Shown here: positions 1 through 64,000 of the stretch, piece after piece
Numbering within the stretch: position 1 is the stretch's first letter
Layout of the letters: each line of letters begins with the position of its first letter
Assembly (NCBI RefSeq): GCF_012932215.1
Contig: NZ_CP048788.1
Coordinates: forward strand, 2,170,001 to 2,234,000
Reading direction: 5' to 3'
From: Roseobacter ponti
GTDB taxonomy: Bacteria > Pseudomonadota > Alphaproteobacteria > Rhodobacterales > Rhodobacteraceae
DNA length: 64,000 nucleotides
The notes under the pieces: model-generated
Database searches by the model: none
What the model saw: the letters and a program-made list of their open reading frames with translations, nothing else
Told to the model about the DNA's origin: nothing
Position numbers and translations under genes: made by a program

Positions 1-114
1 AGCGTCAAAACCTCTGACATGGAAGAGGCGACCGCGACGATTGTCCGGTCCATCCGCGAAATGGAAGCCAGCGGCGAGCTTCTGCTTATTGTCGATGACG
101 AAGACGGCGGCTGA
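1..114 (+). CDS. fliG: C-terminal end of a probable flagellar motor switch protein FliG (partial)
   Basis: Only the last 37 codons are in the window, open from base 1 to a TGA at 112-114. The peptide contains a helix reading V-K-T-S-D-M-E-E-A followed by I-V-R-S-I-R-E-M-E-A-S-G-E-L and an acidic tail. This resembles the end of FliG, where a final helix and a G-E-(I/L) strand close the C-terminal domain that contacts the stator. FliG forms part of the C-ring at the flagellar base. With so little sequence the name is tentative. The chemoreceptor gene near 50 kb fits a motile cell. Confidence 0.5.
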   Translation, partial: SVKTSDMEEATATIVRSIREMEASGELLLIVDDEDGG

Positions 115-413
115 GACCCCTGCCGCAGGTACAGTGAAAGTGGTGCGGGGTTGTGCTGAATGAGGCCGGCGTGGTCCGTCAGTCTCATGCCGGCAGGGTT
201 TCTCGCGTCCTCGCCTCGTTTTGCGGAAGACCGCACAACCGGAAGACGGTCCGAATGAGGTCAGGTCCGGAAAGCCAGTCAGAGCCGGCGGATAATCGGT
301 TTCAAAGTCCCGGAAAACCTGCCCCGGCAGTGCTTTGGTGATCCCGTGTGCCGCCCGCAGTACGGACATGTCACTCCGGTCATCAGAAATACTGCTGACG
401 TGTGCCGGTTGCT
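115..413. other. Intergenic stretch, no gene seen
   Basis: About 300 bases lie between the convergent ends of the fliG-like gene and the DUF1223 gene. Short open frames exist here but have no plausible start context and no recognisable protein features. No convincing terminator hairpin with a T-run was found. Confidence 0.4.
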
Positions 414-1109
414 TCAGCGCAGCTGTGCCGCGCCGACGATCGGCCCCATGCCTTTTTCCTGGATGAGTACGACCACGGCTTCGGCACCCGGTGCCGGCGC
501 TTCGATGTCCAGCGGTGCGCGCCCGTCCCACTCGCCCAGAATTTTCCAGTCCTGGGTCACGTTCGAATAGACAATTCTCCGGCCCGCGTTTTCACCACGG
601 GTAATGTCGGCCTCCCGCTCCGGCACATAACGGACCATCTGAACGATCAGCGCACCTGTGGGGGGCTGCTTTGCCTCGGCTGAGATCTGCACGCTCTCAC
701 CGTTGCGGCGCAATGACACAAGAACCGGTGCAGGCTGTGCTTTATGCGCAGCGATCGCCTCGGAGAGCTGCATCGGTTTGGCGCCGATAATATCGGTCAG
801 ACCGTTCACAATCATCTCCGGCGTATAGATCGACCGGCGCCCTGCCGCGGTGGCATAAGCCCGCTGGCGCTGCGCATTGCGCGGATCGGCGAACTGATCT
901 TTCCACCCGATGTAATCCCAGTAATCAACATGCAGCGCGAGCGCGATGACGTCATCACGACCGGCGATCTGATGAAAAAGATCATCCGCAGGCGGACAGG
1001 AAGAGCATCCCTGAGAGGTATAAAGCTCGACCACAACAGGTGCGTCCTGGGCCTGGAGCGGTGAGATGAAAAGTGCGCCGGCGAAAATAGCCTGCATCAG
1101 TCGTCGCAT
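414..1109 (-). CDS. DUF1223 thioredoxin-fold secreted protein
   Basis: A 231-residue protein. The N-terminus (M-R-R-L-M-Q-A-I-F-A-G-A-L-F) looks like a signal peptide ending near A-Q-A, so the protein is probably periplasmic. The mature part begins with V-V-E-L-Y-T-S-Q-G-C-S-S-C-P-P, the signature of the DUF1223 family, which has a thioredoxin-like fold with a C-S-S-C pair in the active-site position. The ATG at 1109 is chosen because an AGGGGA ribosome site lies a few bases upstream; the frame stays open further 5' but that extension has no protein character. The biological role of the family is not established; a redox function is inferred from the fold. Confidence 0.75.
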   Translation of the reverse strand: MRRLMQAIFAGALFISPLQAQDAPVVVELYTSQGCSSCPPADDLFHQIAGRDDVIALALHVDYWDYIGWKDQFADPRNAQRQRAYATAAGRRSIYTPEMIVNGLTDIIGAKPMQLSEAIAAHKAQPAPVLVSLRRNGESVQISAEAKQPPTGALIVQMVRYVPEREADITRGENAGRRIVYSNVTQDWKILGEWDGRAPLDIEAPAPGAEAVVVLIQEKGMGPIVGAAQLR

Positions 1110-1339
1110 GTGATTCCCCTGAAAGGTGCAGTCTGCCCCTTTCCCTCCACATAAACAGACCGCGCTGTAATGACCAATCAACGTTTCTTGAGAGAGGCTG
1201 CAAATTCCGTGAGCCAGCCCGGTACACAATGGTATACATTTTGCGCCGAAGGTGCGGAATTGAGTTGAACTGCCCCCCTCCTTAAGGCATTCAGCAGGTA
1301 ATTCACTGATCATCCGACTTCAGCCCGAGGGAGCACATT

Positions 1340-4108
<2,769 letters not shown>

Positions 4109-4111
4109 ACA

Positions 4112-4813
4112 ATGCGCGCGGCACTGGTCACCGGTGCTGCGCGGGGTCTGGGCCGTGCAATGGCTGCAGATCTGGCACGCGACCATCTGGTCGCTGTCAC
4201 TTACAATACAACAGAACCCGGGCCGCTTCTTGCAGAGCATCCCGGGATTTTTGCTGTAAGAGCCGACCTGTCCGAGCCGGTGGTTGCTCAGTCAGTCATT
4301 GATCAGGTCATCGACCGGTTCGGCAGACTGGACGTGCTGGTCAATAACGCGGGTGTCATAAGGCCCGATCCGGGCGCAGATGACGGTTTGGCCGGGCTGC
4401 GCGAGATCTTTGACGTGAATGTGCTGGCGCCCATGGCACTGCTGCAGGCGGCGCTGCCGCATCTGAAACCAGGGGCTTCGGTGGTCAGTATTTCCTCAAC
4501 AAATGCTGTTCTGCCCGCGCGCGGGGCCTCGGGGTATTCGGCGAGCAAAGCGGCGCTCAACACGTGGACGCGGGCAATGGCCAAAGAGCTTGGTCCGCGC
4601 GGGATACGTGTCAATGCGGTGGCACCCGGCGCCACGGAGCGCCCCGAAAGCCCGCGGCCGGATGATCTGGTGCAGGTTTTCGTTGAGATGACGGCACTGG
4701 GGCGCATAGGCCAGCCGGAAGATATCGCAGCCGCAGTGCGGTTTCTGGCCTCTGATCCGGCAGGTTTCATCACGGGTGAAGTCCTGAACGTAAACGGCGG
4801 CTACAGGCTCTGA
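4112..4813 (+). CDS. Short-chain dehydrogenase/reductase (SDR)
   Basis: A 233-residue classical SDR. The cofactor motif T-G-A-A-R-G-L-G is at residues 7-14, N-N-A-G near residue 75, and the catalytic Y-S-A-S-K near 147, with an upstream serine in S-I-S-S-T. The C-terminal G-E-V-L-N-V-N-G-G resembles FabG-like oxidoreductases. It should be a cytoplasmic NAD(P)H-dependent oxidoreductase, but its substrate cannot be read from the sequence. It begins 3 bases after acnA, so translation is probably coupled to it. A role in fatty-acid synthesis is not implied by the context. Confidence 0.85.
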   Translation: MRAALVTGAARGLGRAMAADLARDHLVAVTYNTTEPGPLLAEHPGIFAVRADLSEPVVAQSVIDQVIDRFGRLDVLVNNAGVIRPDPGADDGLAGLREIFDVNVLAPMALLQAALPHLKPGASVVSISSTNAVLPARGASGYSASKAALNTWTRAMAKELGPRGIRVNAVAPGATERPESPRPDDLVQVFVEMTALGRIGQPEDIAAAVRFLASDPAGFITGEVLNVNGGYRL

Positions 4814-4844
4814 CGGGACCAGATGTCTGCCGCGAAAGACACAG

Positions 4845-5384
4845 TCAGTTCCCCAGCGCTTTTTCCAGTTGCGGCAGGAAACGCTGCTCAAAATCGCTGC
4901 CCACCAGCGGGCCGGCGAAGCGGAACAGGATATTACCGTCAGCGTCCAGAATAAAGGTCTCAGGCGGGGCCGTCACACCCCAGTCGATGGCGGTGCGCCC
5001 CTCGGGATCAAATGCCACGGCGGCAAAGGGGTTGCCGTCGTCTGTGAGATAGCTGGTGGCGGGTCCTTCCTTGTCACGAAAGTTGACGCCGATGATCGGC
5101 ATGCCACCGGCCTGCATTTCCAGCAGTTTGGGGTGTTCGGCGCGACAGGGCGGGCACCAGCTGGCCCAGAAATTAACAAGCGTCACCTGCCCGGTTGCCA
5201 TGGCCTCAGCCGTGACCGGGGTGAAATCCGCCAGGGCCGTTTCCGTTACGGGCGGTGCGGGCTGTCCGATCAGGGCGGAGGGCAGGTTCTGGCTGTCGGT
5301 GGTAAACATGCCGATACCGGCCAGGACCACAAACCCGGCAAAGATCAGCGGCGGCGCAATCATCAGCGGCGAGATTTTAGCCAC
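4845..5384 (-). CDS. ccmG: Cytochrome c biogenesis thioredoxin CcmG/DsbE
   Basis: A 179-residue membrane-anchored thioredoxin that keeps the apocytochrome c heme-binding cysteines reduced in the periplasm. One N-terminal membrane segment (L-M-I-A-P-P-L-I-F-A-G-F-V-V-L) is followed by a thioredoxin domain with N-F-W-A-S-W-C-P-P-C, the active site, and a cis-proline region A-P-P-E-T-F. The proposed start is the GTG at 5384, which overlaps the end of ccmD by 8 bases; this matches the usual CcmG length. It is the last gene of the ccmA-B-C-D-G run. Confidence 0.9.
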   Translation of the reverse strand: MAKISPLMIAPPLIFAGFVVLAGIGMFTTDSQNLPSALIGQPAPPVTETALADFTPVTAEAMATGQVTLVNFWASWCPPCRAEHPKLLEMQAGGMPIIGVNFRDKEGPATSYLTDDGNPFAAVAFDPEGRTAIDWGVTAPPETFILDADGNILFRFAGPLVGSDFEQRFLPQLEKALGN

Positions 5385-5532
5385 GGCGCTTTTCTCCGCG
5401 TTCGACCTCGTCGAGGGCAGCACGTGCTTTGCGGCCCCGGCGCAGGGTAAAAAAGACAAGCAGCGCCAGAAGCACCAGCGAGGCGCCATAGGCCGAGAGC
5501 ACGGCGTCCGCGTATTTGCCCAGATCCGGCAT
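5377..5532 (-). CDS. ccmD: Heme exporter protein CcmD
   Basis: A 51-residue protein with a single membrane helix (A-S-L-V-L-L-A-L-L-V-F-F) followed by a basic R-R-G-R-K segment, as expected of CcmD. In System I cytochrome c maturation CcmD helps release holo-CcmE from the CcmABC complex. Its ATG at 5532 overlaps the TGA of ccmC in an ATGA arrangement, and its TAA lies inside the start of ccmG. Size, topology and place between ccmC and ccmG support the call more than sequence identity does, because CcmD is poorly conserved. Confidence 0.85.
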   Translation of the reverse strand: MPDLGKYADAVLSAYGASLVLLALLVFFTLRRGRKARAALDEVERGEKRRG

Positions 5533-6299
5533 CAAGTCCGTCTTTGCCTTGCCAGCAGAGCGCGGGTGCGGCGCAGCCGGATTTCTGTACCTGTGCGGTA
5601 GAGGACCAGCGCGAGAAAAAGCAGAACGAACCCGGCGATTGCCACCAGCAGTGGCTGATAAAAGACATCCGCGACATTTTCCTCTTTATCCAGGCTGAGA
5701 GAGGCGCCCTGGTGCAGGCCCTGGTTCCAGAAGTTGACCGCATAGCGCGAAAGCACGGCAAAGACCGAGCCCACAAGACAGAGAACCGACGTGAGATCGG
5801 CGGCGGTGTCCGGATCCTCAACCGCTTCCCAGAGAGCGATATAGCCGAGATAGAACAGAAACAGGATCAGAAAAGAGGTCAGGCGCGGATCCCAGGCCCA
5901 CCAGGTGCCCCACATCGGCTGGCCCCAGATCGCACCGGTCACCAGTGCGATGAGGGTCATCACCACCCCCACGGGGGCAGCTGCGCGCGCGGCGAGTGCG
6001 CTGACGTGATGGCGGCGGATGAGCCAGATGAGCGAGGCGACCAGCATCATAAACCACGCGTTGATCGCCATGAGCGCCGAGGGCACATGCAGATAGATGA
6101 TTTTAACCGTCGAGCCCTGGCGGAAATCGTCAGGCGTGAAAAAGAACCCCCAGATGAGACCCACCGCAAGGCAGATGCCCGAGAGCCACCAGAGTGCCGG
6201 CAGAATACGCTCGCTGAAGCCCAGGAACTTCACCGGATTGGCGTAGCTCCAGAAGCCCTGCCGGCGCACGGGCGCCGGTTTATCTCCACTCACAGACAC
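5532..6299 (-). CDS. ccmC: Heme exporter protein CcmC
   Basis: A 255-residue polytopic membrane protein with about six membrane segments. It carries the tryptophan-rich heme-handling motif W-G-T-W-W-A-W-D-P-R-L-T in a periplasmic loop, diagnostic of CcmC, and a conserved histidine in I-I-Y-L-H-V-P-S. CcmC delivers heme to the chaperone CcmE during cytochrome c maturation. It is followed without a gap by ccmD (ATGA overlap). ccmB lies 52 bases upstream in the same direction. Confidence 0.95.
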   Translation of the reverse strand: MSVSGDKPAPVRRQGFWSYANPVKFLGFSERILPALWWLSGICLAVGLIWGFFFTPDDFRQGSTVKIIYLHVPSALMAINAWFMMLVASLIWLIRRHHVSALAARAAAPVGVVMTLIALVTGAIWGQPMWGTWWAWDPRLTSFLILFLFYLGYIALWEAVEDPDTAADLTSVLCLVGSVFAVLSRYAVNFWNQGLHQGASLSLDKEENVADVFYQPLLVAIAGFVLLFLALVLYRTGTEIRLRRTRALLARQRRT

Positions 6300-6351
6300 G
6301 GGTGTTTTCTAGCTGCTCCGGTCGCATCGCTCAATGGGCAAAACGCCACGC

Positions 6352-7008
6352 TCACCGCAGGTTTATCCGCAGCGCCGCAGCTGAGGCAAAGGGCATCACC
6401 GAGATGACCCCCAGCGTGATCCCGGCAAGCATCAGCGCCGGCGTCGAGGGGTCCATACCCGAAGCGCCCCGCCGGGCGGTCTCGGCACCGAAGATCAGCG
6501 TGGGCACATAGAGCGGCAGGACCAGCAGCGACAGCAGCAGACCGCCGCGCTTAATGCCGACTGTGAGCGCTGCGCCAAAAGTCCCGATGACCGAGAGCGC
6601 GGGGGTGCCGAGCGCCAGTGAAATCACCAGCCAGCTGTACCCCGGCCCCGGCAGGTTGAGCAGCACGCCGAGGAGCGGCGCGGCCAGCACAAGCGGCAGA
6701 CCGGTGGTCAGCCAGTGGGCCAGCGCCTTGATGCTGAGTGCGGCTTCCAGCGGCAGCGGCGAGGTGGCGAGCAGATCGAGCGAGCCGTCTTCCAGATCCA
6801 GCGCCAGCAGGCGGTCGAGCGACAAAAGACACGCCAGAAGCGCGCCGAGCCACAGGACCCCGGGTGCGATACGGGCCAGCAGGTCGGATTGCGGGCCGAC
6901 GCTGAACGGTACGAGCACCGTGACGATGAGGAAAAACGCAAGGCCGAGGCCAAAGCCGCCCCCTGCCCTGAACGCGAGCATCAGATCGCGGCGAAGCAGC
7001 GCCTTCAC
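6352..7008 (-). CDS. ccmB: Heme exporter protein CcmB
   Basis: A 218-residue integral membrane protein with about six hydrophobic segments. It starts [14 protein letters not shown], a typical CcmB N-terminus. CcmB is the permease partner of the ATPase CcmA in the CcmABCD complex that acts on holo-CcmE. Its ATG overlaps the ccmA stop by 4 bases (ATGA at 7005-7008), which indicates translational coupling of the two ABC subunits. Confidence 0.92.
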
Positions 7009-7622
7009 AGGAAGGCCTCGTCGCTGGCACCCGCGCGGGTCTCTGCGGTGGCGCGCCAGGGGCTGATGTCGAGCACCTCCGCCTCAAAGCCCGGTACGAT
7101 GTGGGTGGCCATGATCACCGATCCGCCGCCGGCAAGATGTGCTGCCACAGCATCCTCGAAGAGCCGCACGGCATCCTGATCGAGCGACACCGTCGGCTCA
7201 TCGAGGATCCAGACCGGTCGTCCTGTCACCAGAAGCCTTGCAAGGCCGAGGCGCCGTTTCTGGCCTGCGGAGAGTGTGCCTGCGAGCCTTTCCTGAAGTT
7301 CCACGAGATTAAAAGCGGTAACCGCAGGTGTGATATCGCTCTGGCCGAACACCGCCGCCCAGAAGGTCAGGTTCTCGCGCACAGTGAGCATGGATTTCAG
7401 CCCGTCGGAATGGGCCGCATAGGCCACTTTGTCTTCAGCGCCGGTGATCTCACCGCTCAACGGAGGCTGCAGGCCCGCCATCGTGCGCAGCAGCGTGGTC
7501 TTGCCCGCCCCGTTCGGCCCGCGCAGGATCAGAGCGCAGCCGGCCCCGACGTCGAAGGAAAGACCGGTCAGAACCGGAACGCCGCCCCGGGCGACTGAGA
7601 GATCACGCACTTTCAGAACCAT
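7005..7622 (-). CDS. ccmA: Cytochrome c biogenesis ABC ATPase CcmA
   Basis: A 205-residue ABC ATPase. Walker A reads G-P-N-G-A-G-K-T-T near residue 37, the ABC signature is L-S-A-G-Q-K-R-R-L, and Walker B is V-W-I-L-D-E-P-T-V. CcmA powers release of heme-loaded CcmE by the CcmABCD complex on the cytoplasmic face. A GTG directly before the chosen ATG (at 7625) is an alternative start adding one residue. It is the first gene of the ccm run here; ccmE, ccmF and ccmH are not in the window. Confidence 0.95.
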
Positions 7623-7677
7623 CACCCGCAGGGTTAACCGATTGCAGCGGTGCGAAAAAGTGCGTTCTTTACCCCGG

Positions 7678-8031
7678 TCAGACCGGCAGCAGCGCCAGCG
7701 CGATCCGGCGGCCCTCGCTCAGGAGCACATTATAGGTGCGGCAGGCCGCGGGTGAGGCCATGACATCCACACCCAGCCCGGCATCTTCGAGCCGTGTGCG
7801 CAGAGCCTCAGGCATATGGGCAATCTCAGCACCGGTGCCGATGAAAAGCACATCCACATGACCGGCATATTCCAGCAGAGCGTCGGCATCATCATAGCCG
7901 GCCCAGGCGGTGCTGCCGGAGGGGCCCGTGATCACCGGACCGTCAAACACCTGACCGCCGATACGGAAAAATCCCGGACCATAGCCTTCGACGGGCCTCG
8001 CGTCAGTGAAGGTGATCTCATTCAGGCGCAT
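7678..8031 (-). CDS. Mth938-like domain protein (DUF498 family)
   Basis: A 117-residue single-domain protein matching the Mth938-like/AAMDC/NDUFAF3 fold family. Visible features are V-L-F-I-G-T-G near the middle and a C-terminal [14 protein letters not shown] segment, which is typical. The family includes mitochondrial complex I assembly factor NDUFAF3, but the role of the stand-alone bacterial protein is not settled. It stands between secF/secD and the ccm genes, a neighbourhood I recall from other Rhodobacterales. Confidence 0.8.
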
Positions 8032-8058
8032 AGGGTTTTCCTCATTGGCAGGCCGGGA

Positions 8059-8460
8059 TCATCTGAGGTTCCAGCCAGGTGTGCAGGCCATCGCGATGCT
8101 CAGCTTCCAGCGGCCCTCCTGCAGTATGCAGATATAAACCGCATCGATCACGTCAAGGGCTGTGCCATCCGCGCGCAGCCGTACGACGTCGTGTAACCGG
8201 GCCATGGCGGAGGTGTCGGTGCAGTTCTGCACGGTCACGTCCCGGATTTCGGTATGGCTGAAATCATCGGCTTCAAGAGCGGCAAACTGTTCTTTGAGCT
8301 TTGCGTTCAGCGCTGCGTGGTCCGGCAGATGCAGCGTGCCGCCGGGGATCACATAGGTCGCAGGTTCGGTGAAAAGGGCCACCATACCGGGAAAATCCCG
8401 CTCATTCCAGGCCTGCAGATAGCGCCGGATCAGGTCCTTGATGTCTGAGTGAACTGTCAT
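8059..8460 (-). CDS. NTF2-like / SnoaL-like domain protein
   Basis: A 133-residue protein with the layout of the NTF2-like superfamily. An N-terminal helix pair includes Y-L-Q-A-W-N-E-R-D-F-P-G-M-V-A-L-F-T, followed by alternating strands such as R-L-H-D-V-V-R-L-R and a W-K-L-S-I terminal strand. Such small cone-shaped proteins can be enzymes or simple ligand binders, and the sequence does not show which. It lies 16 bases upstream (in + coordinates) of a TauE-type permease gene on the same strand. Confidence 0.65.
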   Translation of the reverse strand: MTVHSDIKDLIRRYLQAWNERDFPGMVALFTEPATYVIPGGTLHLPDHAALNAKLKEQFAALEADDFSHTEIRDVTVQNCTDTSAMARLHDVVRLRADGTALDVIDAVYICILQEGRWKLSIAMACTPGWNLR

Positions 8461-8476
8461 GCCGAGGCCCTCCGTT

Positions 8477-9229
8477 CTAATTCCAGACCGGCAGCCCGAG
8501 TATAGCCGATGCCGCGATCACGATATAGGCCACTGTGCGGAACACGCCTTCTGCATTAGGATCAAAAAGCCGCGCCCCTGCTATATTGGCAATGAGATTG
8601 GGGATGCCGGCGAACAGTCCGAGTACCGCCACCTCCCAGATAAAGAGCCCGCTGCCCCAGAAAACAGCAATCATTACGACGTCAATGGCCAGCAGGTAGA
8701 GCAGGAAATTCGCGCGTATGACTGAAATCGGCAGCCGGCTCGACATGTAAAGCATGATCACGGGGGGGCCCGGGATGCCGGCAAAACCACACATGAATCC
8801 CCCGAGCGCCCCGGTGCCGACGGTAAGGTGCGGTGTCAGGACACCCTGGTAACGCCAGCCGCTCATCAGCAGCACCAGCAGGATCAGAATAGTGACCGAC
8901 ACGACCCAGCCAAAGGCCTCCCCGGTGAAATTCGCCAGCAGCCAGATGCCGGGCGGGACGGCGAGTGTCGCCCCGATCATCAGCCGCCCCACATCGCGCG
9001 GCGCGCCGTCGCGCCAGGCCGCCCGCAGGTTGGGCAGCGGGCCGATCAGCTCGGCCATCATCATGAAAATGACCGCCGCGACAGGATCCAGCACCGAAGA
9101 GGCGGTGGCCATGATGATCATGCCGCTGCCAAATCCCGCAAAGCCACGCACCAGCCCCGCTGCGACAACGCCGCATAACAGCCAGATCAGTCCCTCAGTT
9201 GCAAAAACCGCCTGAAGCGCCTCAGGCAT
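8477..9229 (-). CDS. TauE/SafE family membrane permease
   Basis: A 250-residue membrane protein with about seven to eight hydrophobic segments. It contains the glycine-rich internal motifs of the TauE/SafE family, for example G-F-A-G-F-G-S-G-M near residue 30 and G-G-F-M-C-G-F-A-G-I-P-G-P-P near residue 135. The family is associated with export of sulfite, sulfoacetate or related organosulfur anions, but the actual substrate here is unknown. Its start overlaps the 3' end of secF by 8 bases. Confidence 0.85.
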   Translation of the reverse strand: MPEALQAVFATEGLIWLLCGVVAAGLVRGFAGFGSGMIIMATASSVLDPVAAVIFMMMAELIGPLPNLRAAWRDGAPRDVGRLMIGATLAVPPGIWLLANFTGEAFGWVVSVTILILLVLLMSGWRYQGVLTPHLTVGTGALGGFMCGFAGIPGPPVIMLYMSSRLPISVIRANFLLYLLAIDVVMIAVFWGSGLFIWEVAVLGLFAGIPNLIANIAGARLFDPNAEGVFRTVAYIVIAASAILGLPVWN

Positions 9230-10190
9230 CTATGTTGGCAAACTGATTACCCGCATTGGCATCGGGTTTGGACCAGTCGCGTTTAACACCGAGATAGAGC
9301 AGCACCGCCGAGGCCACAAAGACAGAGGAATATGTGCCGACGATCACGCCCCAGATCATCGCAAAAACAAAGCCGCGGATCACGTCGCCGCCCAGCACGA
9401 AAAGTGCGATCAGCGCCAGCAGCGTGGTCACGGAGGTCATGAATGTCCGGCTGAGCGTTTCGTTGATCGAGATGTTCAGGACCTCGGCAAGCGGCTTTTT
9501 CTTGTACTTGCGCAGGTTCTCCCGGACCCGGTCAAAGACCACCACGGTGTCGTTCAGTGAATAGCCGACGATGGTCAGCAATGCTGCTATAATTGCCAGA
9601 TCGAAGCGGATCTGCAGCTCGGAGAAGACGCCGATGGTCAGGATCACGTCGTGCACAAGCGCCAGCACAGCACCCACGGCAAACTGCCATTCAAAGCGCA
9701 GCCAGATGTAGACAAGCACCGCCCCGATGGCCAGCACCACGGCGATGACCGCCGTCTGAATGAGCTCGCCTGAGACCTTGGGACCCACCGATTCGACCGA
9801 GATGAACTGAATATCCGGCCGCACGGTGCGCAATGCCGCCTGCACATCTGCGATGACCTGAGTGGTGACCGCCTCCTGGCCGTCCTGTGCCTGAATGCGG
9901 ATCATCGCAACGTTCTGATCGTCCTCGAAGGTCGGATCGAATACTTCGGTAATCGAGACGTCGCCAAGGCCCAGCGTATCGATCGCCTCGCGGTACTCAC
10001 CGATATCGACAACCAGCGGGCTTTCGGTCCGGATGGTCGTGCCGCCACGGAAATCAATGCCGAAGTTCAGCCCCTGGATCATGAAGGATGCAAAGGCGAC
10101 CACCATCATCAGGGCGGAGATGCCCAGCCAGAGCTTCCACCGGCTGAAGAAATCGAAGTTCGTATTCTGTTTGACCAGGCGCAGGCGCAT
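9222..10190 (-). CDS. secF: Protein translocase subunit SecF
   Basis: A 322-residue RND-type subunit of the Sec auxiliary complex, which uses the proton gradient to help pull secreted proteins across the inner membrane. It has one N-terminal membrane helix, a periplasmic domain and a C-terminal bundle of five helices. Typical SecF motifs are G-I-D-F-R-G-G-T and S-L-N-D-T-V-V-V-F-D-R-V-R-E-N. The ATG at 10190 is chosen because it begins one base after the secD stop. Confidence 0.96.
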   Translation of the reverse strand: MRLRLVKQNTNFDFFSRWKLWLGISALMMVVAFASFMIQGLNFGIDFRGGTTIRTESPLVVDIGEYREAIDTLGLGDVSITEVFDPTFEDDQNVAMIRIQAQDGQEAVTTQVIADVQAALRTVRPDIQFISVESVGPKVSGELIQTAVIAVVLAIGAVLVYIWLRFEWQFAVGAVLALVHDVILTIGVFSELQIRFDLAIIAALLTIVGYSLNDTVVVFDRVRENLRKYKKKPLAEVLNISINETLSRTFMTSVTTLLALIALFVLGGDVIRGFVFAMIWGVIVGTYSSVFVASAVLLYLGVKRDWSKPDANAGNQFANIDA

Positions 10191-10191
10191 A

Positions 10192-11853
10192 TCAGACCTC
10201 GATTGTTTTCGGGCGCTTGCGCTCGAACCAGATGACAATAAAGAGACGCGTGACGAAGATCGCCGTGAAGACCGATGTCAGGATCCCCAGACCCAGCGTA
10301 ATCGCAAAGCCGCGGACCGGGCCAGAGCCCATCGCAAACAGGATCACCGCTGTAATAAAGGTGGTGATATTCGCGTCCAGAATGGCCGAGAGCGCCTTTT
10401 CATAGCCAAGCTCGATGGCGCGTGCAGGGCCTTTGGAGGTTTTCAGCTCTTCGCGGATCCGTTCGAAAATCAGGACATTGGCGTCCACAGCCATACCCAC
10501 CGTCAGGACGATGCCGGCAATGCCAGGCAGGGTCAGCGTGCCGCCGATGACGCTCAGCAGACCAAATATCAACCCGATGTTGATGATCAGGGCGACATTG
10601 GCGAAGAGGCCGAAGAGGCCGTAACTGAGGAACATAAAGACCAGCACGGCGCAGAAAGCCACGATGGTCGCAACCTTGCCCGCATCAATGCTGTCCTGGC
10701 CCAGTTCAGGACCGATCGTGCGTTCTTCGAGGAACTCAAGGCCCGCCGGCAGCGCCCCTGCCCTGAGCAGCACCGCGAGGTTGGTTGATTCCTCGACCGA
10801 AAAACGGCCGGTAATGATGCCCGATCCGCCGGGGATGTGGCTCTGGATCGTAGGCGCGCTGATGACTTCGTCGTCAAGCACGATGGCGAAGGGTGAGCCG
10901 ATATTCTCGGCCGTATAATCGCCGAATTTACGCGCGCCGGTCGTGTTGAACCGGAAACTGACGGCCGGGCGGCCGTTCTGATCAAACGAGGGTTGCGCAT
11001 CCACAAGCTCTTCGCCGGTGACCACCGGGGCCGCTTCGAGCGTGTAAAATGTACCAGGTTCGTCAATGGACGGGACCAGAATATTCCCGATGCCGGGATT
11101 TGCGGTTTCGTCCGTGCCGCGAGTCACAACCGGGTTAAAGGTCAGCTGCGCAGTGGTGCCGATGATCTCTTTGAGTTCCGCAGCAGAGCCGATGCCCGGC
11201 ACCTGGATGAGAATCCGGTCAGTGCCCTGTCGCTGAATCGTCGGCTCACGGGTGCCGACCTCGTCGATGCGGCGGCGGATAATCTCCAGACTTTGCTGCA
11301 GGGTGCGCTCATTGGACGCTGTCTTTTCGGCGTCGGTCAGCGTGACGATGATCACATCACCTTCGGCGCGGGCCTCAATATCGTTCGTCGCGACCCCTGT
11401 CAGGGTCGGAATGGGCGTGGCAAGCGCGCGGACAACCTCAAGCGCACGCTCCATGCCTTCGGGCTGCGAGATCCGCACGCGCACCTCATCAACAGCAGAG
11501 GGCTGCAGCCGGACAGTGCCCACAACCGTACGTTCATCGCGCAGCGCGTCGCGGATTTCCGGCCAGAAGGCCTGCATGCGCGCGGCATAGACGTCCTCGA
11601 CCTTAACCTCTGCCAGCAGATGCGCCCCGCCGCGCAGATCAAGGCCAAGATTGACCAGACCGGACGGCAGCCAGTCCGGCCACTGCCCGCGCGCGGCCTG
11701 GTTTTCAGGCGTATCGGCACCCAGTTCAATGGCCGCAACCGCATCATTGTGCTGCTCGACGGGAGTGTAGAAGAGGTTGGGCATCGCCATCCACAGACCG
11801 GCGATGCAGGTCAGCACGATGAGGATGCGCTTCCACAGGTCAATCTGAAGCAT
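10192..11853 (-). CDS. secD: Protein translocase subunit SecD
   Basis: A 553-residue SecD. It has an N-terminal membrane helix, the motif L-G-L-D-L-R-G-G-A-H-L near residue 70, a large periplasmic P1 region, and a C-terminal membrane bundle with G-M-A-V-D-A-N-V-L-I-F-E-R-I-R-E-E. It works with SecF and YajC at the SecYEG channel. The order yajC-secD-secF on one strand with tight spacing indicates a single operon. Confidence 0.97.
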   Translation of the reverse strand: MLQIDLWKRILIVLTCIAGLWMAMPNLFYTPVEQHNDAVAAIELGADTPENQAARGQWPDWLPSGLVNLGLDLRGGAHLLAEVKVEDVYAARMQAFWPEIRDALRDERTVVGTVRLQPSAVDEVRVRISQPEGMERALEVVRALATPIPTLTGVATNDIEARAEGDVIIVTLTDAEKTASNERTLQQSLEIIRRRIDEVGTREPTIQRQGTDRILIQVPGIGSAAELKEIIGTTAQLTFNPVVTRGTDETANPGIGNILVPSIDEPGTFYTLEAAPVVTGEELVDAQPSFDQNGRPAVSFRFNTTGARKFGDYTAENIGSPFAIVLDDEVISAPTIQSHIPGGSGIITGRFSVEESTNLAVLLRAGALPAGLEFLEERTIGPELGQDSIDAGKVATIVAFCAVLVFMFLSYGLFGLFANVALIINIGLIFGLLSVIGGTLTLPGIAGIVLTVGMAVDANVLIFERIREELKTSKGPARAIELGYEKALSAILDANITTFITAVILFAMGSGPVRGFAITLGLGILTSVFTAIFVTRLFIVIWFERKRPKTIEV

Positions 11854-11885
11854 TCAGACGCCTTTCAGAGAGGTTGGCCGGCGTT

Positions 11886-12164
11886 TTACTTCGCCGGTTC
11901 TGTTTTGGAAATCACGGTAGCAATCGTGGACTGGATAACGCGGACTTTGACGCCATCGGCGATCTCAAGCTCCAGTTCGCCGTCGTCTTTGACTTTGGCG
12001 ACCTTGCCGACGATCCCGCCCTGGGTCACGACCTGATCGCCGCGGCGCAGGGCTGCCACCATCGCCTGGTGCTCTTTCACCTTCTTTTGCTGCGGGCGGA
12101 TGAGCAGAAAATACATGATCGCAAAGATCAGGATCAGCGGTACAAACTGGGCGAATGCTTCCAT
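11886..12164 (-). CDS. yajC: Preprotein translocase subunit YajC
   Basis: A 92-residue protein with one N-terminal membrane helix (F-V-P-L-I-L-I-F-A-I-M-Y-F-L) followed by L-I-R-P-Q-Q-K-K-V-K-E-H, the family hallmark, and a small cytoplasmic domain with V-V-T-Q-G-G-I-V-G-K-V. YajC associates with SecD and SecF. The frame remains open far upstream, but the true N-terminus is the ATG at 12164, which gives the usual YajC size. It is the first gene of yajC-secD-secF. Confidence 0.96.
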   Translation of the reverse strand: MEAFAQFVPLILIFAIMYFLLIRPQQKKVKEHQAMVAALRRGDQVVTQGGIVGKVAKVKDDGELELEIADGVKVRVIQSTIATVISKTEPAK

Positions 12165-12372
12165 GGTGGTCAGGTCCTCTGATGACAGGTCGCGCGCGGC
12201 CCCCCGGGGCACGCACGAAATTCTGCCGGAACCTATGGGCTGAATGACCTCTTTGCAAGCCAGCGTATGCGCGCAGTGGCAAACATATCTCAGCCGCCCG
12301 CCCGTCACCGCTTGGCAGACCCCGGATTTGGCGGCACAATAGGCGTCGCGACAGTCAAAGAGGACGTAATAC

Positions 12373-13113
12373 GTGCACTGGTTTCTGGTATCCGTCCTGG
12401 CGGTTTTTCTTTTTGCGGGCCCGCAGGCCGCGATGGCCGAGGGGCTTGAGCCGGTCAGTGCTGAAGATCGCAGGGCATGGACGGCGGTCGGCGCGCTGCG
12501 CACGCAGGGTATTGAGGCATATTCCGCCTGCACTGCCACGCTTGTCGCACCCGACATGATCGTCACGGCCGCACACTGCACAGTGCTCGCCACGGGGTTT
12601 CCGGGCAAAATGCACTTTTTCGCCGGACGCAACGGCACCCGTAACGTTGCAGACAGCCGCTCGACCACCGTTATCCGACATCCGCTCTGGGAAGCGGCCA
12701 GCGGTTCGGACAGGTTTCGCTATGATCTGGCTGTTGTGCATCTGGGTCGACTTGTGGAGGACGGCAAGGTCACCCCGATGCCGGTCTATCGCCGGGGAAA
12801 TGCACCGGCGCCGCGCAGTGTGGCCCTGCTGGGGTACAACGAACGTGCCGGCGTGCTGCGCGGGCGTTTTGACTGCCCGCTGATCAGCGATGCCATTGAA
12901 CGCGTCTATGTGTCAGGCTGCACCGTGGTGGCCGGCAATTCCGGCGGAGCGGTTGTGGTTGAAAATGAGAATGGCTGGGCGCTGGCCGGTGTCATCGTGG
13001 CCCGCAGCGACAATGACGGGCGGGCGATTGCCGCGCCCGTGGATCAGTGGCTGCTGCGCCAGGTAGACGAGGCCCGCGAGCGGCAGACCCGCCGCACAGA
13101 GGGTGCAGACTGA
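12373..13113 (+). CDS. Secreted trypsin-like (S1) serine protease
   Basis: A 246-residue protein with a clear signal peptide (hydrophobic core V-S-V-L-A-V-F-L-F-A-G, cut near A-M-A) and a chymotrypsin-fold domain. All three catalytic residues are visible: His in T-A-A-H-C, Asp in Y-D-L-A-V-V, and Ser in A-G-N-S-G-G-A-V. The start is a GTG at 12373, preceded by an AAAGAGGA ribosome site. It is probably a periplasmic or secreted peptidase; its targets are unknown. It reads away from yajC across a 208-base gap that may hold both promoters. Confidence 0.88.
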   Translation: MHWFLVSVLAVFLFAGPQAAMAEGLEPVSAEDRRAWTAVGALRTQGIEAYSACTATLVAPDMIVTAAHCTVLATGFPGKMHFFAGRNGTRNVADSRSTTVIRHPLWEAASGSDRFRYDLAVVHLGRLVEDGKVTPMPVYRRGNAPAPRSVALLGYNERAGVLRGRFDCPLISDAIERVYVSGCTVVAGNSGGAVVVENENGWALAGVIVARSDNDGRAIAAPVDQWLLRQVDEARERQTRRTEGAD

Positions 13114-13141
13114 ACCGCGCAGCCCTGCCCCGGCAGCACAG

Positions 13142-13160
13142 CCTGCATGAAAACTGCAGG
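13142..13160 (+). terminator. Small stem-loop between protease gene and serS
   Basis: Perfect 6-bp arms CCTGCA and TGCAGG enclose a 7-base loop. It lies 28 bases after the protease stop codon. There is no T-run, so it is only a possible terminator or processing site. Confidence 0.3.
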
Positions 13161-13225
13161 TTACGGTCTGCCGAAAGATCAGTCATAAGCGGGGCACGAA
13201 CGATTCAGATCTGAGGACAGGACCC

Positions 13226-14515
13226 ATGCACGATATCCGCGCCATCCGCGAGGCCCCGGAGGCTTTCGACGCAGCCCTTGCACGCCGTGGAGACGCACCT
13301 TTGTCGTCTGAAATCCTGGCGCTGGACCAGGCGCGGCGGGAGAAGATTTCTGCCGCTGAAACCGCCCGGGCCGAACAGAACAAAGCCTCAAAACTTGTGG
13401 GGGCTGCAAAGGCGTCGGGTGATGGGGCGGAATTTGAACGGCTGCGCACGCTGGTGGGCGAGAAAAAGGCCGAAGTATCCGCCCTGCAGGGCAAAGCGGC
13501 TGAACTGGACACAGAGCTCTCCGAAAAACTCTCGTGGATTGCGAATATCCCCGCGGATGATGTGCCTGAGGGTGCTGATGAGAACGACAATGTCGAAGTC
13601 CGGCGCTGGGGCGATCAGCCATCTTTCGGGTTCGCCCCGAAGGAGCATTTCGAGATTGCGGGTGTTGCACCGTCGATGGATTTTGAGACCGCCGCGCGGA
13701 CTTCCGGCGCCCGGTTTGTCATGCTCACCGGCGCTGTGGCGCGCATCCACCGGGCGCTGGCGCAGTTCATGATCGACACCCATGTGGACGAAAACGGGCT
13801 GACCGAAGTGAACAGCCCCGTACTGGTGCGGGACGAGGCGATGTACGGCACCGACAAGCTGCCGAAGTTCGCCGAAGACAGCTATCAGACCACGAACGGC
13901 TGGTGGCTGGTGTCCACCTCGGAAATTCCGCTGACCTATACGGTGGCCGGGCAGATCCTGGACGAAAGCGACCTGCCACGGCGGCTGACCGCGCATACCC
14001 TGTGTTTCCGCTCAGAGGCCGGCAGCGCGGGGCGTGATACCGCCGGCATGCTGCGCCAGCACCAGTTCGAGAAAGTCGAAATGGTTTCAGTCACCCATCC
14101 CGATCACTCCGATGAAGAACAAAAACGCATGCTGCGCTGTGCCGAGGATATTCTGGAACGGCTGGGCATCGCCTACCGCACGGTGCTTTTGTGCACCGGC
14201 GACATGGGGTTCGGCGCGCGGCGCACCTATGATATCGAAGCCTGGTTGCCGGGGCAGAATGCCTACCGCGAGATTTCTTCGGTTTCCACCACCGGCGATT
14301 TTCAGGCCCGGCGTATGAACGCGCGTTTCCGGCCCGCCGGTGGCAAGCCACAGTTTGTGCATACGCTCAACGGCTCGGGGCTTGCTGTGGGGCGCTGTCT
14401 GATTGCGGTGCTGGAGAACGGCCAGCGCGAGGACGGATCAGTGGCGCTGCCGGAGGTCCTGAGCGGCTATCTGGGCGGCAAAACCACGCTGAGCGCTGAC
14501 GGCGACCTGATCTGA
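13226..14515 (+). CDS. serS: Seryl-tRNA synthetase
   Basis: A 429-residue class II synthetase that charges tRNA-Ser (and tRNA-Sec where present). The N-terminal ~110 residues form the long antiparallel coiled-coil arm that contacts the tRNA variable arm. The catalytic domain shows [21 protein letters not shown] (motif 2) and a C-terminal motif 3 with N-G-S-G-L-A-V-G-R. An AGGACAG ribosome site precedes the ATG. Length and motifs are normal. Confidence 0.97.
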
Positions 14516-14546
14516 AGGCGCGCCTCCGGAGCATTCTGATCCTGAT

Positions 14547-14564
14547 CCCGGGCGCGGCCCCGGG
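14547..14564 (+). terminator. GC-rich stem-loop after serS
   Basis: Two CCCGGG arms around a 6-base loop lie about 30 bases after the serS stop, between convergent genes. No T-run follows, so it is a weak candidate for a transcript end. Confidence 0.25.
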
Positions 14565-14590
14565 TACGGTGATTTCGCGGACGGCAGCGC

Positions 14591-15535
14591 TCAGTGCGTG
14601 GGGGTGACTTCGTAGCCGCGCTCTTCGGGCTCTGTATCGATCAGTTCGAGCGGGAAACCCGGCGCGCGGATCTCGAGGCCGGTGGCTTCTTCGAGCCGTT
14701 CGATCATGCGGTCAGACTGCGCCCGTTCACCAAAGCGTTTCTGCCCGTCGCGCATCATCTCTATGATCAGAGGGGAGATTTCCAGCGGCACATGATGCAG
14801 ATCGGCGAGCTTCTGAAACAGGCCGATGTCTTTCTGCACCAGATCCATGGTGAAATTCACGTCGCGCGACCCTGACAGGATCAGCTGGCTTTCGGTTTCG
14901 TGCACAAAGGAGGTGCCCGAGGAGACCGAAATCGCCTCAAATGTGGTGGCAAGATCCATGCCGGCCGCTTTCATCACCGTCAGCGCTTCACAGAGCGTCA
15001 GCAGGTTGGCCGTCGCCAGATAGTTGGTCATGACCTTGAGGACACTCGCCGAGCCCAGAGGACCGGTATGCAGCACCCGCCGGCCCATCAGCGTGAGCAG
15101 CGGCAGGATGCGGTCAAAGGTTGCGCGGTCACAGCCGGCATAGATCGATATGTTGCCGGTATCCGCGCGGTGGCACCCGCCGGACACAGGGCAATCGACC
15201 GCCGCGGCACCACGCGCGATCGCGGCTTCGCCGAGGCGTTTTACCTCGGCCTCATCTGTGGTGGACATTTCCATCCAGATTTTACCCGGCCCCATGTGGG
15301 GCAGCATTTCCTCCACCACCGCTGCCGAGGCGGCCGGGCTGGGCAGACAGGTAATCACCGCGTCACAGGCCTGTATCATCGCGGCAGGGCTGCCGCCGTC
15401 GACCGCCCCGCCGGCCACCTTTGCCGCAACAAAGTCCGGATTGAGGTCATGCACCATCAGACCGGTTCCGTTGCGGATCAGAGAGCCCGCGAGTTTGCCA
15501 CCGACATTGCCCAGCCCGATAAATCCCGTTTTCAT
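14591..15535 (-). CDS. NAD-dependent beta-hydroxyacid dehydrogenase (3-hydroxyisobutyrate dehydrogenase family)
   Basis: A 314-residue protein of the 3-hydroxyisobutyrate/tartronate semialdehyde dehydrogenase family. The N-terminus F-I-G-L-G-N-V-G-G is a Rossmann cofactor loop. D-C-P-V-S-G-G near residue 125 is the substrate-binding signature, and the catalytic lysine region follows as L-K-V-M-T-N-Y-L. The exact hydroxyacid cannot be told. The ATG at 15535 is chosen for its AAGGGGA ribosome site. It faces a 416-base gap and then the pirin gene on the other strand. Confidence 0.85.
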   Translation of the reverse strand: MKTGFIGLGNVGGKLAGSLIRNGTGLMVHDLNPDFVAAKVAGGAVDGGSPAAMIQACDAVITCLPSPAASAAVVEEMLPHMGPGKIWMEMSTTDEAEVKRLGEAAIARGAAAVDCPVSGGCHRADTGNISIYAGCDRATFDRILPLLTLMGRRVLHTGPLGSASVLKVMTNYLATANLLTLCEALTVMKAAGMDLATTFEAISVSSGTSFVHETESQLILSGSRDVNFTMDLVQKDIGLFQKLADLHHVPLEISPLIIEMMRDGQKRFGERAQSDRMIERLEEATGLEIRAPGFPLELIDTEPEERGYEVTPTH

Positions 15536-15951
15536 GAAAGTCCCCTTCTTTTCAGTTACCTGCACCTTTCAGGGCCGCAGGCGACACGTCGCGCCCGTTT
15601 GCGACCATCCGGCAGAACAGGCTCCCGTTCCGGCACCGGCCTGCCGGGCGCTGGCCCCTCCGCCTGCGGTCACCAACCGGGCGGTCATCGTCGGATCCTT
15701 TCGCGGACGCGATGCGGGTCAGGAACTGGTCAGCATTGCTTCCGGCATCCGGCGCGCCGCTGTGTCATTGCGTGAACGCCGCTGCCCCCCGCACCGCTGC
15801 TGCAGGGCGGCACCAGAGGTGCCATATAGCAGTTGAGCACCCGTGCGCGGAGCAATGCGTGCAGCGTTGCACAGTCAGCGTTCGGTGCGGCGCATTTGTA
15901 CCGCGCACCCGCGCCCTTATCTATGCTGCAACTCAGTAAGGAGCATTTCCC
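15536..15951. other. Intergenic stretch between divergent genes
   Basis: About 415 bases contain the upstream regions of the dehydrogenase gene (minus) and the pirin gene (plus). Frames are open in places but no protein family is recognisable, and the composition is GC-rich and unremarkable. Promoters for both neighbours are expected here; no operator could be identified with confidence. Confidence 0.4.
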
Positions 15952-16863
15952 ATGTCACTCAGACCAACGCTCGAAACCCGCAGGGCCATTCCCACGATGG
16001 AAGGCGCCGGCGTGAAACTGCACCGTGCATTCGGATTTCAGGACCCGTCCGAACTTGACCCGTTTCTGCTTTTTGACGATTTTCGCAATGAGCATCCGGA
16101 AGATTTCAGACGCGGCTTTCCCTGGCATCCGCATCGCGGCATCGAAACCATCACCTATGTGCTAGAGGGCACCGTGGATCATGGGGATTCGCTGGGCAAT
16201 GTCGGCACGCTGGGTGCAGGCGATGTGCAGTGGATGACCGCAGGGTCCGGCATTCTGCATCAGGAAATGCCGCACGGCAACGCGCGGGGCCAGATGCATG
16301 GCTTTCAGCTCTGGGGCAACCTGCCTGCGTCACAAAAAATGACGGCGCCGCGCTATCAGGACGTCACATCGGCCGATATTCCGGTGATTACAGACGATGA
16401 CGGCACCCGGGTAAAGGTTATCACCGGTGAGTTCTGGGGCAAGACAGGTCCGGTGGACGGGATTGCAGCAGACCCGCAGTATCTCGATATCTTCGTGCCT
16501 GCCGGTCAGAAAAAGACGTTTAAGATCGACACCTACCGTCGTGCTTTTGCGTATGTTTTCGAAGGGGCTGCGGCCTTTGCCGATGCAAGTGCGCCGTCGG
16601 GCGTTCTGCTTGAAAAAGAAGTCGGCGGCGAAGAGGTGAACATCCGCGATCTTTCGGGTAACCGAACGCTGATCCGGTTCGGCACCGGCGAGGAGGTCAC
16701 CCTTCAGGCCGGTCCCGAAGGGGTGCGCTTTCTGCTGATCTCAGGTGCGCCGATTGATGAGCCGGTCGCCTGGCATGGTCCGATTGTCATGAACACCCGG
16801 GAAGAACTGCAGCAGGCGATGCGCGAACTGAACAACGGGACCTTCATCCGGCCCGCGCATTAA
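15952..16863 (+). CDS. Pirin family bicupin protein
   Basis: A 303-residue pirin. The N-terminal cupin holds the metal-ligand cluster F-P-W-H-P-H-R-G-I-E-T-I-T-Y, with a further ligand region in S-G-I-L-H-Q-E-M near residue 100; a second cupin follows. Bacterial pirins include quercetin 2,3-dioxygenases and proteins that modulate central metabolism, so the activity here is open. A GTAAGGAG ribosome site precedes the ATG. The gene ends 4 bases inside the convergent TetR gene. Confidence 0.9.
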   Translation: MSLRPTLETRRAIPTMEGAGVKLHRAFGFQDPSELDPFLLFDDFRNEHPEDFRRGFPWHPHRGIETITYVLEGTVDHGDSLGNVGTLGAGDVQWMTAGSGILHQEMPHGNARGQMHGFQLWGNLPASQKMTAPRYQDVTSADIPVITDDDGTRVKVITGEFWGKTGPVDGIAADPQYLDIFVPAGQKKTFKIDTYRRAFAYVFEGAAAFADASAPSGVLLEKEVGGEEVNIRDLSGNRTLIRFGTGEEVTLQAGPEGVRFLLISGAPIDEPVAWHGPIVMNTREELQQAMRELNNGTFIRPAH

Positions 16864-17441
16864 ACTCTGACGGCGTTCAGCACCATTTTACGGTACTGCG
16901 TCTCGACGTCTTCCAGCGTCAGACGCCCGCTTTCGCGAAACCAGGTGCTGACGCCGGTGAGCATGGCGATCACGGCACGCGTTGCAATGCGCGTGTCGGC
17001 GATATCAAAACGCCCCTCTGCGACGCCGGCGGCGAGAATTTCTTCCAGCAGGTCCTCATAGCGCCGGCGCAGCCCTTCTATCACCTGGAAATTTTCTTCA
17101 CTGAGGTTGCGCAGTTCCATATAGGCGATGAAAACCGCATCCTGACGGTCGTGGTGATAGCGGATGTGGAAAGAGACGAAACCGGCCAGACGCTCTGCGG
17201 CCTCCCCCTCGCCCGGTCCGGCGCGTTCCAGCAGGTCTTCCAGGTGGCTGCGCATCAGATCAAAAAGCAGCGACTGTTTGTCCGGCGTGTAGTTATATAG
17301 CGCGCCCACCTGCACGCCCACTTCGGCAGCGATACTGCGCATCGAAACGGCAGCATAGCCCGATTTTGCAAAGAGCCTGAGTGCTGCTGCGCGGACCCGC
17401 GGGCCGGTAACGTCCGAATGTGATCCTGCCGTGCGTGCCAT
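16860..17441 (-). CDS. TetR/AcrR family transcriptional regulator
   Basis: A 193-residue TetR-type regulator. Residues ~13-60 form the helix-turn-helix: A-A-L-R-L-F-A-K-S-G-Y, then M-R-S-I-A-A-E-V-G-V-Q-V-G-A-L-Y-N-Y. The helical C-terminal part would bind a ligand. It is convergent with the pirin gene and overlaps it by 4 bases. What it controls is not evident; autoregulation is likely from family behaviour. Confidence 0.88.
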   Translation of the reverse strand: MARTAGSHSDVTGPRVRAAALRLFAKSGYAAVSMRSIAAEVGVQVGALYNYTPDKQSLLFDLMRSHLEDLLERAGPGEGEAAERLAGFVSFHIRYHHDRQDAVFIAYMELRNLSEENFQVIEGLRRRYEDLLEEILAAGVAEGRFDIADTRIATRAVIAMLTGVSTWFRESGRLTLEDVETQYRKMVLNAVRV

Positions 17442-17536
17442 GGCAAAAGGTTAAAAGAACGTCTGTTCAGAAACAAACCTTTCTTGCGTGGCCGGGTTCC
17501 ATCGGGCACAAAAGCTGCAATGGCCGGAGCTTTCTG

Positions 17537-17812
17537 ATGCGTTTTTTTATCCCTGTCCTTGCGATGACCGGTCTGCTGGCCTGCACCGAGCTTCCGGATA
17601 TCGATGACGGGATCACTGCCGCCGATGAGGCCGCGGAGTATCCCGACCTGATTGCTCTTTCGCCCGCCGTTCTGGAACAGGCGCGCGAAGAAGATGAAAC
17701 ATCAGCCGCGCTCGACGCACGGGCCGCGGGACTGCGCACGCGGGCTGCGGGGCTCAGGCCGCCGGTTCTGACAGAGACCGAGCGTGCGCGGCTCGGGGCA
17801 ACTGTCCCGTAA
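17537..17812 (+). CDS. Small putative lipoprotein
   Basis: A 91-residue protein starting M-R-F-F-I-P-V-L-A-M-T-G-L-L-A-C. The L-L-A-C sequence is a lipobox, so the protein is probably lipid-anchored at Cys16. The mature part is acidic then alanine/arginine-rich, with two near repeats of (A-A-G-L-R-T/P). No known domain was recognised. The ATG at 17537 is preceded by GGAGC. It is 83 bases upstream of hom on the same strand. Confidence 0.6.
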   Translation: MRFFIPVLAMTGLLACTELPDIDDGITAADEAAEYPDLIALSPAVLEQAREEDETSAALDARAAGLRTRAAGLRPPVLTETERARLGATVP

Positions 17813-17835
17813 ACGCCAATCGGTGGATTGCACGG

Positions 17836-17850
17836 GCCCGGTGAACGGGC
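17836..17850 (+). terminator. Stem-loop upstream of hom
   Basis: Arms GCCCG and CGGGC around a GTGAA loop lie between the lipoprotein stop and hom. There is no T-run; it could be a terminator of the small gene or simply chance in GC-rich DNA. Confidence 0.25.
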
Positions 17851-17895
17851 TACATCGCGTTTCAATGTTTAACGACCGTCAGAGGACCACCGCGC

Positions 17896-19182
17896 ATGTC
17901 TCAGCCCCTTCGTCTTGGAATTGCCGGTCTGGGCACGGTCGGCATCGGCGTGGTACGTATCATCCGCCAGCACGCGGCTATGCTGAAGGCACGCACAGGC
18001 CGCGAGATCGTCATCTCAGCCGTCTGCGCGCGCGACCCTGACAAGGACCGCGGTGTGTCGCTGTCGTCCTATGCCTGGGAGACCGATGCCACAGCACTCG
18101 CCACCCGTGACGATGTCGATGTCTTTGTCGAGCTGATCGGCGGGCATGAAGGTATTGCAAAAGACGCCGTGGAAGCCGCACTGGCTGCCGGCAAAGACGT
18201 GGTCACGGCCAATAAGGCATTGCTGGCCATTCACGGGCAGGCGCTGGCCGAGGCCGCCGAAGCGGCAGGCCGGGCGCTGCGCTATGAAGCCGCCGTCGCC
18301 GGGGGCATACCGGTGATCAAGGCCCTGACCGAGGGGCTTGCCGGCAATGACATCACCCGGGTGGTGGGGGTCATGAACGGGTCGTGCAACTATATTCTGA
18401 CGCGCATGGAATCCGCCGGACTGAGCTATGAAGAGGTCTTTGCGGAGGCCGACGGGCTGGGCTATCTTGAGGCGGACCCGCAGCTCGACGTGGGGGGCAT
18501 TGATGCAGCCCATAAGCTCGCCATCCTGTCGTCGATCGCCTTTGGCACCCGGGTGGATTTCGACGGGATCGCTCTTGAGGGCATTGACCGGGTCAGCATC
18601 GAAGACATCCACGCGGCCGCCGACATGGATTACAAAATCAAGCTGCTCGGCGTGGCCCAAAAGACCGGCCGTGGCCTGGAGCAGCGCATGCAGCCCTGCC
18701 TGGTGCCCGATACCTCCCCGCTGGGGCAGCTGGACGGTGGCACCAATATGGTGCTGCTCGAAGGCGACGCAGTAGGACAGATCGTACTGCGCGGTCCGGG
18801 TGCAGGTGAAGGGCCGACAGCCAGTGCCGTGCTTGCGGATATCTGTGATATCGCGCGCGGCCTCCGGGGCCCGGTGTTCGGCGTGCCGGCGGATACGCTG
18901 ACCGCGTCTGTACCCGCCAGCGCACAGCTGCCGGCCCCCTATTACCTGCGCATGTCGCTGGAGGATAAACCCGGCGCGCTGGCGCGGATTGCGAAGGTGC
19001 TGGGCGAGGCCGGCGTGTCGATCGACCGGATGCGCCAGTACGGGCATGAGGATACCTCGGCGCCGGTGCTGATCGTCACCCATAAAACGACCCCGGCGGC
19101 CCTCAATGAGGCGCTTGGCGCGATGGAAGGCACCGGCGTTCTGTCCGGCACGCCTGTGGCGCTGCGCATCGAGGATGTCTGA
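17896..19182 (+). CDS. hom: Homoserine dehydrogenase
   Basis: A 428-residue enzyme that reduces L-aspartate semialdehyde to homoserine, the branch point to threonine, methionine and isoleucine. The N-terminal Rossmann motif is G-I-A-G-L-G-T-V-G-I-G. The catalytic region contains A-N-K-A-L-L-A and the substrate segment L-G-Y-L-E-A-D-P-Q-L-D-V-G-G. Residues ~350-425 form an ACT domain (L-R-M-S-L-E-D-K-P-G-A-L-A-R-I-A), usually giving feedback control by threonine. Start ATG at 17896. Confidence 0.96.
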   Translation: MSQPLRLGIAGLGTVGIGVVRIIRQHAAMLKARTGREIVISAVCARDPDKDRGVSLSSYAWETDATALATRDDVDVFVELIGGHEGIAKDAVEAALAAGKDVVTANKALLAIHGQALAEAAEAAGRALRYEAAVAGGIPVIKALTEGLAGNDITRVVGVMNGSCNYILTRMESAGLSYEEVFAEADGLGYLEADPQLDVGGIDAAHKLAILSSIAFGTRVDFDGIALEGIDRVSIEDIHAAADMDYKIKLLGVAQKTGRGLEQRMQPCLVPDTSPLGQLDGGTNMVLLEGDAVGQIVLRGPGAGEGPTASAVLADICDIARGLRGPVFGVPADTLTASVPASAQLPAPYYLRMSLEDKPGALARIAKVLGEAGVSIDRMRQYGHEDTSAPVLIVTHKTTPAALNEALGAMEGTGVLSGTPVALRIEDV

Positions 19183-19257
19183 GCGCAGTTGAACCCCGCT
19201 CCTGCGCCCGCTACAAAAAAGATCAGGCCTCCGCGCCTTCATAAAAAGGATATTATC

Positions 19258-20217
19258 ATGCCCGCCCGCGCCGAATTTCACGATCGTATGCTTTCGCTGG
19301 GCCTTGCCCGTGTCTCGGAGGCCGCCGCACTGGCCTCAGCGCGTCTTGTAGGTCAGGGCGATGAGAAAGCAGCCGATCAGGCGGCGGTCAATGCGATGCG
19401 CGAACAGCTGAACATGCTCGATATCGCAGGCGTTGTTGTGATCGGTGAAGGCGAGCGGGATGAAGCGCCGATGCTGTACATCGGGGAAGAGGTCGGCACC
19501 GGCAACGGCCCTGGTGTGGATATCGCTCTGGATCCGCTGGAAGGAACGACCCTGACCGCCAAGGACATGCCCAACGCCTTGACGGTGATCGCCATGGGGC
19601 CGCGCGGCTCAATGCTGCACGCGCCGGATGTCTATATGGACAAGCTGGCGATCGGGCCCGGTTTTGAGGAAGGCGTGGTGACCCTGGAAATGAGCCCCGG
19701 CGAGCGCGTGGCGGCCCTTGCGGCGGCAAAAAGCTGCGATCCGTCGGACATAACGGTCTGCATTCTGGAGCGCCCGCGCCATGATGAAATGATTGCCGAG
19801 GTGCGCGCCACGGGTGCCGCAATCCGGCTGATCACCGACGGCGATGTGGCCGGGGTGATGCATTGTGCTGATGCCTCTACCGGTATTGATATGTATATGG
19901 GCGCCGGCGGTGCGCCCGAGGGTGTTCTGGCAGCCGCCGCGCTGAAATGCATGGGGGGGCAGATGTATACCCGCCTGCTGTTCCGCAACGATGATGAACG
20001 CGGACGGGCAACCAAGGCAGGCGTGACCGATTTCGACCGGATTTATTCGCGCGATGATATGGTCACTCAGGACGTGATTTTCGCAGCCACCGGCGTGACC
20101 CAGGGCAATATCCTGCCCGGCGTGCGGCGCGAGCCCGGCTGGATGACAACCGAGACACTGATCATGCGCTCAAAAACCGGATCCGTGCGCCGCATCAATT
20201 ACCGCACACCCGTCTGA
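19258..20217 (+). CDS. glpX: Class II fructose-1,6-bisphosphatase GlpX
   Basis: A 319-residue GlpX-type phosphatase for gluconeogenesis, converting fructose 1,6-bisphosphate to fructose 6-phosphate. Metal and phosphate motifs are clear: V-V-I-G-E-G-E-R-D-E-A-P-M near residue 60 and D-P-L-E-G-T-T near 90; I-T-D-G-D-V-A-G-V is in the middle. The ATG at 19258 follows an AAAAAGGA ribosome site. It lies 75 bases after hom, and recJ follows on the same strand, suggesting a hom-glpX-recJ unit. Confidence 0.95.
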   Translation: MPARAEFHDRMLSLGLARVSEAAALASARLVGQGDEKAADQAAVNAMREQLNMLDIAGVVVIGEGERDEAPMLYIGEEVGTGNGPGVDIALDPLEGTTLTAKDMPNALTVIAMGPRGSMLHAPDVYMDKLAIGPGFEEGVVTLEMSPGERVAALAAAKSCDPSDITVCILERPRHDEMIAEVRATGAAIRLITDGDVAGVMHCADASTGIDMYMGAGGAPEGVLAAAALKCMGGQMYTRLLFRNDDERGRATKAGVTDFDRIYSRDDMVTQDVIFAATGVTQGNILPGVRREPGWMTTETLIMRSKTGSVRRINYRTPV

Positions 20218-20236
20218 TCATCGCGTCAGGCGTCAG

Positions 20237-20259
20237 CCGCCGGGGCGCACCGTCGGCGG
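20237..20259 (+). terminator. GC-rich stem-loop between glpX and recJ
   Basis: Perfect 6-bp arms CCGCCG and CGGCGG with an 11-base spacer lie 20 bases after glpX. No T-run is present. It may attenuate read-through into recJ. Confidence 0.25.
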
Positions 20260-20290
20260 GATTTCGGGTCAGAAAAAGGAACGGTCGGAG

Positions 20291-22030
20291 GTGAGCTTTC
20301 TCGGTGTTGATGCCTCGCTGACAGGCCGGCGCTGGACAGGTCCTGCGCCGGAGATCTCACGCGCGGCAGAGGCGCTGGTGCAGCAGACCGGGCTTGCGGA
20401 TGCCGTCTGCCAGGTGCTGGCCCGGCGTGGGGTGACCGCGGATGAGGCCGACGCCTTTATGGCCCCTGCCCTGCGTGATCTGCTGCCCGATCCGCGCAGC
20501 CTCCGGGACATGGAAAAGGCTGCTGCGCGTGTCATTCAGGCGGTGACGCGCAAAGAGCGCATTGCCATCTTTGCGGATTATGACGTCGATGGCGGCAGTT
20601 CGGCTGCTCTGCTGATCGTCTGGTTGCGGGAGCTTGGCCTGCCTGCAACGCTTTATGTGCCGGACCGGATTGACGAGGGGTATGGTCCCAATGACGACGC
20701 GATGCGCGATCTGGCGGCACGCCACGATCTGATCATCTGTGTGGATTGCGGAACACTGTCACACGGGCCGGTCACCGCCGCCGAAGGCGCCGATGTTGTG
20801 ATCCTGGACCACCACCTCGGGGCCGAGGATCTGCCCGCAGCACTGGCGGTGGTGAACCCTAACCGGCAGGACGAGAGCGGCGATCTTTCGCATCTTTGTG
20901 CCGCAGCCGTTGTTTTCCTGCTGCTGGTCGAGATGGGTCGGTTGCTGCGCGAAGCCGGCACAACCGGCCCCGATCTGATGCAGATGCTGGATCTTGTGGC
21001 GCTGGCGACAGTTGCCGATGTGGCGCCGCTCAGAGGCGTCAACCGCGCCTTTGTGCGTCAGGGTCTGCGCGTTATGGCCGCGCGCCGGCGTCCGGGGCTT
21101 GCCGCCCTTGCCGATGTGGCGCGCATGGATACACGGCCCTCTGCGTATCATCTGGGTTTTCTGCTGGGTCCACGGGTGAATGCGGGCGGGCGCATCGGGG
21201 CTGCCGATCTGGGCGCACGTCTGCTGGCCACCGATGATCCGCATGAGGCAGCAGCACTTGCGGAACGTCTTGATGCGCTTAACACCGAGCGTCGCGAGAT
21301 CGAGGCGGCGGTGCGGGCCGCAGCCCTTGATCAGGCGCAGGAGCGTGGTTTCGATCACGGACTGGTCTGGGCGGCCGGCACCGGCTGGCACCCCGGCGTG
21401 GTCGGTATTGTGGCCTCCCGTCTCAAGGAGGCCTCCGGACGGCCCAGCATCGTGATCGGCATCGAAGACGGGGTCGGCAAAGGCTCGGGACGCTCGGTCA
21501 CCGGCATCGATCTCGGTCAGCCCATCCAGCGGCTCGCCGCAGAAGGTTTGCTGATGCGCGGTGGCGGGCACAAAATGGCCGCCGGACTGACCGTCGCGGC
21601 GGATCAGATCGAACCTGCGATGGCCCGGCTGACCGAACTGCTGGAAAAACAGGGCGCACATCTGACCGGTGCATCCGACCTGCGCCTTGACGGGCTGCTG
21701 ATGCCGGGGGCCGCTCGGGTCGAACTGGTCGAGACGCTTGAGACCGCAGGACCGTTTGGCGCCGGTGCCGCGGCACCCCGTTTTGCTTTTGCGGATATGG
21801 CGATCAGATTTGCCAAACGCGTGGGCGAGAGCCACCTTAAGATCAGTTTCAGCGACGGGACGGGCCCTGTCATGGAGGGCATCGCGTTCGGCGCATATGA
21901 CGGCCCTCTCGGTGCCGCACTCGAAAACCACGGTGGCGCGCGCCTTCATCTGGCGGGCCGGCTGGACATAAACACATGGCGCGGGCGCCGGACGGTGCAG
22001 CTGCGCCTTGAAGATGCCGCCGTGGCCTGA
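20291..22030 (+). CDS. recJ: Single-stranded-DNA exonuclease RecJ
   Basis: A 579-residue DHH-family 5'-3' exonuclease used in recombination and mismatch/base-excision repair. Phosphoesterase motifs are visible: F-A-D-Y-D-V-D-G near residue 95, I-C-V-D-C-G-T near 155, and V-I-L-D-H-H near 170. The DHHA1 part contains R-V-N-A-G-G-R-I-G and a glycine-rich R-G-G-G-H-K-M-A-A-G. The start is a GTG at 20291, preceded by GGTCGGAG. Length is normal. Confidence 0.95.
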   Translation: MSFLGVDASLTGRRWTGPAPEISRAAEALVQQTGLADAVCQVLARRGVTADEADAFMAPALRDLLPDPRSLRDMEKAAARVIQAVTRKERIAIFADYDVDGGSSAALLIVWLRELGLPATLYVPDRIDEGYGPNDDAMRDLAARHDLIICVDCGTLSHGPVTAAEGADVVILDHHLGAEDLPAALAVVNPNRQDESGDLSHLCAAAVVFLLLVEMGRLLREAGTTGPDLMQMLDLVALATVADVAPLRGVNRAFVRQGLRVMAARRRPGLAALADVARMDTRPSAYHLGFLLGPRVNAGGRIGAADLGARLLATDDPHEAAALAERLDALNTERREIEAAVRAAALDQAQERGFDHGLVWAAGTGWHPGVVGIVASRLKEASGRPSIVIGIEDGVGKGSGRSVTGIDLGQPIQRLAAEGLLMRGGGHKMAAGLTVAADQIEPAMARLTELLEKQGAHLTGASDLRLDGLLMPGAARVELVETLETAGPFGAGAAAPRFAFADMAIRFAKRVGESHLKISFSDGTGPVMEGIAFGAYDGPLGAALENHGGARLHLAGRLDINTWRGRRTVQLRLEDAAVA

Positions 22031-22125
22031 CCGCCTCCGTCTGCGGCAAAGTTTCTCGGCAGCAGATGAAATTTCCGCTTGCGCCAGTGGCGTGGATTGC
22101 CTAATCAACCGCTCACGAGAAGAGT

Positions 22126-22200
22126 GGCCCGTTCGTCTATCGGTTAGGACGCCAGGTTTTCAACCTGGAAAGAGGGGTTCGATTCCCCTACGGGCTGCCA
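22126..22200 (+). tRNA. tRNA-Glu (anticodon UUC)
   Basis: A 75-base tRNA including an encoded CCA end. The acceptor arms (bases 22126-22132 and 22190-22196) pair with one G-U. The anticodon arm is CCAGG-TTTTCAA-CCTGG, with TTC at 22159-22161. The T arm is GGGGTTCGATTCCCC. The sequence immediately downstream changes to gene-poor AT-richer DNA, so this tRNA may mark an old integration site. Confidence 0.97.
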
Positions 22201-22259
22201 CATTTCCCACTTAAGCATTTTAAAATAAGTGATGATATGGTTTTGGATATTTATATCCT

Positions 22260-22277
22260 ACCGGTTTTCCCACCGGT
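22260..22277 (+). terminator. Possible terminator hairpin after tRNA-Glu
   Basis: Two ACCGGT arms enclose a 6-base spacer, about 60 bases past the tRNA, followed by CGTTTCT. A weaker AT-rich hairpin (CACTTA/TAAGTG, 22208-22231) lies between. Either could end the tRNA transcript; neither has a long T-run. Confidence 0.35.
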
Positions 22278-22419
22278 CGTTTCTGGCCGATGCTTTTAAT
22301 TCTCCTTTCTGCCCGATCAACCGGCTCAACCCAAGGGAAGGACTAAAAGATGCGTAGTAATCCGCAAGTTGCAGCAGATATGGCGCCGGGAGTTCCGCCG
22401 CAAAAAATCATGCAAGTAA

Positions 22420-22689
22420 GTCGGGGCGCAAGAAAGCTTACACCAGCAAGGGCCTGAAGAGTGGCGCTCGCTAACGAATTCAGAGGCAGGAACGACAGAT
22501 ACAAATTTTCGGCACAGCAGCCTTGAGCAGGGCGAAATGATCTGCCTGACACCGACGCGAACGCCTGCTGATTTTATCGCCCAACTGGAATGGCTCCCGG
22601 ATGTCATGGTGCCGCACGTTCCAAACGCAATTGGCTTTGACAAAGTGTTTCAGATATTGCGGCAGAGCGTCAGGAACCTGGCAAAATAA
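22420..22689 (+). pseudogene. Unidentified open fragment in decayed region
   Basis: The frame is open from just after a TAA at 22417 to a TAA at 22687-22689, giving about 89 codons. The latter half has ordinary protein character: an ATG at 22537 begins M-I-C-L-T-P-T-R-T-P-A-D-F-I, then Q-L-E-W-L-P-D-V-M-V-P-H-V-P. No family was recognised and no ribosome site is obvious. It may be the 3' remnant of a larger gene, or chance. The rest of 22201-22910 shows nothing else convincing. Confidence 0.25.
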
Positions 22690-22910
22690 CATAAGAATTC
22701 ATTCGGGTCGGCTGAGTTCTTTGCCATTGCACCAGGTTAGTTGCACCCTGATCGTCAGAGCACTGACTTCCCGAAAAACATCACCCCACCCCAGCATATG
22801 CGCCTGTTTCAATATGCACCGCTCCAAGCAAGGTGCAGGGGCGAAAATCCTTTGCCGCTAGCGAGTGGGCGCTCTTGCCAAAGGAAACCGCTTCGCTGAA
22901 TTGCTTAAGG

Positions 22911-23701
22911 TCACGAAGAGCGCCACCCCCCTGTCGTTAACAATGCTAAGCGGATTTTAGGCTCAACTGTTTTCTCAAGCGCTGCTTTGACCATGGCCAC
23001 GCCCTCTGTCGAACACCCGGCCTTACGCCAGTGACTACAGGAATTCACAGCAGACCACGCATCTCCGCTTCTGTTCCAATCTTCCTGCAAGTTTTCAGCC
23101 AGGATTTTGTGATCGGCCTTGCGCAGGCGATCGGTCCAATACCCGCCCTCGCCAGCCGCTAACCATACAAGATCTTCTTTTCCAACTGGCTTTCCGCCTG
23201 TGACTGATCGCAGTTTTCGACTAACCCGGCTTAAGTCTTTCGGCTGTACCAAGGGCAATTCAAAGCGATCCGGGAGTTCTTGCACTTTTTTGCGGCGCTC
23301 CCTCTTTCGGTGTTGCTCGGCAAACAGGGCGGCATTCTTACGGTTGGAGACCTCTGCCCTTGAGCGCTTTCTTCTGCTTCCGGTTTCGCTTCTGTTTCTC
23401 TTATGGCCGCACGTGCCTCACGTTCCTGCGTCGCTCGCAACTGAAACTCATCCGGTTCGATTTCTCCCTGAGCGAACTCAAGCAGGGATTGATGACCATT
23501 ATTGCTCAAGAATTCCTATTGAGGAGCCGTCAGGCCATTACCTGCGCTTATCCTTTCCAAGATCCCACCAGGGCGGCTCTCAGGAATTCTCACACCTTTC
23601 ACATCATCAAGAAGAAATTTCACGGCCATATCAGTGTAGTCGGAATTCAATACTATACCCATCGATAACAATTGGTGCGGCTGATCGATATGAAGGCCCA
23701 C
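22911..23701 (-). pseudogene. Broken gene of unknown family (amber stop plus frameshift)
   Basis: Reading from a GTG at 23701 gives 61 codons (…M-A-V-K-F-L-L-D-D-V-K-G…G-L-T-A-P-Q), then TAG at 23516-23518. The same frame continues directly as E-F-L-S-N-N-G-H-Q-S-L-L-E-F-A-Q-G-E-I and a charged E-A-K-P-E-A-E-E stretch. Near 23350 sensible sequence moves to another frame (A-E-V-S-N-R-K-N-A-A-L-F-A-E-Q-H-R-K-R) and runs on as L-P-D-R-F-E-L-P-L-V-Q to a stop at 22911. Together they suggest one former protein of about 260 residues with a coiled-coil centre. No family was identified. Confidence 0.5.
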
Positions 23702-23985
23702 TGTTTACGTGAATATTAAACCATGAATGTGTTTTTCAACGGCCACGTATATGGCAGCTTTGGCCTCAGTGCAGTAATTCGGTGCGTGCTTTGTCAACGA
23801 CTGCTATGCGGACAAACTGGCCTTTCGCTGCGGCTGCGCCAATGGCTGCTACAGAAAAACTAATCCAGTCATTATCATTCGGCTAAGAGGGTTACAGGTT
23901 TGAGTTTTGGGGAAATGCTTCACCGCATCCGAGGGCTATTTTGAGGCTCTAGGCAACTTTTGGTTTTGCAGTAATGTCCTGCTGT
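23702..23985. other. Gene-free stretch in decayed region
   Basis: About 285 AT-richer bases between the broken gene and the EamA transporter gene. Only short open frames occur and nothing is recognisable. No repeat or tRNA-end duplication was found here. Confidence 0.35.
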
Positions 23986-24831
23986 CTAGCCTCGACTGCG
24001 GCTCAGAATTAGCCCAAAAGTTACAAGGCCAGCAGATACGAAGCGCCAAACGCCGAAGCCTTCTTTGAGAAGGAATGTCGATATAAGGGCAGCAAAAAGA
24101 ACACTCGTTTCACGCAAGCCAGAGACCATGCCCATAGGTGCAACGGCGAGTGCGTAGACAATGATCCAGTATGCTCCGACCTGCATCGCACCACCGGCGA
24201 TGCCAGTCAGGGGATTGTTCCTTGCAACCGCCACGATCTCATTTCGTTTCCAAATGAGCGCGATCAGAAATGTCACCGCCCCATTGCCAATTGTCAGCCA
24301 CACCGCAAAACCGAGTACTGACTCAGCCTGACGTGCACCCAAGCCATCGACAACGGTATAAGACGCGATACAAACGCCAGTAAGCAGAGCAAAAACCATC
24401 GCCTTTGAATTGATCTTGCTGGCTTTTCCGCCATCCAATGTCAGCGCCATGACGCCGACAGCAAGGCATAGAATGCCGACAAGAGCGGTTTGGCTGACGT
24501 ATTCTCCAGCAAAAACAAACGCACCAAGGGTGACAAGAATTGGCGCAGACCCTCGTGCAATTGGATAGACTTGTCCGAGATCGCCGTGGTCGTAAGCGAC
24601 CGGAAGGAAGAAGTGATACGCGGTATGGATCAGAACGGACAGCGCCAGAAGTGGCCAACTGGCAGTATCTGGACTGTCTACGAATGGTAGCGCAAATAGA
24701 GAAAGAATGCTTCCAGCGAGTGTCACGACCGCCATTACCGCAATCCGGTCGCCGCTGATTTTGATGAGGGCATTCCAGCCTGCGTGTAAAGCAGCAGCCA
24801 GCAAAATCAATAGCGTAACATCATAGTTCAT
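23986..24831 (-). CDS. EamA/DMT family transporter
   Basis: A 281-residue membrane protein with about ten hydrophobic segments and two EamA (drug/metabolite transporter) repeats. The C-terminal repeat contains P-M-G-M-V-S-G-L-R-E-T-S-V-L-F-A-A. It is the only intact-looking gene in the 22.2-25.3 kb stretch. Its base composition is lower in GC than that of core genes in the window, which suggests acquisition by transfer. Substrate unknown; such proteins usually export amino acids or metabolites. Confidence 0.82.
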   Translation of the reverse strand: MNYDVTLLILLAAALHAGWNALIKISGDRIAVMAVVTLAGSILSLFALPFVDSPDTASWPLLALSVLIHTAYHFFLPVAYDHGDLGQVYPIARGSAPILVTLGAFVFAGEYVSQTALVGILCLAVGVMALTLDGGKASKINSKAMVFALLTGVCIASYTVVDGLGARQAESVLGFAVWLTIGNGAVTFLIALIWKRNEIVAVARNNPLTGIAGGAMQVGAYWIIVYALAVAPMGMVSGLRETSVLFAALISTFLLKEGFGVWRFVSAGLVTFGLILSRSRG

Positions 24832-25284
24832 AGCGGTAGAGCTTACCTTTTCGTGCGAAAAATACTAGAGGTATGTGCTTGGGTTAGAAGCAGAAAAGAC
24901 TCTGCCCAGATGTCGAGAAACGGACGTTAGTGCACAGTGCGGCATAGGTTGATTTGGGCTCAAAACCGCCGTTCGACGGGTTTTCTCAGATGGCAGCTTT
25001 GCCGCGTTAAGCAGTCCATTATGACAGAAAATTTGAAGGCCTGGCTTCCAGGAACTGCTTCCAACAGAACCGGACGTTTGAAACAGTTAGATCGAATGTC
25101 TCAGTCAAGGGACAAAACCGCTTTTAACCGCGGAGCAGCAATCTAAGGTTGTCTTGCCTTAGAATGTCCAGGGAACCAGTATTTATGCTAGAAGTCTCTG
25201 ACACATAAACGGGGACCGGCCTTGCATGTAAAACCGGCTTCATACCAGTTTTACGAAATCCAATTGAGAAGATCCGAAACGCCT
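24832..25284. other. Gene-free stretch before truncated cyclase gene
   Basis: About 450 bases with AT-richer composition. Short frames are present, for example near 25021, but none has protein features or a good start. It presumably holds the promoter of the EamA gene on the minus strand. No recognisable element was found. Confidence 0.35.
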
Positions 25285-26093
25285 ATGAGTGAACCTCCTG
25301 TGCAGCGCCGACTTGCGGCCATTATGTCAACCGATACGACTACACGATGCGAGCGATGCCCGACGTCTGGATGTTGGAAGAAAACGCTGCAACAAATGCT
25401 TTGGAGTTGCTTGACAGGGCTCTTGAAATTGACCCTGACTATCCTCTGGCGCTTGCTCTGGCAGCCTGGTGCTGGGCGCAGCGGTCAGTCTACAACTGGG
25501 CAGAAGATATTTCCAAAGCTAAGGCTGAGGCACTGGTACGGGCTGAACGTGCAGCGCAGATATCTTCGGAAGATCCGCTCATTCTATCTGTCCTGGGAAC
25601 CGTCCACACCTTTGCGCGAAACTACGGCGCTGCCCGAGTGTTGCTGGAACGGGCAATCCAACTTGATCCCAATGCGGCCTGGGCGCTGAGCCGCCTTCGC
25701 TTTCTCGAAACGTACGCTGACCGACCGCAAGTCGCCCGAGAACATTTTGAACGCGCTATGCGGCTCAGCCCACTCGATCCGATGAACTTTAACAATCTCT
25801 TCGGTCTGGGCAGCGCCTGCCAGGTCGCGGGCGAGGACCACCGCGCCGCCGGTTTTTTCCTGCGTGCACTGGAGGAGCGCCCGAACCCGCACTGGGTTCA
25901 CTGTAACCTCTGCACAGCGCTGTTGGGCGCCGGACGCGAAGATGAGGCACGGGCCTCCGCTCAGAAGCTGATGCAGATGCATTCCAATATGACGGTAAAA
26001 CGTTTCAGGGAAGCGATGGTCTTTTCCAAGCCTGTACTGGACCGGATTGGTGAACAGATGATTATCCTTGGCATTCCCGAAGGTGAGGATTAG
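25285..26093 (+). pseudogene. Class III adenylate cyclase/TPR gene with its middle deleted
   Basis: The ATG at 25285 begins M-S-E-P-P-V-Q-R-R-L-A-A-I, the standard start of class III adenylate/guanylate cyclase proteins that carry C-terminal TPRs. At about 25321-25326 this frame (+1 relative) breaks and the sequence continues in the frame Y-D-Y-T-M-R-A-M-P-D-V-W, which belongs to the region just before the TPR repeats. The cyclase domain and the following region are gone. The remaining 3' part, open from an ATG at 25347 (248 codons), encodes about five TPR-like helix pairs (for example A-L-E-L-L-D-R-A-L-E-I-D-P-D-Y-P-L-A-L). Some annotators may call that part an intact TPR protein. Confidence 0.65.
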
Positions 26094-26385
26094 TTGCCCC
26101 GTTCACTGCAGGGCAAGGTGCAAACGTCGCATTGATGACGCATTTCCCCGGGATGATCACGGTTGTGAAGCATGCGTCGCCTGTGGTCTGACGGTTGTCG
26201 TGATTTTCTTCTGTCCCTTTTTGCGCACAAATGAACAGGTTCACCTGCACGTATCCGGTGAAGACGATCGAGACGACCGGCGTTTCCGTAAGCGGCAAAT
26301 TCAGGCTCAATGATCTGAAAAACACCACTCTGGTCAATCAGAAGTTAGCGAATTGCCCCTATCAATGCGCATCAGAGGCGGTGCG
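26094..26385. other. Intergenic stretch
   Basis: About 290 bases between the truncated cyclase gene and the GGDEF-EAL gene. No coding features were recognised. It should contain the promoter of the downstream gene, whose ATG at 26386 follows AGAGGCGG. Confidence 0.35.
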
Positions 26386-28389
26386 ATGGATCTTTTGCGC
26401 AGTGTGACGACCGATCAGTTCAGCAGAGAAGTGGACGCCAGTGTCGTTGTGACCCTGGCGAGCATTCTGGTCGTGATCTCTGCTGTAATCTGCGTAATCG
26501 ATCGCACGAATAACCGCAGAGCCGGAGAACGGAATACCTCTGATGCGCTGCTCTGGATGCACATCTGGTTTATCGTCGGCGCGGCGGGCCTGGAGCTTGG
26601 GCGACAATATCCGTTCCGGCTCAGCGCACCACTGGTGCTTACCGCGGTATGCTGGGGCCTGGTGAGCGCCTTCATTGCGATGCAAGCCGCGATGACGCGC
26701 ATGCCCGCAGGCAGGACATGGCCGGCAGTTGCCATCGCCCTCGGCGTGCTGCAAAGCGCACTTGCTGCCATATCGGACAGTGCAGGCGCGGTATTCATCT
26801 CAAGTTCGCTGATCAACGGGGGCCTTGCCGCCTGTTTTGCACTTACGCTGAACCGCGTTGCCCGGGCCCGCGCCATTGATTTCAGGATGATCATGATCGT
26901 GCCCTTCTGCGCGATTGCACTTGCCTACGGCCTGCGGCTGGTGCTGATCCTGTACGGCGTGGACAAATCGCTGATCGTTGGCTTTTCGGTTGTCATCGGG
27001 CTGCTGATTTCCGCGTCCTCGGTCTTCTGGCTCTTTTCGGCGATCTCAATTCGTGGCCAGCACCTCCTGCGACAGGTGGAACGGACATCCTCCACCGATG
27101 CCCTGACACAGCTTGGCAACCGGATGTCATTTGAGCGGTTCATGGCTGATCTCACCGGCGCCGGGCGGCGCAGCACATCACGTCAGAGCGCCTGTCTGAG
27201 CATCGACATGGACCGGTTCAAGGAGATTAACGACACATATGGTCATGAGGCCGGCGATCTTGTGCTGGTCAGCACAGCGAGGCGGCTTCAGCATTTTGGC
27301 GCCGGTTCTGAGACCCGGATATTCAGGATCGGGGGCGATGAATTCGTCCTGTGGTGCATCCCGGACGATGCGGCGCTTTTCAAAGATGAGGTGCAGGATC
27401 TGCTCGCTGAACTGGCGAAGCCCGTTGGTTTCGGCGCTGTGTCCCTGAACGTGGGCGTCAGCATCGGGGTGGAAATGAGCAGCGATGACACCGCGCCGCA
27501 TGAAATTGTCAGACGCTCGGATATCGCGCTTTATCGCTCGAAGAAAAGCGGACGCAACCGTGTTACCTTTTATTCTCACGCGCTTGGGGACACCCATTAT
27601 CAGCGATTGCGGATCCTCGAAGAATTTCGGGCCGCTCTCCGAGGTGGTGCCGTTTCCGCGTATTTCCAGCCGCAGTTTTCTCTTTCTTCCAATGCCCTGT
27701 GCGGCTGTGAGGTTCTTGCGCGCTGGCATCATCCCGAACACGGTCTTGTTTCACCAGGCGATTTCATCCCGCTCGCAAGAGAGTTGGGCCTGCTGGCGGA
27801 ACTTGACCGCTGCATCCTGGACCAGGCCCTGCAGGCACTGAACCGGTGGGATCAGTCGGGCCTTCACCTGCCGCGGATCTCTGTGAATGTGTCGATGTCC
27901 CGGTTGCGCCAGAAGGACCTGCTCGAAGAGCTTGCCAACCGCAGAGACCTGCCGCGGGGCCGGATATCTTTCGAAATGCTCGAAACGGTTTTCGCGGATG
28001 ATGATGACGCGCTGAAGTGGAATACCGACCGGCTCAAAGAGATGGGCATCGGGGTCGAGATCGACGATTTCGGCACCGGGCATGCTGCCATCAGCTCAGT
28101 GGTGTCGCTGAACCCCGACCGAATAAAAATCGACCGCTTTTTCGTACGGGGGATCGGACATTCCCAGAGCAGCCGGGACATACTGAAAGTTCTCATTGAT
28201 TTCACAAAGCTTACAGGTGCGGTCTGCCTCGTGGAGGGTGTCGAGACCATTGAGCAGCGTGACATTATCAGCACGCTTGGGGGAGATGAGATCCAGGGGT
28301 TTGTCCTCGCCCGCCCGATGCCACGAGATGAAATGCAGATGTGGCTTGAAAGGCATTACGCGGATCCGGCGAATGATCAGGCCTGCTAA
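26386..28389 (+). CDS. Membrane-bound GGDEF-EAL cyclic-di-GMP protein
   Basis: A 667-residue protein. The first ~225 residues contain about six to seven membrane helices forming an unclassified sensor. A GGDEF domain follows with an intact G-G-D-E-F at ~316-320. The position of the inhibitory I-site (R-x-x-D) holds a Thr instead of Asp, so product inhibition there is unlikely. The EAL domain has E-V-L-A-R at ~442 and D-D-F-G-T-G-H-A, so phosphodiesterase residues are largely kept. It could make or degrade c-di-GMP. ATGs at 26365 and 26386 are both possible; the latter has the better ribosome site. Confidence 0.88.
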   Translation: MDLLRSVTTDQFSREVDASVVVTLASILVVISAVICVIDRTNNRRAGERNTSDALLWMHIWFIVGAAGLELGRQYPFRLSAPLVLTAVCWGLVSAFIAMQAAMTRMPAGRTWPAVAIALGVLQSALAAISDSAGAVFISSSLINGGLAACFALTLNRVARARAIDFRMIMIVPFCAIALAYGLRLVLILYGVDKSLIVGFSVVIGLLISASSVFWLFSAISIRGQHLLRQVERTSSTDALTQLGNRMSFERFMADLTGAGRRSTSRQSACLSIDMDRFKEINDTYGHEAGDLVLVSTARRLQHFGAGSETRIFRIGGDEFVLWCIPDDAALFKDEVQDLLAELAKPVGFGAVSLNVGVSIGVEMSSDDTAPHEIVRRSDIALYRSKKSGRNRVTFYSHALGDTHYQRLRILEEFRAALRGGAVSAYFQPQFSLSSNALCGCEVLARWHHPEHGLVSPGDFIPLARELGLLAELDRCILDQALQALNRWDQSGLHLPRISVNVSMSRLRQKDLLEELANRRDLPRGRISFEMLETVFADDDDALKWNTDRLKEMGIGVEIDDFGTGHAAISSVVSLNPDRIKIDRFFVRGIGHSQSSRDILKVLIDFTKLTGAVCLVEGVETIEQRDIISTLGGDEIQGFVLARPMPRDEMQMWLERHYADPANDQAC

Positions 28390-28650
28390 GACCGTCGCGC
28401 CATACTTATGTCGGACGCTCTTATGAGTGAAATGCTGGTGACGCGCGGTGGGCAGAACGCGCAGATGGGCTGTATTCCGGTCACAACCTGAGACCCGGCC
28501 GCTTGCTTCCCTTCTATACCGGGGATTGTTGATGTGCCCTGTTCGGCACACACTATCGATGTCCCCGGGCCACCAGCGTCACATCAGGTGTCCGCGCTTT
28601 AATCGCTTTTTCTGGTTCTGGTTGCTGTGACCTGCATTGAACAGGGACCT

Positions 28651-29655
28651 TCATATCTGTGCGGACTGCCGGCCCGGCGCCAGACCTGCGAAAAACGTGT
28701 GCCGTTCCCGCCCGGTCCGTTTTGAATGATAGAGCGCCTCATCCGCATCTTTGAGCAGCTGATCGGCCGTTGGCCTGATGTAGTCGGTACTCTGCACAGA
28801 TCCGATGCTTGCAGAAATCCGGCAGATCGCCCCCTCAAACGGAATGGGACGTGTCATCCGGCTGATGATGCGATGCGCGATCTGTTCGATAGTGTCCCGA
28901 TCCAGGTCGCCGTCCAAAAGGACAATAAACTCATCGCCCCCCACCCGGGCCACAGTATCCGTGGAGCGGGTTTCATCGATCATGATCCGGGCCACCTCGA
29001 GCAGTACATGATCGCCTGCCGCATGCCCGAAGGTGTCATTCACTGCCTTGAAAAAATCCAGATCGATCTGCATCAGCGCAAAACTCCGGCCGGCGCTGAT
29101 GTACTGGGCCAGCACCGCATCCATCGCCCGCCGGTTATTCAGACCGGTCAGCGGGTCGGTCACGGCCTGTTCCTCTGCAGCTTCCCGCGCGGTCTGCAGA
29201 CGCCGGTTCAGCTGGTGAGAGGCCTCCATTGCGGCAGATTTCGCCTCGATCAGATAGAGCATTTCAATGGTCAGGTCGGTCGCCGCGAAGTCAGCGGCCG
29301 TAAGGTCATAATCCTGGATGGCATCGACGACGGAAATGCCGAAAGACAGGTTTACCGTCATATGCTCAGGCAATGGCCCCGCCACCGCGACCCCTTTGAG
29401 TTCCCGGTGGGGCGGCACGCGCAGCCTGATGTGCAGCTTGGCACCGGCGAGTGTCGCCAGCTCGGACCCGTCGGCGACCGGTCGCGGCCGGCGGATATCG
29501 AAAACTTCGGTAAATTCGCGGCCCCTGAGGTCACCCTCCTGCCAGAACTTCCGGGCCGTTGGTCCGGCGTGCACAATCCGCCCGTCCGGCCCCACCACCA
29601 CATGCATCGGACAGAGCACGTCCAGCATTCCGAAATATGCCTGCTGGTCACTCAT
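28651..29655 (-). CDS. H-NOX-associated diguanylate cyclase (HNOBA-GGDEF)
   Basis: A 334-residue soluble protein. Residues ~1-125 match the heme-NO-binding-associated (HNOBA) PAS-like domain, including F-G-I-S-V-V-D-A-I and the following D-L-T-A-A-D-F-A-A-T-D-L. A helical linker (~129-163, E-M-L-Y-L-I-E-A-K-S) precedes a GGDEF domain with intact G-G-D-E-F at 239-243 and an I-site R-S-T-D at 230-233. It should be an active, product-inhibited c-di-GMP synthase controlled by the H-NOX protein encoded just upstream, whose stop codon overlaps its ATG by 4 bases. Confidence 0.9.
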   Translation of the reverse strand: MSDQQAYFGMLDVLCPMHVVVGPDGRIVHAGPTARKFWQEGDLRGREFTEVFDIRRPRPVADGSELATLAGAKLHIRLRVPPHRELKGVAVAGPLPEHMTVNLSFGISVVDAIQDYDLTAADFAATDLTIEMLYLIEAKSAAMEASHQLNRRLQTAREAAEEQAVTDPLTGLNNRRAMDAVLAQYISAGRSFALMQIDLDFFKAVNDTFGHAAGDHVLLEVARIMIDETRSTDTVARVGGDEFIVLLDGDLDRDTIEQIAHRIISRMTRPIPFEGAICRISASIGSVQSTDYIRPTADQLLKDADEALYHSKRTGRERHTFFAGLAPGRQSAQI

Positions 29656-30239
29656 CCGGCACGCGCACCGAGATCAAATCCGCGTCCTTCGGCAAACTCT
29701 GTTTCGAGAAGGGTAACGGCAACAACCTCTGCGCCGTCTTCGGTGCCTTTATGTTCAAGAAATGCCAGAGCGCCGTAATCGTCGGCCATAGCGCGCAGCA
29801 CACCCATGAATAGATGACCGCATCCCGGCACCTGCCCGCGCACCAGAAGCGTATAGCTGCCCGGCGCATGTTCGCGCAGCGCGATCTCCGGCAGTTCCAG
29901 ATCCGAGACGGCAAGGCGTGCACGGTCGGGCAGATCATCCAGTGAGTGCAGGAATTCGATAAAACTTACACCACTGAACCGCAAAAGACGACGCAGCGCC
30001 TCAACACCCGGGTGCGACACAAGATAGGTACCGATATCCTCGAGAAGTTCGTCATAGCCGCGGTCGAGCACATCACAGACGGCCTCCAGCACACGCGGTG
30101 TGATCGCGTCGTCGTAAGACCACATTGCCTCAAACTCCGAGAACCCCAGGCCCGCACGGTCGGTCGCAGCCCGCCATTGCGCCGCGCCGTAACTGTCGGT
30201 GACAAATCTCTGGATAGCCCGGTTTACCAACCCGTGCAT
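29652..30239 (-). CDS. H-NOX (HNOB) domain protein lacking the canonical heme ligand
   Basis: A 195-residue H-NOX-family protein starting M-H-G-L-V-N-R-A-I-Q, with the family segment S-H-P-G-V-E-A-L-R-R-L-L-R-F at 75-88. Classical H-NOX proteins bind heme through a histidine in a L-x-x-L-H motif and hold it with Y-x-S-x-R. Here the motif reads S-L-D-D-L-P (Pro104 where His is expected), and the later segment reads L-V-R-G-Q-V-P at 132-138. Heme binding in the usual way is therefore doubtful. The gene is translationally coupled to the diguanylate cyclase gene, implying a kept partnership. Confidence 0.85.
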   Translation of the reverse strand: MHGLVNRAIQRFVTDSYGAAQWRAATDRAGLGFSEFEAMWSYDDAITPRVLEAVCDVLDRGYDELLEDIGTYLVSHPGVEALRRLLRFSGVSFIEFLHSLDDLPDRARLAVSDLELPEIALREHAPGSYTLLVRGQVPGCGHLFMGVLRAMADDYGALAFLEHKGTEDGAEVVAVTLLETEFAEGRGFDLGARAG

Positions 30240-30336
30240 GAACGCCTCATTCCCATAATCCCGCAGGCAGGATGACGCACACCGGTTAAGATTTACCCAG
30301 GAGAGATCTGGTCAGGCATTGAAATGATTACACTTT

Positions 30337-31899
30337 TCAGAAATCTGTCGGAGCGCCGCCTTCTGACTTCCGGCGGGCCACAAAATCCGAAAGTTCATCC
30401 CGGATGGCTACGTCCATCGCAGGCGGTTCGAAAGATGCGGTGATCTCCTTGAACATCAGATGCGCGCGTTCGGGCGTCCAGACAGCGCCCGCGGCCTCCC
30501 AGCCCTCATAGTTCTTCCAGTCACTGAGGAAGGGCTGATAAAAGGCCGTGGTATAACGATCCTGGGTGTGCTGAATGCCAAAGAAATGCCCCGCGTTGCC
30601 AACCGACTTAATGGCGTCGAGGGCGATCTCATCAGGGCCTGTGGCGCAGATTTCCGGCTCCATATAGCGCTGGATCTGCTGCAGCACTTCGCAATCCATG
30701 ATGAACTTCTCAGGGCTTGCAATCAGCCCGCCCTCAAGCCAGCCGGCGGCGTGATAGACCATATTCGTGCCCGACTGCACGGCCGCCCAGAGACTGTTTG
30801 AGGTCTCCCACATCGCCTGACCGTCCGGCACGTTTGCCGCACAGACGCCCGAGGACCGCATCGGCAGACCGTAAAACCGCGCCAGCTGCCCGGTCATCTG
30901 GGTGGCGCGCATGTATTCCGGCGTTCCAAAGGCCGGTGCACCCGATTTCATATCCACATTAGAGGTGAACGTGCCGATCGCCACCGGACAACCCGGGCGG
31001 ATGATCTGCGCCAGCACCACCGCACAAAGCGCTTCGGCCAGCGATTGTGCCACAGCGCCTGCCATGGTCACCGGCGCCATGGCCCCTGCAAGCGTGAAGG
31101 GCGTAACCACGAGCCCCTGCCCCCGCCGTGCCATACGCATCCAGCCGTCCATCATCGGATAGTCGTGCTTCAGCGGGGACGTCGAGTTGATGTTGGTGTA
31201 CATCCGCGGGCTGGCATCAAATTCCTCATGGCTCAGACCCTGGCTGATGCGGACCATCTCCATGACGTCCTCAACCCGCTCCTTGCCCAGCGAATAGGCG
31301 TGCATGACCTTGTCGGTCAGCGTGAGCTTGTCAAAAAGCACATCAAGGTGGCGCACGGAGGCATGGATATCGACAGGTTCGACCGGATAGCCGCCAGCGA
31401 AATGGATGCAGTTAAAGTACTGGGTCAGTTTAAGAAGATCACGGCACATCTCGCGGGTGCCAGGGACTTTGGTGCCGAGGTGCATGTCCCAGTAATTGGG
31501 CGGCGAGGAGACATTGCCGAACACCAGATTGCGTCCGCCGATGGTGATTTTACGGTCCGGATTGCGCGGGGTCATGGTGAATTCGGAGGGCGCTTTGCCA
31601 ATCCACTCCATCACCATATCGCGCCCCATGCGCACGTTGGTGCCGTTGATGGTGCAGTCCTCTTTGCGCAGGATTTCAACGGCTTCTTCATTAAGAAACT
31701 CAATGCCGATCTCTTCGAGAATGCGCATGGCCCCGTCGTGGATTGCCTCGACGCCCTCGGGCGAAAGCGGTTCGGTCGGGGCATCGGTATTGACCGGTGG
31801 CTTCCATGGCATCTGCTGGATCACGGCGGACCCCCGGCGCGTAGCGGCACCGGACCGGCCGCCGCCGCGGGTTCTGCGTTTGGTGGGAGCGTCGGCCAT
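30337..31899 (-). CDS. MttB-family (trimethylamine methyltransferase-like) protein, no pyrrolysine codon
   Basis: A 520-residue protein of the MttB superfamily, read through without any in-frame TAG, so it is of the non-pyrrolysine type. Related proteins such as MtgB demethylate quaternary amines like glycine betaine and pass the methyl group to a corrinoid protein. The N-terminal ~30 residues are basic (K-R-R-T-R-G-G-G-R). The ATG at 31899 has an AAGGA site 9 bases upstream. No corrinoid protein gene is adjacent. Substrate is unknown; the carnitine operon 6 kb away yields glycine betaine, which makes that compound a plausible candidate. Confidence 0.85.
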   Translation of the reverse strand: MADAPTKRRTRGGGRSGAATRRGSAVIQQMPWKPPVNTDAPTEPLSPEGVEAIHDGAMRILEEIGIEFLNEEAVEILRKEDCTINGTNVRMGRDMVMEWIGKAPSEFTMTPRNPDRKITIGGRNLVFGNVSSPPNYWDMHLGTKVPGTREMCRDLLKLTQYFNCIHFAGGYPVEPVDIHASVRHLDVLFDKLTLTDKVMHAYSLGKERVEDVMEMVRISQGLSHEEFDASPRMYTNINSTSPLKHDYPMMDGWMRMARRGQGLVVTPFTLAGAMAPVTMAGAVAQSLAEALCAVVLAQIIRPGCPVAIGTFTSNVDMKSGAPAFGTPEYMRATQMTGQLARFYGLPMRSSGVCAANVPDGQAMWETSNSLWAAVQSGTNMVYHAAGWLEGGLIASPEKFIMDCEVLQQIQRYMEPEICATGPDEIALDAIKSVGNAGHFFGIQHTQDRYTTAFYQPFLSDWKNYEGWEAAGAVWTPERAHLMFKEITASFEPPAMDVAIRDELSDFVARRKSEGGAPTDF

Positions 31900-32008
31900 G
31901 GGAGTATCCTTCGTTGAGCGGAAAGCCCCCCGAGAAGGCCAGAGCCGCACCACAAGGGCCGTCCCGTTCGCGACCCTCTGCGTCGTTTTTGAGCGCAGGA
32001 GCGCCGTT

Positions 32009-32704
32009 TCAGCTCTGCATCGCGAGCCAGGCCGGCAGGCCGCCGATATTGTCCATAATCACATCCGCATGGGGGGCGAGCACCTCCGCCGGAGCGAGCC
32101 CTGTCAGAACTCCTACACAGCGCATGCCCGCGGCCCTGCCCGCGTGCAGATCATGGGTGCTGTCACCGACCATCACAATCTGATCCGGGGCCAGCCCGGT
32201 AGCCGCGGCAAATGCGTGAAGCTGACCCGGGCCCGGTTTTGCGCCGTGCCCGCTGTCAAAGCCTGCGATGAAGTCGAAAAACTGTGTCACCCCGGCCTGA
32301 TCAAGATGCGCGCGCGCAGGGCGTTCGGCATCATTCGTAGCCACCCCCAGCATCAGACCGGCGGCCCGCAGCTGCTCCAGCAGCGGCACGAGCGGCACGG
32401 CTTCGGCCTGGGGCGCGGCTTCGGCTTCGGCGTTGATCACGTCCACCAGCGCTTCGGCCGAAAACTGTGGCAGATGCTGCGCCAGAACGGCAGCGACCTC
32501 TCCGGGCGTGCCTGCAACGACGACGCTGCCGGGGCTGAATTCCTCTGTTGTGACGTCGAACCCGATTGCCGTTCCGAGCCGGATCCGGTGATCGCGGTCG
32601 GGTGCAAGCCGCGTCAGGAATGAGACAGCCCAGGCCTCCCAGGTCCGCGCAAAATCGAAAAGCGTGCCGTCCTTGTCAAAGAGCACGCCGCGCACCCCGG
32701 TCAT
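32009..32704 (-). CDS. HAD-family phosphatase (phosphoglycolate phosphatase-like)
   Basis: A 231-residue haloacid dehalogenase-type hydrolase. Motif I is F-D-K-D-G-T-L-F near residue 10, motif II is G-V-A-T-N-D, and motif IV includes M-V-G-D-S-T-H-D. The cap domain is of the small helical kind seen in phosphoglycolate phosphatases. The substrate is uncertain. Its ATG overlaps the stop of the upstream DUF3572 gene by 4 bases. Confidence 0.85.
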   Translation of the reverse strand: MTGVRGVLFDKDGTLFDFARTWEAWAVSFLTRLAPDRDHRIRLGTAIGFDVTTEEFSPGSVVVAGTPGEVAAVLAQHLPQFSAEALVDVINAEAEAAPQAEAVPLVPLLEQLRAAGLMLGVATNDAERPARAHLDQAGVTQFFDFIAGFDSGHGAKPGPGQLHAFAAATGLAPDQIVMVGDSTHDLHAGRAAGMRCVGVLTGLAPAEVLAPHADVIMDNIGGLPAWLAMQS

Positions 32705-32985
32705 GTCCAGTGTACCTCGTCGCCGCCCGGCAGGGCCCGGCGCGCCGCAGGCAGCATCTCATACCGCAACCCGGCCGAGTCGCAGGCCGCCACCACCCAG
32801 GCATCGTCCATCAGTACGAAGTCCAGCACCGACGCCAGAAACGCAGGGTCTGCAGCACCAGCCCGGATGTCGCTTTCAGAAACCCCTGTAGACCCCTGAA
32901 ACACCGGCAGTAATTCGTCATTACCTGCCAGCCAGCCCAGCACCTGCAGGGCGATCACTTCGGCGTTTTCCCGCGCAAGGGACAT
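32701..32985 (-). CDS. DUF3572 family protein
   Basis: A 94-residue protein beginning M-S-L-A-R-E-N-A-E-V-I-A-L-Q-V-L-G-W-L-A-G, characteristic of DUF3572, a small family found in Alphaproteobacteria. Function unknown. The ATG at 32985 is chosen because the family start matches; the upstream extension of the frame is not conserved in character. It is coupled to the HAD phosphatase gene and divergent from the PleD-like gene, 86 bases apart. Confidence 0.75.
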   Translation of the reverse strand: MSLARENAEVIALQVLGWLAGNDELLPVFQGSTGVSESDIRAGAADPAFLASVLDFVLMDDAWVVAACDSAGLRYEMLPAARRALPGGDEVHWT

Positions 32986-33071
32986 AAAGCACCCACATTT
33001 TAACTTTTCCGGAAACTCTTTGTTAACCAATTGAACGGCAATGTCGATTACCGGATGACGCCAGCAAAAGG

Positions 33072-34487
33072 ATGACCAAAAACGTGCAGGGCAAAATCCT
33101 CATCGTTGATGCCATTTCCACAAACCGCATCGTGCTCAAGGTCAAACTGGCATCCGCGTTCTACGAAGTTGTTCAGGCCGCGACCGCTGATGAGGCCTGC
33201 GTCGCAGCTCTGCGGCATGACCCCGATCTGATCATCTCCGCGATGGCCCTGCCAGACTGCGATTCCGCAGAGCTGTGCCGCAAGCTGCAGCGCAATCCCC
33301 AGACCCGCGCGATCCCGATGATGGTCATCGGCTGCCGGCCCAATGCAGACAGCCGGCTCGAAGCGCTTGAGGCCGGCGTGCATGACGTAATGCTCAAACC
33401 CATCGATGACACGCTGCTGCTGGCGCGCGTCCGCAGCCTGATCCGGGCGCATAACACTGCGGCGGAATGGAAAATGCGCGAAGACACCTCGCGGGCGCTC
33501 GGTTTCGCCGAAGATCCCGCTGACTTCGGTCCGCCGGGACGGGTGATCATGGTCGGTGCGGACAGCGCCCGTATTCACGGCTGGATGAGCAGGCTGACGC
33601 CGGTGCTGCGCAGCGGGCTGCGCTATGCCGCGCCCGAAACGGCTCTGCGCGATCTGATGCCGGGAAAGGTGCCGGATATTTTCGTGCTTGTGCTGGAAGA
33701 CAGGGATAATCACTCCGGCGAAGTTCTGCGCCTGCTTGCCGCCATCCGGGCCACGGCGATAACGCGCCATGCCGGCATTCTCGTGCTGCAGCCCAGTCCG
33801 GATCCGGGACTTGGCGCCTATGCGCTTGATCTGGGTGCCGACGATCTGATGACTGACGGGTTCGAGGTCACTGAAATGGCCCTGCGTGTCAAAGCGATGC
33901 TGCGGCGCAAACGGCTTGCCGACCAGCTGCGCGCGACCGTACGCACCGGGCTTAAAGCCGCTGTTTCCGATCCGCTCACCGGGCTGCACAACCGGCGCTA
34001 TGCCATGCCCCATCTGGCGCGTGTGGCCGAGCATTCGGCGGCCACCGGGCGCAGCTTCGCGGTCATGGTGGCCGATCTTGACCACTTCAAGCGCATCAAT
34101 GACCTTTACGGTCATGCCTCGGGCGACGCGGTGCTGGTCGAGGCCGCACGGCGTCTGCGCGAGAATCTGCGCGGCGTTGACCTTGTCGCGCGGATCGGGG
34201 GCGAGGAGTTTCTGATCGTCATGCCGGCCACACCGCTGACCGAGGCCCGGGTCGCCGCGCGCAGGATCTGCCGGCGGATAGGCGGCATCGGATTTACGGT
34301 CCCGGGCGCGCCGGACCCGATCACAGTGACAATCTCGATCGGGGTGACCATCGGCGGGCTTCAGGGCAAAAATGCCTGCGAACGCGACCGCGATGCGAAT
34401 TTCCTTCTCGATGCGGCGGACAAGGCGCTCTACGAATCCAAAGTGCAGGGACGCAATCAGGTTACGATGAGCCGGCCCGCCGCCTGA
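33072..34487 (+). CDS. pleD: PleD-like response regulator diguanylate cyclase with altered receiver
   Basis: A 471-residue protein with the PleD layout: receiver (~1-125), second receiver-like adaptor (~155-290) and GGDEF domain (~300-471). The catalytic G-G-E-E-F is at ~376-380 and an I-site R-G-V-D lies just before it. The first receiver keeps the K-P motif (M-L-K-P-I-D) but has Ala57 where the phospho-acceptor Asp is expected (I-I-S-A-M-A-L-P), Ala14 for an acidic-pocket residue, and Gly for the switch Thr. Phosphorylation control is thus doubtful, while c-di-GMP synthesis should be intact. Confidence 0.85.
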   Translation: MTKNVQGKILIVDAISTNRIVLKVKLASAFYEVVQAATADEACVAALRHDPDLIISAMALPDCDSAELCRKLQRNPQTRAIPMMVIGCRPNADSRLEALEAGVHDVMLKPIDDTLLLARVRSLIRAHNTAAEWKMREDTSRALGFAEDPADFGPPGRVIMVGADSARIHGWMSRLTPVLRSGLRYAAPETALRDLMPGKVPDIFVLVLEDRDNHSGEVLRLLAAIRATAITRHAGILVLQPSPDPGLGAYALDLGADDLMTDGFEVTEMALRVKAMLRRKRLADQLRATVRTGLKAAVSDPLTGLHNRRYAMPHLARVAEHSAATGRSFAVMVADLDHFKRINDLYGHASGDAVLVEAARRLRENLRGVDLVARIGGEEFLIVMPATPLTEARVAARRICRRIGGIGFTVPGAPDPITVTISIGVTIGGLQGKNACERDRDANFLLDAADKALYESKVQGRNQVTMSRPAA

Positions 34488-34526
34488 TCATTTAATATCA
34501 AAAGGTTGTGGCGCGCACCTGAAGTA

Positions 34527-35009
34527 TCACCTGCGCTTTTTCCGGCGACTGAGTGCCTCTTCCACACCCTGTGCATAATCCGCGCGCTCGGCATCGCTCA
34601 TATCAGCCACCAGTTCAAGCCATGCTGCCCGTGCACTTTGCTGGAAAGCAACACCGATGCCTGCCTGCCGGTCCAAGGCAGCCTGCAGAGCCTGCGCATC
34701 AAAGGGATCAGCGCGCATCGCCTGCACGACATCATCATACATGGCCCGCCGCGATCCGCGTTCGGGAAAGGTTGCCTTGCGTTCCTGGCGCAGGGCGCGG
34801 AACATTGCGCGGCGGTCTTCGCGGTCGAGTGCCGCCATATAGGGCCATGCATAGGCCTGGGGCCCGCCCCGGCCCGCCACCGGATCATGGCGCAGAAAGG
34901 CTCCTGCAAGCAGCCCGACAAAAGCCAGATTGAGCGCCACCGAAAGCCCCAGAAGGATCTTGAGCCGGCGTCCGGGCACAGGGGGTTTCTGCTCTGCATC
35001 ATTCTGCAT
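34527..35009 (-). CDS. Periplasmic heavy-metal sensor domain protein (CpxP/CnrX-like)
   Basis: A 160-residue protein anchored by one N-terminal membrane helix (L-K-I-L-L-G-L-S-V-A-L-N-L-A-F-V-G), with a helical periplasmic part. The region includes D-R-E-D-R-R-A-M-F-R-A-L-R and a later helix ending M-S-D-A-E-R-A-D-Y-A-Q, typical of the heavy-metal-sensor/CpxP-type family. It is 3 bases downstream of a membrane protein gene and part of the ECF sigma cluster, so it may act in that signalling chain. What it senses is not known. Confidence 0.72.
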   Translation of the reverse strand: MQNDAEQKPPVPGRRLKILLGLSVALNLAFVGLLAGAFLRHDPVAGRGGPQAYAWPYMAALDREDRRAMFRALRQERKATFPERGSRRAMYDDVVQAMRADPFDAQALQAALDRQAGIGVAFQQSARAAWLELVADMSDAERADYAQGVEEALSRRKKRR

Positions 35010-35012
35010 GAT

Positions 35013-35390
35013 CTATTCCTCTTCTACAGCCCAGCCAAACCCGGCCAGATCAACAGGACCGTCCCAGTTTGTCACAGTTCCGGTTTCAAAAAGCGCGCCA
35101 CCGGGATCGGGCAGAGCCGCGGGCGGGCTGATTCCGATCCAGAAGCCCGCGCAGGTCGCAGCGACCAGACCGCCTGCTCCGCGCCAGCCCCCTGGCATAA
35201 CCGCCTGCAGGCGCGCAAAGAACCCTCCAGGCGCAGGCTTTGCGACTGCTTTTTCACGGCCTGTCTGAACGCCCCTGGCATCCGCAAGAACACGGGCCGT
35301 TAACCCGCCGGGGAGCTGCACATGCTCACCTGCGGCCTCGTTCAGCAGCGCATCGAGCGCCTTAATCACATCATCATCCGGTGTCGTCAT
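35013..35390 (-). CDS. Single-pass membrane protein, probable anti-sigma factor
   Basis: A 125-residue protein with a short cytoplasmic N-terminus (helical, D-D-D-V-I-K-A-L-D-A-L-L-N-E-A), one membrane helix (G-A-G-G-L-V-A-A-T-C-A-G-F-W-I-G) and a short periplasmic tail rich in Gly and acidic residues. It has no recognisable zinc motif. Its gene overlaps the 3' end of the ECF sigma gene by 17 bases, the usual place of an anti-sigma factor. The role is inferred from topology and position. A GTG directly upstream of the ATG is an alternative start. Confidence 0.55.
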   Translation of the reverse strand: MTTPDDDVIKALDALLNEAAGEHVQLPGGLTARVLADARGVQTGREKAVAKPAPGGFFARLQAVMPGGWRGAGGLVAATCAGFWIGISPPAALPDPGGALFETGTVTNWDGPVDLAGFGWAVEEE

Positions 35391-35967
35391 CACTGTACCC
35401 CAGTTCCGGACGCCGCCCGGCCAGCAAGGCCGTCAGGGTCCCTTTTCCACGCGCCGTCAGGCTTTCCACCGCCCGCGCGCTGATATCCATCACAGCACCG
35501 ATCTCGGGGTTGCTGAGCCCCTCGATGTGGCGCAGCACCACCGCCTGTCGCTGTCTGTCCGGCAAGAGGTCAAGTGCTGCCTGCAGCGCCTCGCCGCGTG
35601 CCTGTGTCTGCATCTGTGCCAGCACCCCCGGTGCCGGGTCCGCAGGTTCAGCGATCTCGTCCAGAGCAGTGCCCCGGCGTCTGCGCAGCCGGTCGGTGCA
35701 CAGGTTCGCGGTCACCCGGTAAAGCCAGGTCGTCACTTTTGCTTCGCCCTGCCGCCAGTCCGGTGCCATGCGCCAGAGCCGCAGCATCGCCTCCTGGGCC
35801 ACGTCCTCGGCCTCGGCGGCATCCCCAAGCAGACGCCGCGCATGGCCATAGACCCGCGGCAGCAACCGCGCCGTCAGAGTCCGGGACGCCTGATCATCCC
35901 CCTGCGCAAACATGAGCAGAAGAGCGTCATCCGAAAGTGAGGCAAAATCGTCCCGCGGCATATCCAT
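35374..35967 (-). CDS. ECF-type RNA polymerase sigma factor
   Basis: A 197-residue sigma-70 family factor with regions 2 and 4. Region 2 shows R-V-Y-G-H-A-R-R-L-L-G-D and the core-binding E-A-E-D-V-A-Q-E-A-M-L-R-L-W. Region 4 has L-P-D-R-Q-R-Q-A-V-V-L-R-H-I-E-G-L-S-N-P-E-I-G. It is the first gene of a run with the probable anti-sigma protein and the metal-sensor protein. Two close ATGs (35967 and 35961) are possible starts. Its regulon is unknown. Confidence 0.9.
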   Translation of the reverse strand: MDMPRDDFASLSDDALLLMFAQGDDQASRTLTARLLPRVYGHARRLLGDAAEAEDVAQEAMLRLWRMAPDWRQGEAKVTTWLYRVTANLCTDRLRRRRGTALDEIAEPADPAPGVLAQMQTQARGEALQAALDLLPDRQRQAVVLRHIEGLSNPEIGAVMDISARAVESLTARGKGTLTALLAGRRPELGYSDDDTG

Positions 35968-36025
35968 CCCGGACAGGGTTACGGGGCTGCGACGCCGCAA
36001 TCAAGCAGCGTCGCAGCCGACCAGA

Positions 36026-36472
36026 TCAACCGGCGTCGCGACCATGACGGCGGCGCATCTTTTCGCGGGCCTCGTCAAACTCTGCCTTTGTGATGACCCC
36101 GTCACCGTCGGCATCGGCACGGTCAAACATCCGGCCCGCACGTTTGCCGGCGCGCATCTCTTCAGCGGTGAGCCTGCCGTCATTATCCGCGTCGAGACGC
36201 TCCATCATGCGGGCGGCGCGCTCTTTTGCCCGCTCCGCACCGCGTGCTTCGATCTCAGCGAGGCTGAGGGCCCCGTCACCATCCGTGTCAGCTGCAGCCA
36301 TCCGGCCCGCGGCCATCGCTTCGGCTTCAGCACGGGTGATCCGGCCGTCACCGTCGGTGTCCAGCGTCTCAAATGCGGCACCCTGAGCACGGTGATCTTT
36401 TGCCATGGCCACCCCTGCGGCAAGCGATATGCTTGCACCAACGATCAGTGCGATAAATACTTTGTGTTTCAT
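36026..36472 (-). CDS. Secreted protein with four EF-hands
   Basis: A 148-residue protein with a signal peptide (I-A-L-I-V-G-A-S-I-S-L-A-A-G-V-A-M-A). Four calcium-binding loops follow: D-T-D-G-D-G-R-I-T, D-T-D-G-D-G-A-L-S, D-A-D-N-D-G-R-L-T and D-A-D-G-D-G-V-I-T, each with acidic residues at the usual ligand positions. It should bind Ca2+ in the periplasm. The ATG at 36472 follows AAAGGAG. It lies 58 bases upstream of the sigma factor gene on the same strand and may belong to the same regulatory unit. Confidence 0.85.
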   Translation of the reverse strand: MKHKVFIALIVGASISLAAGVAMAKDHRAQGAAFETLDTDGDGRITRAEAEAMAAGRMAAADTDGDGALSLAEIEARGAERAKERAARMMERLDADNDGRLTAEEMRAGKRAGRMFDRADADGDGVITKAEFDEAREKMRRRHGRDAG

Positions 36473-36663
36473 CTGGTCTCTCCTTTGAGATCTCTGCCAG
36501 CCCCCTCTTTCGGGGGGCGATACATGTTCCACGCAGAGCGGCACCATTTCCGTCGCACTTTTTTTTGCGCAGCCTTCGCGACATCCCGCCGCAGCGACCG
36601 CTCGTCATCTTTTAACCCGGCGCGGAAAGGCGCATTGGTAGGCAGACAGAACAGGAAAAGATC

Positions 36664-37095
36664 ATGGAAAAGGTCAGCCAGGACGGCGACACCCTCACCC
36701 GCGCACCGCAGACCAGCGCCCCTGCAGAAGCAGAACGTGACACACGCCGCTCGATGCTGCGCGGCTGGAAGCGCCGGTGCCCGCATTGCGGAAACGGACC
36801 GCTGCTGAAATCTTATCTGAAGGTCAATGACAGCTGCCCGGTGTGCCGCGAAGAACTCTATCACCATCGCGCCGATGACGGCCCCGCCTATCTGACCATT
36901 CTCTTTGTCGGCCATCTGATGGCCCCGCTGCTGCATCTTGCATTTGTGACATGGCGGCCCGATCCGCTTGTGCTGTTTTCGTTCTTTGCGGTTGGCTGCG
37001 TGGCTCTCTCTCTGTACCTTCTGCCGAGACTCAAGGGTGCCATGGTGGGCTACCAGTGGGCCCGCGGCATGGGAGGCTTCGGCAATACTGCCTGA
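36664..37095 (+). CDS. DUF983 membrane protein with zinc-ribbon motif
   Basis: A 143-residue protein. Residues ~35-65 carry two Cys pairs, C-P-H-C and C-P-V-C, separated by ~18 residues, a zinc-ribbon-like arrangement. Two membrane helices follow (Y-L-T-I-L-F-V-G-H-L and P-L-V-L-F-S-F-F-A-V-G). This fits the DUF983 family, common in Alphaproteobacteria, whose function is unknown. It is followed 9 bases later by a NUDIX gene, so the two are likely co-transcribed. Confidence 0.8.
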   Translation: MEKVSQDGDTLTRAPQTSAPAEAERDTRRSMLRGWKRRCPHCGNGPLLKSYLKVNDSCPVCREELYHHRADDGPAYLTILFVGHLMAPLLHLAFVTWRPDPLVLFSFFAVGCVALSLYLLPRLKGAMVGYQWARGMGGFGNTA

Positions 37096-37104
37096 GGCCC
37101 TCTG

Positions 37105-37839
37105 ATGCCCTCACCGCAAAAGGGACCGGGCATGTCCGCGCCGAGCGCCGAAGATAAAACCAGCATCCGGAACGCCGCCACAGTCATCGTGCTGCGCGAC
37201 AGGCTGAGCAACCCGCGCATTCTGATGGGCCAGCGCGGGGCACAGGCGGCATTCATGCCCAACAAATTCGTTTTTCCTGGTGGCGCTGTGGATACCGGCG
37301 ACGCGCAGGTGCCGCTGGCAGCGCCCCTGCCCGACCTCTGTGCAGAACGGTTGTCAGAGGATGCAGCCCGGGGGGTTGCCGGGGCGCTGGCCGCGGCTGC
37401 CATCCGCGAGCTCTGGGAAGAGACCGGTCTGGTGCTGGGCCATCCGGGATCCTGGCCCGGAGATGTGCCGCCCGACTGGCAGAGCTTTGCGGCCACAGGC
37501 CATGTGCCGGATGCTTCCGCTTTGCAGTTCGTATTCCGCGCTCTGACGCCTCCCGGGCGGCCCCGGCGCTTTGATGCGCGCTTCTTTCTGGTGGATGCAG
37601 AAGCCCTGCACTCGGATCCGGATGATTTTTCAGCAGCCTCTGATGAGCTCAGCCATCTGCAATGGGTGCCGCTTGCCCGGGCGCGCGCATTTGACATGCC
37701 CTTTATCACCGAAGTGGTTCTGGCCGAGATCGAAGCGCGGGTCCGCGACACAAATCCCCCGTCGTCGGTGCCGTTCTTCAAAAACAGTGATGAAGAAAGC
37801 CTGTTTCTGCGCCTGCGTGGTTACCGGATGACGGAGTAA
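37105..37839 (+). CDS. NUDIX hydrolase
   Basis: A 244-residue NUDIX-domain protein. The Nudix box is visible as an R-E-L-W-E-E-T-G core in A-A-I-R-E-L-W-E-E-T-G-L-V near residue 100, preceded by the strand K-F-V-F-P-G-G-A-V. Such enzymes hydrolyse nucleoside diphosphate derivatives or coenzyme A/NADH; the sequence does not show which. A later ATG at 37132 (M-S-A-P-S-A-E-D) is an alternative start. Confidence 0.82.
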   Translation: MPSPQKGPGMSAPSAEDKTSIRNAATVIVLRDRLSNPRILMGQRGAQAAFMPNKFVFPGGAVDTGDAQVPLAAPLPDLCAERLSEDAARGVAGALAAAAIRELWEETGLVLGHPGSWPGDVPPDWQSFAATGHVPDASALQFVFRALTPPGRPRRFDARFFLVDAEALHSDPDDFSAASDELSHLQWVPLARARAFDMPFITEVVLAEIEARVRDTNPPSSVPFFKNSDEESLFLRLRGYRMTE

Positions 37840-37845
37840 ACCGGC

Positions 37846-38763
37846 TCAGATCACAAGAACGAGGCTGATGACGGAACCACAGATCACCGCCATGCCCGCC
37901 AGTTCGCGCCATGTGCTGCGCTCACCGAAAAAGAGCCGTGAGGCCAGCAGGCTGAGCACAAGCTCAACCTGACCCACCGCTTTGACATAGGCTGCGGTCT
38001 GCAGGGTGAAGGCGAGAAACCAGCAGAACGAACCGGCCATCGAGGTCACGCCGATCCAGCCGGCCACGCGGCGGGCGCGCCAGACGGCGGCGATCTGAGG
38101 TGCGTCGCGCAGCCAGAGCCAGAGCGCCATGCCGGTCATCTGTGCGCCTGTCACAGCCGCAAGCGTCAGCCCCGCGCGCAGCAGCGGATCAGAGGTCTGC
38201 AGTTCAAGCGAAGCGCCGCGATAGCACACGGCCGACACCGCAAAGAGCACGCCCGACCCCAGCCCCAGCGCAATGCCACGGTTGAACATCCCCATACGCG
38301 GCCCGCCCGCAATCTGCGGCGGTGTCGAGAGCAGCAGTACGCCGACAAGCCCCAGCGCGATTGCCCCGAAGGCCGCAAGGCTCACACCCTCACCCAGCAG
38401 CACAAGACCGATGATCACCGACAGGATCACTTCGGTTTTCATCAGCGTTACACCCACGGCGAAATTGCGCGATTTAAAGAGCGTGACGACAAAGATGGTG
38501 GCCGTGACCTGCGCCAGCGCACCGGTCAGCGCCCACCCCCAGAACAGCAGCCCCGTGGCGGGCAGCGCCTGCCCCGTGCCCGCCACATAGAACGCCACAA
38601 GAACCGCAATCACCGGCGCGGAATAGAAAAACCGCGCGAACGTGGCACCTGTTGGGCTCAGAACGGCCGTAGAGAGCACTTTTTGCAGCATAAACCGCAG
38701 GGTCTGGAACCCCGCTGCGGCCAGCGAGGCGAGTACCCAGAGATCTGTGGAAATACCGGTCAT
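37846..38763 (-). CDS. EamA/DMT family transporter (3' end of carnitine operon)
   Basis: A 305-residue protein with about ten hydrophobic segments and two EamA repeats, including G-V-T-L-M-K-T-E-V-I-L-S-V-I-I-G in the first repeat and the R-L-F-F-G-E-R segment in the second. It starts 42 bases after the SDR stop and reads the same way, so it may be part of the carnitine unit and export a by-product or import a substrate. That link is inferred from position only. Confidence 0.82.
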   Translation of the reverse strand: MTGISTDLWVLASLAAAGFQTLRFMLQKVLSTAVLSPTGATFARFFYSAPVIAVLVAFYVAGTGQALPATGLLFWGWALTGALAQVTATIFVVTLFKSRNFAVGVTLMKTEVILSVIIGLVLLGEGVSLAAFGAIALGLVGVLLLSTPPQIAGGPRMGMFNRGIALGLGSGVLFAVSAVCYRGASLELQTSDPLLRAGLTLAAVTGAQMTGMALWLWLRDAPQIAAVWRARRVAGWIGVTSMAGSFCWFLAFTLQTAAYVKAVGQVELVLSLLASRLFFGERSTWRELAGMAVICGSVISLVLVI

Positions 38764-38805
38764 GGCGTTCTCATGACGCAGAATGCAGCCGCGTGCCAGC
38801 CCCGA

Positions 38806-39552
38806 TCAGAGCTTCGGATCAGGGTTTTCCGTGTGCCCGTCCACCGCAATGACCTGGCCCGAGACACTGCGCGCTGCGTCCGAGCCCAGAAAGACCGCCA
38901 TATCCGCGATTTCCTCTGCGGTGATGAAGCGGCGCATGGAGGTGCCAGCGGCATATCCGGCAAAGACCTGATCACGGGTCATGCCCTTGATCGCCGCCTC
39001 GCGGGCCAGCACGCCTTCCATGCGGTCACCTTCCACGGACCCGGGACAGATCGCATTGGCGCGGATGCCAAAAGGGCCAAGTTCCATCGCCAGCGTTTTC
39101 ATCAGGCCGATCACCGCCCATTTGGCCGCCGCGTAAGGCGCGCGGTTGGGATAGCCGTAAATGCCGGCAGTCGACGATGTGAAGATGATCGCGCCGCGTC
39201 CTGCTGCCTTCATCGCGGGCACCGCTTTTGATGCGGTCAGAAACGCACCTTCGAGGTTTACCGACACACAGGCGCGCCAGTCGCTCAGCGCGATATCTTC
39301 CACCAGCGCCGTCGGACCGGCAATGCCGGCGTTGGCGCAGAGCACATCCGGCGCGCCGATGGCACCGATCACCTCCGCCATCTGCGCCTCATCGGTGACA
39401 TCGACCTGGTGCCGCCCCCACTGTGCCGGACAGGCCCCGAGGGCTGCGGCATCGATATCGGTGACATGTACGTGATACCCCGCGCGCTCAAACGCCTGCG
39501 CCATGGCAAGGCCGATGCCCGATGCCCCTGCCGTGATCAGCGCAGGTTTCAC
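38806..39552 (-). CDS. SDR family oxidoreductase in carnitine operon
   Basis: A 248-residue classical SDR. The cofactor site is T-A-G-A-S-G-I-G near residue 7, then C-A-N-A-G-I, and the catalytic Y-A-A-A-K near 149. The C-terminus ends in the S-G-Q-V-I-A-V-D-G-H pattern. Its ATG overlaps the stop of the carnitine dehydrogenase-thioesterase gene by 4 bases. The operon product acetoacetate suggests a beta-hydroxyacid or ketone substrate, but this is a guess. Confidence 0.82.
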   Translation of the reverse strand: MKPALITAGASGIGLAMAQAFERAGYHVHVTDIDAAALGACPAQWGRHQVDVTDEAQMAEVIGAIGAPDVLCANAGIAGPTALVEDIALSDWRACVSVNLEGAFLTASKAVPAMKAAGRGAIIFTSSTAGIYGYPNRAPYAAAKWAVIGLMKTLAMELGPFGIRANAICPGSVEGDRMEGVLAREAAIKGMTRDQVFAGYAAGTSMRRFITAEEIADMAVFLGSDAARSVSGQVIAVDGHTENPDPKL

Positions 39553-41024
39553 CGCGGCGCACCGATGCCGCGACCGGCCCCTTCGGGCCGTGGCAGTCCG
39601 GCCTGAGCATCGGCAAACCGGCGCAGGGCGGCGTCGACCGCCGCGCCTGCATCGACAGGTTTGCGGGTCTCAAGGCTCACATGCAGCAGAAAGTGCTCAC
39701 CTGTGGCAACGAGATCTTCACCCAGATACATTTCATGCCAGAGGTGCATTTTCTTGCCGCCACCCTGCAGCACCCGCGTGCGCACGCTGATCACATCGCC
39801 GGCATTGACCTCTCCGAGATGCCGGATATGGGTCTCGGCGGTGAAATAGCTGCCCCCCGCCGCGATGTACTCCGCGTCACAGCCTATTACTTCCATAAAG
39901 CGGTCCGTGGACTGCGCAAAAGCATCAAGATAGCGGCTCTCGGTCATGTGGCCGTTGTAATCGGTCCAGTCGAGAGGCACGGCGCGGTGCAGGGTCACCA
40001 CCGGCAGAGCGGGCCTGGTGATATCCGCCGCGCGCGCACTGAGGATGGTGCCGGCCCGGACCGTTTTTTCATGCGCGTTCAGCAGCGCCCCCGCCGCCTG
40101 GTCCTGCGCTTTGAGCGCGCGCAGCATTGCCACCAGATTGTTGTCGCGGATGCGCTCCAGCTCGCGGATGCTGTGCGCGCCGGACTGCGCATCCGACTGA
40201 TCCGAAATGAGGTTGACGAGCTCGTCGTTGAATTCCGGTACATCCATCAGCCTGGTCCAGGGCCATTTGAGTGCCGGGCCGAACTGGGCCATGAAATGCT
40301 TCATACCTGCCTCGCCCCCGGCCACGCGGTAGGTCTCGAAAAGCCCCATCTGCGCCCAGCGGATGCCGAACCCGTAGCGGATCGCGTCATCGATCTCCTG
40401 CGTGGTGGCAATGCCGTCTTTGACCAGCCAGAGCGCCTCGCGCCAGACCGCCTCTAAGAACCGGTCGGCCACATGGGCGTCTATCTCTTTTTTCAGATGC
40501 AGCGGGTACATGCCAAGGGCTTCGATCACCCCTCGGGCCTCATCGATCTGCGCGAGCGAGGCCTGCGGGGCTGGCACCAGCTCAACCAGCGGCAGAAGAT
40601 ACACCGGATTGAAGGGATGGCAGACCATGATCGCGCCGGGATGCGCCGCACCTTCCACCAGCTGCGAGGGTCTGAACCCTGACGTCGACGAGCCGATGAT
40701 CACCTCGCCGCCGGTAACGGCCTCGATCCGCGCATAAACCGCGTGTTTGATATCGAGCCTTTCGGGCACGCTTTCCTGCACCCAGGCGGCCCCTTCGACA
40801 GCTTCTTCGAGTGACGCGGCGAAACTCAGATGCCCTTCAGGCGGCAGCACAGCATCGCTCAGCCCCGGCAATGACCGGCGTGCATTTTCCAGAACCTGTG
40901 AGATTTTGCGCTCCGCATCCGGGTCCGGGTCTGACACCCGCACATCCCAGCCATTGAGCAGAAAGCGGGCGGCCCAGCCGCCACCGATCACGCCACCGCC
41001 GATCACCGCTGCCGTTTTCGTCAT
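39549..41024 (-). CDS. L-carnitine 3-dehydrogenase fused to a hotdog thioesterase
   Basis: A 491-residue two-domain protein. Residues ~1-320 form a 3-hydroxyacyl-CoA dehydrogenase-like module with G-G-G-V-I-G-G-G-W-A, and its C-terminal helical part includes H-P-F-N-P-V-Y-L-L-P-L-V. Residues ~345-480 are a 4-hydroxybenzoyl-CoA-type thioesterase with D-W-T-D-Y-N-G-H-M-T. Known fusions of this kind oxidise L-carnitine to 3-dehydrocarnitine and hydrolyse betainyl-CoA to glycine betaine. The neighbouring BKACE gene supplies the cleavage step between. The ATG at 41024 overlaps the upstream stop by 4 bases. Confidence 0.85.
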   Translation of the reverse strand: MTKTAAVIGGGVIGGGWAARFLLNGWDVRVSDPDPDAERKISQVLENARRSLPGLSDAVLPPEGHLSFAASLEEAVEGAAWVQESVPERLDIKHAVYARIEAVTGGEVIIGSSTSGFRPSQLVEGAAHPGAIMVCHPFNPVYLLPLVELVPAPQASLAQIDEARGVIEALGMYPLHLKKEIDAHVADRFLEAVWREALWLVKDGIATTQEIDDAIRYGFGIRWAQMGLFETYRVAGGEAGMKHFMAQFGPALKWPWTRLMDVPEFNDELVNLISDQSDAQSGAHSIRELERIRDNNLVAMLRALKAQDQAAGALLNAHEKTVRAGTILSARAADITRPALPVVTLHRAVPLDWTDYNGHMTESRYLDAFAQSTDRFMEVIGCDAEYIAAGGSYFTAETHIRHLGEVNAGDVISVRTRVLQGGGKKMHLWHEMYLGEDLVATGEHFLLHVSLETRKPVDAGAAVDAALRRFADAQAGLPRPEGAGRGIGAPR

Positions 41025-41518
41025 TTGTAAGTCCTTTTCAGCCGGCTGACGTCCCATCCGTAAAACTCAAAGATTTCGCGCACGGCGACGCCCTTGTCCG
41101 GCGCGATCTTCGTACTGCGGTTGAGAACCGCACCAAAGCTGCCCGACGGGGTGCCAAGAGCCGCGGTCTGAAATTCCTCATCGACCCACATCACCACCAG
41201 CGTTTCGGCACCCGGGGTGCGCGGAATGAGCACGCCGGGGCTGCCGAGATCGTAAAACCCGACAATTTCCGGCACGCTGTTGCTGGCCACTGAGACCCCG
41301 ACAACCTCAGGCGCCACAGTGATGGTCAGCGGCCCCGCGCGCACCGGATCAAAGCTTGCAACAATCTGCCAGGTTCCTTCAAACTGCAGCGGGTCAAACC
41401 GCGTGGTCGCTCCCATCGGCACTGATGTGTCACGCACACCGGTCGGGGCCGGCGTGCAGGCGGTCAGAATGATCACGGCGAGACAGGACGGAAAGTACAG
41501 CAGGCCCCGGCGTCTCAC
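41021..41518 (-). CDS. Lipocalin-like lipoprotein
   Basis: A 165-residue protein. The N-terminus is basic and hydrophobic and ends in the lipobox I-L-T-A-C (Cys21), so it is probably an anchored lipoprotein. The segment F-E-G-T-W-Q-I-V-A-S-F near residue 48 resembles the G-x-W first strand of bacterial lipocalins, and the length suits that fold. It is sandwiched between BKACE and carnitine dehydrogenase genes by 4-base overlaps at both ends. A ligand-binding role in carnitine or fatty-acyl-carnitine handling is only an inference. Confidence 0.6.
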   Translation of the reverse strand: MRRRGLLYFPSCLAVIILTACTPAPTGVRDTSVPMGATTRFDPLQFEGTWQIVASFDPVRAGPLTITVAPEVVGVSVASNSVPEIVGFYDLGSPGVLIPRTPGAETLVVMWVDEEFQTAALGTPSGSFGAVLNRSTKIAPDKGVAVREIFEFYGWDVSRLKRTYK

Positions 41519-42429
41519 GCTGCGGGTGCCCGTTTGGTCAGCCCGAGTTTCTCGCGTACTGCTGCGGCCCCGATTACCCGCGCGCCCATGTTTTCGATGA
41601 TGGTGCCCGCGCGTTCCACCAGTTGCCAGTTTTCCGCCAGCACTCCCTTTTCCAGCCAGAGATTATCCTCCAGCCCGACGCGCACATTGCCGCCCGCGAG
41701 CACTGCGGCGGCAACATAAGCCATCTGGTGCCGCCCCAGCCCGAAGGCGGAGAACACCCAGTCATCCGGCACATTGTTGACCATCGCCATAAAGGTATTG
41801 AGATCATCCGGCGCGCCCCAGGGCACGCCCATGCACAGCTGCACCAGTGCCGGGCTTTCCAGCACACCATCGGCAACCAGCTGTTTCGCATACCACAAGT
41901 GCCCGGTGTCAAAGGCCTCGATCTCGGGTTTCACACCAAGCTTTGTCATCATACTGCCCATCGCTGTGAGCATGCCGGGTGTGTTCGTCATTACGTAATC
42001 AGATTCGGCAAAGTTCATCGTGCCACAGTCAAGCGTACAGATTTCAGGAAGACAGGCGGTAATATGGGCCACCCGTTCCGAGGCACCGATCATATCCGTG
42101 CCGGCCTCCTGCAGGGGCAACGGGCTTTCAGTATTGCCGAAAACCATGTCACCGCCCATGCCGGCGGTCAGGTTCAGCACAATATCCACGTCAGCGTCAC
42201 GGATGCGGTCCGTGACCTCCCGGTAATACGCCAGATCCCGGCTGGGCGCACCGCTGTCGGGATCACGCACATGGCAATGCACAACGGCGGCGCCGGCCTT
42301 TGCGGCGGCAATAGCACTGTCGGCAATCTGCTGCGGCGAGCGCGGCACATGCGGGCTGCGCCCCTGCGTGCCGCCCGATCCTGTGACCGCACAGGTGATA
42401 AAAACGTCCTTGTTCATGGTCAGCGGCAT
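41515..42429 (-). CDS. BKACE family enzyme, probable 3-dehydrocarnitine cleavage enzyme
   Basis: A 304-residue member of the beta-keto acid cleavage enzyme family (DUF849). The metal site H-C-H-V-R-D appears near residue 50, and G-G-N-V-R-V-G-L-E-D-N near 250 is the family signature. BKACE enzymes condense a beta-keto acid with acetyl-CoA, releasing acetoacetate and a new acyl-CoA. Next to carnitine dehydrogenase the substrate is most likely 3-dehydrocarnitine, giving betainyl-CoA. The ATG at 42429 has a GGGAGAG site; 42417 is an alternative. First gene of the operon. Confidence 0.88.
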   Translation of the reverse strand: MPLTMNKDVFITCAVTGSGGTQGRSPHVPRSPQQIADSAIAAAKAGAAVVHCHVRDPDSGAPSRDLAYYREVTDRIRDADVDIVLNLTAGMGGDMVFGNTESPLPLQEAGTDMIGASERVAHITACLPEICTLDCGTMNFAESDYVMTNTPGMLTAMGSMMTKLGVKPEIEAFDTGHLWYAKQLVADGVLESPALVQLCMGVPWGAPDDLNTFMAMVNNVPDDWVFSAFGLGRHQMAYVAAAVLAGGNVRVGLEDNLWLEKGVLAENWQLVERAGTIIENMGARVIGAAAVREKLGLTKRAPAA

Positions 42430-42457
42430 GTTTCTCTCCCTTGTACCCGGGGCAATG

Positions 42458-43459
42458 ATGTCGCAGAAGCCGGAAGAACACTTTACACAAAGCGAAAGCA
42501 ATTTGGCGCAACACGAAAGAATAACGCAGACGGCAGTGCTCGTTCTCGACGGGTCCAATACGCTGTCGCTGGCAGCGGCGGTGGACCCCATGCGCGCAGC
42601 GAACCGTCAGGCCGGACACACGCTCTTTGACTGGGATTTCGTAACACCGGGGGCTGTGGATGTGCGGCTGACCAGCGGTCTGCGCGTGCCGGCCAACCCG
42701 TTGCACCGCACGGCACCTGTCGATCTTCTGCTGGTGGTTGCGGGGTTTGATCTGGAGGCGCAGGCGACGCCCGCGCTCTGTGCGGGTATCAGGCGGCTCG
42801 CGGCGCGTGCCGGGACGGTGGCGGGCATCGACGGCGGCCCCTGGATCATGGCCCGGGCCGGTATTCTCAGACGCCACCGGGCCACAACACACTGGGAAGA
42901 TCTGGAAACCTTTGCACAGACCTTTCCGGAGACCGAGACCGTCAATGCGCGTTTTGTTGAAAGCGGTGACCGGCTGACCAGCGGCGGTGCGGCGCCGGCG
43001 ATCGATATGATGCTGCGTCTGATCGGGCGCCGGCATGGGACGGCTCTCGCAGAAAAGATTGCGGGCAGCTTTATCTATGACATCGGGGCCCTGCCCCCGG
43101 GACCGCAGCATCGCCGCGGCGGTGTCCACGATATGAGCGGGGTCGCAGCCCGCGCGCAGGCTCTGATGGAGGCGCACCTGGAAGATCCGCTGACGCTGCA
43201 GGAGATCGCACGGCGGCTGGGCATGAGCCTGCGGGCGCTTCAGCTGCATTTCCGCAAAGGTCCGGGCGTCAGCCCGCGGGCGCATTATCTTGCACTTCGG
43301 CTCGCGGAGGCGGAACGGCTGGTTTGTCGGACACGGCGGCCTTTGCATGATGTGGCGCTGGCGACCGGATTTAACTCGCAATCGTCCTTTGCGCGCGCCT
43401 ATACCGCACGTTTCGGGCTGAGCGCGCGCCGGCACCGGGCGTGCAGCGGCGTGGCTTAG
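42458..43459 (+). CDS. GlxA-type AraC family regulator, probable carnitine regulator
   Basis: A 333-residue protein. The N-terminal ~200 residues are a DJ-1/PfpI-like (GATase-1-like) domain (V-L-V-L-D-G-S-N-T-L-S), and the C-terminus is an AraC HTH pair (L-Q-E-I-A-R-R-L-G-M-S-L-R-A-L-Q, then V-A-L-A-T-G-F-N-S-Q-S-S-F-A-R-A-Y). CdhR-type carnitine activators have this architecture. It is divergent from the BKACE gene with only 28 bases between starts. ATGs at 42455 and 42458 are both possible. Regulation of the carnitine genes is inferred from position and family. Confidence 0.83.
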   Translation: MSQKPEEHFTQSESNLAQHERITQTAVLVLDGSNTLSLAAAVDPMRAANRQAGHTLFDWDFVTPGAVDVRLTSGLRVPANPLHRTAPVDLLLVVAGFDLEAQATPALCAGIRRLAARAGTVAGIDGGPWIMARAGILRRHRATTHWEDLETFAQTFPETETVNARFVESGDRLTSGGAAPAIDMMLRLIGRRHGTALAEKIAGSFIYDIGALPPGPQHRRGGVHDMSGVAARAQALMEAHLEDPLTLQEIARRLGMSLRALQLHFRKGPGVSPRAHYLALRLAEAERLVCRTRRPLHDVALATGFNSQSSFARAYTARFGLSARRHRACSGVA

Positions 43460-44499
43460 TAAGGCATCGGGTGGGCCCGGTGCGCCGCATCGATCTCGGT
43501 AATCACCTCATTGCTCAGGTCAAGATCCGCTGCACCGAGGCAGACTTCGAGCTGGTCCATCGTGGTTGAGCCGAAGATTACCGAGGTCATGAACGGGCGC
43601 GTGTTGCACCAGGCCAGCGCCATCTGCGTGGGATCAAGGCCGTGTTTCTGCGCGATGGCCAGATAGGCATCCACCGCCGCAAAAGCCCGTTCGGTTTTAC
43701 GCCCGCCCAGATCACTGTTGAGCGTCATCCTTGAGCCGTCAGGCATTGCGCCGTTCTGGTACTTGCCGGTGAGCAGACCCGCGGCAAGCGGCGAGAATGA
43801 CAAAAGACCGACGTCTTCCTGCACGCTCATCTCGGCCATGTCGGTGTCGTAAAGCCGGCAGAGCATCGAATATTCGTTCTGGACCGAGGCCACGCGCGGC
43901 CCGCCTTTGCGGGTTGCGGTATCAAGCCAGCGGGTCGTGCCCCAGGCGCTTTCATTGCTCAGCCCGAAGGCACGGATCGTGCCGCGTTTCACTTCCTTTT
44001 CAAGCGCCTGAAGTGCCTCTTCCATATGCGCTGCTGTGTCGAGCAACAGCTGCGGCGACGGATCATAGGTCCAGTTTTTGCGGAACATATAGCTGCCGCG
44101 GTTGGGCCAGTGAAACTGATAGAGATCGATGTAATCGGTTTTGAGACGGCGCAGCGACCCCTCGATTGCCTCGGGGATCGTGGCCGCACTGATGGGGGCA
44201 CCGTCCCGCGCATGAGACATGCCCTCACCCGAATGCTTGGTCGCCAGCACAACGTCCTCACGGCGCGCGTCCCGTTCAATCCACAGGCCGATGATGCGTT
44301 CGGTCCGGCCGATCGTCTCGGCGCTGATCGGATTGACCGGATACATCTCGGCAGTGTCGATGAAGTTGATGCCCGCCTCGAGCGACCGGTCGATCTGATC
44401 ATGCGCCTCTTCGGCGGTGTTCTGAGTGCCCCATGTCATGGACCCCAGACAGAGTTCAGAGACTTCGATACCCGTGCGTCCGAGCGGCTTCATCTTCAT
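43456..44499 (-). CDS. Aldo/keto reductase
   Basis: A 347-residue (alpha/beta)8 NADPH-dependent aldo/keto reductase. The start M-K-M-K-P-L-G-R-T-G-I-E-V-S is typical. Catalytic Asp/Tyr are in F-I-D-T-A-E-M-Y, Lys in A-T-K-H-S, and His in Y-Q-F-H-W-P. The ATG at 44499 has an AAAGGAA ribosome site. It is convergent with the regulator gene and overlaps its end by 4 bases. Substrate unknown. Confidence 0.9.
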   Translation of the reverse strand: MKMKPLGRTGIEVSELCLGSMTWGTQNTAEEAHDQIDRSLEAGINFIDTAEMYPVNPISAETIGRTERIIGLWIERDARREDVVLATKHSGEGMSHARDGAPISAATIPEAIEGSLRRLKTDYIDLYQFHWPNRGSYMFRKNWTYDPSPQLLLDTAAHMEEALQALEKEVKRGTIRAFGLSNESAWGTTRWLDTATRKGGPRVASVQNEYSMLCRLYDTDMAEMSVQEDVGLLSFSPLAAGLLTGKYQNGAMPDGSRMTLNSDLGGRKTERAFAAVDAYLAIAQKHGLDPTQMALAWCNTRPFMTSVIFGSTTMDQLEVCLGAADLDLSNEVITEIDAAHRAHPMPY

Positions 44500-44591
44500 G
44501 GCGGCGTTCCTTTGTGATGTCCGGGCGGACTTTAGCCGTTCCGCCGCTCCGGGCAAGCAGCTTTCCGGAGGCATGGACGGCAGAAAATATA

Positions 44592-44620
44592 TTGAGAACA
44601 AAATAAGAACACCCTAGAGT
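44592..44620 (+). promoter_or_regulatory. LexA (SOS) box overlapping a promoter
   Basis: GAAC-N7-GAAC, the alphaproteobacterial LexA operator, is perfect at 44596-44610. It lies inside a promoter: TTGAGA at 44592-44597, a 17-base spacer, and TAGAGT at 44615-44620. The start codon of the ImuA-like gene is only 6 bases past the -10 element, so transcription probably begins at or next to the ATG. LexA bound here would block polymerase until DNA damage. Confidence 0.8.
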
Positions 44621-44626
44621 GAGCGC

Positions 44627-45244
44627 ATGTCCCGACACCATCCTCTTCTGACCCGCAGCCCGACCCGGCCGACACCCGGCATCGCCATGCTGCCAGGTGC
44701 GCCGGAGCTGGAACTGGCCTGTGCGCGCGTGCATGAGGCCTGTGGCACTGCACGCCGGACCCTTGCGATGTGGATCGCGGCACAAACGAGCGGGCCGGTG
44801 CTCTGGGTGGCCCCGCCCTACAGCCGTGATGCGCTCAACGGTGAGGGTGTACGCGACTGGATCGATCCGGCACGTCTGATTTTCGTGGCCCCCCGCCGCA
44901 CTGAAGACCTGCTCTGGACGATGGAAGAAATTCTGCGCGCGGGCGCTGTGGCGCTGGCGGTAGGCGATCTGCCCGGGCTGCCCGGGCTCACGCAGGTGCG
45001 CAGGATGCATCTTGCGGCAGAAACCGGTGCAAAAGAGGGTGCATATGCGCCGCTGGGCCTCCTGCTGACGCCTGGCACAGGCGGTGCGGCAGGGGTTGAA
45101 ACCCGCTGGCAGCTTGCGCCTGCGCACAGCGCTGGTCAGGAAAACTGGCGGCTGGAACGGTTGCGGGCGCGCACGGCACCGCAACGCGGATGGGACATCG
45201 CGCGCGTGGCCGCCCTGCCGCTTCCGCAGATCAAAACGGCGTGA
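44627..45244 (+). CDS. ImuA/SulA-like SOS protein (orphan)
   Basis: A 205-residue protein resembling the RecA-like ImuA family in order of elements: a central strand V-L-W-V-A-P-P, then [13 protein letters not shown], and A-L-A-V-G-D-L-P-G. No Walker A motif is present, as is usual for ImuA. ImuA normally works with ImuB and DnaE2 in mutagenic translesion synthesis, but neither gene is here; YceI follows. A perfect LexA box lies at the promoter and there is almost no leader, so the mRNA may be leaderless. Family assignment is by general similarity. Confidence 0.6.
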
Positions 45245-45307
45245 CAGCCCTGATAAACCTTAGCTGCGCCTTACATCTGACCTAAGGCCGGGTAAAAAGG
45301 CAGTCGC

Positions 45308-45904
45308 ATGACCCTTACACAAACACGACGCGCACTGATCGCAGGCGGACTTGCCCTGTGGGCCTGCCCTGCTGCGGCGGCCCCGCGCGCCTATGATCTG
45401 CTGCCCGGCCGGTCGCGCATTCTTTTCAGGTTTGACGTCAGCGGCACCGCACAGACCGGCCAGGTGCCTGTTTCCCAGGCCGATATCCGCGTCGATACCA
45501 CTGACCTCGCAGCCTCTTCGGCGAGCGTCACAGCAGATATCAGCAGAGCGCGCGCAGGTTTTGCGCCCGTCACCCAGGCCCTGCTCAGCCCTTCGGTGCT
45601 CGATGCAACCTCTCACCCTCTGACGCGGTTTGTCTCGACCCGGATCCGCCTCGGCGCCCGGGGGCGTATCTCGGAGGGCGCCACAATCACCGGCAATCTC
45701 ACCCTACGCGGGGTCACCCGGCCGCTGACCCTTGATGCGGTTCTCAGCCGTCCGGCCGGCAGCGCACCGGATGATCTGTCGTTTCTATATGTCGATCTGA
45801 CAGGCAGCCTGAACCGGCGCGATTTCGGCGCTGTCGGCTATCCGGATCTGGTTGCAGACACTGTGGCCCTCGATATTCATGCGGAAATCCGCGCCCGGGG
45901 CTGA
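45308..45904 (+). CDS. YceI family periplasmic protein
   Basis: A 198-residue protein with a signal peptide (A-L-I-A-G-G-L-A-L-W-A-C-P-A-A-A-A) and a YceI lipocalin-fold domain. Family patterns seen are Y-D-L-L-P-G-R-S-R-I-L-F-R-F and L-T-L-R-G-V-T-R-P-L-T-L, ending with R-R-D-F-G-A-V-G-Y. YceI proteins bind isoprenoid or similar lipids in the periplasm; a link to stress is known for some. Whether it is part of the SOS unit upstream is uncertain (63-base gap). Confidence 0.87.
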   Translation: MTLTQTRRALIAGGLALWACPAAAAPRAYDLLPGRSRILFRFDVSGTAQTGQVPVSQADIRVDTTDLAASSASVTADISRARAGFAPVTQALLSPSVLDATSHPLTRFVSTRIRLGARGRISEGATITGNLTLRGVTRPLTLDAVLSRPAGSAPDDLSFLYVDLTGSLNRRDFGAVGYPDLVADTVALDIHAEIRARG

Positions 45905-45954
45905 AAACGACGCGATTTGTCGAATAACCACAAGGCGCGCGCCGGACATCGCCT

Positions 45955-47220
45955 ATGGCTGTTGAGACTATGCGCCTGCTGATTTCCTTTGCTGCTCTCT
46001 TTCTGTCGGTCATTCTCCTGCAGCTTTCTTCGGGCGGCGTCGGCCCGCTCGACGCGCTTTCAGGCATAGCACTCGACTTCACCCGCCAGGAAATCGGTAT
46101 CCTCGGCTCTGCGCATTTTCTGGGCTTTTTCATCGGATGCTGGTGGGCGCCACGGCTGATGGGCACCGTCGGGCATTCGCGCGCCTTTGCCGCTTTCACG
46201 GCCGCCGGGTCCATCGGGCTGATGAGCCACATGATGGTGGTCGATCCCTGGGCCTGGGCGCTGATGCGGGTCGGGTCGGGTTTGTGTGTGGCGGGATGCT
46301 ACACGGTGATCGAAGCCTGGCTGCAGGCCAAAGTGAACAATGAGACACGCGGGCGTACCATGGGTGTTTACCGGGTCGTCGATATGACCGGTTCTCTGGC
46401 CGCTCAGATGATCATCAGCGTTCTGGCACCGGCCTCTTATGTCTCTTACAATCTGCTTGCGATCCTGTGTTGCGCGGCTTTGCTGCCGCTGACCCTGACC
46501 ACTGTCAAGCAGCCGGAAACGCCTGCCTCGCCGCGCCTGCGACCCGCACTGGCACATCAGCGCTCGCCGCTCGCTGCGGCGGCGGTTGTGGTGGCTGCCC
46601 TGTCCAGCGCGTCCTTCCGGATGGTCGGCCCGCTTTACGGTCAGGAGGTCGGGCTCAGCACGGACCAGATCGCATGGTTTTTGTCGGCATTTGTTCTGGG
46701 CGGAGCCATCGCTCAGTACCCGGTCGGCTGGCTCGCAGATAAATTCGACCGGCGTGCGGTGCTGATCTGGTTGTCAGTTGCAGCCATCGCGAGCTCTGCC
46801 ATCACTGTTTTTACGAGCGGGTCGGGCACAACAGGCATCCTTCTGACCGCAGGTCTTTTCGGGCTCACGACATTTCCGATTTACTCGGTGGCTGCCGCAC
46901 ATGCACATGACTTTGCCAGCGACGATGAGCGGGTCGAGCTTTCAGCGGCGCTGATGTTTTACTTCGCGCTCGGTGCGATTGCCGCGCCCTATATGGCCTC
47001 ATTGCTGATCGACAATTTCGGACCCAGGGCGCTTTTCGTTATGATTGCGGCGGGGCATTTTCTGCTGGTTATCTTTGGCCTGACACGCATGCGCGCGCGC
47101 CCGGTGCCGGAAGACAGAACCCGATATGCCTATGCGCCGCGCACCTCGTTTATCATCGGACGGCTGAACCGGCGCAGCCGTGTGAGCGATGACAAAAGTG
47201 AGAAAGGCGGCTCCGGCTGA
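45955..47220 (+). CDS. MFS transporter (YcaD-like)
   Basis: A 421-residue membrane protein with about twelve helices in two halves of the major facilitator superfamily. The first helices include the segment L-G-S-A-H-F-L-G-F-F-I-G-C-W-W-A-P-R, and the mid-loop motif is P-V-G-W-L-A-D-K-F-D-R-R, the conserved MFS loop. Substrate unknown. A later ATG at 45970 is an alternative start. Confidence 0.85.
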   Translation: MAVETMRLLISFAALFLSVILLQLSSGGVGPLDALSGIALDFTRQEIGILGSAHFLGFFIGCWWAPRLMGTVGHSRAFAAFTAAGSIGLMSHMMVVDPWAWALMRVGSGLCVAGCYTVIEAWLQAKVNNETRGRTMGVYRVVDMTGSLAAQMIISVLAPASYVSYNLLAILCCAALLPLTLTTVKQPETPASPRLRPALAHQRSPLAAAAVVVAALSSASFRMVGPLYGQEVGLSTDQIAWFLSAFVLGGAIAQYPVGWLADKFDRRAVLIWLSVAAIASSAITVFTSGSGTTGILLTAGLFGLTTFPIYSVAAAHAHDFASDDERVELSAALMFYFALGAIAAPYMASLLIDNFGPRALFVMIAAGHFLLVIFGLTRMRARPVPEDRTRYAYAPRTSFIIGRLNRRSRVSDDKSEKGGSG

Positions 47221-47288
47221 ATTCTGCGTGGCCCTCACGCGAAAGCTGCGATAGAGAACAGCGGAAACTGTGACGACGGGACTTCCTT

Positions 47289-49005
<1,717 letters not shown>

Positions 49006-49010
<5 letters not shown>

Positions 49011-49025
49011 GCTGATAAGCTCAGG
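49006..49025. terminator. Perfect stem-loop at end of metG
   Basis: An 8-bp stem CCTGAGCT/AGCTCAGG around a GATA loop overlaps the metG stop codon and lies between convergent metG and the chemoreceptor gene. It lacks a T-run but is the best candidate for a bidirectional transcript end here. Confidence 0.5.
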
Positions 49026-49082
49026 GTGCCACGCCTATTTACGCACCTCTCAGAAGACGGCCGGTCTGCCCCGCGCCCTGGC

Positions 49083-51674
49083 TCAGAACTCTTCCCAGCC
49101 GTCGTCGATCTCCTCTGCTGTTTCAAGTTCCAGCGCAGTGTTCCCGGCGACCACCGGCGCCGCGACTGCAGGCCGTGGTGCAACAGGCGGGCTTTCTTTC
49201 TCTTCCGATGCACTGACGCGCTGCAGCGGTTGTGCATCTGCTCTCAGTCGGAAACGGGCAACGGCCGCAGCGAGTGCGTCCGCTTCGGATGTGAGCGCAT
49301 GGCTTGCCGCAGTTGTTTCCTCGAACATTGCTGCGTTTTGCTGTGTGACATGATCCAGTTCATTGACTGCCGTGTTAATTTCATTCAACCCGGTCGACTG
49401 CTCCCGCGCTGAGGCCGCGATTGTTGCCACGCGTTTGGAGATTTCCGAAACAGATGAGACAATTGCAGACAGAGATTCTCCCGTCTTATCAACAAGATCC
49501 ACGCCCGCCGCGACCTGCTCTCCTGAGCTTGTGATGAGCGCGTTAATCTCACGCGCCGCGTCAGAGGAGCGTTGCGCGAGCGCCCGCACTTCGGTCGCCA
49601 CCACGGCGAACCCGCGTCCCGCTTCGCCGGCGCGTGCCGCTTCGACGCCCGCATTGAGGGCCAGCAGATTGGTCTGAAAGGCGATGTCGTCAATGACGCT
49701 TGTGATGTTGGAGATCTCCTGTGAAGAGGTCCTGATCTGGTCCATCGCGTCAACGGCCTGGCGCGCCACTTCCCCGCCTTTCTCGGCGTTTTTCTGAGCT
49801 TCTGCGGAGATAGAAGACGCATCATTGGCTCCTTCAGCAGCAGACCGGACGGAGCTTGTAAGCTCATCAAGGGCAGCCGCCGTTTCCTCGAGAGTGGCTG
49901 CCTGTTTCTCTGTCCGGCGTGACAGATCATCGGCAGCTGCAGAGATTTCTGAAGTTTCATTACGAATTGATTCTGCATTGTGCGACACGGCGCCTACGGT
50001 CTCGCCAAGCGAGAAGAGGGCTTCGTTGTAATCTTCGCGCAACTGCTCGTATTCAGTCGGGAACCGGTCTTCTATAGGATCGGCAAGATTGCCTTCCGCG
50101 AGTTTGCGCAACCCGATACCGAGGGCCTCAACCACCCGGACCTGCTCTGCAGCCACCCGCTCGCGCTCTGCATCTGCAGCATCAAGGTTGCGTGCGCTTT
50201 CCGTTACATCCGTGCCGAGAAAAATAATCCGCTCCGGATTGCCGTCTGGTGACATCACCAGTGCAAAACTGCCGTCAGCCATAAACGGCGCGTCCGATGC
50301 CGGGCAGGACAGCTTAAATCGTCCGGCCGTTTTCTCACCGGACATCACTGCATCGAGAAGGCTGCCTGTGTCTTCTTCACCATTTCCCGTGCCTGAAAAG
50401 AGATCTGCGAATGCGTGGCTTTTGTCCTCTGACAGTCCGAGAAGGCTATCCGCGTTCTCGTTGCTTCCGGCAAACTGTCCGCCGGCGTCAAACTCAAGCC
50501 GGATCTGCTGGGCATCAATTGCTCCGAGCAGTGCGGCGTTGCGCGCATCAGTTGTCCGGTCGATCCACTCGATAACAGCGCCGATCATACCGCCCTCTTC
50601 ATCAAAAGCGGCACTGAGCTTCAGTTCGAAAAGCTTTTCTCCGATGCGGGTAGTATGCTCAACCGGAAGCGCGGCCTCGCGCTCCGCTGCAATTTTCGTG
50701 CACGGCGCCCGCAAAGGATCAAACTCAGACAGATCCGCTCCGATCGGCGCCTTTGCATCAAGCCCGGACCAGACCGGACCAATTTCTTGTGAATTTTCTG
50801 TCAGGAGGCTCGCACAGGCCGGATTAACGAAAATCACCTTCAGATCGGCATCCACCATCATCATCGCCGCCGCAGATCCGCTGAAAGCGGCGCCCTTGAA
50901 GGCGCTTTCCACGGAAGCCTTCTGTGCATCTGAAAGTGCGCCGCGAAACGTATCGAGACGCCGGGCCATTTTTCCCACTTCATCGCCGCGCCCGGTGAAG
51001 GGAATCTCAACGTCGTAATTCGCACCGGCCACCTCGCCCATGGCACTTTCAATACGCACCAGCGGGCCTGACATCTGGCTGCGCAGAAAGAATGCAGCGC
51101 AGGCAAGAGCGGCGGCCATGACGCCGAGGCCCATCAGCAGAGCTTCACGCTGCAGGTCGGCGAGGGCCGCAAGTTTGCTCTCTTTGCTCCATGTTGTAAC
51201 AACCGCCCCTGTCAGCTCCCTGTTATCGCCGAAGAAAACCGGAAACCCGGCAGCAAGACCATCCGGTCCTGCCGCAGGCTCGCCGGTTTCAAGAACCTGT
51301 TCGGCAACAGCCATGGCACCGGTCTGATCAAACCCTTCGGCACCCCCGCTGTAAATCAGCTCCCCTGCAACGCTTACAACGATCGCGCCGGTGGCATCGG
51401 GCTGAGCCGCCTCGATCACGCCGGATACCATTTCCTCAATTCCCGCCGCATTGCCAAAGCGAACCGCGCCACCCATGTCCAGCGAGAGCAGGCCGGAAAC
51501 TTCGGAAGCGCGCTCGCTGAGGCTTTTCACGGTCATTTCCGTTTTCGAACGGTTTTCCATGATCACAATGCTGGCCACCACGGCGACGATGCAGGCAAAA
51601 ACCATAATCGTACACTTCACGAATAGGCTGTTGAGTGGGTTTGCCTTCTGATCAGACCGGTTTGAGAGCGCCAT
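49083..51674 (-). CDS. Methyl-accepting chemotaxis protein
   Basis: An 863-residue transmembrane chemoreceptor. Two membrane helices (about residues 20-42 and 178-200) bracket a periplasmic domain; a HAMP domain and two PAS-like segments follow. The signalling hairpin is near residue 665 ([17 protein letters not shown]). The C-terminal pentapeptide G-W-E-E-F resembles the x-W-x-x-F tail that docks CheR/CheB in high-abundance receptors. The ligand is unknown. No other chemotaxis genes are in the window. Confidence 0.92.
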
Positions 51675-51803
51675 CGCCAGTTCCTTTGCGAAGTTTTTCA
51701 GGTCGGCACGGTCGGACTGCGATCACAGGTGTCCATGCCTGTCAGGTCATGTCCTACACGGCAGGTCTTACAGAGCGCTTAACGGCTGAACGGCAGGCAC
51801 AGG

Positions 51804-51858
51804 AGCACCTCCGGCCCCCCGCCGGAAATTCTGTTTAAAATCGTCAGTAAAAGGTGCT
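51804..51858 (-). terminator. Nested stem-loop downstream of tRNA-Leu
   Basis: On the minus strand, outer arms AGCACCT/AGGTGCT enclose an inner hairpin TCCGGC-GGGGG-GCCGGA. It begins a few bases after the tRNA 3' end and may terminate or process the tRNA transcript. No strong T-run follows. Confidence 0.35.
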
Positions 51859-51859
51859 G

Positions 51860-51945
51860 TGGTACCCGCGGCCGGGCTCGAACCGGCACGGCATTTCTGC
51901 CTGGGGATTTTAAGTCCCCTGTGTCTACCATTCCACCACGCGGGC
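51860..51945 (-). tRNA. tRNA-Leu (anticodon UAA)
   Basis: An 86-base class II tRNA with an encoded CCA and a variable arm. The acceptor (GCCCGCG/CGCGGGT) has one G-U. The anticodon stem is GGGGA/TCCCC with loop CTTAAAA, hence UAA (Leu). The T arm reads CCGGTTCGAGCCCGG. It is encoded opposite to the chromosomal direction of the following TPR gene's neighbour and stands alone, with no adjoining tRNA genes. Confidence 0.96.
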
Positions 51946-51986
51946 CCGCGCCGCACAATAGCGGGAAGCCACCGGGTGTAAACGGG

Positions 51987-52541
51987 TCAGATGTCTTTTC
52001 CGGGCACTGCCAGCGGCCCGCCTCTGGCCATCAGAAACCGCTCAGAGAGCCAGGGGTTGTTTTCCAGCGCCTGCAACAGACTTACACGGGCCTCTTCGGT
52101 GCGCCCGAGGTTCATCAGCGTGAGCGCCCTGCCCGACCGGGCAGCCACATGATCCGGCGACAGCGCCAGAGCCTTATCAAGATCAACGAGTGCCTTTTCG
52201 TAATCCTCACGCAGGAAGTGGATGTAAGCGCGCTGGTTAAAGCCTTCTGCATAGAGCGGGCAGTATTCCGCAAGGCGGTCAAATTCCTCCAGAGCACCGG
52301 CGAAATCATAGCTGTCTCTGCGGCGCAGGCCCCGGTCGAGGACCTCCTGTGCGGCCTCGTCCGGGGCGCGCAACCAGATCTGCCACATCTGACCGGACAC
52401 CTCGCGGCCTGCCATATCGTTCGGTGCCGCGCGTGCCTTTTCAAACAGGGCTTCGAGCTCTGCGGTATAGTCCTGCGGCGCCGGGCATTCAGCCAGCGCG
52501 GGCGCGGAGAACAGCAGGGCTGCAGCGATGAACTGTTTCAT
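51987..52541 (-). CDS. Secreted tetratricopeptide repeat protein
   Basis: A 184-residue protein with a signal peptide (F-I-A-A-A-L-L-F-S-A-P-A-L-A). It contains about three TPR units, for example Y-D-F-A-G-A-L-E-E-F-D-R-L-A-E-Y-C-P and Y-E-K-A-L-V-D-L-D-K-A-L-A-L-S-P. TPR proteins mediate protein contacts; its partner is unknown. It ends 42 bases before the tRNA-Leu gene. Confidence 0.78.
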   Translation of the reverse strand: MKQFIAAALLFSAPALAECPAPQDYTAELEALFEKARAAPNDMAGREVSGQMWQIWLRAPDEAAQEVLDRGLRRRDSYDFAGALEEFDRLAEYCPLYAEGFNQRAYIHFLREDYEKALVDLDKALALSPDHVAARSGRALTLMNLGRTEEARVSLLQALENNPWLSERFLMARGGPLAVPGKDI

Positions 52542-52572
52542 AGCAAGTTACGTGGCGCGGATCGGCCTGCGG

Positions 52573-53070
52573 TCAAGTCGGGTCCGACAGCATTGTTTCC
52601 TTGACTGCTTCCATCGCCACATAGGTAGATGTCGCGGCCACATGCGGCAGAGCGGAAATCGTCTCCGCCAGAAAGCGGCGGTACCCGGTCATATTGCGGG
52701 TGCGCACCTTAAGCAGATAATCGAAATTGCCGGCGATCATATGGGCCTGCTCGACCTCGGGCACACGGGCGACCGCCTCGTTGAACGCAGCAAGGGCAGC
52801 CTCCCGCGTATCGCTCAGACGTACCTCGACAAAGGCCACGTGATCGAGCCCGAGGCGGACAGGATCCAGCAGCGCGCGGTATCCGATGATGACGCCAGTC
52901 TCTTCGAGCCGGCGCAGACGTGCCTGGGTCGGTGATTTTGACAGGCCGATGCGCCGGGCAAGATCGGTGATGCTGATCCGGCCGTCCTCGGCCAGTACAG
53001 AGAGAATCGCACGGTCAAACCGGTCGGGATCAAACGCGTCACTTTCACCAGGTTTTCCTGTTTTCTTCAT
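52573..53070 (-). CDS. Lrp/AsnC family transcriptional regulator
   Basis: A 165-residue Lrp-type regulator. The HTH is R-I-S-I-T-D-L-A-R-R-I-G-L-S-K-S-P-T-Q-A-R-L-R-R-L at ~31-55, followed by a RAM/ligand domain (H-V-A-F-V-E-V-R-L). It resembles the regulators that often stand next to putA in relatives, but no putA is here; a rhomboid gene is divergent. The target is therefore not known. The ATG at 53070 gives the normal length. Confidence 0.86.
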   Translation of the reverse strand: MKKTGKPGESDAFDPDRFDRAILSVLAEDGRISITDLARRIGLSKSPTQARLRRLEETGVIIGYRALLDPVRLGLDHVAFVEVRLSDTREAALAAFNEAVARVPEVEQAHMIAGNFDYLLKVRTRNMTGYRRFLAETISALPHVAATSTYVAMEAVKETMLSDPT

Positions 53071-53350
53071 CTTAACGGCTCTTTGCCCCGCCTCTTTGCA
53101 GGCACTGTGGCTTTCGGAACCGCAATACGCCAGAGAAAAGACGCAAGCGGTCATTCACACAGCACAGGATACCCTGCAAGCCCTCTGGAGCCGGACCACT
53201 GCGGGCACCAGCCATCCGGGATGGAAAAAGAGGCTCGCCTCATACAGATTCCGGCGCCGGATGAAGCCGACTGCCCGGGTATCAGCATCGCAGCAACACA
53301 GGCACGTCAGGGTCCTTGACCATGACCTGACAATCGCAGAGCCTGCGCGG

Positions 53351-54091
53351 ATGTTTCCGATCCGTGATCACAATCCTTCCGGCCGTACGCCGTTTGTCAC
53401 CTGGGCGCTGATGGCGGCCAATATCCTCATCTTTTTCAGTTACTGGGGAGAGATGGACAACGTGCGCTATATGAACGCGTTCTGGTATGACTGGTCACTG
53501 ATCCCGGCGCGGGTGATCACCGGGGACGGTACCTATACCATCATATCCGCGATGTTCCTGCATGGGGGGTTGATGCACCTTGCCGGCAACATGCTGTTTT
53601 TGTTTATCTTTGGCGATAATATCGAAGATACGATGGGCCATTTCGGTTTTTTGGTTTTCTACCTGGTCTGCGGTGTTCTGGCCTCGGTCGCTCATATCGC
53701 GATCGAGCCGGGGTCAACTGTCCCGCTGGTTGGCGCCTCGGGGGCGATCGCGGGCGTCATGGGTGCCTATCTGCTGCTTTTTCCGAGGGCGCGGGTGGAT
53801 ATTCTGCTGATCCTGATTGTAATTTTCCGGGTCTTTCCGATCCCTGCCTGGATCATGCTGTTGCTCTGGTTCGGCATGCAGTTCGTGGGCGGCATCGGCG
53901 CAGGCGCAGAGGCGGGTGGCGTGGCCTACTGGGCGCATGCCGGTGGTTTTGTCGCCGGGGTGATCGGCGCGGTGCCCATATGGCTCAGGCTTGGCGGCCC
54001 GGCTTTCTGGAGGCGCACCCATGGCGAGCCACCGCACCCCGAGGCGCACTATACCGTCACCAGCAGGGTGCCGCGGATAAAGCGCAGATGA
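53351..54091 (+). CDS. Rhomboid family intramembrane serine protease
   Basis: A 246-residue membrane protein with about six helices. The catalytic serine is in V-G-A-S-G-A-I-A-G, and the partner histidine is in W-A-H-A-G-G-F; an early H-G-G-L-M-H-L-A-G-N motif is also conserved. It cleaves membrane proteins within the bilayer; substrates are unknown. The frame is open further 5', but the ATG at 53351 (M-F-P-I-R-D-H-N-P) matches the family start. The GFA gene overlaps it by 4 bases. Confidence 0.9.
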   Translation: MFPIRDHNPSGRTPFVTWALMAANILIFFSYWGEMDNVRYMNAFWYDWSLIPARVITGDGTYTIISAMFLHGGLMHLAGNMLFLFIFGDNIEDTMGHFGFLVFYLVCGVLASVAHIAIEPGSTVPLVGASGAIAGVMGAYLLLFPRARVDILLILIVIFRVFPIPAWIMLLLWFGMQFVGGIGAGAEAGGVAYWAHAGGFVAGVIGAVPIWLRLGGPAFWRRTHGEPPHPEAHYTVTSRVPRIKRR

Positions 54092-54465
54092 GCCGTACCG
54101 TAACCGCATCATGCCATTGCGGCGCCATTGTGCTGGAAGCCGCTCTGACTGCAGACCCGGGCAGTGCCGCACGTTGCACATGTTCCTTCTGCGCGCGCCG
54201 GCAGGCTGCGAATGTCTCGGCACGCGCGGCGTCTGTCAGGGTGATCCGGGGCGCCGGAAACCTGTCGCTTTACACCTGGGGCACGCACCGGGCGAAGCAC
54301 TGGTTCTGCCGGACCTGCGGGATCTATACGCATCACCAGCGCTTTTCCGATCCGTCAGAGTGCGGGATTAATGTCGGCTGCATCGAAGGGGTCCACCCCT
54401 GGGAGCTGGAACCTTTTGCCTGGAATGACGGGCACAGCCTGCTGCCGGGCGAAGACGAAGATTAG
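54088..54465 (+). CDS. GFA family protein
   Basis: A 125-residue protein of the glutathione-dependent formaldehyde-activating (GFA/Mss4-like) fold. Zinc-binding cysteines are visible in S-C-H-C-G near residue 9, C-S-F-C near 32, and C-R-T-C-G near 76. Only some family members act on S-(hydroxymethyl)glutathione, so the catalytic role is open. Its ATG overlaps the rhomboid stop (ATGA), giving a coupled pair. Confidence 0.8.
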   Translation: MSRTVTASCHCGAIVLEAALTADPGSAARCTCSFCARRQAANVSARAASVRVIRGAGNLSLYTWGTHRAKHWFCRTCGIYTHHQRFSDPSECGINVGCIEGVHPWELEPFAWNDGHSLLPGEDED

Positions 54466-54468
54466 GGA

Positions 54469-55254
54469 TCAGCCACGCACCAGCCTGGCAAAGGGTGCAA
54501 AGATCGGCTCATTGGCGCAGATGATCGTGCCGTCGGCGATGATGTCGCCGGCCGGATTGATGGGTTCAGCCAGGCCGCCGGCTTCGCGCACGATGATAAC
54601 CCCCGCGGCGATGTCCCAGGCATTGAGCCTGCGTTCCCAGAACCCGTCATAGCGACCGGCGGCCACATAGGCCAGATCCAGTGCGGCAGCACCCCAGCGG
54701 CGCACACCCGCACAGCCCGGCAGAACGCGTCCAAGCTCTTTGAGAGTATCCGGCAGATCACTGCGTCCACCAAAGGGCAGACCGGTGGAAAAGACGCTTT
54801 CGATCATCCGGCTGCGCCCCGACACACGCAGGCGGCTGTCATTCATCCAGGCACCCGCGCCTTTTTCAGCAAAAAACATCTCATCTTTGGCAGGGTCAAA
54901 GACGACGCCGGCCACAATCTGTCCTTTGTGCTCAAGTGCTATGGAAACGGCCCAGTGTGGCAGCCCGTGCAGGTAATTCGTGGTGCCGTCCAGCGGGTCG
55001 ACGATCCAGCGGCGGGTGGGGTCCTGACCCTCTTCCTCACTGCTTTCCTCGGCCAGCCAGCCATAAGTCGGGCGGGCGCCCATCAGGTCTTCTTTGATGA
55101 TCTTTTCCGCGTTCAGATCTGCACGGGAGACGAAATCACCGGCCCCTTTCATCGAGACCTGCAGGTTCTCGACTTCGCGGAAGTCTTTCACCAGCGAGCG
55201 GCCTGCGCGGCGTGCGGCTTTTATCATGATATTGAGATTTGCGCTGCCAACCAT
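54469..55254 (-). CDS. Inositol monophosphatase family protein
   Basis: A 261-residue IMPase-type phosphatase. The metal site W-I-V-D-P-L-D-G-T-T is near residue 82, a further ligand region is E-E-S near 65, and W-D-I-A-A-G near 213. The family includes SuhB and CysQ; the substrate cannot be told. The ATG at 55254 has GAGG upstream. It faces the GFA gene end to end with a 3-base gap. Confidence 0.88.
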   Translation of the reverse strand: MVGSANLNIMIKAARRAGRSLVKDFREVENLQVSMKGAGDFVSRADLNAEKIIKEDLMGARPTYGWLAEESSEEEGQDPTRRWIVDPLDGTTNYLHGLPHWAVSIALEHKGQIVAGVVFDPAKDEMFFAEKGAGAWMNDSRLRVSGRSRMIESVFSTGLPFGGRSDLPDTLKELGRVLPGCAGVRRWGAAALDLAYVAAGRYDGFWERRLNAWDIAAGVIIVREAGGLAEPINPAGDIIADGTIICANEPIFAPFARLVRG

Positions 55255-55403
55255 CTGCCGGGACCTCATGCGTGTTTCAGCCTGCGCGTATAGTCGCCCG
55301 CTGCCACAATGCCAAGGGGGTGTCGCATGGCCGACGACCGTTTCAGCCGGGCCCGGTAAAACCCCTGTTTCAGGGCGCGCTACCAGGGCAGGGTCCTGCA
55401 GAA

Positions 55404-55502
55404 GCGCGGCCCGGGCCGGTTTTTCTTACAGCGCGGCCCAGGCCGTTTTTTCTTATAGCGCGGCCCAGGCCGTTTTTTCTTACAGCGCGGCCCAGGCCGC
55501 GA
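55404..55502. repeat. 27-bp tandem repeat (3.7 copies) at the end of the dioxygenase gene
   Basis: Units start at 55404, 55431, 55458 and (partial) 55485. On the + strand each reads GCGCGGCCC(A/G)GGCCG followed by T-rich TTTTTCTTA(C/T)A. On the minus strand each unit encodes the end of the dioxygenase (A-W-A-A-L) followed by TAA, so the last codons and stop are present in tandem. Units 2-4 are nearly identical; unit 1 has two changes. On the + strand each GC hairpin is followed by a T-run, terminator-like. Confidence 0.85.
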
Positions 55503-56265
55503 CGCCCCCCGGCATTGGCGGACGGAAATAGGCAATCATCCGGCCCTCATCCGGTGCATCCGCCCCCGGTGCCCAGGGTGCCACACCATGCAGGGTGAGC
55601 CGGTGCACGAGGCTGATCGATCCGGGCGGCCCGTGCAGTGGGATCCGCCGGCAGGTGTCGAAAACCTCGCGCCGCGCAGTCTGATAAATTTCGGTCACAT
55701 CCATCGCACTCAGACTGTCAGGCGCATGACCCGCAAATGCCGCCCGGAAGGCGCGTGCCATGATCAGGTGGCTGCCCTCCCAGATCACAAGCGGGGCCGC
55801 GTCGGGATCTGTCTGTGTCAGGGTCACGCCAAGAATGAACGCATGCGGTTCGCGCACAAAGCGGCGTTTCGGGGCCCCCTCGCCCATCACGCCATCGACA
55901 TGAGCCGCATCGCGGTCGCGCCGGTAGCCAAAGCCGGCGTCGCTTTCGCCCTCACGCGGGCGCGGATAGCCAGGCCAGACGACCGAAAGCTGCGCGCGGT
56001 GCAGCGCCGGCAGGTAACCGACCTGCGCGCGGACAGCCTCCACCGCCGCGCCGCGCAAAGGGCCCGAGCCATCGATATCTCCGTCCGGCCCGCTGGGCAG
56101 CGCATCAAGGCCTACAAACCACGTTCGCTCACACTGGTACATATCCCCGAACTCCGGCGCACGCAGCGCGCGCAGGCCGGCGCCGCGGGCCTTTTGCGCC
56201 CAGGCAATCGTTACAGGTTCCGGCGCGAACAGCGCCCAGCCGGACTGTTGAGGATCAGCTACCAC
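55480..56265 (-). CDS. Phytanoyl-CoA dioxygenase family (2-oxoglutarate/Fe(II)) protein
   Basis: A 261-residue double-stranded beta-helix oxygenase. The iron ligands H-x-D are in A-A-H-V-D-G near residue 120, the distal His in L-T-L-H-G-V-A-P near 225, and a 2-oxoglutarate-binding Arg in the E-G-R-M-I-A-Y-F-R segment. The substrate is unknown. The start is a GTG at 56265 inside the end of the TauE gene. The stop lies within a 27-bp tandem repeat that has copied this terminus. Confidence 0.78.
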   Translation of the reverse strand: MVADPQQSGWALFAPEPVTIAWAQKARGAGLRALRAPEFGDMYQCERTWFVGLDALPSGPDGDIDGSGPLRGAAVEAVRAQVGYLPALHRAQLSVVWPGYPRPREGESDAGFGYRRDRDAAHVDGVMGEGAPKRRFVREPHAFILGVTLTQTDPDAAPLVIWEGSHLIMARAFRAAFAGHAPDSLSAMDVTEIYQTARREVFDTCRRIPLHGPPGSISLVHRLTLHGVAPWAPGADAPDEGRMIAYFRPPMPGGVAAWAAL

Positions 56266-57080
56266 CCCGCAGCCTTCCGGACCATATTGCCCGCAACGAT
56301 CAGCAGGAACACCGCAAAGACCCGGCGCAGCCGCAGGGGATCGAGCCTGTGGGCAAGCTGCGCGCCGAGCGGTGCCGTGATCAGGGTCATTGCGATGGTA
56401 ACGACAAAGGCGGGTACATTGACCGAGCCGATGGTACCGGGCGGGCGCAGATCCCCGGCGTCGCTGAACAGAAACCCCACAACCGCAGGCGTGGCGATCA
56501 GAAAACCAAAGCCGGCGGATGTTGCCACGGCGCGGTGCACCGGCCGCCCGCAGAGCGTCATCAGCGGCACGCCGAAACTGCCACCCCCAACCCCCATGAT
56601 CACGGAAAGAAAACCCACGACCGGTGACAGAAGCGCACGGGTAATGCCCTTTGGCATGTCCTCGCTCAGCCGCCAGTGCGGACGTCCCAGCGCCATGTAA
56701 AGACCGACGCTCATCGCCAGCGTGCCAAAGAGAAACTGCAGCGTCGCGGTGCGCAGCTGTGCCACCACCAGCACCCCCAGAACCGCCCCGATCATGATGC
56801 CCGGCGCCCAGGTGCGCAGGATGTCTTTGTCGACCGCGCCCTTTTTGTTGTGGCTGCTGACCGACCGCAGAGAGGTAACCACAATCGTTGCCAGCGACGT
56901 GGCAAGGCAGATCTGCATGAGCTGCGGGCCGGCAAACCCCAGCGTTGTAAAAGCATAGAAAAACGCAGGAACAAGGACGATGCCCCCGCCGACCCCAAGG
57001 AGCCCTGCAAGGACGCCGGCAAAAGCCCCCACACAGGCGAGAAGCACGACCATCTGGGCCAGCAACGTGGGATCTGTCAT
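56259..57080 (-). CDS. TauE/SafE family membrane permease
   Basis: A 273-residue membrane protein with about eight helices. Family motifs are L-L-G-V-G-G-G-I-V-L-V-P near residue 28 and M-G-V-G-G-G-S-F-G-V-P near 165. It is likely to move sulfite- or organosulfonate-type anions; the substrate is unknown. It is sandwiched by overlaps: dusA ends 4 bases into its start and the dioxygenase starts within its end. Confidence 0.86.
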   Translation of the reverse strand: MTDPTLLAQMVVLLACVGAFAGVLAGLLGVGGGIVLVPAFFYAFTTLGFAGPQLMQICLATSLATIVVTSLRSVSSHNKKGAVDKDILRTWAPGIMIGAVLGVLVVAQLRTATLQFLFGTLAMSVGLYMALGRPHWRLSEDMPKGITRALLSPVVGFLSVIMGVGGGSFGVPLMTLCGRPVHRAVATSAGFGFLIATPAVVGFLFSDAGDLRPPGTIGSVNVPAFVVTIAMTLITAPLGAQLAHRLDPLRLRRVFAVFLLIVAGNMVRKAAGW

Positions 57081-58087
57081 CCGGCCGCCCGCGCGGGATC
57101 AGCGTCGCCGTGGCCGGTCACCTGCGCCAGAGCCTCACGGACAAGTGCGCTGTCCGCACCGGGTCTGTGAGCCCCTTCCGACAGCATGCGCCGCCATGCC
57201 CGGGCACCGGGGCGCCCGGTGAAAAGACCCAGCATATGCCGTGTGACCTGCCCCAGCCGCCCGCCTGCGTCAATATGGGCGTCGATATAGGGCAGCATCG
57301 CCAGCACTGCGCCTTCGGCCGTTGTGGCGTCACCACGCCCGAAGATCACCGGGTCGGCCTGTGAAAGGATGCCGGCCGGATCGTGATAGGCCGCACGCCC
57401 GATCATCACCCCGTCAAGCCCCGCATCCAGAAAACCCTGCGCTGCGGCGAGCGATGTAATGCCGCCGTTGACCGAGATATGCAGATTGGGAAAGAGCTCT
57501 TTCATGCGCATGACAAGGGTATAGTCAAGCGGCGGGATATCGCGGTTCTCCTTCGGGCTGAGCCCCTGCAGCCAGGCCTTGCGTGCGTGAATTGCGACGC
57601 GGGTGCAGCCGGCGCCGACGATCTGTGCGAGGAACTCCGGCAAAACCTCTTCGGGGGTCTGGTCGTCCACACCGATGCGGCACTTGACTGTGACATCCAC
57701 CTTCACCGCCTGGCGCATTGCCGCGACACAACGGGCGACGCGCGCCGGGTCTTCCATCAGCACCGCGCCAAAGGCACCGGACTGTACCCTGTCGGACGGG
57801 CAGCCGACGTTGAGATTGATCTCGACATAGCCTGCGTCAGCCCCCATGCGTGCCGCGTCTGCCAGTTCCTCCGGATCAGAACCGCCGAGCTGCAGCGCCA
57901 CAGGGTGCTCCTGAGACGAATTCGCCAGCAGATGCTGCGCCCCGCCGCGCACCAGAGCCGCTGAGGTGACCATTTCGGTATAGAGCAGCGTATGAGAACT
58001 GAGCTGACGGTGCAGCATACGGCAGTGCCGGTCGGTCCAGTCCATCATTGGGGCGACCGAAAATCTGGCATGTTGTTCTGTGTTCAT
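57077..58087 (-). CDS. dusA: tRNA-dihydrouridine synthase DusA
   Basis: A 336-residue flavoenzyme that reduces uridine in the tRNA D-loop. Visible features are the N-terminal F-S-V-A-P-M-M-D-W-T-D-R-H-C-R, the catalytic cysteine in N-L-N-V-G-C-P-S near residue 98, and V-K-C-R-I-G-V-D-D. The M-M-D-W-T-D start fits the DusA subgroup. Its stop overlaps the TauE ATG by 4 bases. Confidence 0.92.
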   Translation of the reverse strand: MNTEQHARFSVAPMMDWTDRHCRMLHRQLSSHTLLYTEMVTSAALVRGGAQHLLANSSQEHPVALQLGGSDPEELADAARMGADAGYVEINLNVGCPSDRVQSGAFGAVLMEDPARVARCVAAMRQAVKVDVTVKCRIGVDDQTPEEVLPEFLAQIVGAGCTRVAIHARKAWLQGLSPKENRDIPPLDYTLVMRMKELFPNLHISVNGGITSLAAAQGFLDAGLDGVMIGRAAYHDPAGILSQADPVIFGRGDATTAEGAVLAMLPYIDAHIDAGGRLGQVTRHMLGLFTGRPGARAWRRMLSEGAHRPGADSALVREALAQVTGHGDADPARAAG

Positions 58088-58477
58088 TTGTCCTGCATCT
58101 TCAGAAAGCTGTCAGGTAGTCCCTCACTGCGGACTTTTGCCATGACACCCCGTGGTTTACCATTTTGCGACGACTCAGCGCATAACTCGGCGCCACTATA
58201 ATCAAGCTTTCCTCCGGTGGACACCACGCCCGGATCAGACGCACGGTCAGGACCGTCGGATCTGGTCGCCCATGATTATAGTCTGCCTTTCGGATACGGC
58301 TGGACTGTCTGTATTGCCGAATTTGTGACCTGCGCCTGCCCGACTGTTCATCCCCTGATGGCGTGTCTGGTGCCCCGGATGTCAGACCGCGAGAGGTAAC
58401 CTGCGCCTGGCGGCAGGCCATTGTCAGGCAGCATGCAATGGCTGAAACCGGACCCGGCTCCCTCCCCTGCACCCTCC
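58088..58477. other. Intergenic stretch, no gene seen
   Basis: About 390 bases upstream of dusA and downstream of the APH-like gene. Weak open frames are present but have no family features or start signals. The dusA promoter should be in the first part. No repeat or hairpin with a T-run was found. Confidence 0.4.
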
Positions 58478-59431
58478 TCAGCGGGGACAGTGTGTATCGA
58501 TAAATGTCAGTGTGTGGTCGCAAAGCTCTGCGTATTTTTCAGCCGGAAACTGATCCAGCTCAGTCCCAAGCCGCCCGAGCGCCAGAAAGCAATATACCTG
58601 AAACTCCTCAGCGGGGATGTCCAGAGCGCTCCTGTATTCCGCAATAAGCTGGCTGTTTCGTTCCGATCCGGTCCTGAACAGCGATGAGCAGAACCTCATG
58701 CAATCGGTACAGGGATAGCCGTCCTGACGCGCGCCCCGCCAGTCGATGATGGAAAAATCGCCCAGATACGGATTGAGATCCGGTAATTTCCGACGTTCAA
58801 AAAAGACATTTCCGATCCAGAAGTCACCATGCTGAACCACCGTAAAAAGATCCGGCTTCCTGTCCTGAACGAAGTCCCGGTATTCCTGTGCACGCGCCCT
58901 CACCCGGGCCGGGACATTTGTGTCACCGCCAAGGGACGCCAGAGGATCAGCGAAAACCCTTTCGTAGTCTTCGGGTGTCCCGCGATGCAGCCGCGTTTCT
59001 TTTGCAAGCTGCACCAGCCAGGGCAGGGTTTGCTTTGCGGCTCGGGCTTTCTGAAGCATCCGGACGGGGCGAAACTCAGACAGCGGACTGAGCCTTGAAT
59101 ACGCGGCATATGTCTGTTTTCCGGACTGACCTTCGCAGACAGGCGCGGAAATATGTGCGGATACCTGCCGGCTGACGCGCCCGGCGACATCTCTGGCGCA
59201 GGCAACATCAGCTTTCACGGCACCCGGAAAAAGGGTGTTGGAAATCAGAAGAACGACATCGTCACCGCGTTTATGACCGTCCACATAAAACGCGAGCGTC
59301 GCATCCCTGACCTGGTCCTCACCGGTCGGAGGTCTGATCCAGCGTGTCGTCGACACATCAAGAGAATTGCCAAGTTTGCCGGACACGTCTTTTGCGATCC
59401 CGGTGATATAAGCGTCAAAGTCAGACTTCAT
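58478..59431 (-). CDS. APH-like phosphotransferase
   Basis: A 317-residue kinase-fold protein of the aminoglycoside phosphotransferase/choline kinase type. The catalytic loop is Q-H-G-D-F-W-I-G-N-V-F-F near residue 200, and the Mg-binding motif is I-I-D-W-R-G near 230. The N-terminal lobe is less typical. These enzymes phosphorylate sugars, amines or antibiotics; the substrate is not known. Confidence 0.82.
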   Translation of the reverse strand: MKSDFDAYITGIAKDVSGKLGNSLDVSTTRWIRPPTGEDQVRDATLAFYVDGHKRGDDVVLLISNTLFPGAVKADVACARDVAGRVSRQVSAHISAPVCEGQSGKQTYAAYSRLSPLSEFRPVRMLQKARAAKQTLPWLVQLAKETRLHRGTPEDYERVFADPLASLGGDTNVPARVRARAQEYRDFVQDRKPDLFTVVQHGDFWIGNVFFERRKLPDLNPYLGDFSIIDWRGARQDGYPCTDCMRFCSSLFRTGSERNSQLIAEYRSALDIPAEEFQVYCFLALGRLGTELDQFPAEKYAELCDHTLTFIDTHCPR

Positions 59432-59642
59432 TCAGATACACGGCCCGTTGTAACAGAAAAACAATAATACGCTTATGATCGCAGCAAAGACAAAACCCAA
59501 TCGCGCCTTCTCAGGTGGTGCCTTCGGAGAAGCGAGCACGTCCCCTCTGCCGATCTGTTCCTGCATTTCTCAGGCGGAAATCCCCCCCGGTTGCGGCGCG
59601 ATCGTGCAGGCTCCCGGGCGGGGTACACTCCGGCCCCTGTGC
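59432..59642. other. Intergenic stretch
   Basis: About 210 bases between the APH-like gene and dctM, both on the minus strand. No coding features or clear terminator were seen; it should hold the promoter of the APH-like gene. Confidence 0.3.
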
Positions 59643-61043
59643 TCATCCCGCAAGTGAGGGCAGGAAGAGCACAATCCCCGGGAACGCGACCAGCAGGGCA
59701 ATCGTCACACCGTCGGCGATAAAGAAGGGCGTCACACCCTTAAAGACATCCTGCACGGTCAGATCATCGCGCACGCCGGCGACCACGAAACAGTTAAGGC
59801 CGATGGGCGGCGTGATCAGGCAGAACTCGGCCATTTTCACCACCAGAATGCCGAACCAGATCGCGCACATCGGACCGGACATGCCAAAGGCGCTGTCTGC
59901 TGCACTGACAAGCTCACCACCGTTGAGCGCCATCACAGCCGGATAGACCACCGGCAGCGTCAGCAGCAGCATACCAATGGCATCCATGAACATGCCAAGC
60001 ACGGCATAGGCCAGCAGAATACAGATCAGAATCAGCATCGGTGACATTTCCAGACCCGTGATCCAGTCGGCAAAGGCTTCCGGCAGCTCAGCAAAGCCCA
60101 GAAAGCGCACATAGATCAGCACGCCCCAGATGATCGAAAAGATCATCACGGTCAGCTTGGCAGTATCAAGAAGCGCGCTCTTGAGCTGTTTCCAGCGCAT
60201 GCCCCGGTAAAGGGCCATCAGAAAGATGATAAAGGCACCGATCGCCCCGCCCTCAGTGGGCGTGCCCCAGGCATCTCCAAAGGGGTTATAGACAAAGAAG
60301 ATAATGATCACGACAACCGCGAGGATCGGCAACGCCGGCGGCAGCGAGGCAAAGCGTTCGCGCCAGGTGAAGCCGCCCACCGGCGGGCCGACAGATTTAA
60401 AGACAACGGCAATGCCGATGATCAGCAGGGCATAGACCACAGCCGAAAACATGCCGGGCAGAAAACCCGCCAGCAGCAGTTTGCCCACGTCCTGCTCCAC
60501 GATAATCGCATAGATCACGAGGATCGCCGACGGCGGGATCAGCGAGGCCAGTGTGCCTCCTGCCGCCACCACACCGGCAGCAAACTGTTTGTTGTACCCG
60601 ATCTTGAGCATCTCGGGGATGGCAATCCGCGCAAAGACCGCCGCCGTTGCGACCGAGGCGCCGGAGACGGCGGCGAACCCTGCGGTGGCAAAAACAGTAG
60701 AGACCGCAAGACCGCCCGGCACCCAGGCGATCCAGCGTTTTGCGGCGGTAAACAGAGCCGTTGTCAGCTGTGCGTGATAGGCCATATAGCCGATCATGAT
60801 AAAAACAGGGATCAGGCTCAGCACCTGGGCGGAGACCTTGGAATGCGGGGTCAGACCGGCGATTTTGACGCTGATCTCAACAGCTTTCCAGAAGCGTTCG
60901 GGATCATAATCAAACCCGTTCCAGCGCAGCCAGACAAGACCGACAAACCCCGCAAGGGCAGCGGCAAAGGCCACGCGCATGCCCAGCACAACAAAGACGA
61001 GGAGGCCGCCACTGACCCAGAGGCCGATTTCAATGGGCTCCAT
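59643..61043 (-). CDS. TRAP transporter large permease (DctM-type)
   Basis: A 466-residue membrane protein with about twelve to fourteen hydrophobic segments. TRAP large-subunit motifs are present: G-A-S-V-A-T-A-A-V, P-P-S-A-I-L-V-I-Y near residue 170, and P-P-I-G-L-N-C-F-V near 420. It is the ion-coupled permease of a tripartite importer using the substrate-binding protein encoded upstream. Its ATG overlaps the dctQ stop by 1 base. Confidence 0.93.
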   Translation of the reverse strand: MEPIEIGLWVSGGLLVFVVLGMRVAFAAALAGFVGLVWLRWNGFDYDPERFWKAVEISVKIAGLTPHSKVSAQVLSLIPVFIMIGYMAYHAQLTTALFTAAKRWIAWVPGGLAVSTVFATAGFAAVSGASVATAAVFARIAIPEMLKIGYNKQFAAGVVAAGGTLASLIPPSAILVIYAIIVEQDVGKLLLAGFLPGMFSAVVYALLIIGIAVVFKSVGPPVGGFTWRERFASLPPALPILAVVVIIIFFVYNPFGDAWGTPTEGGAIGAFIIFLMALYRGMRWKQLKSALLDTAKLTVMIFSIIWGVLIYVRFLGFAELPEAFADWITGLEMSPMLILICILLAYAVLGMFMDAIGMLLLTLPVVYPAVMALNGGELVSAADSAFGMSGPMCAIWFGILVVKMAEFCLITPPIGLNCFVVAGVRDDLTVQDVFKGVTPFFIADGVTIALLVAFPGIVLFLPSLAG

Positions 61044-61672
61044 CAGTCAGACCCTTCCAGTGCTTCGGCTTCAATGCGGGCCTGTTCGGCCACAGTGAGC
61101 GCCAGAGGGACGGCAACAGGGTTCTCAAGACCGAGGATCAGCGCCCGTCCATAACCCCAGGCCTGGAGTATGAGCCGCAGCACCAGCACGCCGAACGCAA
61201 CCGGCACAACCAGCTTTGACGGCCAGATCGGTATGCCCACGTCAATAGAGCTGTCCCGGCTGCAGAGCGGGCGCGCGCAGTCAAAGGAGCGTGCGAAATG
61301 TTCCCAGGCGCCCCAGGTCAGAGCCACGATCAGCACCAGAATGAGCAGCACCGAGACCAGTTCGAAAAACCACAGGGTGCGGCCTTTAAGGGCGGAAACC
61401 AGCATATCCATGCGCACATGGGTGCCGTCTCGCTGCACATAGGAGACCCCCATGATCGCGATGATCGGCATGGCCGCTTCGATATAATCGACGTAGCCCG
61501 CCATGGGCGAGGCAAAGAATTTGCGCCCTGTCACCGACCAGGCGGCCAGAAACATCAGTGAGAAAATCGCGATACCGCTGAGAAGCGCGCAGAGGCGCTC
61601 AACAGGTAAAAGTGCGCGGTCCAGCCGGCTGAGCAGGCTGGAGTCTTCGAGCACTGCAGCTGATCCTGCCAT
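61043..61672 (-). CDS. TRAP transporter small permease (DctQ-type)
   Basis: A 209-residue membrane protein with about four helices. The segment M-P-I-I-A-I-M-G-V-S-Y-V-Q-R-D-G-T-H-V-R-M-D is the DctQ hallmark. It bridges the large permease and the binding protein. It is directly followed by dctM and separated from dctP by 62 bases that contain a strong hairpin. Confidence 0.92.
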   Translation of the reverse strand: MAGSAAVLEDSSLLSRLDRALLPVERLCALLSGIAIFSLMFLAAWSVTGRKFFASPMAGYVDYIEAAMPIIAIMGVSYVQRDGTHVRMDMLVSALKGRTLWFFELVSVLLILVLIVALTWGAWEHFARSFDCARPLCSRDSSIDVGIPIWPSKLVVPVAFGVLVLRLILQAWGYGRALILGLENPVAVPLALTVAEQARIEAEALEGSD

Positions 61673-61700
61673 AGCCCTGCCCCCCGTTTTTTATTGAAAC

Positions 61701-61726
61701 GGGCCGCCGCGGTGACGCGACGGCCC
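61701..61726 (-). terminator. Strong stem-loop between dctP and dctQ
   Basis: On the transcribed minus strand an 11-bp stem (GGGCCGTCGCG / CGCGGCGGCCC, with one G-U) closes on a TCAC tetraloop, just after the dctP stop. The mismatch on the DNA level becomes a G-U pair in RNA. No T-run follows, so it more likely stabilises the dctP transcript or limits read-through than ends it outright. Confidence 0.6.
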
Positions 61727-61734
61727 GGATTTAA

Positions 61735-62751
61735 TCAGCTGCCACCTTTGGCTTCAGCCAGCGTTTTCACGACAAGGTCGTAAAGCTCCTGACCGGGCAG
61801 GCCCTGGCCTTCCATCTCGGCGATCCAGGCATCGTGGTTGGGTTTGCCGGCAATGGCCTGAAATTCAGAGATAACCTCAGGAGAAATCTCGACCTTCTGC
61901 ACGCCCTTCTCTTCCAGCACGGAATCCCAGCGCTCAAGAAGTGCCGCATAGTTGGTCAGATAGTGGTCAATGGCCTCGGGGATTGAGCTCTCGAGGGCTT
62001 CACGGTGCGCGTCCGACAGCGACTCATAGGCGTCAATGTTCACCACAACCGGGCAGTTCACGGTGCCAGGGTTAAGGTTCGCCGTCCACCAGTCCGCCTG
62101 GTTGATCGTGCCGAAGCTCAGGTGTGCGTGCTGCGCGAAAGCGACCGTATCGACCACGCCGCCTTCCATCGCCTGATAGGCTTCGGTGGCTGTCACAGAA
62201 GTCGGCACGGCGCCGACGGTTTTGAAGGCTTCGCCCAGACCGCCTGTGGCGCGCACCCGCATGCCTTCGAACTCAGCAAGCTCGTCGCGGGGCTCACCTG
62301 TTCCGACAAGGTTGTACTGCGGCATCGGTGAGGTCATCAGCAGCTTTGCATTCCACTGCGCCATTTCTTCGGCGGCGGCAGGGTGCGCATAGACCGCACG
62401 GGCCACGGCCACTTCCTGATCCAGGTTCTCGACCCCGAGGAACGGCAGTTCGAGAACCGTCACAACGCGGTTTTTATCCGGGTGATAGCCTGCGCAGAAC
62501 TGCGCCATCTCAAAGGCGCCGATGGAGATACCGTCGAGGTTTTCGCGGTTCTTGCTGAGCCCGCCGTAGCTTACATTCATGGTGAATTCGCCGCCGGTTT
62601 TTTCGGCAACCAGTTCCGCCAGCTTCTCGACGTGCTCGGTGAAAGCCCGGCGTTTGCCCCAGACGGAGACGTTCCATTCGGTGGCAGCCGCTTCGGACAC
62701 AAATGCAAAGCTGATGGCGCTGACCGCTGCAGCGCTGAGCAGTTTATTCAT
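61735..62751 (-). CDS. TRAP transporter solute-binding protein (DctP-type)
   Basis: A 338-residue periplasmic protein with a signal peptide (L-L-S-A-A-A-V-S-A-I-S-F-A-F-V-S-E-A-A-A). The binding-protein pattern includes F-E-G-M-R-V-R-A-T-G-G near residue 160, with the substrate-binding Arg in that segment, and V-D-T-V-A-F-A near 200. The substrate is unknown. The ATG at 62751 follows AAAGGGAG. It is the first gene of the TRAP unit and divergent from acs. Confidence 0.92.
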   Translation of the reverse strand: MNKLLSAAAVSAISFAFVSEAAATEWNVSVWGKRRAFTEHVEKLAELVAEKTGGEFTMNVSYGGLSKNRENLDGISIGAFEMAQFCAGYHPDKNRVVTVLELPFLGVENLDQEVAVARAVYAHPAAAEEMAQWNAKLLMTSPMPQYNLVGTGEPRDELAEFEGMRVRATGGLGEAFKTVGAVPTSVTATEAYQAMEGGVVDTVAFAQHAHLSFGTINQADWWTANLNPGTVNCPVVVNIDAYESLSDAHREALESSIPEAIDHYLTNYAALLERWDSVLEEKGVQKVEISPEVISEFQAIAGKPNHDAWIAEMEGQGLPGQELYDLVVKTLAEAKGGS

Positions 62752-63198
62752 AATTTTTCTCCCTTTATGCACGCCTCAGACCGGGCATGCCTGGACCGGA
62801 AACTACCCGCGCGACCCCGGCCTGCCAACCCCAAAACACGGGCGCTGCCGCGCGCACGCCGCTGCATCCCGAAGGCCGGGCCTTTGCATCAGGCGAAGGC
62901 CATTGCGCGGCAGAGCAGCATCAGTCAGCTCAGGTGCGCACTCAGGGCCTCACTCATCCGCACGGACCCGGGAAAAAATTCTTTCTTCCCGGCAGCTTAC
63001 CAGAACTTTACAGCATTTTGCAGATGCAGCGGAAAAATTTTTACAGAGAAAGCCCTATATTCCCGTGGGTTATTCCCTTCTTTTCCGATCCGGCTATGAT
63101 CCATCTCAGAAGAGCGCCCCTGAAAGGCGACGGTCAGCCGCATAAGCCGGCATCTGTCAGCACCAGGGCCGCAGAAAAAGAAAGGGAGAGAGAAAACA
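62752..63198. other. Divergent regulatory region between dctP and acs
   Basis: About 450 bases containing the promoters of dctP (minus) and acs (plus). An AT-rich segment near 63030-63065 (AAAAATTTTTACAG, then CTATATT) is the most promoter-like part on the + side. No named operator could be identified. Frames open here have no protein character. Confidence 0.4.
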
Positions 63199-64000
63199 AT
63201 GTCCGGGAACGTGCCAGCCAGCAAATCCTACCCCCCGTCAGAGGAGACCGTCGCACACGCACATATTGATGCCGCGAAATACGACGAGATGTATGCCGCC
63301 TCGATCAGCGATCCGGAGACGTTCTGGCGCAATGAGGCCGGGCGCATCGACTGGATCAAACCGTTTACGACGGTCAAAGATGTGGATTTTTCGCACGGCA
63401 ATGTGTCGATCAACTGGTATTCCGACGGCACGCTGAACGTGGCGGCAAACTGTGTGGACCGGCATGTGGAGACCCGCGGTGATCAGACCGCGATCATCTG
63501 GGAACCGGACAGCCCGGATGAAGAGGCGCTTCACATCACATATAAGGATCTGCACACTTCGGTCTGCAAAATGGCGAATGTGCTGAAAGATCTCGGCGTC
63601 AGCAAAGGCGACCGGGTCATCATCTACATGCCGATGATCCCGGAGGCCGCCTATGCCATGCTGGCCTGCGCGCGCATCGGGGCAATCCATTCGATTGTTT
63701 TTGCCGGCTTTTCGCCCGATGCGCTCTCGGCCCGGGTCAACGGCTCAGAAGCGAAGGTGGTGATCACCGCCGATGAGGCCCCGCGCGGCGGCCGCAATAC
63801 TCCGCTCAAGACCAACGCGGATCAGGCGCTGCTGCACTGCTCGGACAAGGTGAAATGTCTGGTGGTGAAACGCACCGGTGGCCAGACCACATGGACCGAA
63901 GGGCGCGACTTTGATTATAATGCGCTGGCGGCTGAGGCTTCTGCCGACTGCCCGCCCGAAGAAATGAACGCCGAGGATCCGCTGTTCATTCTTTACACCT
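63199..64000 (+). CDS. acs: Acetyl-CoA synthetase, N-terminal part (runs off the window)
   Basis: The first 267 codons of an AMP-forming acetate-CoA ligase, continuing past base 64000. The N-terminal region has F-W-R-N-E-A-G-R-I-D-W, typical of Acs, and then N-W-Y-S-D-G-T-L-N-V-A-A-N and I-I-Y-M-P-M-I-P-E-A-A-Y-A-M-L-A-C-A-R-I-G-A. The enzyme activates acetate to acetyl-CoA. The ATG at 63199 follows AAAGGGAGAG. Acetyl-CoA is used by the BKACE step of carnitine breakdown, but this is a general metabolite. Confidence 0.95.
   Translation, partial: MSGNVPASKSYPPSEETVAHAHIDAAKYDEMYAASISDPETFWRNEAGRIDWIKPFTTVKDVDFSHGNVSINWYSDGTLNVAANCVDRHVETRGDQTAIIWEPDSPDEEALHITYKDLHTSVCKMANVLKDLGVSKGDRVIIYMPMIPEAAYAMLACARIGAIHSIVFAGFSPDALSARVNGSEAKVVITADEAPRGGRNTPLKTNADQALLHCSDKVKCLVVKRTGGQTTWTEGRDFDYNALAAEASADCPPEEMNAEDPLFILYT

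Follow-up and report, generated by a model that had tools for sequence, protein, structure and literature searches.

What does an H-NOX protein do when the histidine expected to hold its heme iron is gone, and its gene stays joined to that of a cyclase? This question is raised by a gene pair in the window, the 64,000-nucleotide stretch of Roseobacter ponti DNA that was analysed (contig NZ_CP048788.1, positions 2,170,001 to 2,234,000). The H-NOX is of the type that Lee-Lopez & Yukl (2022) found as a fifth, very large cluster, named "Group 5", in a similarity network built from the Paracoccus denitrificans H-NOX (PMC8738867). The two genes are:

29652 to 30239, minus strand: H-NOX (HNOB) protein, Group 5 type, 195 aa (PF07700 match, E 1.2e-22; AF2 fold).
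28651 to 29655, minus strand: diguanylate cyclase, 334 aa, with an HNOBA-like N terminus and a GGDEF domain, overlapping the H-NOX stop codon by 4 bp.
28927 to 28941, minus strand: GGDEF motif of the cyclase, residues 239-243, with the I-site RSTD (R230-D233) 5 residues upstream, read from the sequence.

An earlier, sequence-only reading of the locus had taken the 195-residue H-NOX gene to be intact, and this was confirmed: the frame opens with ATG, contains no internal stop, and its product matches PF07700 with 81 bits for a Pfam cut-off of 25.5. The AF2 model (pLDDT 87.9) has the H-NOX fold, with a TM score of 0.81 and Z of 21.5 against 2o09. The same reading had placed Pro104, in the stretch S99-L-D-D-L-P104, at the position of the proximal heme histidine, and had called for an alignment with H-NOX proteins of known structure. 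We ran it both with phmmer to solved chains and as a MAFFT multiple alignment, and Pro104 (codon CCC) fell in the same column, that of Nostoc His105. Loss of the Y-x-S-x-R clamp of the heme propionates, suspected from the stretch L-V-R-G-Q-V-P, was also borne out, as Tyr134, Ser136 and Arg138 are replaced by Val133, Gly135 and Val137, all within that stretch. The residues concerned, and those kept, are:

29928 to 29930, minus strand: codon 104 (CCC), whose proline takes the place of the proximal heme histidine in the alignment to Nostoc His105.
29829 to 29843, minus strand: residues 133-137 (V-R-G-Q-V), where the alignment places the Y-x-S-x-R clamp of the heme propionates.
30030 to 30032, minus strand: Gly70, the first of the two hinge glycines, the same in all 209 members (hinge role, PMC7108781, PMC8738867).
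29802 to 29804, minus strand: Gly146, the second of them, likewise the same in all 209 (hinge role, PMC7108781, PMC8738867).
29889 to 29891, minus strand: Pro117, proximal proline, invariant in 209 of 209 (role, PMC7108781).

In canonical H-NOX, the conserved proximal proline distorts the heme (PMC7108781). The pocket and gas-tunnel columns are still apolar in the window clade.

The cyclase is intact as well. An ATGA overlap of 4 bp joins the H-NOX stop codon to the downstream cyclase frame, as the earlier reading had it, and Pfam matches HNOBA at residues 10-58 only (E 2.8e-8) and GGDEF at residues 164-318 (E 1e-40). Active site and I-site were rightly called complete (GGDEF at 239-243, R230-x-x-D233). 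In the non-redundant clade, 207 of the 209 partner cyclases have the GGDEF motif, the other two lying at contig ends, and 205 have the I-site. The neighbours of H-NOX in the window belong to the GGDEF, GGDEF-EAL, MTTB and HAD families. Further c-di-GMP genes lie on both sides of the pair: a GGDEF-EAL protein (26353-28389, plus strand) converges on the cyclase, and 33072-34487 (plus strand) encodes a PleD-like protein with receiver and GGDEF domains. Three of the seven GGDEF matches of the window genome are thus within about 8 kb.

How common is such a protein? PF07700 was found in 181 of the 248 genomes of the same family, the Rhodobacteraceae, and the copies fall into two classes, canonical and window-like. 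In 289 sampled alphaproteobacterial genomes, the profile of the window class (A1) matched only three times outside the family. About 200 Rhodobacteraceae orthologues adjoin the same cyclase, and the pair is present in all 19 genomes of the window's genus. Residues at column 104 were counted in 209 members, the window included and identical sequences removed: P 164, H 14, S 7, A 6, R 4, Q 4, N 4, T 2, D 2, K 1 and G 1. Proline therefore makes up about 78% and histidine about 7%, the rest being spread over nine other residues. When the 80 loci picked by similarity to the window were left out, His was present in about 12 of 122 in the family sample alone. Since 164 of 209 non-redundant relatives share it, Pro104 is neither chance nor a sequencing error. 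The standard clamp residues are absent from His104 and non-His104 members alike.

A few observations were made along the way. Ligand loss is found outside Group 5 too: in one canonical-class locus (L026, 1495-2040, plus strand), Gln takes the proximal position. A second H-NOX, canonical and with His, is present in five of the 19 genomes of the genus (L256-L260), and no cyclase homologue turned up in the stretch fetched; in the genome search, the copy at L259 has one internal TGA. An assembly titled Nocardioides marinus (L128, JAHVJD010000007.1) is probably misnamed: it contains a Rhodobacteraceae operon whose H-NOX and cyclase give the same matches as those of L203 (G238), and the two contigs are equally long.

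Could another residue hold the heme? His98, which the sequence-only reading had named as an example of another histidine that an alignment might put at the heme position, did not hold up: it is present in 9 of 14 His104 members and 147 of 195 others, and as it also occurs beside His104 it is no substitute. More generally, the loss of one ligand is no proof of heme loss. Heme might still be bound, without a proximal protein ligand or through a distal residue such as the near-invariant His2 (198 of 209; Tyr in Nostoc), and NO still sensed. The apolar pocket and gas-tunnel columns fit this, as does the Dinoroseobacter shibae protein, which is listed as a heme NO sensor and lacks the standard clamp; because it is reported to carry heme despite its degenerate clamp, clamp loss alone does not exclude heme. 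A possible source of NO is at hand, since the host genome encodes the nitrite reductase NirK, and in P. denitrificans hnoX has been linked to NO consumption (PMC5588039). However, the ligand position accepts nine residues other than Pro and His, His2 is equally frequent in His104 members and so is not compensatory, and no gain of His, Cys, Tyr or Met accompanying Pro104 was seen in the clade alignment. We regard continued heme-based NO sensing as unlikely.

A second way to signal would be a zinc/cysteine redox sensor, as in the heme-free H-NOX of Vibrio cholerae or Caulobacter crescentus (PMC7108781, PMC12329717). The earlier reading had proposed a switch of this kind, and it failed: three conserved cysteines are required, whereas the window protein has just C55 and C140, neither of them conserved in the clade, which agrees with what is reported for Group 5 (PMC8738867). 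The commonest clade cysteine is at column 133 (69%), where the window has Val. A zinc/cysteine mechanism is very improbable.

With two heme-binding elements lost, the protein might be a decaying former sensor, retained only through operon structure. The record of substitutions speaks against this. Between the window and its nearest relative (L246), 39 changes are synonymous and 3 non-synonymous (dN/dS 0.021), and the clade median dN/dS is 0.068 over 101 pairs; the kept frame had already been put forward as an argument against decay, and these values strengthen it. Gene and cyclase are kept together across the genus, and an hnoX mutant of P. denitrificans has phenotypes (PMC5588039). Decay is scarcely credible.

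Did the clade lose its histidine once? We compared three trees, built from H-NOX, from H-NOX plus cyclase, and from the cyclase alone. Pure His loss without regain was far worse than a reversible model (lnL −76.3 versus −48.1, −57.8 versus −40.8 and −55.6 versus −40.7), so that the reversible model was ahead by 15 to 28 log units, values to be read with deep branches weakly supported, an outgroup that is not one clade in the first tree, and transfer between species possible. The switching between His and other residues at column 104 was apparently repeated and reversible; since the deep branching is weak, the numbers of losses and gains are not fixed. The two clearest shallow cases are both found in the combined tree: L249 (genome G547), from the window's genus, has His104 and is sister to a Pro protein, and L160, from Sulfitobacter, has His104 and is sister to an Asp protein. 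Both appear to have regained the heme ligand. His and Pro codons can be one base apart (CAC and CCC).

Three further patterns concerning His104 were set aside. Nitrite reductase was present in 7 of 13 His genomes and 15 of 41 others (Fisher p 0.34), an underpowered comparison with a non-random non-His set. Trp or His at column 135 accompanied His104 in 10 of 14 members against 13 of 195 others, which was not significant after relatedness was taken into account, there being too few independent pairs. An excess of His over Gln among the one-step neighbours of Pro gave p ~0.06 with rough origin counts. Among seven genus genomes tested for NirK, two had it, G547 (the genome of L249, with His104) and that of the window.

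If the ligand is gone, which shape does the protein take? In structure comparison, the window model matched activated human soluble guanylate cyclase (sGC) with Z scores of 22.1, 21.9 and 21.3, and the inactive form with 20.6 and 20.3; for Manduca sGC the values were 17.7 (active) and 16.7 (inactive). A canonical His protein from the same genus, used as control, gave 24.7, 24.1 and 23.6 (activated) against 24.9 and 23.9 (inactive) in human sGC, and favoured the inactive form of Manduca (17.9 versus 16.4). The window model would seem to lean towards NO-activated sGC, but the lean is small, a Z gap of 1-1.5 being near the limit of a tie with one heme-free model on each side, and it concerns the sequence of the whole clade and not a single residue. 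The Shewanella oneidensis H103G variant has reportedly been used to imitate the activated form, and 2kil is listed as its structure.

As described in the literature, NO activates canonical H-NOX by breaking the iron-histidine bond, whereupon rotation takes place about the two glycines (PMC7108781, PMC12329717). Since NO switches the output on by breaking this bond, a protein that lacks it should be in or near the activated shape by default. The window protein still has the H-NOX fold and its apolar pocket, along with the hinge glycines and proximal proline, but has lost the residues by which the iron is ligated and the propionates are clamped. With no iron-histidine bond to break, its resting shape may be at or near the "NO-activated" form, and such an activated-like H-NOX would restrain the cyclase constitutively, or until a signal other than His-ligated heme releases it. 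Building on the observed anatomy, conservation, operon, selection and family membership, we consider that the window H-NOX, a Group 5 protein, is, on balance, probably a regulatory partner and not a His-ligated heme NO sensor, holding its cyclase back by default or until some other signal arrives. That it restrains its cyclase is most likely; the functional absence of heme, the sign of the regulation in Roseobacter ponti and the default-on state are what we infer. In the literature searched, we found no biochemistry or spectroscopy of any Pro-type protein. The nesting of His members among Pro relatives (L249, L160) suggests that the pocket may still be usable, and this counts against our reading.

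That pocket might have acquired another use, with a different ligand (an apolar metabolite, another tetrapyrrole or a fatty acid) as the true signal. It is apolar and under selection, and the clade has its own invariant or nearly invariant residues, R83, R84, R87, E67-D68 and A152-D153-D154-Y155-G156, which were not seen in the canonical alignment. These belong in part to two near-invariant motifs specific to the clade, RRLLRFGG (residues 83-90) and LRAMADDYGAL (148-158), possibly a cyclase interface or a new ligand site. As the invariant residues could equally form the interface, and no candidate ligand was found, we hold a new ligand to be quite unlikely.

Upstream of the H-NOX gene is a further conserved element:

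30284 to 30300, minus strand: conserved CtrA-like promoter box CTGGGTAAATCTTAACC, family form TTGG-N7-TTAA (comparison of upstream regions).

Most relatives have the TTAA core at about −48. It was found between −70 and −38 in 182 of 207 upstream regions (mean of 18 in shuffled sequences), and is correctly placed in all 14 His members. In the window the TTAA of the box is intact, and its first half differs from the family form at one of four bases. Only 1 of 207 upstream regions has a perfect CtrA box, TTAA-N7-TTAA, the degenerate form being the conserved one. In D. shibae the CtrA site is TTAAC-N5-GTTAAC, and HNOX is among the traits under the CtrA phosphorelay (PMC7232146); the Rhodobacter capsulatus cyclase rcc02629 is reported to be CtrA-regulated (PMC9143464). 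The box resembles a CtrA site and may be bound by CtrA.

For the family as a whole, it is possible, though doubtful, that an NO sensor became a default-on cyclase inhibitor in the Rhodobacteraceae, sensing being lost and regained at one codon (CCC/CAC), so that relatives with an identical operon would differ in NO-responsive c-di-GMP. The literature carries NO control of c-di-GMP over from D. shibae to its relatives, but about nine in ten of the sampled family orthologues lack the ligand of D. shibae. The annotation "heme NO-binding" in Rhodobacteraceae usually designates a protein without the heme ligand. Natural His and Pro members of one clade make the question of the Group 5 trigger (PMC8738867) directly testable.

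Compared with known systems, the window protein resembles canonical heme H-NOX (Nostoc, S. oneidensis, sGC beta1) in fold (Z about 20-22), hinge glycines and proximal proline, but differs in having neither proximal His nor Y-x-S-x-R clamp, and Leu in place of Nostoc Trp74. With D. shibae H-NOX-Dgc1 (Dshi_2815 and its neighbour) it shares clade, operon, the TTAA promoter core and the absence of a standard clamp, whereas the D. shibae protein has the proximal His, and binding of both heme and NO is reported for it. There, H-NOX inhibits Dgc1 (PMC7232146, PMC8846402). In the literature searched, D. shibae has the only orthologue reported to sense NO, and as it belongs to the His minority, its NO data are not transferable to the window protein.

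Closer in its ligand position is HnoX-DgcA of P. denitrificans (Pden_3719/3720), with Pro at the same place, an overlapping downstream GGDEF gene and about 40% identity to the window; it is more divergent, and its cyclase has no HNOBA match. The hnoX mutant is biofilm-deficient and has no BapA, and dgcAB overproduces biofilm (PMC5588039). In 2017 the authors read this as H-NOX inhibiting DgcA. The hnoX phenotype is the best in vivo support for our reading, being consistent with cyclase inhibition. Against our reading stand the authors' view of the pathway as NO-dependent and later work that could not quantify c-di-GMP (PMC12582929). The 2017 paper (PMC5588039) also remarks on the missing proximal ligand in both Rhodobacter sphaeroides and P. 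denitrificans, and a probable R. sphaeroides genome (G051) has Pro at column 104, which fits that remark.

Finally, in Group 5 as published, fewer than 10% of members have the proximal His and most have Pro instead; no Cys is conserved, whereas the hinge glycines are (PMC8738867). The window protein has Pro104, both hinge glycines and no conserved Cys, and its clade has 164 Pro and 14 His among 209. Its neighbour families, GGDEF, EAL, MTTB and HAD, are among those named in a neighbourhood-figure legend of that paper. No feature sets the window copy apart: it is one more member of the published Group 5, to which our analysis adds the lability between His and other residues, the loss of the clamp even in His members, the promoter box and a model leaning to activated sGC.
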